Part shown: piece by piece, positions 1 through 42,704 of the stretch
Layout of the letters: every line of letters starts with the position of its first letter
Position numbering within the stretch: the first letter of the stretch is position 1
From: a virus
Length of the DNA: 42,704 nucleotides
Virus record (IMG/VR): IMGVR_UViG_3300005842_000023
Location: 1-42,704 of that record
Strand: one strand, 5' to 3'
Made by a program: the position numbers and the translations under genes
Notes under the pieces: model-generated
What the model was told of the DNA's origin: nothing
The model's database searches: none
The model's input: the letters and a program-made list of their open reading frames with translations, nothing else

Positions 1-237
1 CCTCTCGTAGAGTCGGAGCCTAGGTATGCAATCGAGATCCCTGCACGCATCAGGATTTGTTTTACTATCGAAGACCACCCGGGAGGCCGGTGCCGCCACG
101 TCTCTATCTCTAACGGAAAGACAAATTCCATTCCCATGCCGCTCGCTCTTCACCTTGCGCCGCACCTCGGCTTTAATGTTCCTGGTGACGTCAGTCAGGT
201 AGACGCACTCAAAGGCTTTTCAGGGTGTTTGGACTGA
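1..237 (+). CDS. Small phage protein, 5'-truncated by the window edge
   Basis: Reading frame 1 is open from the first base to the TGA at 235-237 (78 codons), ending in the residues KGFSGCLD. No start lies in the window. If the two ends are joined, the frame continues back into 42672-42704 and reaches a GTG, giving an 89-residue protein that overlaps the end of the zinc-ribbon gene. It contains a stretch RIRICFTIEDHPGGRCRHVS followed by PMPLALHLAPHLGF. No family recognised. It belongs to the rightward run of small genes that crosses the junction. Confidence 0.6.
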   Translation, partial: PLVESEPRYAIEIPARIRICFTIEDHPGGRCRHVSISNGKTNSIPMPLALHLAPHLGFNVPGDVSQVDALKGFSGCLD

Positions 238-282
238 GAGCTATGGGCAGAACTATTACGCCGTGAACCTTGTGCAAAAACT

Positions 283-801
283 ATGATCCGTTGCCCTCAG
301 TGCGGGCGCGTTAGCCACCACCCAAAAGACGAGGATCACCGCTACTGCGGAGCCTGTCACCAATTCCACGACACTATGAAAAAGGAAGATCCAGAAACAG
401 GTTTTGATATTTGCCCCGGAAAGTATTTTGACCGCATGGTTTTCACCGCGGTCGACGAACGCGCCATGCCTCCCTATGGCGGAGACTGCAACACACTCAT
501 CTGGCGCTTAGACGGCACTGACGAGTGGCGAATGTCCTATCGCACACGACACTATGCAGGGCCGAACAGCGATCCTTTCACGGGCGGGGACAAGAAACAC
601 TTCACCGAAGTGAGGGGAGACCTCCATGCGTTGCGGTTGGTGGCCGATGGGGGCTCGCGGGCCATAGCCGAGGCGCTTGGCGGAAAAGTCCTGCTTCACG
701 AGACGGTCAAAATCGAAGGAGATTGGAAAGCGTTCGAGGAAAAGCTCATGAAGAATCCGCCGTCTTGGATTCATGCAAAACACCTGAAGGCCAACCAATG
801 A
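283..801 (+). CDS. Zinc-ribbon hypothetical phage protein
   Basis: 172 residues. The N-terminus has CPQC (residues 4-7) and CGAC (22-25), followed by HQFHD, a typical four-cysteine zinc ribbon; the rest has no recognised domain. The start ATG is preceded by an A-rich stretch without a Shine-Dalgarno sequence. The stop TGA overlaps the ATG of the next gene (ATGA), so the two are probably translationally coupled. Zinc-ribbon proteins of this kind are common among early small genes of phages; the function here is unknown. Confidence 0.75.
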   Translation: MIRCPQCGRVSHHPKDEDHRYCGACHQFHDTMKKEDPETGFDICPGKYFDRMVFTAVDERAMPPYGGDCNTLIWRLDGTDEWRMSYRTRHYAGPNSDPFTGGDKKHFTEVRGDLHALRLVADGGSRAIAEALGGKVLLHETVKIEGDWKAFEEKLMKNPPSWIHAKHLKANQ

Positions 802-1058
802 GAGACGAAACCAAGAAGGACCACACGATAATCAAAAGCGCTGACGTCCACTCTTTCGGCGTGACTTGCGCCGTCGTGGTCGACTCGGAGACGCAAAAAC
901 TTTCGAAGGATACTCTTGTCTGCGTTACTTTCGTTCAGGCCTGCGGCGACGGCATCACTCACGAACTCACGATCCCCGAAACCATAGAGTTTCAAGGCCT
1001 GCTTCACAAATGCCTCTCCGAGCTCGAAAAAATCGCGCAAAAACAAACCGATGCCTGA
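798..1058 (+). CDS. Hypothetical protein, 86 aa
   Basis: The start at 798 was chosen because the ATG overlaps the upstream stop by 4 nt (ATGA); the same frame is open further upstream but only as a shadow of the preceding gene. The protein begins MRDETKKDHTIIKSADVHSF and has a beta-rich middle and an amphipathic C-terminal helix (GLLHKCLSELEKIAQ). The last codons overlap the next gene by 8 nt. No family recognised. Confidence 0.65.
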   Translation: MRDETKKDHTIIKSADVHSFGVTCAVVVDSETQKLSKDTLVCVTFVQACGDGITHELTIPETIEFQGLLHKCLSELEKIAQKQTDA

Positions 1059-1413
1059 CCCGAAACTCAAAACCGCCATGAGGGAAATAGAGGCTGTCCT
1101 CAAAAAGCACGACTGCGCGGGCCTCATCCCTTTGGTCTCAGAAAAGCACGCCGAGTACCTTTACGAGATCGCTCCGTCTTGGTCGTGCGCACGGGTCGAG
1201 GAAACAACGGACAAGGGTTTTGGCATTCGCATCAGGTCGAAACTCAAGGACTATCCGAGCAAGGAAGCGCAAAAGAAAAGTATCGAGGCAACTGCAGGGA
1301 TGTTTCTCAGCTTCGCCAACATGGCGGCCGAGCAACAAGGGCACATGGCCAAATTAATAAAGATGCTTCACGGGCATATGGGCGAGATTACACACTGGGA
1401 GAAAGACGAATGA
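1051..1413 (+). CDS. Hypothetical protein, 120 aa
   Basis: Begins MPDPKLKTAMREIEAVLKKH. The segment CAGLIPLVSEKHAEYLYEI followed by PSWSCARVE and GIRIRSKL resembles a small protein recurrently seen in metagenomic phages, but no function is known to me. The C-terminal half is helical and methionine-rich. It overlaps the next gene by 4 nt (ATGA at 1410-1413), continuing the chain of coupled small genes. Confidence 0.65.
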   Translation: MPDPKLKTAMREIEAVLKKHDCAGLIPLVSEKHAEYLYEIAPSWSCARVEETTDKGFGIRIRSKLKDYPSKEAQKKSIEATAGMFLSFANMAAEQQGHMAKLIKMLHGHMGEITHWEKDE

Positions 1414-1805
1414 TCCGCTTCCCCGTCGACCTTCGCGTGAGTCTGATGCGCGCCGGCCTTCACCTAAGCGCCTGGAAAACGATGGTCCTCGCTCAGCCCG
1501 AGGTAGGCCCGGCTGACCCGGAGATTCTCCAGTATCGTTTCGGCGAGGTGCATGGGATCTTGTGCCACAGTGCGGGCCTAGAGGCGCTCACCATTATTGC
1601 GGTAAATAACAACGTCCCAGGCAACGGCGACTTCGCCAAACTGATGGCGATGCTTGAAGGCGTGGCTCATGCGGCCGGGCATCCCTTGGCCGTGGCAAGT
1701 ATCTGGAACGATGACCTTCGGCGCCATCTCATCAAAAAGCGTGGATATAAAGACTACGAAGGCCCTCATTACTCGGACGCGGTCATAAAGCCACCGCAGA
1801 CATGA
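1410..1805 (+). CDS. Hypothetical protein, 131 aa, last gene of the small-gene run
   Basis: The ATG at 1410 overlaps the preceding stop, so it is preferred over more upstream in-frame starts. The protein (MIRFPVDLRVSLMRAGLHLS...) has no recognised domain; the segment AKLMAMLEGVAHAAGHPLAV is predicted helical and the C-terminus carries GYKDYEGPHYSDA. It ends the coupled run that starts at 42049, assuming the window ends join. Confidence 0.6.
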   Translation: MIRFPVDLRVSLMRAGLHLSAWKTMVLAQPEVGPADPEILQYRFGEVHGILCHSAGLEALTIIAVNNNVPGNGDFAKLMAMLEGVAHAAGHPLAVASIWNDDLRRHLIKKRGYKDYEGPHYSDAVIKPPQT

Positions 1806-1826
1806 GGCCATGCTCGCGCGAGTCCT

Positions 1827-1856
1827 CTTGACAGTGTAGAAAATACACTAAGTGTG
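1827..1856 (+). promoter_or_regulatory. Inverted repeat with TTGACA, possible operator/promoter
   Basis: TTGACA (1828-1833) runs into the perfect inverted repeat AGTGTA-GAAAA-TACACT (1833-1849), followed by another AGTGTG. The repeat resembles a dimeric-regulator operator. A matching -10 at 16-18 bp is not evident, so the promoter call is weak. It lies in the 161-nt gap before the DUF3309 gene; nothing else in that gap looks coding. Confidence 0.3.
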
Positions 1857-1966
1857 CCCACCATTCGAATACGGGTTCGGGCGCCTTGTGTAGCGGTCCC
1901 GCGTTTCGGTGGAAACCTGCGAGGCGCCTGGATTTCCCCGATAGACACTCAGGGTAGAATCCGCGT

Positions 1967-2122
1967 ATGAACACTCGCGCGATTGTTATCCTACTCCTCA
2001 TCTTACTTTTCATCGGCGCCATCCCCACCTGGGGCATTCACTCTTGGGGTTGGTATCCTGCCGGCGGCCTGGGCGGGATTCTGATCATCCTTCTCGTCTT
2101 GATTGCCCTGAACGTTCTCTAA
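1967..2122 (+). CDS. DUF3309-like small membrane peptide
   Basis: 51 residues. It begins MNTRAIVILLLILLFIGAIP, continues TWGIHSWGWYPAGGLGGILI and ends in a second hydrophobic stretch. Two transmembrane segments flank the short W/G/P-rich loop GAIPTW...WGWYPAGGLG, which is the hallmark of the DUF3309 family of tiny bacterial membrane proteins. The function of the family is unknown. In a phage it may be a membrane-acting accessory or a morphogenetic cargo gene from the host. Its TAA stop overlaps the stop of the convergent gene on the other strand. Confidence 0.8.
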   Translation: MNTRAIVILLLILLFIGAIPTWGIHSWGWYPAGGLGGILIILLVLIALNVL

Positions 2123-2502
2123 ACGCAAAGTTTCGAGGGCCGCGGCAAGGTGACGCCAATCGGCTTCCAAAGGTGAAGCGTATGCGGGTGCGTGTTCACG
2201 TAGTCGCGCTCGGCCGGGTGGTATTGAATCACGACTTCGTCCGGCTCCCAGAACATGTTCTTCACCCAACACATTTCCGCCCAGGTCGGGCAGCGCATGC
2301 CCTTGTGCTCGGAGATGTGGACAGAGACGTGCTCGAACTCCTCGCCGGGCTCTTGGGCGCCGGTCCCGTCTGAAACGATGGCGTAAAGGATGCTTTTGCC
2401 GCGGACAAAGCGAAAGGCGCCGTTTCGGCCGTAGCTGTCATCGGAGCCAACGGGGCCAGAGGTTATGCGGTGCCGATTGATTTCGGTCCAGTCAGTTTTC
2501 AT
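2119..2502 (-). CDS. DUF7694-like hypothetical phage protein
   Basis: 127 residues. The C-terminal two thirds (FEHVSVHISEHKGMRCPTW, then EMCWVKNMFWEPDEVVIQYH and HPHTLHLWKP) matches from memory a widespread phage/bacterial family annotated as DUF7694: an HVSV strand, CPTWxEMCxVKxxFW and a closing LHLW. No enzymatic role is established. The gene directly follows the 2503-2730 gene, with which it probably forms a two-gene unit. It converges with DUF3309, and the two stop codons overlap. Confidence 0.75.
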   Translation of the reverse strand: MKTDWTEINRHRITSGPVGSDDSYGRNGAFRFVRGKSILYAIVSDGTGAQEPGEEFEHVSVHISEHKGMRCPTWAEMCWVKNMFWEPDEVVIQYHPAERDYVNTHPHTLHLWKPIGVTLPRPSKLCV

Positions 2503-2730
2503 TTAGTTTGGTGCTCGGCGTCCGTATGGATTTTCGCCCGCGTGGGCTGGGTCGTCGACCGCGCCGTAAGTGTTCTCGGCCCAGTGATCGCAGGTTTGCT
2601 CCCCGATTGTGTATTGCGAGGCGTACGGCGAATGCCTGGAGAGACAGAGCGCCTCGATTGGACCGCCCCCGATTGCCTGGGCGATTCGCTCTGACCAATA
2701 GCGGCAGCTCCTGCATTTCTTTGCGATCAT
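2503..2730 (-). CDS. Small cysteine-rich phage protein
   Basis: 75 residues from the chosen ATG at 2730 (MIAKKCRSCRYWSERIAQ...). The frame stays open upstream to 2820, but conserved-looking sequence begins at KKCRSCRYW. Cysteines of CRSC, EALCLS and EQTCDHW form a probable metal site; the ending ENTYGAVDDP is typical of small phage proteins with this layout. A GGGAAGG lies 14 nt upstream of the ATG, rather far. It abuts the DUF7694-like gene. Function unknown. Confidence 0.65.
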   Translation of the reverse strand: MIAKKCRSCRYWSERIAQAIGGGPIEALCLSRHSPYASQYTIGEQTCDHWAENTYGAVDDPAHAGENPYGRRAPN

Positions 2731-2873
2731 TAGAGTCCATGTTGCCTTCCCGGCACTAAGGAGGGACTGCATGGAGCGGCGGCGCCATGCTTTCGCTGTC
2801 CCTTCGGCGGGCCGTTTCACGGGCCGTTTTCGTTAAAGCCGTTGCCTTACCCGTATACCAAGTTGAACCACAT

Positions 2874-2917
2874 GCCCGCCCGTATTCAGTCCCAACAGCT
2901 TCGGGGCGGGGCTTTTT
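2874..2917 (+). terminator. Possible rho-independent terminator (rightward)
   Basis: CCCGCCC (2875-2881) pairs with GGGCGGG (2904-2910) across a long loop, followed by GCTTTTTG. It would stop rightward transcription entering from the small-gene run before it reaches the integrase unit antisense. The 22-nt loop makes the call uncertain. Confidence 0.35.
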
Positions 2918-2984
2918 GCTTTAACTGAGCCTCTGACGAGATTCACGCCTGACGCTGTGGGCGCACGTTTCGCGAAGTGCGGGC

Positions 2985-3025
2985 GCAAAAAACCCGGCCA
3001 CCCTGGGCTAGCAGGGGGCCGGGTT
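2985..3025 (-). terminator. Rho-independent terminator of the integrase unit
   Basis: Nine-bp perfect stem AACCCGGCC (2991-2999) / GGCCGGGTT (3017-3025). On the - strand the stem is followed directly by T residues (the A-run at 2987-2992). It lies about 100 nt after the stop of the 3128-3535 gene, so it ends the leftward integrase transcript. Confidence 0.8.
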
Positions 3026-3105
3026 AGTTTGGCGGAGCGTTTTTTTAGGACGCCCCAAAAGTCTGACCCAGCTTACTCGTCTAGCCACGGGAAGCAAGCC
3101 GAGCC

Positions 3106-3120
3106 AAAGGTATACCCTTG
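3106..3120. promoter_or_regulatory. GGTATACC palindrome, copy 1
   Basis: AAAGGTATACCCTTG, one base short of the full CAAGGGTATACCCTTG. It sits between the stop of the 3128-3535 gene and the leftward terminator and is the only copy outside the late operon. Confidence 0.55.
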
Positions 3121-3127
3121 GGTGGGG

Positions 3128-3535
3128 TCAACCCTTTTTCTTTGGGAGGGAGAAAAAGACAAACCCCCTATCGTGTTTGGTTTGGAGCTGCCCCGCCTTT
3201 GATAGCCTGGCGAGCGTTTTGCGGAGCTGGTGATTATCAATTAGGAATGGATAATCCATCTCCTTAAGGGCGGTGCGAACGTCCGCGTTTGAAAGCCATT
3301 TCCCCTCAGCGAAGACTTTTTTCAGAAGGGTGTCCTCCATGTAATATTTCGGCGCTCTCTTTCCGGGAACGTTAAGATCGGGAGGGAGAACGAGACGGCT
3401 CCCGGCCGTGGGAAACTTCGTAAGTTCTTCGATGGCTCTCTCGATTTTTTTGAGCCTGGCGAGCCTGGCTTCAAGTTCGGCGATCTCTCGCCGGGTTTCG
3501 GTGAGGGTCGCATGGTAGGTGGTTCCTTCATTCAT
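3128..3535 (-). CDS. Coiled-coil / winged-helix-like protein cotranscribed with integrase
   Basis: 135 residues. Residues about 10-45 form a heptad-like charged coil (ETRREIAELEARLARLKKIE). The C-terminal half (YMEDTLLKKVFAEGKWLSNA, then DVRTAL and NHQLRKTLARLSKAGQL) looks like a winged helix-turn-helix ending in a basic tail. Its ATG overlaps the integrase stop by 4 nt, so the two are coupled. A DNA-binding accessory role such as excision control or regulation is inferred from the fold and position only. Confidence 0.65.
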   Translation of the reverse strand: MNEGTTYHATLTETRREIAELEARLARLKKIERAIEELTKFPTAGSRLVLPPDLNVPGKRAPKYYMEDTLLKKVFAEGKWLSNADVRTALKEMDYPFLIDNHQLRKTLARLSKAGQLQTKHDRGFVFFSLPKKKG

Positions 3536-4797
3536 GAGGTAGTGATGAACTGTTCAAACGAGCCGCTTGTGACGGCCTTCGGAGTTAGTTTTGCCCAGAG
3601 TTTGCCGTCCTTTTCAGTGGCAACCCCCTCGTACTCCTCAGTCATTTTCAGACTGGAGTGTTGGGCCAAATAGCTGGTACGAGACAGGTCTTTAGTCGCT
3701 GCTAGATTGTAGCTGATGCAAGAGTGGCGGAGGATGTTATGGGAGGCGCGTTCAGTGATCTTAAGGCCGGCACGGGTAAAGGCCTGCGCTTTTCGAACGG
3801 CGTACATTTTTTCATCGAGAGCCCAAGTTTCTTCGGTTGCTAAGGCAAGCCAATCCCAGAGGACGTCAGCGTGCCCTTGCCGATATTTCCACTTGCCGCC
3901 CTTGTGCTGTTTGCCGGGCATCCGGAGGCCCTTGTCCTCGTAAACAACTTGCTTCTGCAAGACGCGGCCAGCCCCGGAGGCCCTCATAAAGCCCCACATT
4001 TCAAGGGCGATTCTCGGCAATACCGGCTCCTTAATGTTGGTCTGGAGGAAGCGGAACGCGTTCTCGATCGAGAGGAGTTCCTTCTCCTTGGCGACGACTT
4101 TGGGCGGCACAACTTCGGCACAGGGATTGGTTTCGAGCCATTTTTCGGCACAGGCTCTGTTAAAGAACGTGTTCCAATTCTTCCGGTAGCTCTTTTTGGT
4201 GATGGCGGCGGCCGGCTTTTCGCCGTCGCGGTCCTTCACGGTTGCGAGAAGCCCTCGCAAGTCTTCTGCGGTGATGTCGACCAGGCGCCGCTCGCCATGG
4301 GTCGCGGCCAGGACGTCCTTAAGGTGCCGTTTCATTTGCCGGTAGGTGTTAGTCTTTTCGGCGATGTCCTCGCTTAGCCTGAGGGCGAGGTATTTCCCAA
4401 CTGCCTCGGAGACCGTCAGGGTCAGCGTCAGTTGGCCCTTGTACCTCCGCCAGGCCTCCCAGACCTGCGCCATGGTCGCCTGCGTCTGAGCCTTGAAGAG
4501 CGACCACTCGGTCAATTCGTCGTGCTTCACCTGGAGCGAAGTCGAGCCGAGCCGAGCCGTCTGATTGATGAGATCCTCCGCAAACGTGTTGCGGGTCGAT
4601 TCTACTTCGAAGGATTTGACGGTCCGCTCCGGTCCGTAACGAACAAAATACGGTTTGGCCTGGTGTGCGTCGTCGCCCCAGGTCCCGATTCTGATCCCAC
4701 GAGGTAAAAGTTTGCGGAGTGCGATGGTTGCCTTGCTTTCCATCCTGTGCCGTCCCGTGCCATTTTCTGTGCCATCCTGTGCCGGTTTTGAGCTCAT
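3532..4797 (-). CDS. int: Tyrosine-type site-specific integrase
   Basis: 421 residues. The catalytic domain shows HNILRH (H353, R357, H358), a later H380 in QHSS and the nucleophile Y389 in TEEYEG; R272 (GFMRASG) is the likely first arginine. A SAM-like core-binding domain spans roughly 125-225. It should insert the phage into the host chromosome. The annotated ATG has AAAAGGG 5 nt upstream, but the first 18 residues (rich in T, G, Q) are encoded by a run of GGCAC repeats. A start at 4743 (MESKATIALRKLL) is a real alternative, which would put the repeats in regulatory DNA. Confidence 0.92.
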   Translation of the reverse strand: MSSKPAQDGTENGTGRHRMESKATIALRKLLPRGIRIGTWGDDAHQAKPYFVRYGPERTVKSFEVESTRNTFAEDLINQTARLGSTSLQVKHDELTEWSLFKAQTQATMAQVWEAWRRYKGQLTLTLTVSEAVGKYLALRLSEDIAEKTNTYRQMKRHLKDVLAATHGERRLVDITAEDLRGLLATVKDRDGEKPAAAITKKSYRKNWNTFFNRACAEKWLETNPCAEVVPPKVVAKEKELLSIENAFRFLQTNIKEPVLPRIALEMWGFMRASGAGRVLQKQVVYEDKGLRMPGKQHKGGKWKYRQGHADVLWDWLALATEETWALDEKMYAVRKAQAFTRAGLKITERASHNILRHSCISYNLAATKDLSRTSYLAQHSSLKMTEEYEGVATEKDGKLWAKLTPKAVTSGSFEQFITTS

Positions 4798-4980
4798 TTG
4801 TGCCCTTTTTTAGCACTTTTTGCTCCAGAGCTACAGAGGAATTTACCTCTGTAGCTCGTGAGTTGGTGGACCCTAGGAGTGTCCGCCTTTCCCAGGTAAG
4901 CTATGCCATTTGTGCCACTATTGTGCCGGCTTTGGAAACCGAAGGTGGGGTTTTGGGTGGCCGTGCCGAAAATCGGCACA
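4744..4980. repeat. Short GTGCC repeat array around the integrase start
   Basis: (T/C)GTGCC occurs at 4746, 4756, 4768, 4778, 4799, 4911, 4922 and 4962, with an inverted copy GGCACA at 4975. Spacings of 10, 12, 10 and 21 bp among the first five place them on nearly the same DNA face. The last two form the perfect inverted repeat GTGCCGA-AAA-TCGGCAC (4963-4979). The pattern resembles arm-type integrase, excisionase or repressor binding sites. Confidence 0.5.
4828..4857. promoter_or_regulatory. Perfect 12-bp inverted repeat upstream of integrase
   Basis: GAGCTACAGAGG (4828-4839) and CCTCTGTAGCTC (4846-4857) are separated by AATTTA. No T-run follows on either strand, so it is not an ordinary terminator. 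It may be an operator, a recombination core with arms, or an RNA hairpin in the integrase leader. Confidence 0.6.
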
Positions 4981-5062
4981 GAACGGAACGATGAGGAAAG
5001 CTCCTCCGAAAGTTTTTTCGGGAAGCGCATTAAACAGACGGCTGGATTCGTCATATTGAGTG

Positions 5063-5159
5063 ATAAGGTGATAGGGGGTTATCGACAGCCTTATGTGATA
5101 AATGTTTGACATGCGAGAAATAAGATTTTGACGCCCGTTTGCCTTATGGGGCACCTTAT
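5063..5159. promoter_or_regulatory. ATAAGG half-site cluster, candidate early operator
   Basis: ATAAGG at 5063-5068, and its complement CCTTAT at 5089-5094, 5142-5147 and 5154-5159. The first two are inverted with respect to each other; the last two are direct repeats 12 bp apart. They lie within 165 bp of the first early gene, a ribbon-helix-helix protein that could autoregulate here. Confidence 0.4.
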
Positions 5160-5223
5160 TGACCTGTAATCCATTGCGCACCTTTGAAAAAGGTCGCGCC
5201 TCACGAAGCGAAGGGAGTTTTAA

Positions 5224-5466
5224 ATGAAACCACCGATTGATGCCCCAGAAGCAACGGCGTCCCCAACCGTCAGAAATCAGAAGCGAAAAGTAGTCGCTCG
5301 CCATGACGTGTTAAAGCCTGTCTCAACCGCACTTCCGCAATATACCATCGACATGATAGAAGCCGAAGCGGCCCTCGAATATATTACGCCGGCCCAGGTC
5401 CTCCGGCGCATCATCCTTAAGCACTACAAGCCCCTTTTAAAGGGGGTATCCCCTCATGAGCGATGA
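5224..5466 (+). CDS. Ribbon-helix-helix (Arc/CopG-like) putative transcription regulator
   Basis: 80 residues. After a disordered N-terminus rich in P, A and basic residues, the segment LKPVSTALPQ would be the DNA-contacting beta strand, YTIDMIEAEAALEYI helix A and PAQVLRRIILKHYK helix B, the order and lengths of an RHH fold. GGGAG lies 8 nt before the ATG. As first gene of the early operon, next to inverted repeats, it is a good candidate for the lysis-lysogeny or early regulator. The RHH assignment rests on pattern only. Confidence 0.6.
   Translation: MKPPIDAPEATASPTVRNQKRKVVARHDVLKPVSTALPQYTIDMIEAEAALEYITPAQVLRRIILKHYKPLLKGVSPHER
5441..5454 (+). promoter_or_regulatory. Hairpin AGGGG-GTAT-CCCCT over the next ribosome-binding site
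   Basis: This hairpin sits 1 nt before the ATG at 5456 and includes the only purine-rich Shine-Dalgarno candidate, so it could mask initiation unless upstream ribosomes open it. It also resembles the GGGTATACCC palindrome seen elsewhere. Confidence 0.35.
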
Positions 5467-5686
5467 AGCATTAGCCCGCCTCGCCTCTCTAGAGGCTAAG
5501 GTGGATACCCTACTCCGGCTCCAGCAAGTGGCCCATGAGGCCCGCCGCCCCAACCTCACCATCATCGAGTTCGCCAAACTGGTGGGAAAGTCTCGCTGGA
5601 CGATTCAGCGCGAAATCCGCGAGGGGAAGATCCGCCGCATCGGCATGCGGATTCCTCGCGACCAACTCCGAACCTATATCTCATGA
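5456..5686 (+). CDS. Helix-turn-helix protein, excisionase/MerR-like
   Basis: 76 residues. The N-terminal 25 residues form a short coiled coil (ALARLASLEAKVDTLLRLQQ). The C-terminal part TIIEFAKLVGKSRWTIQREI followed by REGKIRRIGMRIPRDQL has the layout of the excisionase-family HTH: a recognition helix after GKSRWTI and a wing carrying basic residues. It may be an excision directionality factor or a regulator. It overlaps the RHH gene by 11 nt and the following gene by 4 nt. Confidence 0.7.
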   Translation: MSDEALARLASLEAKVDTLLRLQQVAHEARRPNLTIIEFAKLVGKSRWTIQREIREGKIRRIGMRIPRDQLRTYIS

Positions 5687-5925
5687 GAAAACCAATTTGC
5701 CCCGGGGAGCACGCCGCTTTTATGGCCGGCGTCGAATCCCCGACCTGCTGGGTTTGTGACGAACCCATCCTCGACCTAAGCGAAATGAGCCACACGGTCC
5801 GCGGCGCCCCCCTCTGCCGCGCCTGCACTGAGGAGATCGACGAACGAGTGGCACGGCGTGCCGCTGGCATTTCCAAGGCCCTTCCCGCGATTATTAACGA
5901 GGGGAGGCGCTATGTTGACCTATAG
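5683..5925 (+). CDS. Small zinc-finger-type hypothetical protein
   Basis: 80 residues. CWVCDEPI (about residues 25-32) and CRACTEEID (about 47-55) form a CxxC...CxxC metal site typical of treble-clef or zinc-ribbon phage proteins. The ATG overlaps the preceding stop (ATGA). It may help recombination or replication, as neighbouring genes do, but nothing specific supports that. Confidence 0.6.
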   Translation: MRKPICPGEHAAFMAGVESPTCWVCDEPILDLSEMSHTVRGAPLCRACTEEIDERVARRAAGISKALPAIINEGRRYVDL

Positions 5926-6265
5926 AATGCTCCTTTCGTCTAAACAGCGCGTTGAGGTCAAAGGCTTCGACGCCAGTGACGCCATGCAAAAGGCGCTCGA
6001 ACGCTACCCCGGTACGACGATTCAGGAGTGCTACTCCGGTTACAAGGAAACCCATTTTGTCCACACCGGCCAGGGTACGATTGAGATGGCGCCGGCCTGG
6101 ATTGATTATGAGATCCCGCCCCACTTCCCTTTTCTGCCAAAGGACAAGGGGCAGCCCGAGCCCCCCGAGCTATTTTCTTTCATGGGCGACGTCGTCCCTG
6201 CCCCCGAACCCGTGAAACCCACCCGCAAGCGCCTAGTCGGCGCCAAAGAGAGGACCCACGCATGA
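5912..6265 (+). CDS. Hypothetical protein upstream of RecT, 117 aa
   Basis: The start at 5912 (MLTYRMLLSSKQRVEVKGFD) was chosen over an upstream in-frame ATG because GAGGGGAGG precedes it at good spacing and the upstream stretch is a shadow of the preceding gene. The N-terminus has an alternating strand-helix pattern (VEVKGFDASDAMQKALERYP) that suggests a small alpha/beta domain; the C-terminus is proline-rich and basic. It overlaps recT by 4 nt. Confidence 0.65.
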   Translation: MLTYRMLLSSKQRVEVKGFDASDAMQKALERYPGTTIQECYSGYKETHFVHTGQGTIEMAPAWIDYEIPPHFPFLPKDKGQPEPPELFSFMGDVVPAPEPVKPTRKRLVGAKERTHA

Positions 6266-6945
6266 GCGAGCACGCGATTGATATTGCCCCGGCCGAAAAG
6301 CCCCCGATTGCCCAGCCTACCAAGTCCTCCCTGATGAAGGTCGGCGAGCGCGGGATTCAACTTTCCACGGTCGAGGAGATGCTGGTCTTTGCGGGGGCGG
6401 TCATCGATTCAGGACTGGCCCCCTATTCCTTCAAAAACAAACAGGCGGTCTTGGTCGCGATCCAATATGGGGCGGAGCTCGGGCTCCCTCCGATGGCTGC
6501 CCTCCAAAACATTGCCGTGATCAACGGGCGCCCCACGGTCTGGGGCGACGCCGTGCCCGGTATCGGCAATGCCTCAGGCCTAATTGAGGACTATAAGCAA
6601 GAGGAGATCGGCGAGCCGGATAAGGACTCGTGGGGATTTCGGGTCACGATCAAACGCAAGGGCCGCTCGGAGCCCATCGTCTCAACTTACACCGTCGCCC
6701 ACGCGAAGAGGGCGAAGCTGTGGGGAAAGACGGGGCGCGATGGGCAGCCCACTCCATGGATTACGTCGCCTGACCGGATGCTGCTCAATCGCGCGCGCAC
6801 CTTCGCTTATCGCGATGCCGTGCCGGAAAAGATGCGCGGTCTCGTCACGGCCGAAGAGGCGCGTGATTTGCCCATGAAGAACGTCACCCGTTCCCTCGAC
6901 GACATCGACCGCACACCCGATGAACTACGGCAAGATTCTCAATGA
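6262..6945 (+). CDS. recT: RecT-family single-strand annealing recombinase
   Basis: 227 residues. The core AVLVAIQYGAELGLPPMAAL followed by QNIAVINGRPTVWGDAVPGI is the diagnostic RecT/Bet-like segment (positions about 66-105), followed by the polar beta strands FRVTIKRKG and the TPWITSPDRMLLNRARTFAY helix seen in phage RecT proteins. RecT anneals complementary DNA strands during phage recombination and concatemer formation. AGAGAGG lies about 7 nt upstream. The gene overlaps the exonuclease gene by 26 nt, matching the usual RecE/RecT pair organisation. Confidence 0.9.
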   Translation: MSEHAIDIAPAEKPPIAQPTKSSLMKVGERGIQLSTVEEMLVFAGAVIDSGLAPYSFKNKQAVLVAIQYGAELGLPPMAALQNIAVINGRPTVWGDAVPGIGNASGLIEDYKQEEIGEPDKDSWGFRVTIKRKGRSEPIVSTYTVAHAKRAKLWGKTGRDGQPTPWITSPDRMLLNRARTFAYRDAVPEKMRGLVTAEEARDLPMKNVTRSLDDIDRTPDELRQDSQ

Positions 6946-7795
6946 GCCCTTCGGCGAATATCGAGCGACCGATTGCGTCGGCTCGCATCGCCTGGAGGAC
7001 CTCACGCCCTTTCCGATTCGCTATAAACTGCGGTATATAACGAAGGAGCTCCCGGAGCGGGCCGATACCCCCGCGTTCCGCTTCGGGCGGTTCTTTCACA
7101 CCTTCGCCCTGGAGGGCGACAAGGTGGTGTCCCAGCGCTACGTCATGGTCCCCAACTTTGCGCCTCCGCGGCCCACGGCAAGGCAACTGGAGGCCGAGAA
7201 GCCTTCGGAAAAGACCAGGGCCGTGATCAAGTGGTGGGAAGAGTTCGACGCCGAGGCGCAAGGCCGGGAAGAGGTCGACGAAAACGAGTGGTGGCAGGCG
7301 CTTAAAATGGTGGAGTCTATCCGCGCCAAGCCCGTCGTGGCCGAGCTCTTCAAGGCCGGAAACCCTGAGGTCACGTTCCGCCACAAAATGGCGAGTTTCG
7401 GAATTCAGTCCCGCATTGACTGGTTTGACGAAACGGCCACTTCTGCCCCCCTCATCGTGGACGTCAAAACGATCGAGAGCCTGGAGGCTTTCGATTTCCA
7501 GTTCTATAAATACAAGTATTACCGCCAGGCCGCCTTTTACCGCCTGGTCGTCTCCAAGGTCCTTGGCGTGCCCGCGGACCTGCTCCAGTTTGCGTTTGCG
7601 GTCGTCGAGTCGAATCCGCCTTACCTTTGCGCCCGGCGCGACCCTGACTTGCAAAGCCTGGAAATCGGCGCCGAGGAAGTCCTCTCCGACCTAGGCCTCC
7701 TGAAAAAGTGTTACGATGCAAACCACTGGCCCGGCTCCAGCGAAAACCCCGAACCTGTTTCCCTTCCCGAATGGAAGGCCGCCGCTGCCCTATGA
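6920..7795 (+). CDS. PD-(D/E)XK exonuclease, RecE/RecB-like partner of RecT
   Basis: 291 residues. Motifs: GRFFHTFALEG (56-66), E150 in NPEVTF, D167 in SRIDWFD, the catalytic D181-V-K183 in IVDVKT, and a closing YRQAAFY (201-207). This is the arrangement of the exodeoxyribonuclease VIII-type C-terminal nuclease (DUF3799/PD-DExK family). It should resect duplex ends to give the single strands on which RecT acts. The start ATG lies within the end of recT. Confidence 0.88.
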   Translation: MNYGKILNEPFGEYRATDCVGSHRLEDLTPFPIRYKLRYITKELPERADTPAFRFGRFFHTFALEGDKVVSQRYVMVPNFAPPRPTARQLEAEKPSEKTRAVIKWWEEFDAEAQGREEVDENEWWQALKMVESIRAKPVVAELFKAGNPEVTFRHKMASFGIQSRIDWFDETATSAPLIVDVKTIESLEAFDFQFYKYKYYRQAAFYRLVVSKVLGVPADLLQFAFAVVESNPPYLCARRDPDLQSLEIGAEEVLSDLGLLKKCYDANHWPGSSENPEPVSLPEWKAAAAL

Positions 7796-8379
7796 AGACC
7801 CTCGACCTCGATCTCAGGCTGTTCGGATCGCGTGAATATATAGCGAGTGATAATAACGCCCGGGCAACCTGGCTCCAGCTCCTCGCCTACTGTGCGGAGG
7901 AGGAGAACGGCGGCCGGATTGCCGGCGCCCTGAACTTTTCCGACACCCTATGGGGCTTGATGGGCGTTACGGTCGACGCCGTGAACCGGGCCAATTGGCT
8001 TATCACGTTCGAGGGCGATTCGGCGGTAGTGTTCGGCTATCCCGTCGAACAGGAGAGCGTTATCAAGGCAAAGCGAACAGGCGGAAAGAAGGGTGCCGAC
8101 GCTCGCTATGTGAATAACCCTAGGACTCCTACTAGGAGTCCTACTAGCACTCCTAGTGGGACTCCTACTGGGACTCCTACCGAAACCGATGAGCTCTGGC
8201 TGGCTGGACTCAAAAACGATGAAGCGTACCGTGGTATAAACATCGCGATCGAGCACGCGAAATGCGCCCGCTGGTGCCAGGCGAATAAAAAAGTCCTCAG
8301 TCGGCGGCGCTTCATCAACTGGCTTAACAAGGCGGAGCGACCCCTCAATGGCCCTCTAAACGGCGCCCTCATGCGATGA
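7792..8379 (+). CDS. Putative replication initiator, lambda O-like in layout
   Basis: 195 residues from the ATG at 7792, which overlaps the exonuclease stop (ATGA). Residues 1-100 look like a winged-helix domain (ATWLQLLAYCAEEENGGRIA...WLITFEGD); residues 110-131 are a T/P/S linker of repeating TPT units; residues 135-195 form a helical basic C-terminus. The linker is encoded by exact 12-bp repeats. The next gene is a helicase loader. A DNA-binding N-domain, an iteron-bearing linker and a following loader match the O-P arrangement of lambdoid phages. Direct similarity to O was not seen, so function is inferred from architecture. Confidence 0.65.
   Translation: MKTLDLDLRLFGSREYIASDNNARATWLQLLAYCAEEENGGRIAGALNFSDTLWGLMGVTVDAVNRANWLITFEGDSAVVFGYPVEQESVIKAKRTGGKKGADARYVNNPRTPTRSPTSTPSGTPTGTPTETDELWLAGLKNDEAYRGINIAIEHAKCARWCQANKKVLSRRRFINWLNKAERPLNGPLNGALMR
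8119..8182 (+). repeat. 12-bp iteron array, probable replication origin
   Basis: Five contiguous 12-bp units from 8123: GGACTCCTACTA, GGAGTCCTACTA, GCACTCCTAGTG, GGACTCCTACTG, GGACTCCTACCG. Units 1-2 also form the perfect inverted repeat GACTCCTA-C-TAGGAGTC (8124-8140). The repeats use ACT, CCT, AGT and AGG codons, rare in the surrounding genes, so the nucleotide pattern itself seems selected. No obvious AT-rich unwinding tract adjoins it. Confidence 0.65.
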
Positions 8380-9029
8380 GTGACCCCATCAACCCCTTTG
8401 CCGACTTGCGCGCGGAATGGATCGCCGCCGGCATTATCCCAGTCGGAGCCCCTCCTGTCATCGAGCCTACTGACGAGGAGCGCGCTGCAAAGATCAAAGC
8501 CGACATCGCCGCCCAACGCCTGGCGAAGTTTAAAGAGCAATGCCCAGCCCAATTCCGCGCGAAGATTCAACCGGAGCTTTTGCCAAAGCCCGAGGCCTGG
8601 AAAGAAGCGGACAAGTGGTTTGGCACCTTCCCCGGCCTTTGGCTTTGGTCCGCCGAAACCGGTCACGGGAAAACCCGAATGCTTTGGCGCAAATTCGGCG
8701 CCCTCCATGTGGAGCGTGGGCGAAGCGTCTTTAAAATTTCAGGACAAGCCCTCGCCGAAGAATACTTCCGTTACCACATGGAAGGAAACCCCCGCTCCTT
8801 CTATCGATGGGTAACCATGTATGACGTCGTGATGATCGACGACCTCGACAAGATCGACATGTCCGATCGTCGTGCCCCGCGCATGTGCCGAGAGCTCTTC
8901 GATGAGTTCTATTCTCGCAAGTCCGTTGTCCTCGTCACGGCGAACGAGCCCATCGAGTATTTTGAGAACACGATCGGCGGAAGCACTTCCCGCCGAATGC
9001 GGGAGGTCGTGACTGAAATTGAATTTTGA
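8376..9029 (+). CDS. DnaC/P-like AAA+ helicase loader
   Basis: 217 residues. Walker A variant ETGHGKT (94-100), Walker B VVMIDDLDK (151-159), sensor-1 LVTAN (186-190) and a likely arginine-finger/sensor-2 segment SRRMRE (205-210). Length and motif order fit the DnaC/IstB/phage loader family. It should deliver the host replicative helicase to the origin in the gene just upstream; no phage helicase or polymerase is present, so host machinery is probably used. It overlaps the initiator stop (ATGA). Confidence 0.85.
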   Translation: MSDPINPFADLRAEWIAAGIIPVGAPPVIEPTDEERAAKIKADIAAQRLAKFKEQCPAQFRAKIQPELLPKPEAWKEADKWFGTFPGLWLWSAETGHGKTRMLWRKFGALHVERGRSVFKISGQALAEEYFRYHMEGNPRSFYRWVTMYDVVMIDDLDKIDMSDRRAPRMCRELFDEFYSRKSVVLVTANEPIEYFENTIGGSTSRRMREVVTEIEF

Positions 9030-9036
9030 CTTGCCT

Positions 9037-9062
9037 GTTATGCGCCACATGCGCCACATAAC
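9037..9062. promoter_or_regulatory. Tandem 9-bp repeat within an inverted repeat
   Basis: TGCGCCACA occurs twice in tandem (9041-9049, 9050-9058), flanked by GTTATG (9037-9042) and CATAAC (9057-9062). It fills most of the gap before the gene at 9089 and may be an operator. Confidence 0.35.
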
Positions 9063-9088
9063 ACCTAATCAACGGGAGACCCCTTCTA

Positions 9089-9553
9089 ATGAGTAGTAGC
9101 GAGCAAACAGAAAAGAATCTCACTGAGGTTTTCAAAGCGGCCAACGAAGCGCGCGAGCGCGATTTCGAACGCGGCCAGGCGGCACTTTTGCGGCGCGCCA
9201 TTGTTGCGGAAACAGAACTCGCGGCCTACAAGAAGCGATCCGAAATGAAGCCCGCTTTTATTCTCGCCATCAGCCGCTCCCAGCAAATGGCCCTCGTGTC
9301 GTTGATCGGTGAATACATGAGAACGAAAGACGTGCCTCAGGAGTTTGTGGATTGCTCTACGAATCCGCCGACGCCCACGAACACAGGCAACCTCCTTACT
9401 CTCGTCATGACTGCTCCCACGAGCGTTGGGGTCTTGGTAGACGAACTCGTTTACTCCCTGGAAAAGGAAAGTTTGATCGTGAACCTGGTTCAGGCTCAAC
9501 GCGACCAAGCTTGGGAGCAACTCAAGGCCGCCGGCATCACGCCGAAGCTCTAG
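9089..9553 (+). CDS. Hypothetical protein, last gene of the early operon
   Basis: 154 residues, mostly helical, with a charged N-terminus (VFKAANEARERDFERGQAAL) and a hydrophobic LLTLVMTAPTSVGVLVDELV segment. GGGAG lies 13 nt before the ATG. No family recognised. Its TAG overlaps the TAG of the convergent late gene (9550-9553) inside the palindrome GCTCTAGAGC. Confidence 0.65.
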   Translation: MSSSEQTEKNLTEVFKAANEARERDFERGQAALLRRAIVAETELAAYKKRSEMKPAFILAISRSQQMALVSLIGEYMRTKDVPQEFVDCSTNPPTPTNTGNLLTLVMTAPTSVGVLVDELVYSLEKESLIVNLVQAQRDQAWEQLKAAGITPKL

Positions 9554-9900
9554 AGCCGCTCGATCGTGACGTCGACGCCCTCCTCACCGGGAGCCGCCTG
9601 CGAGGACTCAATCAGAATCCGGGGAATCCATTGCCGCGAATCGTCCTCGGGCAGTAACAAGGCAATCGAGGACCGTCGAGAGCATGCCGTCGAGGTCACG
9701 GGGCCGATTGTCTGAGACGCGGAAACTAACAGTGAGACTATATCGCGGATGATTCCCTCCATCTGCTTTTTTCGCTCTGGCTTTGTGACGAGGAGCGGCG
9801 GCCTCCCCTTTCGGGCTGGGATGATTTGCTTCTGGTTCTTGAATGACTTCACGTTTCCGTGCCCGTAAAGACGCACCGTCACCTTCGAGGGCGTAACCAT
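9550..9900 (-). CDS. Hypothetical protein, frame A of an overlapping pair
   Basis: 116 residues from the ATG at 9900 (the same frame has an ATG at 9930). Its N-terminal part TVRLYGHGNVKSFKNQKQII followed by PARKGRPPLLVTKP and the C-terminal part PEDDSRQWIPRILIESS, then PGEEGVDVTIE, look like one small phage family: an N-terminal GHGNVKSFKN, a C-terminal DDSxxWIP and a closing KGEEGVxVxIE pattern. Third positions are G/C-rich in these two parts. RusA-type resolvases have a comparable outline, but I could not confirm it. It shares most of its length with the 9608-9940 frame. Confidence 0.55.
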   Translation of the reverse strand: MVTPSKVTVRLYGHGNVKSFKNQKQIIPARKGRPPLLVTKPERKKQMEGIIRDIVSLLVSASQTIGPVTSTACSRRSSIALLLPEDDSRQWIPRILIESSQAAPGEEGVDVTIERL

Positions 9901-9940
9901 TGCGAGCGAGGATTTGGGCAAGCTGCTCACTGGTGATCAT
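9608..9940 (-). CDS. Hypothetical RusA-like motif protein, frame B of an overlapping pair
   Basis: 110 residues. Its ATG overlaps the upstream stop by 4 nt, the junction used throughout this operon. The first 20 residues (ITSEQLAQILARNGYALEGD) and the segment RYSLTVSFRVSDNRPRDLDG followed by MLSTVLDCLV look genuinely coding; the latter resembles the strand-plus-RDLDG-helix motif of RusA-like phage proteins. The middle has low-complexity A/K/P content, where frame A carries the coding signal. Either both frames are used or the locus contains frameshifts. Confidence 0.5.
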   Translation of the reverse strand: MITSEQLAQILARNGYALEGDGASLRARKREVIQEPEANHPSPKGEAAAPRHKARAKKADGGNHPRYSLTVSFRVSDNRPRDLDGMLSTVLDCLVTARGRFAAMDSPDSD

Positions 9941-10236
9941 TCGAGCGGAGGCCGCGTTCCCTCTTTACGATAAGACGCATCCCTCATGACAAGGTCCGGG
10001 TCGGGAACAATCAGTTCCTTGTTCGCCTTGTCGATCAAACGCGCCCACGCGCGCATATCGGCGAGACTCCAAGTCTCCGAATGCTGGCGTTCCAGTTTAT
10101 CAAAACGTTTCTCCAACTGATGGAGGAGGGCCGAGATCCGCCAGACCCCCAAGGCCACCGTAACGGCCACGCTCACGCACGCGGAGATCGTGAGTGTTAC
10201 GCTCGTATTGGGGGTGATGGCGTCGGCGAGGGTCAT
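9937..10236 (-). CDS. Small membrane protein with cytoplasmic coil, holin-like candidate
   Basis: 99 residues. One transmembrane helix at about 12-34 (VTLTISACVSVAVTVALGVW), then a coiled coil (LLHQLEKRFDKLERQH) and a charged tail ending RPPLE. Single-TM proteins with this layout are frequent in lysis cassettes, and a lipoprotein gene lies just upstream, so a holin or spanin-related role is possible. No endolysin is near. Overlaps both neighbours by 4 nt. Confidence 0.6.
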   Translation of the reverse strand: MTLADAITPNTSVTLTISACVSVAVTVALGVWRISALLHQLEKRFDKLERQHSETWSLADMRAWARLIDKANKELIVPDPDLVMRDASYRKEGTRPPLE

Positions 10237-10685
10237 TTCCTATTGCGGGCGATGGAAGCGGCGGCCAGCATCCCATCACGGAAAGCGTTGATATAGAGAA
10301 TTGCGTTGGGGTCCGTGCTGGAAATAACAGTGGGCTGAAAAGAGACGATATAGGCCTCGTAAATCGTCTGGGTCAAGGTCTCGAAAATTGGTATGTCAGA
10401 TTCGGATACACCGTTTTGCTTACACACGCGAAAAACGTAGTCACTGATAAGCTGCGGGGTGATGGTCGGGTTATTCGTGAGGGCCGCATTGATCCCAAAG
10501 GCCAGCGCCTCTGCCGCTGGAATGTATTTAGGGTTGTTATTTAGAACAGGCGCCAGGCCCGCCATGATCCCAATTTTCTCGATCATCGCCCCTTGGGCGG
10601 CAGTGATCTTGACGGGCGGTCCGTTCGCACAGCCCGAGAACAGTGCGACGATGGCGCAAAGAGTAAATGCGTGGATAGTTTTCAT
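10233..10685 (-). CDS. Lipoprotein (signal peptide with lipobox)
   Basis: 150 residues from the ATG at 10685, chosen because it overlaps the stop of the 10682-10819 gene (ATGA); a GTG 12 nt upstream is the alternative. MKTIHAFTLCAIVALFSGC is a signal peptide with lipobox FSGC, lipidated at C19. The mature part is a helical domain of about 130 residues with N/A/I-rich segments. It would sit on the outer face of a membrane. Outer-membrane spanin or superinfection-exclusion lipoprotein are possible; its size is larger than a typical o-spanin. Confidence 0.7.
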   Translation of the reverse strand: MKTIHAFTLCAIVALFSGCANGPPVKITAAQGAMIEKIGIMAGLAPVLNNNPKYIPAAEALAFGINAALTNNPTITPQLISDYVFRVCKQNGVSESDIPIFETLTQTIYEAYIVSFQPTVISSTDPNAILYINAFRDGMLAAASIARNRK

Positions 10686-10819
10686 TTCTGTTTGCACTTG
10701 ATCAGACAGAGCGGGTCCGTGTTCTTCGCGCGGAGAGCCTGGGATTTCTTGGAGCTGCGAACGAGGGCCGCCGGCTTCTTGCCTTTGCCCGTATATAGTG
10801 GTTGTTGGTTTTTACTCAT
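10682..10819 (-). CDS. Small basic peptide, 45 aa
   Basis: MSKNQQPLYTGKGKKPAALV at the start and CLIKCKQK at the end, very lysine/arginine-rich with no membrane segment. No clear Shine-Dalgarno sequence. It lies 7 nt after the stop of the 1518-aa gene and its TGA overlaps the lipoprotein ATG, which supports it as a real link in the operon. Function unknown. Confidence 0.5.
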   Translation of the reverse strand: MSKNQQPLYTGKGKKPAALVRSSKKSQALRAKNTDPLCLIKCKQK

Positions 10820-10826
10820 AGGAAAA

Positions 10827-13800
10827 TTAACGGCGGTTAGCTTTGCGTTGATCGACGGGCAGCGTCTGCCGGAGTCCGGGAATACCGGACTTAATGGCGG
10901 TCACTGGACCCTCCGCCTTGCGAGGAACCACACCCTTTTCGTCCCGGTCCAGGGCTTCGGCGGTTTGCGAAACCAGTTGCGGCACGAGGGTTGACTTGGC
11001 GATTTCGCCGCCGGCCTTCGCGGTCTCTCGTGGATCGAGGAGTCGAGCCACGGTTGAGGCCCCGCGACCAAAAGGCGTTTCTTCCGCGAGCCCGAGAGCC
11101 GACATCCAAACAGCAGAGCCCAGGCTTTGATCGGCGCCACGAATCTTTTTGTCCATCACGTGGCGAATCGTCGCTCCAATCTGCAAGGCCTCCAAAAGCG
11201 GACTGTGAAGAAGGAAGCTTGGGATGTTCGCCCCAAGGATTTTGATCGTGCCAAACTTCGCATCCGTACGCTTCGGCTTTTCGCCCGTATAGTATCCGCC
11301 CACCTGGTCGGCATTGAGATGGCCAAGGACCAGAGCGGCCGTCCCGATAACGCCCTTTTTGAGGTCGCGCATAATCAGGTCTGCTTGCTCAGGCGAAAGG
11401 TTTTCAATTCCGCGGCGGAAGGCGAGGCCGAGACGACCGGAGCCTGTATATAATCCCGTGGCGTATTGAACGGTTTCCGCCACAATATTAAGCGGCACGC
11501 GGACAATCGGGAAGAGCCCGCGCGCGACACCCGCCGCAACCGTTCCTGCGGGGCTCGGCTTGCCGGTTGCTTTGAGGGGCTGTTCGAGGCGCCCAATGAA
11601 ACTATTCACGCCCTCGGCCAGTATATTATCCTGAAGGAAAATGGAGCGCGAGGCGTCTTTATAGGCCTCTTGCTTGAAGGTCTCTAACATCGCCTTCACT
11701 TGCACCGCCGGGTCGGAAAGGTCCGCGTTATTGGCGAGGTAGCTCTCGATCCGCTTCTGGAGTGAGCGCTCGAACTCGGCGCGTTTCACCGGGGCTTTAA
11801 GGGCGCCATGGAGAGCGCCGAAAAAGTCGATCATGGTCCGCGGCAAAATATCGCTCTCTCGAACGGCGCCGTCCTTGCCCTTGCCGTAGTTGACATCGAG
11901 GTCGCTCTTTCCGGTCGTGAGCGTTTGCCAGGCATCGCGCATCCCTTGAGTGAGAGCAGAGGAAATAGATTTCGCCTCGGCCTTGATGCTTAGACCGCCT
12001 TCGCGCGGTGCGCGCTTCGCAACCTCGGGGATAATTTTTGAGATCCCGGCGCCAATACCCTCTTCCACCAAACTGGAGCCCATGCGAGTCACCGCGGCGG
12101 CAGTGAGTTTTGCCAGAGTCACCGGGCCGGAGAGGAGAAAGCCGCGCTGCCATTTGACGAAGGTGTCCTTCATCTTTTTGAGGATGGGGCGATTCTCCAA
12201 ACGGTCCTTTAAAAGAGCGGTATCGAACTCCTGTTTTGCCCGGGTTGCAGCGGCCTGGAGCCGTTCGGCCTCGGCGTCCAATTGAACCGGCGCCTTTTTG
12301 GGGCGCGGTCCGAAATCAGAATTCGCCAAACGCTCCTGGAGTTCGGCGGTCCGATTTTTCAGCCGCGTTTTCAGGGCGCTCAGTTGCATCTCATCGGGCG
12401 TCTTTCGAGTCTTCGGATTAATGCTGTCACGGAGATATTGGCGCTCCTCCTTAAGGGCTTCGATCCGAGCGCGCTTTGCGTCGAGGGCGGCACTCTTAAG
12501 TTCGGGAGACTTCCCGGCCGGGAAAACCTCCTGCGTACGAATCTGCCTTTCCAGTTCCGCAATCTGTCGATCGGCCATTTTCTCGGCCATGGCGAGGCGT
12601 TGCGCGTCCGTGAGCTCGGGCTTCTGGAAAATCTGGTTGAATTGCTCCTGGAGGGCATCCCGCTGTTTCGTGAGGGCCTCGGCCGCCGCGTCGAGGGTGA
12701 CGGCGGTCCTCGTCTTAACGATGCGAGTACGCGTTTCGATTTGATGCGTGAGATCCGCAATCTGATTGGTGAGCCGGGTTTTGATCCCGTCGAGAGCACT
12801 CTTTAATTGCTTGGCCGGATCAGTGACATTGAAGCCCCCTTTGCGCTTCATCTCGTTTACTTCTTTGATGAGACGCCGCTCCTCGTCACTTGGGGTGCGG
12901 CGCTCCACGCCGGTCTTGGCGGGGGCCTGCCCTTTTTGCATGTCCTCCAGTTTGGCAACCTGCTGCATCTGGCCCTTGAGGTCGCGGAGCTGGGCTTTCA
13001 CCGCGTCTTGGTCGAGAGGCTTAAAGTCGCCGTAGCCTGAAATTGCGTCCATCACTTGCCGGCGATCCATCTCGGGCGCGACGTCCTTAATAACCCCGTG
13101 GACCGCGTCGACCAAGGCGTTCCGCTCTTTCACGCCCCGCCGCACAAAGTTTTCGGCCAGCTTACGAATAAAAGCGGTGAGGTCCTCCGGGGGCGCATCG
13201 TCCTCCACGCGCTTGCGAATGTTGGCGATGGCGCGGTCCCGCTCTTTATCGAGATCGAAGTTTTTGGCCTGTTCGGGCGGTTCGCTCTCGGCGTCCTTTG
13301 CCATTTGTTCGATGGCATCCTCCGCCGCAGCCTCGCTCTCAGCGTCGGCGCCGCCCTTCGTGTGAAGATCGAGCTCCTTCTGAGCCTCGACGATCTTTTT
13401 GTGGGCGGCCTCCACCTGCGCCCCTTCGGCCTCGGTAAGCGGCGCACCGCCCTTATTGGCTCGCTTACGAAGGCGCATATTGGCCAAAGAAAAATCCTCC
13501 CGCGCCATCATCTTTCGGGCGGCAAGGCCTCGCCCCGATTCAGCGCCGCCCACCTTGTTTGCCTGTTCCAGCTCCTGGAGCTGGTCCTCTAATTGCGCAA
13601 GCCGAAGGCGGTCCGAGGCGAGGGTAACCTCACTTCCAATTTCGTGCCCTTCCACGAGCCGCGAGGCAACGCGGTCATATTGATTTTTAAGGTCGATCCT
13701 ACGGTGAAGGAGAATTGCCTGTTCGACGTCGGAAAGGCTCTCGGGCTTGTCGAGTTGCCGCGCGATAATTTCGCTCGCGGCGTCTTCGCCGTCCATCGCA

Positions 13801-15383
13801 GCGCTATCGATTCGTTGCATTGCCTGGTCCCAGACCTTACCCCAACTTCGCCGCGCCGTGTCCATCAAAGGCGGCAACCCGCGCTTCACGCGGTCGGCGT
13901 CAATGTCGGCATTCTTTATTCCGGTGACGCTGGGCTTTGGAGTCATCTCCTCGGCGGTCGCGGCCCCCAAGCCATAAGCGGGATGGCTTCGCGCTTCTTC
14001 TGGGAGCTTGTCTAACGCGAGTTGAAGTTGCTCCTCATCCTGGGTCTTCTGAAAATCCTCGGCGGTTTTCGCGTTCTGGCTCACCTCTTCGGCGGAGAAA
14101 TTTCCCCGCGGATGGTTTTCCGGCACCTCGGGAATATCGTGACCTTCGGCAAGCCATGCCTCAAGGGGACGCGATTCGCCGCGGGAGCCATCGGGATTTA
14201 CGCGCGTCACGTTGACCGCGCGGTTTCCCTCCTTGGTCCGCGTATTCAAAATCTCATAACGCCACTGCGAATCGTCGCGGGGGAGTTTTTCCGCCACGGC
14301 GGTTGGCTGTTCATTGGCCCTTGCTGCGAATTCAGCCTGCAAATCAGCGCGCCGTTTTTCCTGGGCGAGTACAGACTCGGGCTTGCCGACGTTGCCTAGG
14401 AGTTCGTCGAAATTGTCCTGAACCTCCTTAATGACCTCCTCGTGGCTTTTGCCGGACGCTTGCGCGAGAAGGTCTACCTTTTGCGTCTGCGTTTTGCCCG
14501 CGAGGGATTCGGGCTTAATAGCCGTATAGGCGCCGCGCCCAGCCAATCCGACGAAGGCAGCGTTAAGGGAGAACTCGACGCTCGCCTGGAGCTTGTCCTG
14601 GAAGTCGGCATTCGGGTCCTTGATTTTGGCGACCAAGTCGGGGGCACTCTCGGCGAGACTTCGGCCCATGTCAGACGCGAAGATTGCCGCCACGGAGCCC
14701 TCAAGGGCGTGAACGACGGGAGCGCTCTCCCCGCCGACAGCGGACGGCCCCAGGAGATCCGAACCCAGACTCACTCCCGAACGGGTGGCCGAGACGGCTT
14801 CGCCGGCCGCGCTTAGCCCCATCGTTCCCAGGCCTACGGGTGACGTCATGGCGTTGAGCGTGTGGGCAATTGGAGTGTAGAGGGCCTTTGCGACTTTTAG
14901 AGATTTCGGGTCGCTCGCCTCCTTCGGCGCAAGGAGCGCCTCGAAATAAGCGTTACTCTTTTCGCGGACCGGCTCGTCATTGGTTGGAAGGCTCCAGGGG
15001 GTCTTAATGCCGAAAAGGGCGCCGCTAAGCCCTTTCTTTTCGACGTCGCTTCCGCCCGCTTCCGCCTGTTCGGCCATTCCCGGAAATTGGCGAGCAAGGT
15101 TTCGCTTCTCCTGGTCGGCTTTGGCCTGCTGGAGCGGAGTTTTTCCGACGATAGGCGAAATCGCCTCGCGAAAAGTTCGATAAGCGCTGTGAAGCCAACC
15201 CTCTTCGGGAGCCGCGCTTAGAGTCGCCTCGTTCGGGTCGCGCTCTTCAAAATGCGCGGTCGATGGATCGAACTCGGCATTCTTTGCGGGCGAGAACTGA
15301 GCACTTGATGGATCGAAGCCCTCCGCCACTGGAGCGGCTGGAGGTGCCCCATCAAACGTGGCGGTCGAGGGGTCAAAAGGCAT
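10827..15383 (-). CDS. Giant internal virion / DNA-ejection protein, 1518 aa
   Basis: The N-terminus has three short repeats FDPSTATFD, FDPSSAQFS and FDPSTAHFE (residues 3-47), a motif style seen at the start of large podoviral virion proteins. Long alanine/glutamate/lysine coiled-coil stretches fill residues about 500-1100 (MKRKGGF, LEDQLQELEQ, ELERQIRTQE). The C-terminal 300 residues are G/A/L-rich with likely membrane-active helices (GVIGTAALVLGHL, IPSFLLHSPLLEALQIGATI). Such proteins are packaged in the capsid and form the ejection tunnel in the cell envelope. No lytic transglycosylase or protease motif was seen. It is the last and largest of three ejection-type genes. Confidence 0.75.
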   Translation of the reverse strand: MPFDPSTATFDGAPPAAPVAEGFDPSSAQFSPAKNAEFDPSTAHFEERDPNEATLSAAPEEGWLHSAYRTFREAISPIVGKTPLQQAKADQEKRNLARQFPGMAEQAEAGGSDVEKKGLSGALFGIKTPWSLPTNDEPVREKSNAYFEALLAPKEASDPKSLKVAKALYTPIAHTLNAMTSPVGLGTMGLSAAGEAVSATRSGVSLGSDLLGPSAVGGESAPVVHALEGSVAAIFASDMGRSLAESAPDLVAKIKDPNADFQDKLQASVEFSLNAAFVGLAGRGAYTAIKPESLAGKTQTQKVDLLAQASGKSHEEVIKEVQDNFDELLGNVGKPESVLAQEKRRADLQAEFAARANEQPTAVAEKLPRDDSQWRYEILNTRTKEGNRAVNVTRVNPDGSRGESRPLEAWLAEGHDIPEVPENHPRGNFSAEEVSQNAKTAEDFQKTQDEEQLQLALDKLPEEARSHPAYGLGAATAEEMTPKPSVTGIKNADIDADRVKRGLPPLMDTARRSWGKVWDQAMQRIDSAAMDGEDAASEIIARQLDKPESLSDVEQAILLHRRIDLKNQYDRVASRLVEGHEIGSEVTLASDRLRLAQLEDQLQELEQANKVGGAESGRGLAARKMMAREDFSLANMRLRKRANKGGAPLTEAEGAQVEAAHKKIVEAQKELDLHTKGGADAESEAAAEDAIEQMAKDAESEPPEQAKNFDLDKERDRAIANIRKRVEDDAPPEDLTAFIRKLAENFVRRGVKERNALVDAVHGVIKDVAPEMDRRQVMDAISGYGDFKPLDQDAVKAQLRDLKGQMQQVAKLEDMQKGQAPAKTGVERRTPSDEERRLIKEVNEMKRKGGFNVTDPAKQLKSALDGIKTRLTNQIADLTHQIETRTRIVKTRTAVTLDAAAEALTKQRDALQEQFNQIFQKPELTDAQRLAMAEKMADRQIAELERQIRTQEVFPAGKSPELKSAALDAKRARIEALKEERQYLRDSINPKTRKTPDEMQLSALKTRLKNRTAELQERLANSDFGPRPKKAPVQLDAEAERLQAAATRAKQEFDTALLKDRLENRPILKKMKDTFVKWQRGFLLSGPVTLAKLTAAAVTRMGSSLVEEGIGAGISKIIPEVAKRAPREGGLSIKAEAKSISSALTQGMRDAWQTLTTGKSDLDVNYGKGKDGAVRESDILPRTMIDFFGALHGALKAPVKRAEFERSLQKRIESYLANNADLSDPAVQVKAMLETFKQEAYKDASRSIFLQDNILAEGVNSFIGRLEQPLKATGKPSPAGTVAAGVARGLFPIVRVPLNIVAETVQYATGLYTGSGRLGLAFRRGIENLSPEQADLIMRDLKKGVIGTAALVLGHLNADQVGGYYTGEKPKRTDAKFGTIKILGANIPSFLLHSPLLEALQIGATIRHVMDKKIRGADQSLGSAVWMSALGLAEETPFGRGASTVARLLDPRETAKAGGEIAKSTLVPQLVSQTAEALDRDEKGVVPRKAEGPVTAIKSGIPGLRQTLPVDQRKANRR

Positions 15384-16552
15384 CAGGGGATTGGATAATA
15401 GTGCCCGTCCTTTAGGTAGGCTCGGTTCCCGTTTTTGTCGCGAGCAACTGGATACGTTTTCCCGTCAATGGTCGTCGTGTCCGCGTCTTTCGGAATCGCG
15501 GGAATTTTTGTTGCCGGAATCGGAGCGGCGGCGGAAGGCCTTTTGCCCATCAGCGCGTCAACGGCAGCGCCGGGGCGCTGGAGCCAGGAGATGGTGGCGG
15601 GTTGCTCTGGAGTCGGGCCAGGCGTTCGCTTGTAGGTGCTATTGTCTTGTCCAGTGTCGTGAACCTGCTTCGCCTCCAGTCGTTGGACGAGGTCGTTGTC
15701 ACCCTTTGCCTTGGCTTCGGCGATTGCGTCCTCCATGAGGAGAAAGGCGGCCCGCTTCTGAGCGCGCTCGCTCTCGGTCTTGGCGCGAGTCTCCAAGCGC
15801 GCAATTGCCGCCGGGTCGGACGTTGGGTCGGCCTTCATTTTCCTAATTTCCTGCTCCAACTGGATGGCCTCGGCCGTCTTCGTCTTATTGACTGCGATCG
15901 TAATGGCATGCTGACGAATCTGGTCGGCTAACTCTGGATTATCCTGATCGAGGGTGGAGGCATATATGATGTCATTCACCTCTTTCGAGCGACCCTTCCC
16001 GGCAGCCGCATCGGTGGCCCGCGTTTCGTCACCTTTCGCCTGAACTACACTGATGCGCCCCTCCGCCATCATCCGCTCGCGATCTAAGGCCTGTTGACCT
16101 TTTGAGTTTAGGATCGCGCTATTGTGCTGCTGGAGCTGCATGTTTTGAACTGTCTGGATAAAGGCCTTTCCTTCCGGGATGAGTTCAAAATAGGAGTATT
16201 TCTGGGCGACCTCCGAGAGGGCCTTCGCCTGCTCCTTGTAAGTCGGGAGCTGCATCGCCTGCTCGTATTCGGCAGAGGCTTCTTTTGACTGCATCCCGAA
16301 TTGGCCGCGGAGCTGTTGAATTTGCCGCGCGTTATAGAGTGTGCCCTGGGCGACCGCCAAATCCGCCTGAGCCTTCGCCTCCATCACGGGGCGCCCCACT
16401 TCGTAAATCTCGCGCTGACGCTGGGCCTGCTCGGCGCTCTGGCGCATCTGTTGTCCGCGCTCCATCAAAGACTGCATTTGACTCGCGCCCGAAAAGGCGG
16501 CGTCGACGATCCCGCCCGGAGGCAGGTAGGGAGTGAATTGAGCTTCGGCCAT
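15383..16552 (-). CDS. Internal virion (ejection) protein, coiled coil, 389 aa
   Basis: After GGIVDAAFSGASQMQSLMER the protein is almost continuously helical and Q/A/E/K-rich to about residue 300, then has a proline-rich tail and a C-terminal module (TTIDGKTYPVARDKNGNRAY...HYYPIP). Position between the 261-aa and 1518-aa genes and the Q/A-rich helical composition match the second ejection protein of T7- and P22-like phages. Its stop overlaps the start of the next gene by 1 nt. Confidence 0.65.
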   Translation of the reverse strand: MAEAQFTPYLPPGGIVDAAFSGASQMQSLMERGQQMRQSAEQAQRQREIYEVGRPVMEAKAQADLAVAQGTLYNARQIQQLRGQFGMQSKEASAEYEQAMQLPTYKEQAKALSEVAQKYSYFELIPEGKAFIQTVQNMQLQQHNSAILNSKGQQALDRERMMAEGRISVVQAKGDETRATDAAAGKGRSKEVNDIIYASTLDQDNPELADQIRQHAITIAVNKTKTAEAIQLEQEIRKMKADPTSDPAAIARLETRAKTESERAQKRAAFLLMEDAIAEAKAKGDNDLVQRLEAKQVHDTGQDNSTYKRTPGPTPEQPATISWLQRPGAAVDALMGKRPSAAAPIPATKIPAIPKDADTTTIDGKTYPVARDKNGNRAYLKDGHYYPIP

Positions 16553-16557
16553 GTTGA

Positions 16558-17343
16558 TTATCCGAACGGCGCCCCGCCGGAGTACCTATCCGCCGGGATG
16601 GTTTTGATATTCGCGTTCGCCCAGGCCTGATCGTTGTAGCCAGACGAAGCATTATAGTTTTGCCCGTAGGTCGCAGCCGCGCCCGCGAGTTTCGAAATCC
16701 CCGCCCACGTGCTATCGGTGGCGTATTGGTTCGCGGCGTTCGAGGCGTTGATCGCCGCTTGATTCGCGCTCTGGTTGGTCGACGCGGCCCCCAGGGCCTG
16801 GCCTGGAGTCGAGTAAAACGAAAGGGGCGAGAGCGGGCTCACCTTCCCGAGCCCCGCGAGCGTACCTAAAATAGATTGAGTGTTGGCGATATTCTGTTGC
16901 CCGTAGGCGAGCTCATTTACGCCGAAGTCGCGCAGCAATGAAAAGTCCTGGGCCTGGCCGCGCACGCCTGTCGAAATGCCGCGCTCCGCGGCGAGACGGG
17001 TGAGATTATCGGCAACACCCTGAGGTAGCGCGTAGGGATTAGCCGAAGCGTTTTGGGCGAGTGTCGCGAGATTGCCCTGGATTTTGCTGTAGCCGGGAAT
17101 CGCCTTTTCAAGGAGGGAGAGATTTTCCTTTTCGTTAAACTTGTTCGAGGAGTGGATGAGGGCCTCAATATCCGGCTCGGCCTGAACGTTACCGACTGCG
17201 GAGTCCTTGGTGATTTGCCCGATGTCGAGGGTCGGCGCTTGTTTGCCGGCCGCCGCCTTGGCGTTTTGTCCGGATTGATATGTGCCATACGCGGACGCCC
17301 CGGCGGCGACAACGGCGGCGGCGGCTGCCCATACTTCTGCCAT
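16558..17343 (-). CDS. Internal virion (ejection) protein, A/G/N-rich, 261 aa
   Basis: Begins MAEVWAAAAAVVAAGASAYG, a hydrophobic helix like those at the start of T7 gp14-type proteins. It then has a helical middle (RLAAERGISTGVRGQAQDFS) and a low-complexity Q/N/A-rich C-terminus (ASTNQSANQAAINASNAANQ). A GGAGG precedes the ATG by about 11 nt, one of few late genes with a clear Shine-Dalgarno sequence. First of three consecutive ejection-type genes. Confidence 0.65.
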   Translation of the reverse strand: MAEVWAAAAAVVAAGASAYGTYQSGQNAKAAAGKQAPTLDIGQITKDSAVGNVQAEPDIEALIHSSNKFNEKENLSLLEKAIPGYSKIQGNLATLAQNASANPYALPQGVADNLTRLAAERGISTGVRGQAQDFSLLRDFGVNELAYGQQNIANTQSILGTLAGLGKVSPLSPLSFYSTPGQALGAASTNQSANQAAINASNAANQYATDSTWAGISKLAGAAATYGQNYNASSGYNDQAWANANIKTIPADRYSGGAPFG

Positions 17344-17344
17344 G

Positions 17345-17962
17345 TTAGTAAAGCCCTCCCGAGGCGTTGAGTTTAAAAAAGTGTGTCACCCAGACCAGGC
17401 GATCCTCGCCCTTTTCACTAAGGCCAAAGCCATCCAGTGGCCACCGGCTGTGGAATAGTGGTGCTTGAAAAAGTAGTCCTCTGTTGAATACAGCTCTGAC
17501 ATAGTCGAGCTGCTCCCACTTGTCTGGATCGGTACTGACCATATCCGCCTTCAGTTCCTCGAAGATACCCTTTTCCTTTTGCTCCTCGAAAGGCGGCATA
17601 AAGGTAAGCCCGGTCCGGCGGTGGCGCCAGAACGCGGTGCCGGTATCTTCTTCGTGTTTGGAAAGGTATACGATGCACGTGTGGTTTCCGCTGTGACGGT
17701 CGGAGTGGATATAGGCTTTTTCGGTTTCCTTGTTCGTATTACGAAAAAACATCGCGTTCGGAAAAACCGCGCCCCCGGTCGCAGCCGTCAGGGCGTGGAG
17801 CATAAGGGCATGGTCCCCCCAGAAGTTCATGCCATCGTATTTCGATGAGCCCACTAGGCCCTGATTTGGGTTCCACTTTCCAAAGCCCGAGTTAAGGCAC
17901 GATCTGACCACTTGCTCGGCACGCTCGCAAAATCCGTCGACGACCTGGAAGGAGGTGATCAT
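17345..17962 (-). CDS. 2OG-Fe(II) oxygenase-like protein (DUF6445 type)
   Basis: 205 residues from the ATG at 17962, which overlaps the upstream stop by 1 nt (TGATG). HSDRH (86-90) supplies the HxD iron ligands, TCIVYLSKH (95-103) and GTAFWRHRRTG (108-118) are core strands, and RGLLFQAPLFHSRWP (161-175) supplies the distal histidine H172 region and a 2OG-contacting side; RLVWVTHF ends the fold. The pattern matches DUF6445 oxygenase-like proteins. Substrate unknown; set among tail genes, it may hydroxylate a virion protein or sugar. Confidence 0.75.
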   Translation of the reverse strand: MITSFQVVDGFCERAEQVVRSCLNSGFGKWNPNQGLVGSSKYDGMNFWGDHALMLHALTAATGGAVFPNAMFFRNTNKETEKAYIHSDRHSGNHTCIVYLSKHEEDTGTAFWRHRRTGLTFMPPFEEQKEKGIFEELKADMVSTDPDKWEQLDYVRAVFNRGLLFQAPLFHSRWPLDGFGLSEKGEDRLVWVTHFFKLNASGGLY

Positions 17963-18777
17963 CAGTAGATGAACCCGCAAAGCCAGAGCGTGCCGGTCGC
18001 GCCGGAGGCGTTTGCCGTGGAACAATAATAAACGGTGGGCGGCGTCGTGAGAGGCAGCATTCCAAAGTTCTGGCCTGCTGCGGAAGTTCGCGAGTCGTCG
18101 CGCGTTCCTTTGGCGCTCGCCTTAAGGAGCGAATTAGACGAGGTCGAAACCGTATTATCCTGGGTTGCGCGCAACGTCACCTCGTAGTTTGCCGGTCCCC
18201 CGAATCCTTGATCCGGGAAAGCGACGTCGATTGAGAGGAGGACTCCCTTGATGGTCGTTAAACCGGCGCCAGTGATGAAGTCCGTCAGGTCGACCGCCGT
18301 CCAAGCTGCGACCGAGCCCGTGATGGTGGCAAGCTGCTGGTACGCATCGAAAAGATAGGTGCGATCGTAAGCCTGGGGCGTTGCCGGCGTGACGAATGAT
18401 TGTTCCCACTGTGATTCGGATTCGACCCACGTATAGAGGCCAGTGCCAATCAAGTGGAACATCTGGCCATTTTGCGGCGCCGTAATGAGATTGCGGTCCG
18501 CGATCGTGCCCACCGTCGCCTTCGCCGGCAGAACCGTCCATTCCGTACCGTCCCAGGTATACCAACCTAGCGGTGTGCCTCCGCTGTCTGTCTTAAACCA
18601 CGCTTTATCTCGGTCCGCAGGGTCGGGCTCTACGCTCCCATAGTTCACCCCGTTGAAATCCTCTAAGCCCACCACCTCCATGTATTGGGCGATGAGATCG
18701 AGGAAATCCTGGACGGTCCCGGGAAATTCCGTACCCGAAGGAACCGTCAAGGCCTGGAGATTTACGTTTAAACTCAT
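17962..18777 (-). CDS. Tail fibre or baseplate-type structural protein, 271 aa
   Basis: Residues 1-40 form a helical attachment region. The middle holds two short Trp-rich motifs, DPADRDKAWFKTDSGGTPLG followed by WYTWDGTEWTVLP, and NGQMFHLIGTGLYTW, typical of phage collar or fibre repeats that carry small glycan-binding folds. The C-terminus (VTLRATQDNTV...SGATGTLWLCGFIY) resembles a receptor-tip beta domain. A role in virion attachment is inferred. Confidence 0.55.
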   Translation of the reverse strand: MSLNVNLQALTVPSGTEFPGTVQDFLDLIAQYMEVVGLEDFNGVNYGSVEPDPADRDKAWFKTDSGGTPLGWYTWDGTEWTVLPAKATVGTIADRNLITAPQNGQMFHLIGTGLYTWVESESQWEQSFVTPATPQAYDRTYLFDAYQQLATITGSVAAWTAVDLTDFITGAGLTTIKGVLLSIDVAFPDQGFGGPANYEVTLRATQDNTVSTSSNSLLKASAKGTRDDSRTSAAGQNFGMLPLTTPPTVYYCSTANASGATGTLWLCGFIY

Positions 18778-18784
18778 GATAAAC

Positions 18785-18853
18785 GGCGGCGCCGCCCACT
18801 AGTCACTTGTCTTATGATGTACCCGGTCGCAACCCTATTTCTAACTGTTAGAA
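18785..18853. promoter_or_regulatory. Two perfect palindromes in the 92-nt gap
   Basis: GGCGGCGCCGCC (18785-18796) and TTCTAAC-T-GTTAGAA (18839-18853). No T-run follows either, so they are not terminators. They could be a regulator site and an mRNA-processing hairpin ahead of the fibre gene at 18777. Confidence 0.35.
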
Positions 18854-18869
18854 TGAGGTGGGGTATTGA

Positions 18870-20237
18870 CTAGGGGTTCACGAGGACGCGCCCAACGGAG
18901 ACCGTCACATTGAAATCGAGGGTATGGGCGTTATCCTTGGTTTGAGCCTCGTCAAAAACAAAGACGAAGAGCGTATTGGCGAGTGGCATCGTGATGCCTC
19001 GCCAGGCCGTTCCCACCGCGGTCCCTAGGGCAAAGTGAAAGGTATAATCGCGCTTAAAACTTCCCGAAACGTAGCCCACCCTGGAACCGGAATCTGAGTG
19101 GACTGAGGTTCCTTGAACGTAGTCGCTGCCGAACATGGGGAGGGTCGCCCCTGTGCAAAGGAACGCTCCGCTATCAACCTGGTAGGCCGTGCTGCCCATT
19201 TCATAGGCACAGAAGTTGTTTATGTTAGAGCCTCCATTTGTTCCCACGCTCCCAATCGGGGCGAGGCTTGGGGACCCGAAAGGATTTCCGAGATTATAGC
19301 TCCCGGTCACGACCGTGGAGGGCGAAACCGGCCAGCCGGTAATAGCATAGGAGCCCGTGCTAGTGCTACTTGGAACCGTGATTGTGAGCGTATAAATGAC
19401 CCGCAAGCCCTGTCCGGTCAAAACCGTCACCGTCCCGCCGGAAATCAGGGTGCGGGAAAATAGATTGTTGCCGGCGCTCCCACTCGCGGACCAACCGAGC
19501 TCCGTATAGTTGATATTCGAACCCTCAATCGAGAAATCGAAAGTCCGCGTCTGAGCGGAGCTCGTGGAGGTCCAGGAGGTTCCGCAATTGCCGGCGCCCG
19601 TCAGATAGGTGGATGTGCGCTTTGTCTCCGTGTCGAGGCCCGTCTGATTAACCGCATAGACCGTGAAGAGCGTGGGCGAACCCACCGTAAGGGCCGCGCT
19701 CAAGGTCGCGTGCGTGCTATCGACAAAAGTGATATAACGTTCTTCACCTGAATCGAATTTGATCAGGTAGCCGGTCATTCCCGATGTGAAGAACCCAGCA
19801 CTAGAGGTGACCGTGGTGCTCGCCGCGGTTGCGGTGATGGCGCCCGAGTCGACATAGGTTGGCGTCGTCCCCGTTCCCACCGCGCACACTCCGAAGCCCT
19901 GGCACCAGGCGTAGCTCGTCATGACGTCATTAAGCCCCTGGTCGAGAATCAAGTTTCGTCCTTTACGAATCTCACTCACCCGAACGTGGCCTTCCTGTTC
20001 ACTTTCGAGCATCTCTCGATTGGCCTCCACGAGTGGCTGGAGGTGGCAATCGACCGCGGCGCGATCATTTTCCCCGAGGGCGAGAAGGCTTCCCGCTGTG
20101 CCATCAAATTCAATGCCGGCAAGTCGTCCCGCCTCGATGCGCAGTTCGCGAAGCGCGGGATGCTCCGTCACAAAGCAACTGTAGCGACCGCCCGCGCCCA
20201 TGGCCGCACCTGGAAGTTTGATTTCAGATTTTTTCAT
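18870..20237 (-). CDS. Tail fibre / beta-rich structural protein, 455 aa
   Basis: The N-terminal 95 residues are charged and helical; from about residue 96 the protein is S/T/G-rich and beta-structured (AVGTGTTPTYVDSGAITATA...). SIEGSNINYTELGWS with NNLFSRTLISGG resembles repeats in phage tail appendage proteins. The C-terminal NTLFVFVFDEAQTKDNAHTL plus DFNVTVSVGRVLV may be the particle-binding or tip domain. It overlaps the upstream gene by 4 nt. Confidence 0.6.
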   Translation of the reverse strand: MKKSEIKLPGAAMGAGGRYSCFVTEHPALRELRIEAGRLAGIEFDGTAGSLLALGENDRAAVDCHLQPLVEANREMLESEQEGHVRVSEIRKGRNLILDQGLNDVMTSYAWCQGFGVCAVGTGTTPTYVDSGAITATAASTTVTSSAGFFTSGMTGYLIKFDSGEERYITFVDSTHATLSAALTVGSPTLFTVYAVNQTGLDTETKRTSTYLTGAGNCGTSWTSTSSAQTRTFDFSIEGSNINYTELGWSASGSAGNNLFSRTLISGGTVTVLTGQGLRVIYTLTITVPSSTSTGSYAITGWPVSPSTVVTGSYNLGNPFGSPSLAPIGSVGTNGGSNINNFCAYEMGSTAYQVDSGAFLCTGATLPMFGSDYVQGTSVHSDSGSRVGYVSGSFKRDYTFHFALGTAVGTAWRGITMPLANTLFVFVFDEAQTKDNAHTLDFNVTVSVGRVLVNP

Positions 20238-21619
20238 AAATAGGCTCCTGTCCCTGGCTTTAAGGCCAACGTAACTGTTTCAGAATAGGTTCCGCCGGAG
20301 ACGGCGATCAATGGGTAGGTCCCCGCCCCCGGTCTCAACTGAACCGCGCCCGTCTCGGCGTAGCTCCCTCCAGCGACCGCGATGAGCGTGTAAACGCCGG
20401 CCCCTGGTGCTAGGGAGATACTCCCCTCATCGGCGTAGCTCCCTCCCGGCACGACAATCAAAGTGTAGGTGCCGAGCCCGGGGATAAGGGCGATCATGCT
20501 GGCGTCGTCATAGGAACCGCCTGGAGTCACGACTGAGAAATAAAGCCCGGAGCCCGGCTTTACCGCGATTAGACTAACATCGCTCTGGATGACGGGGAAA
20601 AGTGGATACACCGCTGACCTCGCGAGCCAAAACTTTCCCGACACGTCCACGAAGTAGAGATTTTGGCGCGAGCTATAGGCGTCCGTCTTCGTGATCCTTT
20701 GGACCAATTTGGGCGTGGGAATGAGCCACGTGTAGACGACGCCAAAATTATCCCGCTGGAAACGGGTCTTCACTTCGCCCGCCACGACGTAGAAACAGAC
20801 CAAGTCCGTCAGAGTGTCGTCTGGCTGGATAACTCCGTTGAAGAAAAGTTTAGGCCAATCTCCCGAAAACGAAAAGAAGGTGGCCGTTCCGGCGACGTAC
20901 CGACGAAGGAGAATCGTTCCGGCGACGAGCTGGAAGGCGAAACAAGGTCTCGCGTTCCCGTCGAAGGAAAGGCTCATGAAAATGATTTTATTAAAATCAA
21001 TGCCCGTAAAGAGATCGCTGGGGACGGGAAACGAGCTCTCTGCATCGATCCCATAGGCGAAGCTGTCGCCCTCTGGTTTAACGAACCAGCGTTTACTATA
21101 AGGGCTGTCTTGGGTGACGCCCTCCTCATCCGGTCCGCTGCAAAAATCGTAAGTGGGGCAGATGTCCCAATTTTCGAGTTCACCCACGTAAGGGGTTTTG
21201 TCTTCGGCCACCGCTTCCGCCGGCATGAGCCCATACTGGGCACTCCCTGAAACAGCATAGGGGTTTTTGAGCGAGCCGAAACTCGGCGTGTCCGGCAGTG
21301 GATCGAGTTTATAACAAGTGATGCAGGCGAGCGGGTCCAGGCGGTAGGAAATCTCATTCCCTTCCACCGAATTCTCGATGCACTCGTCAAAGGGACGTTC
21401 GATCTTGCGAAGCGCCACCCGTAAGGCTCGCCCGAATACACTGCTCTCGGGCTCGCCCTCAAAGGAAAGGGTCTCGGGCGTGGCAGAACTAGGAGCGCCC
21501 TCAGAAACGACCGTCGTGCCACAGATAAGCGGCTTGAGGTGGTAACTGATTTCGTTACCGCTGACGCTATTTTCGAGACAGTCCCCGAAACTACGTTCGA
21601 TCCGCAAATTGTTCTTCAT
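20234..21619 (-). CDS. Repeat-containing virion protein, 461 aa
   Basis: Two kinds of internal duplication. The N-terminus has IERSFGDCLENSVSGNEISY followed by HLKPL, and about 75 residues later the near-copy IERPFDECIENSVEGNEISY followed by RLDPL. The C-terminal 113 residues hold four and a half tandem units of 25 residues built on PGxGxYxLIxVxGGSYxD. The middle (KIIFMSLSFDGNARPCFAFQ...) looks like a single beta domain. Such modular ends are common in tail appendages. The start overlaps the end of the nozzle gene by 29 nt. Confidence 0.65.
   Translation of the reverse strand: MKNNLRIERSFGDCLENSVSGNEISYHLKPLICGTTVVSEGAPSSATPETLSFEGEPESSVFGRALRVALRKIERPFDECIENSVEGNEISYRLDPLACITCYKLDPLPDTPSFGSLKNPYAVSGSAQYGLMPAEAVAEDKTPYVGELENWDICPTYDFCSGPDEEGVTQDSPYSKRWFVKPEGDSFAYGIDAESSFPVPSDLFTGIDFNKIIFMSLSFDGNARPCFAFQLVAGTILLRRYVAGTATFFSFSGDWPKLFFNGVIQPDDTLTDLVCFYVVAGEVKTRFQRDNFGVVYTWLIPTPKLVQRITKTDAYSSRQNLYFVDVSGKFWLARSAVYPLFPVIQSDVSLIAVKPGSGLYFSVVTPGGSYDDASMIALIPGLGTYTLIVVPGGSYADEGSISLAPGAGVYTLIAVAGGSYAETGAVQLRPGAGTYPLIAVSGGTYSETVTLALKPGTGAYL
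20237..20575 (-). repeat. Tandem 75-bp coding repeats
   Basis: These encode the four and a half 25-residue units at the C-terminus of the preceding entry, with PG(S/L/A/T)G(L/T/V/A)Y and GG(S/T)Y as fixed points. DNA identity between units is partial, suggesting old duplications under protein-level selection. Confidence 0.7.
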
Positions 21620-23279
21620 CGAGCATTGAGGCTAGTACAACGACGCGGTGGATCTTCGCCTTCCCCTGCAAAACAACCCGGACTTGAAATTCAAACCCGA
21701 CATGGAGCGCCCTCTCCGTGATTTCATTCTCCCCGTCTGGGATGGAAAAGGTTTTGATCTGAGGCCGCTCCTGAACCAGAAGGTTTTTCCACGCGTGGGG
21801 CTCGGTCGTGGAAGCATCCTCCATCTTGGCACAAATCTGAGTCTCGTCCCACTGGGTCCATTTCTGATAGTTGTCCGCCCTCCAATAAACCGTTAACGCC
21901 GCCCGACCGCTCAGGCCGCTAATATAGACGTCGCACCGCTCCAGGCGCTTGCGCCTTTTTGGGTCGCCCCAATTGCGCCGCGGATACTCAATGACCATCG
22001 GGACCGCCGAAAGGACTTCTACTTGCTCATCGTCCACACAGGTGAAATAGGAATCGGTCGTGTCGCTATCCTCGATCTCCCAAAGGCGGTTATTTTCGTC
22101 GTCATCAGTCGTGATCGCAAAGGCCCGTCTCATTCCCCGGAATTCTCCGGCCACGAGCCGAACAAAATTAAGCCCGTTCCATTGACCATCGAAAGCGGGC
22201 GGTGCCTTCGCCCGCATACTGGAGAGCGGCGCATAATCGATCGAGATCAGGTTCTTGTATGAAGTGGACCCATAGATATTGATAAAGGGAGAGGCCGTCA
22301 TAAGGAGCCGATTTCCGAACTGGATCGCGGAGCATTCGGTCAATCGGTGGACACTTTCAAAATCAGTGATCCGCGAAACCTCGCGAGAGAGGGGTGTATT
22401 CCCCGGGCCACTCACTTCTTCAACCGCGGAGGAGCGAAGCGAGCGGATGGCGCCACTCCCATCACGCCAGTAAATATCCTGATTTACTTGGGTGAGAGAA
22501 AAGTGACTGATGGCGCCCGTGTTTAATAGAACCGGCTGAATAAAACCCGGGAAGGTGGGCCAGAGATCCCGCGAGGCAATATCCGCGCGAATTCCTTGGG
22601 TGCTCTCGTTTCCGAAAATCATCAAGCTCCCATAGCCGGCCGCGCCGGAGGCTGGGACAAAGGACATTCCGGAAAGCTTGAATGGAAAGTAGAACGCTCC
22701 GCCGCCAAGGAAGTAGGTTCCCTCCGTAAATTTCAGTTCGGATTGAAAGGTGCGGGTGACAATGTCACCGGCGACCACGTCGTTATCGTCAATCGCAACC
22801 CAGAGGCGCCCGTTCCCATAAGCCATCTGGCGCCCCATCGGGACCTCCTTATTCGCCACGTCGGAGCGGCGCCCAGTCGATCCGTCATAAATAATTGGAT
22901 ACGATTGGCCGTCCTGGATGACGAGCGAGCCGACCGTTTCCACCATCCAATTCACGCGAATAACCGGGGAATTATACCAGTCCAGGAGGATCGCCTCCGA
23001 GGAGAAGGTTTGGTTTTGGATGCGAATTCGGTAGGGCTTCCCGGCGACCATCACGACAATCATACCCTTTTGCACCGAGAAGTAACTCGCCCCCTGAATC
23101 AGACCCTTGGGCAGAATCAAGCGCTGGCGCAAAACGGGGCGGGTCGACGGCTTCCCTCCGCGAATGCGGCCGTTTATCATCCATGGCAGTTGGTTATCCG
23201 GAATGAGTTCGGGCTCGTAGGCCGACGAAACGCCGAGTTCGCACGTCTCGAAAATCTGAGGAATCCATCCGGGTTGCAT
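21591..23279 (-). CDS. Putative tail nozzle / tail tubular protein B-like, 562 aa
   Basis: The N-terminal GGKPSTRPVLRQRLILPKG and the repeated short beta segments MIVVMVAGKPYRIRI, VGSLVIQDGQSYPIIYDG, RQMAYGNGRLWVA and GSLMIFGNESTQGIRA suggest a beta-propeller, as in the nozzle (gp12-like) of short-tailed phages. The C-terminal part (RALHVGFEFQVRVVLQGKAK) is a further beta domain. Position between adaptor/tailspike and fibre genes agrees. Sequence similarity to a named family could not be confirmed. Confidence 0.6.
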   Translation of the reverse strand: MQPGWIPQIFETCELGVSSAYEPELIPDNQLPWMINGRIRGGKPSTRPVLRQRLILPKGLIQGASYFSVQKGMIVVMVAGKPYRIRIQNQTFSSEAILLDWYNSPVIRVNWMVETVGSLVIQDGQSYPIIYDGSTGRRSDVANKEVPMGRQMAYGNGRLWVAIDDNDVVAGDIVTRTFQSELKFTEGTYFLGGGAFYFPFKLSGMSFVPASGAAGYGSLMIFGNESTQGIRADIASRDLWPTFPGFIQPVLLNTGAISHFSLTQVNQDIYWRDGSGAIRSLRSSAVEEVSGPGNTPLSREVSRITDFESVHRLTECSAIQFGNRLLMTASPFINIYGSTSYKNLISIDYAPLSSMRAKAPPAFDGQWNGLNFVRLVAGEFRGMRRAFAITTDDDENNRLWEIEDSDTTDSYFTCVDDEQVEVLSAVPMVIEYPRRNWGDPKRRKRLERCDVYISGLSGRAALTVYWRADNYQKWTQWDETQICAKMEDASTTEPHAWKNLLVQERPQIKTFSIPDGENEITERALHVGFEFQVRVVLQGKAKIHRVVVLASMLDEEQFADRT

Positions 23280-23284
23280 AGTGG

Positions 23285-24580
23285 TTAGTTAAAGAGCCGC
23301 ATTTTCCAGTTGGCTGGGACGAAGTCCGCCATCGCCGTCCCAAGGTTAAAGAGAGTCACCCGCACAGAGTCTGCCGCGACGACCCGAATGTCTGACGAAA
23401 TCCCTTCATAGAAAGCGAGGGGCGGCCCGAGGACGCATTGATCCCCAAGGGCGGCGCCTGGCACGGCAAAGTCGTCATAGAACCCATAACCAGGCGCCAC
23501 CGTCCCCGGACCCCAGCCAAAAACCGCGTACAGCTCTTTGCGGTCATCGAACCGCGTATCGGTATTTCCGCCCAGTCCGAAAAGTTCATTCACGTAGTTG
23601 CTCGTCCCCGTGTCGCTTACGGCCCGGGTTCCCATGATACCCGCAAACGTAATGTCGTGTATCCGAGAGTCTGTTACGCTGGTGCCAACGAAGATCGCCT
23701 CCTCTTGGCAGTTGGAAATATAAAGGTCATGGAAGGCGGCATTTAAACCCTCCTCTAGGGAGACACCCCGAAACCAGGCCTCGCCCGAGCCCAAAACTTC
23801 GGAGTCTGACAAGTCGAGGTTGTCCCCGTAGGCATGGATAGCGATTGCGCTCGTTCCTGCGCTAATAAAGTGGGCGCTAGAAACATTCGCCCCACTGAGA
23901 GGAGACGAGGCTCGCCCAAGGACGAGCCCCGCCTCCACGCAGGTTATAGCGACCGAATTAACCCGAGCTTTCCCCGAGAGGAAACTTAAAGCCGTCCCGA
24001 CTTGTTCGGCGGCGAAATCTTCGGCGCCATTCCACCCGTCCGAACTCGGCTCGAAAGTAAAGCCGTTCCCGCCCTCAAAAATGAGCGTCGTGACCCCCAT
24101 GCCGTCACCCTTCACCAAAGCAAACCCGGTGATTCGATCCGGCGCAGTCGAGCACACGTATCGCCCAGATGGAAAATAGAGCATGCCCACGCCGGCCTCG
24201 TTGAGGTCGAAGATCGCCGCATTGATCGCCTGCAAGTCGTCCGTCCCCTGCCCCGTCGCTCCATAGAGCTTCACGTTGAAAACGAACCGCGCCCAGACGT
24301 TCTCGAATTCGCCTGACGGGTTGGCTGGGGGCCGGCGGCGCACTGCGATAGCAGGCTGGTCACCGTCTTTAATCTTCGTTCCGCCGGCCCCTGGGCCTGT
24401 GGCGACCGTCGTTGAAACGAATCGTTGTCCGTTCCAAAAAACAAAACCTGGAGACACCCCGTCCCAACTCACTTGGGATAGGTCGACTAGAGGCCCGTTC
24501 GTCCCTACCCAGGACGGTTTACCGGAGATCCCACTCCACGGCGCTTGCGCGGCCCAGTCGGCTAAGGGGATGCGGTTCAT
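23285..24580 (-). CDS. Tailspike with pectate-lyase-like beta helix, 431 aa
   Basis: Residues 1-100 form a particle-binding N-terminus (ADWAAQAPWSGISGKPSWVG..., a short collar-like repeat). FNVKLYGATGQGTDDLQAIN with AAIFDLNEAGVGMLYFPSGR (102-140) is the entry motif of the pectate_lyase_3 right-handed beta helix found in tailspikes; regular V/I/S strands follow to about residue 330. The last 70 residues (GDQCVLGPPLAFYEGISSDI..., RVTLFNLG) are a small beta sandwich. It probably binds or cleaves a host polysaccharide. Confidence 0.8.
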   Translation of the reverse strand: MNRIPLADWAAQAPWSGISGKPSWVGTNGPLVDLSQVSWDGVSPGFVFWNGQRFVSTTVATGPGAGGTKIKDGDQPAIAVRRRPPANPSGEFENVWARFVFNVKLYGATGQGTDDLQAINAAIFDLNEAGVGMLYFPSGRYVCSTAPDRITGFALVKGDGMGVTTLIFEGGNGFTFEPSSDGWNGAEDFAAEQVGTALSFLSGKARVNSVAITCVEAGLVLGRASSPLSGANVSSAHFISAGTSAIAIHAYGDNLDLSDSEVLGSGEAWFRGVSLEEGLNAAFHDLYISNCQEEAIFVGTSVTDSRIHDITFAGIMGTRAVSDTGTSNYVNELFGLGGNTDTRFDDRKELYAVFGWGPGTVAPGYGFYDDFAVPGAALGDQCVLGPPLAFYEGISSDIRVVAADSVRVTLFNLGTAMADFVPANWKMRLFN

Positions 24581-25605
24581 CGCACATAGATCATGTCACC
24601 CATTGAAGCCCCTGAATCAAAGGTGATCGCTGGCGCCTTGGCCTTGCCGCGGTAGCTGAGAGCCTCTTTGCGAAGGATGTCCACGGCCGCCCCCTTATAT
24701 TGGCCGTAACCCTCGATGTCGGAAACCTCCCGCTTCTGGATGGCCATAATCATCGCCATCATGGCCGGAAGGTTCGAAATAATGAGAAGGTCGTTATCGT
24801 TTTCCACCGGTACGAACCGGCGGCGACCGCGGACTAGAACCTGCATGTTTTGAAAGTTCTGGTAGCAAGGAGGACAGACGGAGCGGCCGAGCCACTCACC
24901 CTTGAGGGCCGGAATAAAGTAAGCGTGGTAACTGGGCGTCGTTTCCTGGGGCGCGTAGCTAGCCAGGAGCACGTCCTGAGAGGGAAGGCCGTTCGTGGCC
25001 CAGAGTTCAACGTAGCCATTTGTTTCCGGTTTAACGACACTGGTGATTTCGCTCCACTGCGCGGTGCCGTAAAATTGGGTCGAGAGGTCGAGTTGCTCGC
25101 CGTCGATATAGCTCGTCCCATAAAAGGAGCGCACCTCTCGGCGGCTATTGTAGAGAAACCCCTGAACGAGCATTGTCGGCGTGACGCCGTCCACCTCTTC
25201 GTTGAGTTCGCATTTTGTGTAGAGCGAATACGGGCCGCCCGTACCCGGGAAAGCCACTTGGAGCGGCGTCTCGTCTCGATCGATCACCGTGTCTATCCAG
25301 TTGCAGCCGGCCTGAGGTCCGGGTCCATACTCCACAAACTCATACCAGGGCGAGCGCATCGAGTAAGGGACGTTGTTGATGGCAACGCCCGTAATCCGGT
25401 CCAGAAACGAGGGCAAAATGATGTCGCCAGTGTTCGACTGGAAAAGGTAGCGATCGACGACGCCGGGCCAGTCGCCCTCGTTCATGATCTCCTCGGTTGC
25501 GTCGTTGATCCGGTCCACAATGCGTGGATCATTCATCTTAAAGCCGCTCGTCCCGGCAATGCGGGCGAGTTTGACGCGAGCTTGTCCTAGGGTGCGGCGA
25601 ATCAT
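24577..25605 (-). CDS. Head-to-tail adaptor / tail tubular A-like protein, 342 aa
   Basis: The N-terminus MIRRTLGQARVKLARIAGTS with DPRIVDRINDATEEIMNEGD has the helical signature of podoviral adaptor (gp11-like) proteins, in which a LARIxG helix and an INDAxxEIM helix pack on the portal. A C-terminal helix region (DLLIISNLPAMMAMIMAIQK) completes the usual pattern. CPPC (about residue 243) might bind a metal. Location just upstream of tailspike and nozzle agrees. Confidence 0.65.
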   Translation of the reverse strand: MIRRTLGQARVKLARIAGTSGFKMNDPRIVDRINDATEEIMNEGDWPGVVDRYLFQSNTGDIILPSFLDRITGVAINNVPYSMRSPWYEFVEYGPGPQAGCNWIDTVIDRDETPLQVAFPGTGGPYSLYTKCELNEEVDGVTPTMLVQGFLYNSRREVRSFYGTSYIDGEQLDLSTQFYGTAQWSEITSVVKPETNGYVELWATNGLPSQDVLLASYAPQETTPSYHAYFIPALKGEWLGRSVCPPCYQNFQNMQVLVRGRRRFVPVENDNDLLIISNLPAMMAMIMAIQKREVSDIEGYGQYKGAAVDILRKEALSYRGKAKAPAITFDSGASMGDMIYVR

Positions 25606-25919
25606 AGGCGTTCAATCCCGAGAGTTTGCATCACTTCAAAGTGCGTTTGGGTGGGCGCCCCCGCCTTGGAGATATAATGCTTTAGAGCCTTTTCGACGGC
25701 CGCCTTGGCTTTATCGCTCACGTCGATTTCATGGACTTCCTTCAAGAGGGCATCGAATTGTTCGGCGTTGGCCGTCTGCGGAAGATATTTCTCTTTTGGC
25801 CATTCGGAGAGGGCTTTGCCTGCATCATAGAAGTCACCGAAATCCTTTGCCCAACCTTCCTGCCCGAGAAGCGAGCGAAGCACGTTGACCTGAGGTTGGC
25901 TAAATTTCGTGAGGGCCAT
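25602..25919 (-). CDS. Hypothetical late protein, 105 aa
   Basis: Helical, with an N-terminus KFSQPQVNVLRSLLGQEGWA and a C-terminus ending QTHFEVMQTLGIERL. Its ATG is preceded by TTTAAAAAGCTC with no Shine-Dalgarno sequence, and the palindrome AAGGGTATACCCTT ends 11 nt upstream of it. It is coupled to the adaptor gene by a 4-nt overlap and could be a small connector or chaperone. Confidence 0.6.
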   Translation of the reverse strand: MALTKFSQPQVNVLRSLLGQEGWAKDFGDFYDAGKALSEWPKEKYLPQTANAEQFDALLKEVHEIDVSDKAKAAVEKALKHYISKAGAPTQTHFEVMQTLGIERL

Positions 25920-25929
25920 GAGCTTTTTA

Positions 25930-25943
25930 AAGGGTATACCCTT
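25930..25943. promoter_or_regulatory. GGTATACC palindrome, copy 2
   Basis: Perfect 14-bp AAGGGTATACCCTT in the 37-nt gap between two late genes, 10 nt before the start codon of the 105-aa gene. Confidence 0.65.
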
Positions 25944-25956
25944 ATCGCCTGCAATT

Positions 25957-26223
25957 CTATACCGGCCCCGTGTCGGCGTTGTCGATCAGGGTCGCCAGGG
26001 CAAGAAGCTGCGTTTTCACCGTGGCCGGAATAACCGCGGCAAGGAAGGTCGTTGCGCCCACGTAAACGGGAGGGGTCGCGTCGACGCCGGCCTGCTGCGC
26101 GACGGACCATCGGTGCGCGATGACGGAGGAGACCGCGCCATTCGCATCATAAAGGACCTCAATTCGCATCGATCGACGAATGCGAATCACGGAGATGGGT
26201 GTCGGGTCTAGGATTGTTGCCAT
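25957..26223 (-). CDS. Hypothetical late protein, 88 aa
   Basis: Start at 26223 (MATILDPTPISVIRIRRSMR), since the in-frame region upstream is a shadow of the fibre gene; GAAG lies about 8 nt before the ATG. Beta-rich first half (RIEVLYDANGAVSSVIAHRW), hydrophobic helical second half (LAAVIPATVKTQLLALATLI). No family recognised; probably a small virion or fibre-assembly component given its place after the fibre gene. Confidence 0.55.
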   Translation of the reverse strand: MATILDPTPISVIRIRRSMRIEVLYDANGAVSSVIAHRWSVAQQAGVDATPPVYVGATTFLAAVIPATVKTQLLALATLIDNADTGPV

Positions 26224-26230
26224 GGCGACT

Positions 26231-28276
26231 TCAGGTTGAGCAAAGCAGTTTGTACGCAGTGCCGTTAATTTCGATTTGCTGGTAGCCTGTTGCTGCGGGC
26301 GCGCCGCCAACATAGGAGCCAAATTTCACAGGAACAGCAGTGCCCCCCGATGGGTTGCCAGTGGTGAGTGATGCCCTAATAGTGAGAGCACTCGTCGAAG
26401 CCGCCACGCTGAGGGCGCTCACCCCATTCGCTCGGTCGAAAAGCTCGAACGCATCGCTACCCAATGAAATCCCAGTACCGAGATTCCATTTTGAAGAAGC
26501 TCCGCGAGCCCAGGTGACGTTCATCCCTGTGTTAGCGGTGCCGGTCGACGCATTGAGATAGAGGCCGCCACCGCCAGCCGGCACCTGTACTTGGACACCG
26601 GCCAGGGCGCCGCTCGCGATCAACAGACTCGGCAAAGTGATGTTGCCTACAAATGCCGCAAGGCCCGATACCGGCGTGAAGGATAAAACGCTTAGCGAGT
26701 TCGCGCGGTCGTAGAGTTCGAACGCATCCGAGCCGATCGAAATTCCGGTGCCGATACTCCATTTATTCGAGGCCCCCCTCTGGAAAATGATACTTCCGCC
26801 CGTGTTTGCTGTTCCTGTGCTCGCGTTGAGAGTAAGCATCGTGCCGCCGGCCGGAATGGAAAACAGGCCGGCGCCCGCAACCGCCAAGGGAATCGAGGCA
26901 TCTGCCGCCTGCCCAAGCCCAAGCCGCGTCCACTGGGGCGTGGCCGTAGTGCGAATATCCTGAATCGTATTGAGCGAACCACTACCGAGCGAAAGGGACG
27001 TGCCTGCCGTGATCTCCTCGACCGCGCCCGAGCCGGCCGTCGTCCGCCCGAGAATGCGAGATGTATTCATCGTGAACCCCGTCACAGCCGGCGAAGCAGA
27101 GGAGGTCACGTTGCCGCTCGCGTCGTTCACGAGGAAGCCCGCCGTGGTATAAGTGGGGAGCTGGAAGAGCCCGTTTCGAAGCGTGAGCCACGTGGCGATT
27201 GTCGTTGACCCGTTCGAAACGCCGGAGAACTGCCAGTAAACCCCGTTGTTCGTTCCGCTCCAATTGCCATCGGCAAACACCCGGAAAACAAAGTTGTTAA
27301 TATGATTCGTTCCATCATATCCAACCGCCCCGACGCGTATAAATGGCGCCCCGTCTGTGGTCACGGAGAGCGAGCTGCGCGTCCCTCCGATCCATCGCCC
27401 GAAAAGTGAAAGACCCGGTTGGGCATTTCCGATATTAATGCCCTCGACGCCGGACGCGCCGCCAAGAATGAGCCCCGTACGAGCTGGAAGAAACGGAGCG
27501 GGAAGGGCGCCACTTGCGGGGCTTTTATCTAACGTCACCCAATTATTCGTTTTATCGAAAGTGAAGTTTGCGACCGCGCCGAAAGCTCCGATGTCATTGA
27601 ATTGAACTTGGGTATTACTTCCTCCTGGAGTCGTGAGGGCCGTGTAGCTAAACCCGCCGCTCCCGTCATTCGTGAGCGCCCCGGCGGCATTCGCTAAGGC
27701 TGAGATAGCAGTAAGTTTCGCGTTGAGCGGCTGATAGACCGTTGAGAGATCCGGAATATCTGCTGCCACCAAAGCGCGAAAAGTAGGAGCCGCCACGCCG
27801 CCACTGCCTGGGCCAGCGAAGACGAGATTGGCCGCCTGGGTGGCGAGAGTGACAGCCAGGGTGCCGGAAGTTGTGACAGGCGAACCCGCCACGCTCAGAA
27901 ACGACGGAACGCTCAGCCCGACACTCGTGACTGTGCCCGTCGCGGCGGCAACCCAGGAATAAACGCCGCTGCCGTCGTTTGTCAGGACCCCAGCCCCATC
28001 GGCCAGGGCAGCAAAAGCCGTGAGCTTAGACGAGAGCGGCTGATAGACTCCGGACAAATCCGGGATGTCCGCGGCGACCAGCGCACGAAATGCAGGATCT
28101 GCCGGGGCGCCCGAAGTAGGCCCAGCCCAGACGAGGTTCGCCGCTTGCGCCACAAGCGCCAACGCCAAGACCCCGGCCGTCGTGACAGGGCTTCCCGTGA
28201 CGGCCAAGATGGAGCTTGGGGCGGTGAGCCCCACGCTCGTCACTCCACTAGTCCCACCTAATTTAAAGAGAGGCAT
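26231..28276 (-). CDS. Long tail fibre with duplicated modules, 681 aa
   Basis: Residues 12-115 and 116-219 are two copies of a 104-residue module (VTSVGL...PVTT, AANLV(W/F)AGP, FRALVAADIPDLS, YQPL, LTNDGSG). Further on, KWSIGTGISIGSDAFELYDR and KWNLGTGISLGSDAFELFDR mark a second duplicated module of about 80 residues. This modular S/T/G/A-rich make-up is typical of trimeric phage fibres. The ATG follows the capsid-gene terminator within 5 nt and has no Shine-Dalgarno sequence, so expression should depend on read-through. Confidence 0.75.
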   Translation of the reverse strand: MPLFKLGGTSGVTSVGLTAPSSILAVTGSPVTTAGVLALALVAQAANLVWAGPTSGAPADPAFRALVAADIPDLSGVYQPLSSKLTAFAALADGAGVLTNDGSGVYSWVAAATGTVTSVGLSVPSFLSVAGSPVTTSGTLAVTLATQAANLVFAGPGSGGVAAPTFRALVAADIPDLSTVYQPLNAKLTAISALANAAGALTNDGSGGFSYTALTTPGGSNTQVQFNDIGAFGAVANFTFDKTNNWVTLDKSPASGALPAPFLPARTGLILGGASGVEGINIGNAQPGLSLFGRWIGGTRSSLSVTTDGAPFIRVGAVGYDGTNHINNFVFRVFADGNWSGTNNGVYWQFSGVSNGSTTIATWLTLRNGLFQLPTYTTAGFLVNDASGNVTSSASPAVTGFTMNTSRILGRTTAGSGAVEEITAGTSLSLGSGSLNTIQDIRTTATPQWTRLGLGQAADASIPLAVAGAGLFSIPAGGTMLTLNASTGTANTGGSIIFQRGASNKWSIGTGISIGSDAFELYDRANSLSVLSFTPVSGLAAFVGNITLPSLLIASGALAGVQVQVPAGGGGLYLNASTGTANTGMNVTWARGASSKWNLGTGISLGSDAFELFDRANGVSALSVAASTSALTIRASLTTGNPSGGTAVPVKFGSYVGGAPAATGYQQIEINGTAYKLLCST

Positions 28277-28280
28277 TTAG

Positions 28281-28313
28281 AAAAAGCCCCACATTCTCCA
28301 AAGAATGTGGGGC
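28281..28313 (-). terminator. Terminator after the major capsid gene
   Basis: Perfect 12-bp stem GCCCCACATTCT (28286-28297) / AGAATGTGGGGC (28302-28313) with loop CCAA; on the - strand five T residues follow (28281-28285). It lies between the capsid stop and the fibre start. Confidence 0.88.
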
Positions 28314-28339
28314 CATCAATGAGCAGCAGCAGGGCGAAC

Positions 28340-29521
28340 TTAATCCAACGCGAGAGTGACGATCGAGAAGCCGTTGTCCGGGAAAATGGGCTTGGCTGCG
28401 ACCTGGATGTCGAAGCGGAAGAAGCCCATGTTACCGAGCTTATTGTAGCACATATCCGGATTATTGATCCAGCGGACGTCGCCCGCGTAGGTGACCGGGT
28501 CAAAACGCGCCTTCCCGAAGGAGGTTGGCGAAGTCGGACGGACCCGCACTTCGTAAATGTTGCGCGCGGTGACAGACACCAGTTCGTAAACCGCCGCACC
28601 ACCCGGGGAAGCCGTCGTCCGATAGGCGGGATTTGGAATCGCCTTGCGGCCCTTAGTCGCGTCCGTGTTGAGGAAGGGCGGAATCCAACGTTGCGAGGCG
28701 TCATACCGATATGGATACAGTTCCACGTTGGGAATGTAGCCGTAGACGGCCATATTGATGCCGCGAGGCGTGAAGTTCTCGAAGGCGTCGCCCCAGTTGA
28801 CTGTATCGCGCACACCCTGGTCAACCTGCCACAATTTGCGCTTGTAGCCGGGACCCACGTTGAGGGCGTAAGCGGGCATGCCGCCAGCTTGACCCACGGC
28901 GTATTCGACGCCGCCGACCCGCGCGAGGCGATCGTAAAGAGGATCGAGGTGATCCCAGTCGAGCTGAACCGTGGGCAGCGCGTTGCCGGCAAAGGGATCA
29001 TAGCCGGCGTTGACGTCCTCATCGAACGTGCCGCCCGCCTGAGTCGACAGCTTCGTGTCGATCATGCCGATATTTTGCGCCATGTACCACGAGGCCCACC
29101 AGCGGGTGGTGAACTCCGAAAGGCCGCGCTGTTTATTGGCAATCTGTTGCTCGGCTTGGTAGCTAAACTGGAGATCTGTCAAACAGATGACCTCGGACTC
29201 AAAGGCCTTCGTCATAAGGCTGTAGTCGCGGGTCGTGTATCCAGACTTAACTACAGTGGCGTCAACCAAGCAGGCGTTGCCGGTGCCGCTGGAGAGAGTG
29301 ATCGAGCCCATGGCCGTGCCAATGGGTTCCTCGACGGGCATTTCGTAAGTGGTGGAAATCACCGTGGGCGTTTGGCCCTCGGAGAGATCGTATTCCAAGC
29401 GCGGAAACATCGACGTGTAGATGTTCTCTTGCCAAAACTTGGCGTACATCTGCTTGTCGAACTGATTCTTGGTCTTAACCATCAAGGAGTTAAGATCCTG
29501 GAGTGAAGGGCAATATGCCAT
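28340..29521 (-). CDS. Major capsid protein, 393 aa
   Basis: Identified by place (portal - small - scaffold - this gene) and content: N-terminal arm LNSLMVKTKNQFDKQMYAKF, an E-loop-like stretch with YEMPVEEPIG, a long spine helix region (EVICLTDLQFSYQAEQQIAN...TRWWASWYMAQNIGMIDTKL) and an aromatic C-terminal beta domain. Consistent with an HK97-fold coat protein. The ATG is preceded by the pyrimidine-rich TTTCCCCGTC without Shine-Dalgarno. It stands alone between two terminators, with a 222-nt leader. Confidence 0.82.
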   Translation of the reverse strand: MAYCPSLQDLNSLMVKTKNQFDKQMYAKFWQENIYTSMFPRLEYDLSEGQTPTVISTTYEMPVEEPIGTAMGSITLSSGTGNACLVDATVVKSGYTTRDYSLMTKAFESEVICLTDLQFSYQAEQQIANKQRGLSEFTTRWWASWYMAQNIGMIDTKLSTQAGGTFDEDVNAGYDPFAGNALPTVQLDWDHLDPLYDRLARVGGVEYAVGQAGGMPAYALNVGPGYKRKLWQVDQGVRDTVNWGDAFENFTPRGINMAVYGYIPNVELYPYRYDASQRWIPPFLNTDATKGRKAIPNPAYRTTASPGGAAVYELVSVTARNIYEVRVRPTSPTSFGKARFDPVTYAGDVRWINNPDMCYNKLGNMGFFRFDIQVAAKPIFPDNGFSIVTLALD

Positions 29522-29631
29522 GACGGGGAAAGCTAACGCAGTGAAAGATTGCTAACGTGGAATCCGACTGAGTTGGCGCTAGGCGCTCTTCCTCGGTCAC
29601 AAGGGTGCTACCCCTGCCATGATGCGTTTTC

Positions 29632-29658
29632 GGGCGGCTAATTCCGTTTGAGCCGCCC
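29632..29658 (-). promoter_or_regulatory. Leader hairpin upstream of capsid gene
   Basis: GGGCGGCT (29632-29639) pairs with AGCCGCCC (29651-29658) over an 11-nt loop. Not followed by T residues; candidate mRNA-stabilising or RNase III-type processing hairpin. Confidence 0.45.
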
Positions 29659-29662
29659 AACC

Positions 29663-29679
29663 CAATGGTATACCCTTTG
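29663..29679. promoter_or_regulatory. GGTATACC palindrome, copy 3
   Basis: CAATGGTATACCCTTTG; one arm has T for G but the core GGTATACC is intact. It lies between the scaffold terminator and the capsid gene. Confidence 0.55.
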
Positions 29680-29691
29680 CGTTAGTGCAAC

Positions 29692-29722
29692 AAAAAAGCG
29701 GCTCCCCGTAAGGGGAGCCGCT
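29692..29722 (-). terminator. Terminator after the scaffold gene
   Basis: Perfect 11-bp stem AGCGGCTCCCC (29697-29707) / GGGGAGCCGCT (29712-29722) with loop GTAA; T-run on the - strand from the A-run at 29692-29697. It is 21 nt beyond the scaffold stop. Confidence 0.9.
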
Positions 29723-29743
29723 TCCTCATGAAATAAAGCAGAA

Positions 29744-31036
29744 CTAAGCCTGACGATAGAGCCTCTTTACCTGGTCCCTGATTGGCAAGTCTTCTTCCTC
29801 GACCTGCTTCGCCTGGGAGCCGCCCGCAAAATCGGTGCCGGGTTTGTGAGCGGCGAGCTCCTGGAGTTTTGCGATCACCGCCTTGTATTCTCCCTGGAGC
29901 TTGCGGTAGTCGCTCTGCATTCGCGGGAAGGCGTGACCGACGACGAAATCGTAATTGGCCGCTTTAATGGCGACGTCCGCGGCTTGATTTTCGTCGCCTA
30001 GAGCGAAGGCGTATTTCTCCGCCGTACCCCGAATTCCATCGATCCCTTCATTAAGGGCGTTGATTTGCGCGGCTTCCTCAGGGGTAGACCCTTCGGGGGG
30101 TGCCAGTTTTTGCGCGAAGGTCGCTAAGGAAGTGGTTTTCCACTTCCCCTCGAACGCGGTCCGCTGTTTGGCCTGGTTACGCTGCGCCAAGGTTGCGAGC
30201 GCCTCCTTGTGCGTTCCGAGGGCGGCCTGCTCGGCGGCGGAAAGCTTTTGATATTCCCGCAGCTGCATCCGGAATTCGCCTTTATCGAAGTCGTTCATTT
30301 TCTCCATCACCTGGGAGAGCTCCTTCGCCTGTTCGGCGCGGGGCAAACTCAAGATCCGCTGGAGGTCGAAGCCCTCGACGCCATTGTCCGCGAGAATGGT
30401 TTTGATTTCGGAATTTAGCCTTTGCTTCGGTTCGACGAACTGCTTTTGAAATTCGGGGTGATTCTGGTAATCGAGGAGCGCCACCTTTTCCGAAAACGCT
30501 TTGTGCTCTGCGCGAAGTTTTTCAATTTCGGCGGTGTCGGGGGCCACCTGATGGTAGGTCGCGAGCTCTTGCTCCATCTTTTTTAGGCGCTCGTCCTTGG
30601 CGGCGAGATCCTGTTGAAGGCGTTTGCGGCTCTCGTTTGCGGCCTTCCAGTTTTCCGAAGTCCATTTTGTTTCCGGGAGATCCTCGGGCACCGCGGGCTT
30701 TGTCTCGGGAGCTTTTTCGCCTTCCGGGGCATCGAAGATACTTGTGCGTTTTTGCTCGGTTTTCGCCTCGGGCTTAACTTCCGGTTTAACCTCCGGCTTT
30801 ACCTCGGCCTTCTTCTCTGGCGGCTTTTGCTCGGACTTGGGCGCCTCTTTTTTCGGTTCGCGCTTCGGTGCTGCCGGTTTCGGGTCGACTTTAAAGACGC
30901 TCGAAATCGCGTCACTCATCGACATCTCGGAAAGGTCGGGCTCGCCGCCACCTTGACTCTGTGCCGGTGGCTCCGCGAGGCTTGCGCCACCGCCTCCGCC
31001 AGTTTCACCTTCGGGACTATATAGGAATGTTTTCAT
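29744..31036 (-). CDS. Scaffolding protein, 430 aa
   Basis: Acidic/basic, glutamine-, lysine- and glutamate-rich, with glycine-rich start (GETGGGGGASL), a proline/lysine-rich segment containing EVKPEVKPEVKPEAK, and long coiled coil from about residue 120 (SRKRLQQDLAAKDERLKKME) to the end (QVKRLYRQA, a basic capsid-binding tail). Placement between portal and capsid supports the scaffold call: it would direct procapsid assembly and leave before packaging. Confidence 0.78.
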   Translation of the reverse strand: MKTFLYSPEGETGGGGGASLAEPPAQSQGGGEPDLSEMSMSDAISSVFKVDPKPAAPKREPKKEAPKSEQKPPEKKAEVKPEVKPEVKPEAKTEQKRTSIFDAPEGEKAPETKPAVPEDLPETKWTSENWKAANESRKRLQQDLAAKDERLKKMEQELATYHQVAPDTAEIEKLRAEHKAFSEKVALLDYQNHPEFQKQFVEPKQRLNSEIKTILADNGVEGFDLQRILSLPRAEQAKELSQVMEKMNDFDKGEFRMQLREYQKLSAAEQAALGTHKEALATLAQRNQAKQRTAFEGKWKTTSLATFAQKLAPPEGSTPEEAAQINALNEGIDGIRGTAEKYAFALGDENQAADVAIKAANYDFVVGHAFPRMQSDYRKLQGEYKAVIAKLQELAAHKPGTDFAGGSQAKQVEEEDLPIRDQVKRLYRQA

Positions 31037-31386
31037 GAGTTTTCAGTTGGGTAAGTTTCTTTGAGTGGCACAAAGGTGCGCGGCAATGTCTCTTCGGCCT
31101 GGGCAAAGATCGCTGCCTCTAACATTTCCCAGCCCTGGAGCTGGTGGAGCCGATTATTCGCGATCAGTTGGCTATGCTCCGTTGGCGCCATTCCCGTGCC
31201 CGCCGGATTGACGCCGGGCTTTCTGGCGTGGGCATTTCGTATTACCTTTTGGAATACAGGGTCACTGATCATCCCTCGCAATTTCTCCCGCTCATCATGA
31301 TCAAGTGGGGTGTAGGTATAGACTGGAAATGGCAAAGGCCTTTGGTAGGCCGGCGGTTTCGGAGGCGGAGTCTTCTTTTTTGTCAT
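31033..31386 (-). CDS. Hypothetical protein between portal and scaffold, 117 aa
   Basis: Start at 31386 (MTKKKTPPPKPPAYQRPLPF), 4 nt after the portal stop; the open frame further upstream is a portal shadow. A proline-rich basic N-terminus is followed by helices (HDEREKLRGMISDPVFQKVI, LIANNRLHQLQGWEMLEAAI). It overlaps the scaffold start by 4 nt. Small proteins at this spot in podoviruses are usually morphogenetic cofactors. Confidence 0.55.
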   Translation of the reverse strand: MTKKKTPPPKPPAYQRPLPFPVYTYTPLDHDEREKLRGMISDPVFQKVIRNAHARKPGVNPAGTGMAPTEHSQLIANNRLHQLQGWEMLEAAIFAQAEETLPRTFVPLKETYPTENS

Positions 31387-31390
31387 AGGG

Positions 31391-33472
31391 CTAAACGCCC
31401 GCCGGCTGCGCTGCCTGTTGCGCCGCGGGATTCTGGTAAGGAAGGATGTTCGGCGGTCCGCCCATGGCGCCATTTTGCTGCTGAGCCTGTTGCTCCTTTT
31501 GGAGCTTGGTTAAAATTCCGGTGACCATGGATTTCACCTGGCTAAACCGAGGCCAGAGCTGCTGATAGGCGGCCTTCTGGGTTTCGTCACTCGCGAGGAA
31601 CTGCAAGTGCTTCCCCGTGTGCTCCATCGTAATGACCATGGCCGGCACCTTCTCCTTGTCCACCTGCCCCCCGTTTTGCTTGTACTGCTGGAGGATCGCC
31701 TCCAGGGGCTTAAGGTGCTCGTCAATGTGCTCGGCGTGCGCGTCGGATGGATCAACCGGCAGCGGCATGCCCTGACTAAAGTCGCCGTTCTCCATCATCG
31801 CCTGCCGGCGCTGCATCGGCTTACTGTCCTGGCCCTCGGGCAGAAGAGCCTTGTCGACCGCATTGGCGCCAAATTCGTTGGCGATAAATTGTTCGTCGAA
31901 CCAACGGGTGTTCCAACCCGGACGCCCGGTCATCGGCATGACCTGCTGGAACTTCATGGCGCGCGCGGCCGGGTTACTCATCCCGGCGGAAGTCCCAGTC
32001 CGAACGACAATGTCGCCATTGTATATAATCTCCTCGGGAACACCTCGGGCGATCAGGCGGCGGACAAATTTCTTCGCATCCTCGTTTCGGTTCCCCTTTC
32101 GGCGAAGGCGCGCAAAACACTGGGCGAAGATATTCTCCCCCACTTGGCTTAGGTATATCGCCATTGAACTCTCGGTCACGTCGCCCTGCATGGCGGAAAG
32201 GATCTTCGCTTGGGTGGCCGTATCCGTTTCCTGGATCTGTTGTTGCTGCTCGCGGTAAAGGGCGTTATTTCCCGCCTGGTTTTGCTCCAGCATTTCGATA
32301 ATCGAAAGGCCCTGGCTAAACTGGGGATAGGTCTGCATCTGTTGCAGTCCTTGAGGAAACACATTGACCGGCCCGTAATTCTCGATTGGGGGCGCCTCGT
32401 CCGGCATATCCGGGGTGCGTGTGAAGTTCATTGACATGGCCATCGAGGCGCCATCGCAAACCCGCGACTTCATCCGGTTAACGAGAACCGAGAAATGATA
32501 ATTCTTAATCCCAAAGCCCTTGATCGAATGGACCATCGCGTCCGTGCCGGTATCATACCAAACCACGCCGAGGAACTCTTTAAAGTTATCGGCGTATTTC
32601 TCTTTTCGATACAAAAACTCATTGCCCGTGCCGGTGACGGTAAAAACGTAGCAACCAATCTTCCCATTAAATTGCTTCACATAGAGGTAAACCACCTCCA
32701 GGGGCTGGAATTTGCTCGAAACAGAAATATCATTATTAACGAGCATGTCCTGATACTTCGTGAAGTCGCGCCCGTCCCAGGAGGTTCCATCCTTGCCGTA
32801 AACCAAAGCGGCCTTCACCGCCTGCGGATTCCAGCCGAGATACTCGGCATTTTGTTGGTCTTTTGGGGTCCTAATCTTACTGTAAAGTTCCGCTCCGCTC
32901 ATGTCGCGCACCACTGCCACGCACTCCCATTTGTCTTGGTCCATGTGACAGTTTTTCGGGAAGTAGACCCGCTGCACATTGATCGCCTCAAACCGGGGAT
33001 TGTCGGGGTCGGGCCACGCCACCATCCCCGGACCAAAGTCGACGAAGTTCTTGGCGAACCTCATATAATTGACGAAGTAGCTCTGGCCATAGTCCGCGAT
33101 CCATTGGTCAAAGCACTCCGCCATACTCACCTCCCAGCGCGAAGAGTCGGGGGCGCGGGAATCGATCGCAAAACTGGCGGCGTGGGGCGCCCCGTGGACG
33201 GCCCGCCAATAAGGCAAAAGGGTTCGATCGCGGGAGGCCTGGGCGTCTCCAAAATTGACGTTGGTTTGCCAGCTATTCCCCTGTTTTTCCCAGTCGTGCT
33301 GACTAAAGGGGCGGCCGCCCTCCAACTGATTCCGGGTCTGGACAAAGGTGGCAGCCCGCTGGGAATTGTAGTAAACGAAGGTCTCGTAAAGAGAGCGGGC
33401 GGACTCGACGTCTTTAATTCGCCGCTCCGCCGCGACGTCGTCGAATTTCTGGGAGTCGATTAGGGTGTCCAT
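31391..33472 (-). CDS. Portal protein, 693 aa
   Basis: Length, position after terminase and before scaffold, and features fit a podoviral portal: helical N-terminus (AERRIKDVESARSLYETFVY), a wing/stem region with VYFPKNCHMDQDKWECVAVV and YLYVKQFNGKIGCYVFTVTG, a long clip/crown helix region (NNALYREQQQQIQETDTATQ...AKILSAMQG) and a Q/A-rich C-terminal barrel (QKEQQAQQQNGAMGGP). It forms the dodecameric ring through which DNA is packaged. ATG lies 6 nt after the GGTATACC palindrome copy 4; no Shine-Dalgarno sequence. Confidence 0.82.
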   Translation of the reverse strand: MDTLIDSQKFDDVAAERRIKDVESARSLYETFVYYNSQRAATFVQTRNQLEGGRPFSQHDWEKQGNSWQTNVNFGDAQASRDRTLLPYWRAVHGAPHAASFAIDSRAPDSSRWEVSMAECFDQWIADYGQSYFVNYMRFAKNFVDFGPGMVAWPDPDNPRFEAINVQRVYFPKNCHMDQDKWECVAVVRDMSGAELYSKIRTPKDQQNAEYLGWNPQAVKAALVYGKDGTSWDGRDFTKYQDMLVNNDISVSSKFQPLEVVYLYVKQFNGKIGCYVFTVTGTGNEFLYRKEKYADNFKEFLGVVWYDTGTDAMVHSIKGFGIKNYHFSVLVNRMKSRVCDGASMAMSMNFTRTPDMPDEAPPIENYGPVNVFPQGLQQMQTYPQFSQGLSIIEMLEQNQAGNNALYREQQQQIQETDTATQAKILSAMQGDVTESSMAIYLSQVGENIFAQCFARLRRKGNRNEDAKKFVRRLIARGVPEEIIYNGDIVVRTGTSAGMSNPAARAMKFQQVMPMTGRPGWNTRWFDEQFIANEFGANAVDKALLPEGQDSKPMQRRQAMMENGDFSQGMPLPVDPSDAHAEHIDEHLKPLEAILQQYKQNGGQVDKEKVPAMVITMEHTGKHLQFLASDETQKAAYQQLWPRFSQVKSMVTGILTKLQKEQQAQQQNGAMGGPPNILPYQNPAAQQAAQPAGV

Positions 33473-33477
33473 ATTAC

Positions 33478-33513
33478 CAGGGTATACCCTTTGAACCCTA
33501 CAAGGGTATATCG
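33478..33513. promoter_or_regulatory. GGTATACC palindrome, copy 4, plus a half-site
   Basis: AGGGTATACCCT (33479-33490) within CAGGGTATACCCTTTG, then CAAGGGTATATCG at 33501-33513, a second, imperfect copy 22 nt away. It fills the 48-nt gap between the methyltransferase and portal genes. Confidence 0.65.
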
Positions 33514-33520
33514 CAAACCT

Positions 33521-34093
33521 TTATCGAACCCTGCGCGCCACGAAGAGAATCGTGTAGTCCTCCGGTGTTACATTCGTGAATTCATCCTTGAGGATTTCGT
33601 AGTGCCCGAAGTATTCGCCAAAGACCTTGGAGAGTTCGCCGACGTAGGCCTCATGCCGGTGCTCGCAGTTGGGCGGCTGCCCCTTCTGGATCGCGGCCGT
33701 CCACCGCTCTTTGTCGGGGACGAGGATAATCATGTGACCGCCGACTTTTAAGACTCGGTCCCATTCTTTGAGCACGGGGAGCCAGTCGAAGACGTCCTCC
33801 AAAAAATGGGAGGAGTAGAGGAAATCGAGTGAGCGGGACTCAAAGGGAAGTTTGTCGGCAAATCCTCGCAATTGGAGCGGCCCCTTTGGCGGCCGGCCGT
33901 TGGAATAGTGGTTAAACTCCTTTTCCGGAAGGTCGTAACTGATCGCCCAGGGCACGACCGCGACACCTTGAGACGCCACGTCCACGCCGACGCCTGTGCA
34001 ATAGGGCGCAGTCGCCCAGCGGTAGCGCTCCGTCTCCGAGTCGCAGGCGGCAAAACCTTTAGGCGTGGGCTTATAGAATTCCTTGTAGCTCAT
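33521..34093 (-). CDS. Class I SAM-dependent methyltransferase (Methyltransf_11-like)
   Basis: 190 residues from the ATG at 34093, which overlaps the previous stop (ATGA). GVGVDVA (34-40) is the SAM-binding loop with its acidic residue, DKLPFESRSLDFLYSSHFLE (80-99) is the motif II/III region and RVLKVGGHMIILVPD (113-127) the post-III strand. It lacks the usual upstream glycine-rich leader, as small sugar-modifying methyltransferases often do. Last gene of the coupled glycosyl/methyl cassette; probably methylates a glycan or its linker. Confidence 0.8.
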   Translation of the reverse strand: MSYKEFYKPTPKGFAACDSETERYRWATAPYCTGVGVDVASQGVAVVPWAISYDLPEKEFNHYSNGRPPKGPLQLRGFADKLPFESRSLDFLYSSHFLEDVFDWLPVLKEWDRVLKVGGHMIILVPDKERWTAAIQKGQPPNCEHRHEAYVGELSKVFGEYFGHYEILKDEFTNVTPEDYTILFVARRVR

Positions 34094-34707
34094 GAAAAGT
34101 AGAGTTCGGGGGTGGCGCAAAGCATCATGGTTCCAAGTGTCGCCAGAGGGATGAGGTTCGCTGCCTCGATCGCCGGGAGGACCCCCGGCCCCCAGTGGGG
34201 ATAGAAATCATCGAAGAGAAAAAAGGGGACCTTAAGCCTCGTCCCTAGGGCGATGTCGGCGGTGACGCCGTCCAAGTTGTGGTTCCCGTCCACAAACATG
34301 AGATCGAAGCGCCGACCCTTTAAATGCAGATAGATGAGCTCCGGATCTTTGATCGAATCAGCCAGGATGAATTCGAAGGCGTCTTTGTGCGTGCCGCGGA
34401 TGATGGCGGCGGCCTCTTTGGTTTGCTGGCGCTGGGAGTTGTCGATCGAGGTCACCGTGTCCGCACCCAGCCCCAGAAAAATCCGCGCACTGTGGCCTAG
34501 GCAAAACCCCACTTCTAGGACATTAAAGAAACTGTCGCGGCCCACGATATTAAGCGCGGCCCGAAATTGCCGGACGGAATGCGCCCCAGAGTGAAACGGC
34601 GTCGTGTCGAGTCGCTTGGGCAAATCGCGCGTCCACTTTTCAAAGAACGCGGTATCGGCGTGCGTCCGCATGAGAATCCGGTCCATCATCCATTTGTCAG
34701 GCATCAT
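34090..34707 (-). CDS. Class I SAM-dependent methyltransferase (Methyltransf_24/CmcI-like)
   Basis: 205 residues. LEVGFCLGHSARIFLGLGAD (64-83) is the glycine-rich SAM loop, TVTSIDN (84-90) holds the acidic ribose ligand, and FDLMFVDGNHNLDGVTADIA (134-153) and FLFDDFYPHWG (163-173) match the DGNH/D-D-D metal-ligand pattern of cephalosporin hydroxylase-type and macrocin-type methyltransferases that act on sugar or polyketide hydroxyls. Overlaps the GT2 gene by 4 nt. Confidence 0.8.
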   Translation of the reverse strand: MMPDKWMMDRILMRTHADTAFFEKWTRDLPKRLDTTPFHSGAHSVRQFRAALNIVGRDSFFNVLEVGFCLGHSARIFLGLGADTVTSIDNSQRQQTKEAAAIIRGTHKDAFEFILADSIKDPELIYLHLKGRRFDLMFVDGNHNLDGVTADIALGTRLKVPFFLFDDFYPHWGPGVLPAIEAANLIPLATLGTMMLCATPELYFS

Positions 34708-35465
34708 GGCTCGTATCCTCTCTGCTTAAGCCAGGGTCGAACAATCTCCGGATGCTGTCCAACAAAGTCGCGCAAGGGTTCCCCGTCGAAAAAATCGTAG
34801 TCGTCCCAACGGTTGTGCTTTTCGTGCGCAGCCTGGATTCGCGGGTCCACACCTCCAAAAAAGCAGTTCTGAACCACTGTACTTTTTGCGACAAAGGCAG
34901 AGGGGAGCCGGATCATCCCGTAGTGGTAAATGTGAAGCCCCGAATAAACTTCGGCTCGGTCGCGAATATTGGGGTGCTCCGCCGGGTTCGGTTCGTCAGA
35001 GGGTAAATAGAGATTGCAGGGGCCGAGGCGCGCGACCATTTCCCCGCAGCATTTATTCCACGGGACCAAATGGCGGGGGTCTCGCCAAAACGTGTAGCGT
35101 CGAAAGAGCCCCGGCGTTTCGTCCTGCATCGCGAGTTTGATCGAGGAGTAGCTCTCCGGTCCAATCACTTCGTCGGCGTCTAGTTGGAGGAACCAGTCGC
35201 CCGGATCCAGGCGTCGCCGCGCGTAATTAAGCGCCTTCACCCACCACCGGGGATCATTGTGCGGCTTTTCCCAGGGTTGCCGAAGTAGCCTCACCTTGCG
35301 CTCTAACCCAAGCTTTTCCTGGAGGTCCTCCCATGAGCCGTCGTCTGACTCCATGTCACTCACAACAACAGAATCGCAAACAGGCATGAGGGAACGCGCC
35401 GCCTCGACCGTCATATAGTCAAGGGAACGGTGATTGCGGGAGACAACTAGGCCGATGAGGTTCAT
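34704..35465 (-). CDS. Family 2-like glycosyltransferase
   Basis: 253 residues. GLVVSRNHRSLDYMTVEAAR at the start, DSVVVSDMESDDGSWED and DWFLQLDADEVIGPESY (90-106; D96-A-D98 metal/UDP-sugar motif) give the GT-A fold of the GT2 family. The rest (FRRYTFWRDPRHLVPWNKCC, SGLHIYHYGMIRLPSAF) resembles phage GT2 proteins that contain a YHYG segment. It should transfer a sugar from a nucleotide donor; acceptor unknown. Coupled to both neighbours by 4-nt overlaps. Confidence 0.8.
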   Translation of the reverse strand: MNLIGLVVSRNHRSLDYMTVEAARSLMPVCDSVVVSDMESDDGSWEDLQEKLGLERKVRLLRQPWEKPHNDPRWWVKALNYARRRLDPGDWFLQLDADEVIGPESYSSIKLAMQDETPGLFRRYTFWRDPRHLVPWNKCCGEMVARLGPCNLYLPSDEPNPAEHPNIRDRAEVYSGLHIYHYGMIRLPSAFVAKSTVVQNCFFGGVDPRIQAAHEKHNRWDDYDFFDGEPLRDFVGQHPEIVRPWLKQRGYEP

Positions 35466-36985
35466 CTGGCGACCGCCACCTCTAGAAGATTGTCCACGAC
35501 CGAGGTCACGTAGTCACTTTTGATCGAGCGCATGGCTTCGCCGGTCGTCGGAATGGAAACCTGCGCGGCGGTGAAGTGACGCGCGCCCGACTCCGCAATC
35601 CGCGGGTCACCCTGCACCGAGGCCTTCGGGCTTCCATCTGTCATGATATACTCTGGCAGCGTGCAACCAAAAAGGCCGATGGTGGGCGTCCCCATCGCCT
35701 GCGAGACGTGGAGGGGAAAACTGTCCACGCCGATAAAGAGTTGGCACTTGGAGAGGACGGCCGCCAGTTGCAAGGGATCGGTGAGCCCACGCAAATCCCG
35801 GTCGTTAATAAGGGGCGAGAGTTCGGGGTGACCCACAAGGACCACCTTCATGTCGTGTTCTTTGCGAACGTGGCTAATGACATCGTTCCAGCGCTCGTTC
35901 GGCCAATTTTTCCCCGGCCAGGTCGTGGGGCCGGCGTGGATCGCGCACCAGTCCCCTTTTTTAAGGAGCGAAGTGGCGTATTTAAAATGAAGTTCGTTCG
36001 GATAAAGTTTGGTCACGAACTTGTCCAAGGTGATGTCCGCGGCGGCGGCGTAGGCGCTCACAATATGGGTCCGGATTTTACTCTCGTAACTCATATCGAG
36101 GTTGATGACGCGGGCCTCGTGGTTGCGATCGATTTTGGCCGCGGCGTGTTTCACGTGCGGATTGCCCTGAAAGGTTTCCGGGAAGGCCGTTTCAACATAA
36201 ATCGGCGAGAGCGGATTCTCTTTTGCCAATTGCTCCAAGATCGCCGTCACCAGGACGACGTCGCCCCGCGCCGCCCAGCGCCGAACGACAATCGGAAAGT
36301 CAAATTTCCGAATCCGCAAATAGTGGTTCCACTTCTTGCGCAAAACGGCGTGGTTCTTCGCCTGGATTTGGTTGATATTCGGGACGTGGGCCGAAGTGGC
36401 CGCGCGTTGATGGCGAAGGGGCAAATCCACTTTGTGGAGGGTGTAACCTAGTTTGCGGAGCCGAAGCGAGAGGTCGGAGTCTTCTCCGTATGCAAATTCC
36501 AGATACGTTGAAAACAGGCCCTCGCGCTTCACGATCTCGGTTTTGCACATGAGGCAGGAGCCCTCCAGATATTCGAAGTTCCCACCCTGCCGACCGTGAA
36601 AATCGTTCGTCAACATTTGACAGCCCCCGGAGAGCCCGGCCAGAGCGGCTTTAGGAAACTCTCGGAAGGGTTTCTCCATCGCCTCCAGCCAACCCGGCGG
36701 TACTTGCGTGTCGTCGTTAAGCATGACGAAAAACTCGCTATCGGTGAGTGCTAAGGCGCGCCGGTTTGGTTCAATGAAACCTTCGTTCTTTGGGTTGTGA
36801 ATTACCGTCACTCGCCCCGGATGCTCCGCGGCCACTTGCTCAAAGAAGACTCCCACGTCGTGGGGTGAACCATTGTCCGTTAGGATTAAATGCGTGTCGG
36901 CTGACGAATTCTCCAGGACGGAGCGAATGCAGCCGCGCGCCAGCGAGAGCGCCTTAAAGCAGAGGATGGAGACGGTGAATTTCAT
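35462..36985 (-). CDS. Bifunctional glycosyltransferase, GT2-GT9 fusion, 507 aa
   Basis: Residues 1-230 are a GT2 GT-A domain: VSILCFKALSLARGCIRSVL, LILTDNGS, NEGFIEPNRRALALTDSEFF, the catalytic VMLNDDTQVPPGW (88-99; NDDT) and YGEDSDLSLRLRKLGY. Residues about 235-507 are a GT9 heptosyltransferase-like domain: GDVVLVTAILEQLAKENPLS, CAIHAGPTTWPGKNWPNERW (347-366) and CQLFIGVDSFPLHVSQAMGT (414-433) followed by PTIGLFG. The join suggests two successive sugar additions. Overlaps the GT9 gene upstream by 4 nt. Confidence 0.85.
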   Translation of the reverse strand: MKFTVSILCFKALSLARGCIRSVLENSSADTHLILTDNGSPHDVGVFFEQVAAEHPGRVTVIHNPKNEGFIEPNRRALALTDSEFFVMLNDDTQVPPGWLEAMEKPFREFPKAALAGLSGGCQMLTNDFHGRQGGNFEYLEGSCLMCKTEIVKREGLFSTYLEFAYGEDSDLSLRLRKLGYTLHKVDLPLRHQRAATSAHVPNINQIQAKNHAVLRKKWNHYLRIRKFDFPIVVRRWAARGDVVLVTAILEQLAKENPLSPIYVETAFPETFQGNPHVKHAAAKIDRNHEARVINLDMSYESKIRTHIVSAYAAAADITLDKFVTKLYPNELHFKYATSLLKKGDWCAIHAGPTTWPGKNWPNERWNDVISHVRKEHDMKVVLVGHPELSPLINDRDLRGLTDPLQLAAVLSKCQLFIGVDSFPLHVSQAMGTPTIGLFGCTLPEYIMTDGSPKASVQGDPRIAESGARHFTAAQVSIPTTGEAMRSIKSDYVTSVVDNLLEVAVAR

Positions 36986-38064
36986 AGGGTGGCGAGCATG
37001 CGTTCCAAATTGGCCACGATCCGCTCGGGCTGAATCCTGGCCATGGGTTCGCAGCGCTGGCTTTTGTTACAAGGGCCATTAAAGGGGAAATGGGGTGCCA
37101 AATGGTTTCCGTGGTAAAAGCAGGGCGCCAGGTCGCAACCGCCGTGCCCCTGGATCGCTTGCACGGTGGGAGCGTAGGCCGTCCGCAGGCCCCAAGGAAA
37201 AGCGCCATAGAGGCCTAAGGCCGGCATGCCCAGAGCCCCCGCAACGTGGATCATGACCGAGTCGGGACCCAGGACGACGTCGCAAGCGGTCATGGCGGCA
37301 ACCGACTGCCGAAACGAGAGATTCTCGATCATCAAGTTTCGCACAAGTGGCGTCGAGCGCGTCTTCACCTTATAGGGCGTCCCTAAGAGGAAGACTTCAC
37401 GGCCCTTTTGTGCGAGGCGGATAATCACCTCGGTCATCAGGTTCCCGGGATAGGTGCGGGCTCTGCCGCTGGCCTCTACCTGAATGGCGATCCGCCGGGA
37501 ATGGGTGCGCGGGAATTTGTCCAAAGCCCACAGTTTTTCCTCCTCGGTTAATTCGTAGCGCATCGCCTTCTGGTCCAGGTGGGTTAATCCAATGCGCTTT
37601 GCCACGACGTCGACTGCGTGAAGTTTTTCCGCCTCGGGGTTACCCTCGATCACGTTCTCCAAAAAGATCCAGGCGTGATACTCCTCGGCGTCGTCCAAAG
37701 AAATCGGATACGAGACAACCTTATCCACCTCGGGATTAGCGAAGAGGATGTCCTGAAACATTGAATACACACAAACGTGAACTTCTGCGGTGGGCCAGCG
37801 GCGCTTTAGTTCGTGAATCGCGGGCGTGCAAAAAAGAAGGTCCCCAAAACCTCCCGGGCGAATGATGAGAATCTTTCTCCCATTCCAATCTTCGTTTTCG
37901 TCGAACGGCCGCGGGTTGCCGTCCAAATAATTCATCGTCGTGGCGCCGCGGTGCCCGACCTGGATATAGGTGGCCCCCGCCATGTCCTCCACCAAATAGC
38001 GTCCCGCCGGCCAGCCGCCCCTGGCGCCAAGATCAATTCCCTCCTTACTGGTTAGGATATGCAC
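36982..38064 (-). CDS. Family 9 (heptosyltransferase-like) glycosyltransferase
   Basis: 360 residues from a GTG at 38064, chosen because it lies 4 nt after the upstream stop; the frame is open further upstream into the cysteine-rich gene. KILIIRPGGFGDLLFCTPAI (64-83) and CDVVLGPDSVMIHVAGALGM (261-280) followed by PALGLYGAFP are the two GT9 signatures. Four cysteines near the end (310, 315, 332, 338) are usual for phage GT9 proteins. It probably adds a heptose-like sugar to a cell-surface or virion glycan. Confidence 0.85.
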   Translation of the reverse strand: MHILTSKEGIDLGARGGWPAGRYLVEDMAGATYIQVGHRGATTMNYLDGNPRPFDENEDWNGRKILIIRPGGFGDLLFCTPAIHELKRRWPTAEVHVCVYSMFQDILFANPEVDKVVSYPISLDDAEEYHAWIFLENVIEGNPEAEKLHAVDVVAKRIGLTHLDQKAMRYELTEEEKLWALDKFPRTHSRRIAIQVEASGRARTYPGNLMTEVIIRLAQKGREVFLLGTPYKVKTRSTPLVRNLMIENLSFRQSVAAMTACDVVLGPDSVMIHVAGALGMPALGLYGAFPWGLRTAYAPTVQAIQGHGGCDLAPCFYHGNHLAPHFPFNGPCNKSQRCEPMARIQPERIVANLERMLATL

Positions 38065-38068
38065 GGGC

Positions 38069-38701
38069 TTAAAAGGGCAAATAATTCTGGCTCTCTTTAT
38101 TGTTCCAGCACCAAGCCGGATAAACGAGTTCCCGGCCGGCGTCGGCGGCATCAATCACGTCTCGCGGCATGTTCACTTTTGCTTTCAGGCCACAGCCGCA
38201 GGCCGCACAAATTTCGAGCCCACCTATTTGGCGCCGCGCGGGGATCGCCGCATTGATCAAATGGTAGAGGGTGGTGCAACCGGCGCAGCCCTCGGCCTTC
38301 ATATTGAGGGGACACGAGAGGCAAATGTTCGCGCGCCGGGTGAGTTCGGTCTCGGCGACCATTTCGCCGTGGCCCTTCACGAACTCGATAAACCCCTTCG
38401 TAAACCCAACCGCCATTTCCGAATCGAGGTTGCGGGTGTAGTCGCGCTTGATCGGCCGCCAGTCCTCGCCCTTGTTGGGCCGGCAGTGCTCCGGGCCAAT
38501 GCGGTCGCAAATTTGCTCGTGGATGTCGTCCAGGGCTTCGTCGGCGGTCGCGCGCGGGAGTTCCCGGTAGCGGCGATGCTCGGCGATTTCCTCCGCCATC
38601 TCCTTTAGGCCCTGTTCGCCTGTGAACCATTTGCGGGTTTCCTTCTGGAAATAGATCCAACCGCCGGGGGGTTGTTGACTGGGGATTTTAAGAAACGCCA
38701 T
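38069..38701 (-). CDS. Cysteine-rich metal-binding protein, 210 aa
   Basis: Ten cysteines, most in the pattern CLSC (127-130), CAGC (139-142), CAACGC (165-170) and PAWCW (196-199). This resembles the CxxC...CxxCGC...CP...W metal-binding modules that accompany phage and bacterial glycosyltransferases (DUF6171-like). The N-terminal half (residues 10-110) is helical and of unknown fold. Its gene overlaps the XRE gene by 14 nt and precedes three glycosyltransferase genes, so it may act in the same glycan pathway. Confidence 0.65.
   Translation of the reverse strand: MAFLKIPSQQPPGGWIYFQKETRKWFTGEQGLKEMAEEIAEHRRYRELPRATADEALDDIHEQICDRIGPEHCRPNKGEDWRPIKRDYTRNLDSEMAVGFTKGFIEFVKGHGEMVAETELTRRANICLSCPLNMKAEGCAGCTTLYHLINAAIPARRQIGGLEICAACGCGLKAKVNMPRDVIDAADAGRELVYPAWCWNNKESQNYLPF

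Positions 38702-42704: not shown

Follow-up and report, generated by a model that had tools for sequence, protein, structure and literature searches.

An array of five near-palindromic 12-bp repeats within a putative replication initiator gene very probably constitutes the iteron array of a lambda-type phage origin. The DNA analysed here (the window), 42,704 bp long, makes up an entire, complete IMG/VR virus record, and relatives of the initiator carry DNA repeats at the same position, between the same N-terminal domain and the remainder of the protein, at a pitch of 11-12 bp and in all three reading frames. Intragenic iteron origins are already known from a few phage groups, with that of lambda being the textbook case. 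What is new here is an initiator family in which no similarity to lambda O can be detected, a short pitch of 11-12 bp, and turnover of the iteron word through all frames while the pitch stays constant. A literature search, with most subscription journals outside its coverage, returned no description of this initiator family or of frame-shifted iterons.

The array, its gene and its neighbours

Tandem Repeats Finder places the array at 8120-8180 (period 12, 5.1 copies, score 87), within the open reading frame 7792-8379, and ranks it as the best-scoring tandem repeat of the whole window. The features of this region are as follows.

6262-6945, plus strand: RecT-like annealing protein gene, in the same early gene cluster as the initiator
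6920-7795, plus strand: ExoVIII-type exonuclease gene, also in this early gene cluster
7792-8379, plus strand: putative replication initiator gene, 195 aa (open reading frame; weak PHROG match)
7792-8112, plus strand: N-terminal winged-helix domain, residues 1-107, putatively iteron-binding (AlphaFold)
8113-8181, plus strand: disordered linker, about residues 108-130, encoded by the iteron array, ...PRTPTRSPTSTPSGTPTGTPT (AlphaFold; codon and repeat statistics)
8121-8131, no strand assigned: iteron 1, TAGGACTCCTA, perfect 11-bp dyad
8133-8143, no strand assigned: iteron 2, TAGGAGTCCTA, perfect 11-bp dyad
8145-8155, no strand assigned: iteron 3, TAGCACTCCTA, dyad with one mismatch
8157-8167, no strand assigned: iteron 4, TGGGACTCCTA, dyad with one mismatch
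8169-8179, no strand assigned: iteron 5, TGGGACTCCTA, dyad with one mismatch
8182-8334, plus strand: C-terminal three-helix domain, about residues 131-181 (AlphaFold, alignment)
8376-9029, plus strand: DnaC/IstB-like AAA+ helicase-loader gene (Pfam, PHROG)

The units, which together span 8121-8180, follow the pattern TAGGA-N-TCCTA plus one base and are arranged as TAGGACTCCTA-C, TAGGAGTCCTA-C, TAGCACTCCTA-G, TGGGACTCCTA-C and TGGGACTCCTA, with starts at 8121, 8133, 8145, 8157 and 8169. Each is a 5-1-5 dyad with zero or one mismatch. This agrees with an earlier note on this DNA, which had described five contiguous 12-bp repeats. The same note had reported a 17-bp inverted repeat; the inverted repeat is real but its length was understated, as iterons 1 and 2 together form a perfect palindrome of 23 bp with 11-nt arms (8121-8131 and 8133-8143). 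No copy of the motif was found outside 8121-8180 in the whole window, and none at a promoter; a search at the array itself found neither a terminator nor a promoter. Direct repeats in two copies also occur in late-region open reading frames of the window, one of 24 bp at 38442-38491 and one of 21 bp at 27823-27863.

Codon usage in the array departs from the G/C-ending codons of its neighbourhood, as had been claimed. ACT accounts for 13.5% of Thr codons phage-wide but for seven of the eight in the array linker, and CCT accounts for 12.1% of Pro codons phage-wide but for all six in the linker. The GC3 of the linker is 6/22, against an expected 16.3, and its codon log-probability lies 5.8 SD below the mean when the phage's own codon usage serves as the reference. 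The array contains 10 dyads, compared with 1.5 in synonymous resamples, and its 12-bp periodicity is 43/54, compared with 32; none of 20,000 such resamples equalled it in codon bias, dyad count or 12-bp periodicity. When a sliding test for repetition beyond that of the peptide was run along the initiator gene, the array was the sole peak.

AlphaFold, run on an alignment of 35 relatives, predicts a winged-helix N-domain (pLDDT above 90 for most residues; helices at 51-56 and 61-65, wing strands at 71-74 and 77-80), a disordered linker over the same stretch as the array (pLDDT below 50 at residues 108-129), and a small C-domain, thus bearing out the proposal that the repeats encode a linker between two domains. 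The C-domain type of the window is common only to some relatives (L014, L034, L037, L055 and L062). The window protein has a weak, short match to PHROG 2447 (replication initiation protein; E 0.009), and PHROG 3926, which has the same annotation, was matched by 7 of 35 family members (best 1e-4). Searches of Pfam, NCBIfam and PDB sequences with the N-domain gave no match, and the family has no significant match to any solved initiator.

The N-domain of the window is divergent, with a best identity of 45% and a long branch whose position in the tree is unsure. It lacks the WKDRQWQQ motif that is otherwise conserved in the family. Residues 48-58 (about 7933-7965), which adjoin the predicted recognition helix, carry FSDTLWGLM where nearly all relatives have WKDRQWQQ, and this replacement may reflect an altered DNA specificity of the window initiator.

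The early genes are ordered RecT, ExoVIII, initiator and DnaC/IstB-like gene. The last of these begins at 8376 and overlaps the initiator gene by 4 bp (ATGA), and both open reading frames are intact. It matches Pfam IstB_IS21 (E 6.4e-6, above the gathering cut-off) and the DnaC-like helicase loader family PHROG 3277 (E 1.6e-4), which is consistent with the earlier reading of a helicase loader gene after the initiator. The order recurs in relatives, in which the next recognisable gene encodes a DnaC-like loader, DnaB or a primase/helicase. A search for relatives with the loader gene as bait returned none. The loader gene is followed by a short non-coding stretch (9030-9137) with a tandem ATGCGCCAC at 9040-9059; beside this repeat, 9078-9137 ranks with the 60-bp segments of lowest stability in the vicinity of the array.

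Conservation of DNA words and pitch across reading frames

All relatives were found with the N-domain alone. A tblastn search revealed three Akkermansia phages with related initiators, and an N-domain alignment search then added 80 loci in IMG/VR and 3 in genomes, giving a family of about 90 phage loci that come mainly from environmental and Akkermansia phages. The lone match of a single-protein search of viral contigs (L002) was rejected as spurious; detecting relatives there required the alignment. The N-domain is carried by 12 of 288 genomes from the phylum of an Akkermansia genome, and the host of the window phage is probably a member of the Verrucomicrobiota. One contig labelled as a Clostridiales MAG (L086) encodes an initiator that falls within the Akkermansia clade. 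This MAG is the only one of 299 genomes from its phylum with the N-domain, and because such an initiator is absent from the other 298, the contig is probably misbinned or mislabelled.

In nearly every relative, the segment after the N-domain is repetitive, although the peptides differ (TPTR, KDSL, EGVL, LEAQLEA, NPSKTQAQPKQ, RETQ, SSASS and VETDIGT). Comparison with synonymous resamples revealed more DNA repetition than is expected from peptide and codon usage in the linkers of 34 of 36 non-redundant members, whereas the control regions were positive in the same test in 1/36 N-domains, 4/34 C-domains and 10/144 neighbouring genes. Newly found linkers from sampled genomes served as a further check. 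Among the 11 that were analysed, a twelfth being truncated, several belong to close Akkermansia relatives and so not all are independent; seven exceeded the synonymous null (p<0.05) and nine had their strongest lag at 11, 12, 23 or 24. The search for conserved repeats in relatives that the earlier note had proposed yielded about 90 loci with DNA repeats in the same linker.

Several unit classes can be distinguished (AGGANTCCT, GCTTNAAGC, ACCCAAGC, AACCCAAC/AAA, and GGAACC/ACGT in Akkermansia), and these follow the N-domain tree only in part. The 11-mer of iteron 3, TAGCACTCCTA, is also present in relative L012. Two relatives with very similar N-domains, L056 and L028, have iterons of different classes (GCTTGAAGC and AACCCAAGC, respectively), which suggests that a short core such as CAAGC may be the only part that is read. 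A distant relative (L134, E 5e-14) has a long ATGCAAATGCA-type array in its linker, again with a pitch of 11-12 bp.

The units vary among relatives, but nearly all arrays keep a pitch of 11 or 12 bp. When the autocorrelation of 37 linkers was pooled, peaks appeared only at 11, 12 and 22-25 bp, with lag 11 reaching 14 times the null. Lag 12 could partly reflect four-residue peptide repeats, but lag 11 is impossible from a peptide repeat, and arrays with 11-bp spacing, such as those of L028 and L029, cycle through all three frames. Linker 9-mers common to pairs of relatives occur off-frame in 105 and 133 pairs versus 205 in-frame, whereas the corresponding values for the N-domain are 14 and 5 versus 450. 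The reading frame of the window's unit word is 0 in the window itself (TRTP), 1 in the KDSL/KESL types and 2 in the EGVL types, and these three lineages lie far apart on the N-domain tree, on which the window branch is long and its place unsure. The use of one unit word in three reading frames argues strongly for a function at the DNA level.

When all viral contigs were scanned at the DNA level, with no protein information, for two AGGANTCCT units in a row (AGGANTCCTNNNAGGANTCCT), 31 stretches were returned, 10 of them in initiator-family linkers. Five contigs had two or more overlapping matches, and in each of them the matches lie in such a linker; we estimate that chance, given 16 fixed bases and the size of the collection, would yield about as many as the other 21 single matches. 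The opposite pattern, in which the peptide is kept while codons are scrambled and the 12-bp period is lost, had been named in the earlier note as grounds for refutation and was also checked. Relatives instead change peptide and frame and keep DNA words and the 11-12 bp pitch, which, together with the synonymous resamples, supports the claim that the DNA sequence is conserved beyond the peptide.

Melting tract, known systems and alternative explanations

The repeats are followed in 34 of 35 relatives by a purine-rich tract (32-36 of 36 purines) whose stability is among the lowest along the gene (mean stability z 2.56). This tract, of the GGAAAGGAAAGG type, encodes ERKGKE. The window has no comparable purine tract, either in the gene (at most 28 of 36 purines) or elsewhere. 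Its array is itself a low-stability segment (8107-8166, z 2.33) and might therefore melt, so one could speculate that the window origin opens at the array; further low-stability segments are found at 7463-7522 and 9078-9137. Given that both the purine tract and the WKDRQWQQ motif are absent, the window may have diverged in origin opening, or its origin may be impaired. GC skew of the window gave no support for any origin position, as the coding strand dominates the signal.

In lambda, the iterons are imperfect inverted repeats of 19 bp that lie midway along gene O and adjoin an AT-rich region (PMC7466680). Lambda O served as a positive control for our repeat test, which marked codons 97-160, the site of the four mapped iterons; these start in frames 0, 2, 2 and 1. 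Like the family, lambda O/ori-lambda combines a DNA-binding N-terminal part with mid-gene iterons in several frames, each an imperfect inverted repeat. It shares with the relatives an A-rich melting tract beside the iterons, which by inspection is A/purine-rich on the same strand, and with the window an overlapping helicase-loader gene downstream. In contrast to the 11-12 bp pitch of the family, lambda iterons of 18-19 bp are spaced at 20-24 bp, and the window array, unlike that of lambda, has no adjacent melting tract. The proteins have no detectable sequence homology: hhalign gave a probability of 0.1%, and TIGR01610 (phage_O_Nterm) matched lambda O (5e-39) but neither the window nor two relatives.

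Rep of Lactococcus phage TP901-1, put through the same test, also showed a mid-gene repeat peak (codons 73-124); like the family it has mid-gene DNA repeats beyond the peptide, but there is no detectable protein similarity. Plasmid initiators of the RepA_N type (PDB 4PT7, 4PQL, 5KBJ and 4PTA), whose N-domains are winged helices, ranked top when the predicted winged-helix N-domain was compared with known folds. These matches are weak (E 0.26 or worse; Z 3.4-4.0, on a par with CRP-type winged helices) and are no proof of kinship, and no sequence match to these initiators was found. Two features of the lambda-type class are present in the window, namely DNA-constrained repeats inside a putative initiator gene and a helicase loader directly downstream, while the third, an easily melted tract beside the iterons, is absent there and present in nearly all relatives. 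We therefore assign the family to the lambda-type class of intragenic origins, and for the window propose only that it would work like one. The description of the origin as lambda-like holds for architecture, as judged from the relatives, the gene order and the behaviour of lambda O and TP901-1 in the same test, but does not extend to detectable sequence homology, to pitch or, in the window, to a purine tract.

The linker peptide is repetitive and predicted to be disordered, and tandem DNA repeats are able to expand by slippage, so the repeats could merely encode a useful low-complexity Thr/Pro linker. However, DNA words recur among relatives in different frames and encode different peptides there, 11-bp arrays yield no repeating peptide, and the differences between units in the window are almost all nonsynonymous, most of them affecting the dyad centre, the spacer or a single arm base. 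A slippage or peptide-only origin of the repeats is contradicted by the cross-frame conservation, and we give it next to no credence. The inverted repeats could alternatively work by pairing, forming a hairpin or cruciform in mRNA or single-stranded DNA that serves, for instance, as a single-strand origin or in translational control, and as single-stranded DNA the array does fold far better than shuffles (z -4.4). Yet 18 of 37 linkers fold no better than z -2, the direct-repeat AACCCAAGC class has no hairpin potential, and it is the pitch and the repeats that are conserved rather than the pairing. A hairpin was thus rejected as a conserved family feature because it is not universal among the 37 linkers, and this explanation is highly improbable.

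Two further alternatives draw on the lack of the relatives' melting tract in the window. The array could bind the initiator in a regulatory or titration role (autoregulation, copy control or partition) while replication starts elsewhere, for which the low-stability segments at 7463-7522 and 9078-9137 would be available. This is unlikely: in relatives the gene is at its least stable directly after the array and a gene for a helicase or loader comes next, which is the lambda arrangement (PMC7466680), and the motif is found in the linker alone and at no promoter. Alternatively, the iterons could be a relic of a lambda-type ancestor that has lost its melting tract, the phage now initiating in another way, which would also suit the long branch of the window N-domain. 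All five units nevertheless keep their dyads and an exact 12-bp spacing, the codon bias is still extreme, the initiator and loader reading frames are intact, and the low-stability array could itself melt, making a relic more doubtful still.

Proposed mechanism and implications

The preferred reading, an iteron array of a lambda-type origin, would make the window the carrier of a complete, active origin at which the initiator binds the array, DNA is unwound and helicase is loaded. A mechanism is proposed where the winged-helix N-domain binds the 12-bp units, with protomers about one helical turn apart, and the initiator-array complex melts nearby DNA. The C-domain would then recruit the DnaC/IstB-like loader encoded immediately downstream, and the loader would deliver the host's DnaB helicase. 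The linker peptide would be a flexible by-product of the iteron DNA.

More tentatively, the family could represent a separate initiator-origin lineage of Verrucomicrobiota phages, characterised by one protomer per helical turn, a fixed intragenic pitch of 11-12 bp and an iteron word that turns over through three frames; we regard this as a reasonable possibility that falls somewhat short of an even chance. If it is correct, the origin rather than the protein dictates the linker sequence. With one 12-bp word in three lineages and three frames, a family found in about 90 phage loci provides an unusually clean case for selection at the DNA level. Its many natural initiator/iteron pairs are a ready set for studying origin recognition by a winged-helix initiator, and are candidate replicons for Akkermansia and other Verrucomicrobiota.
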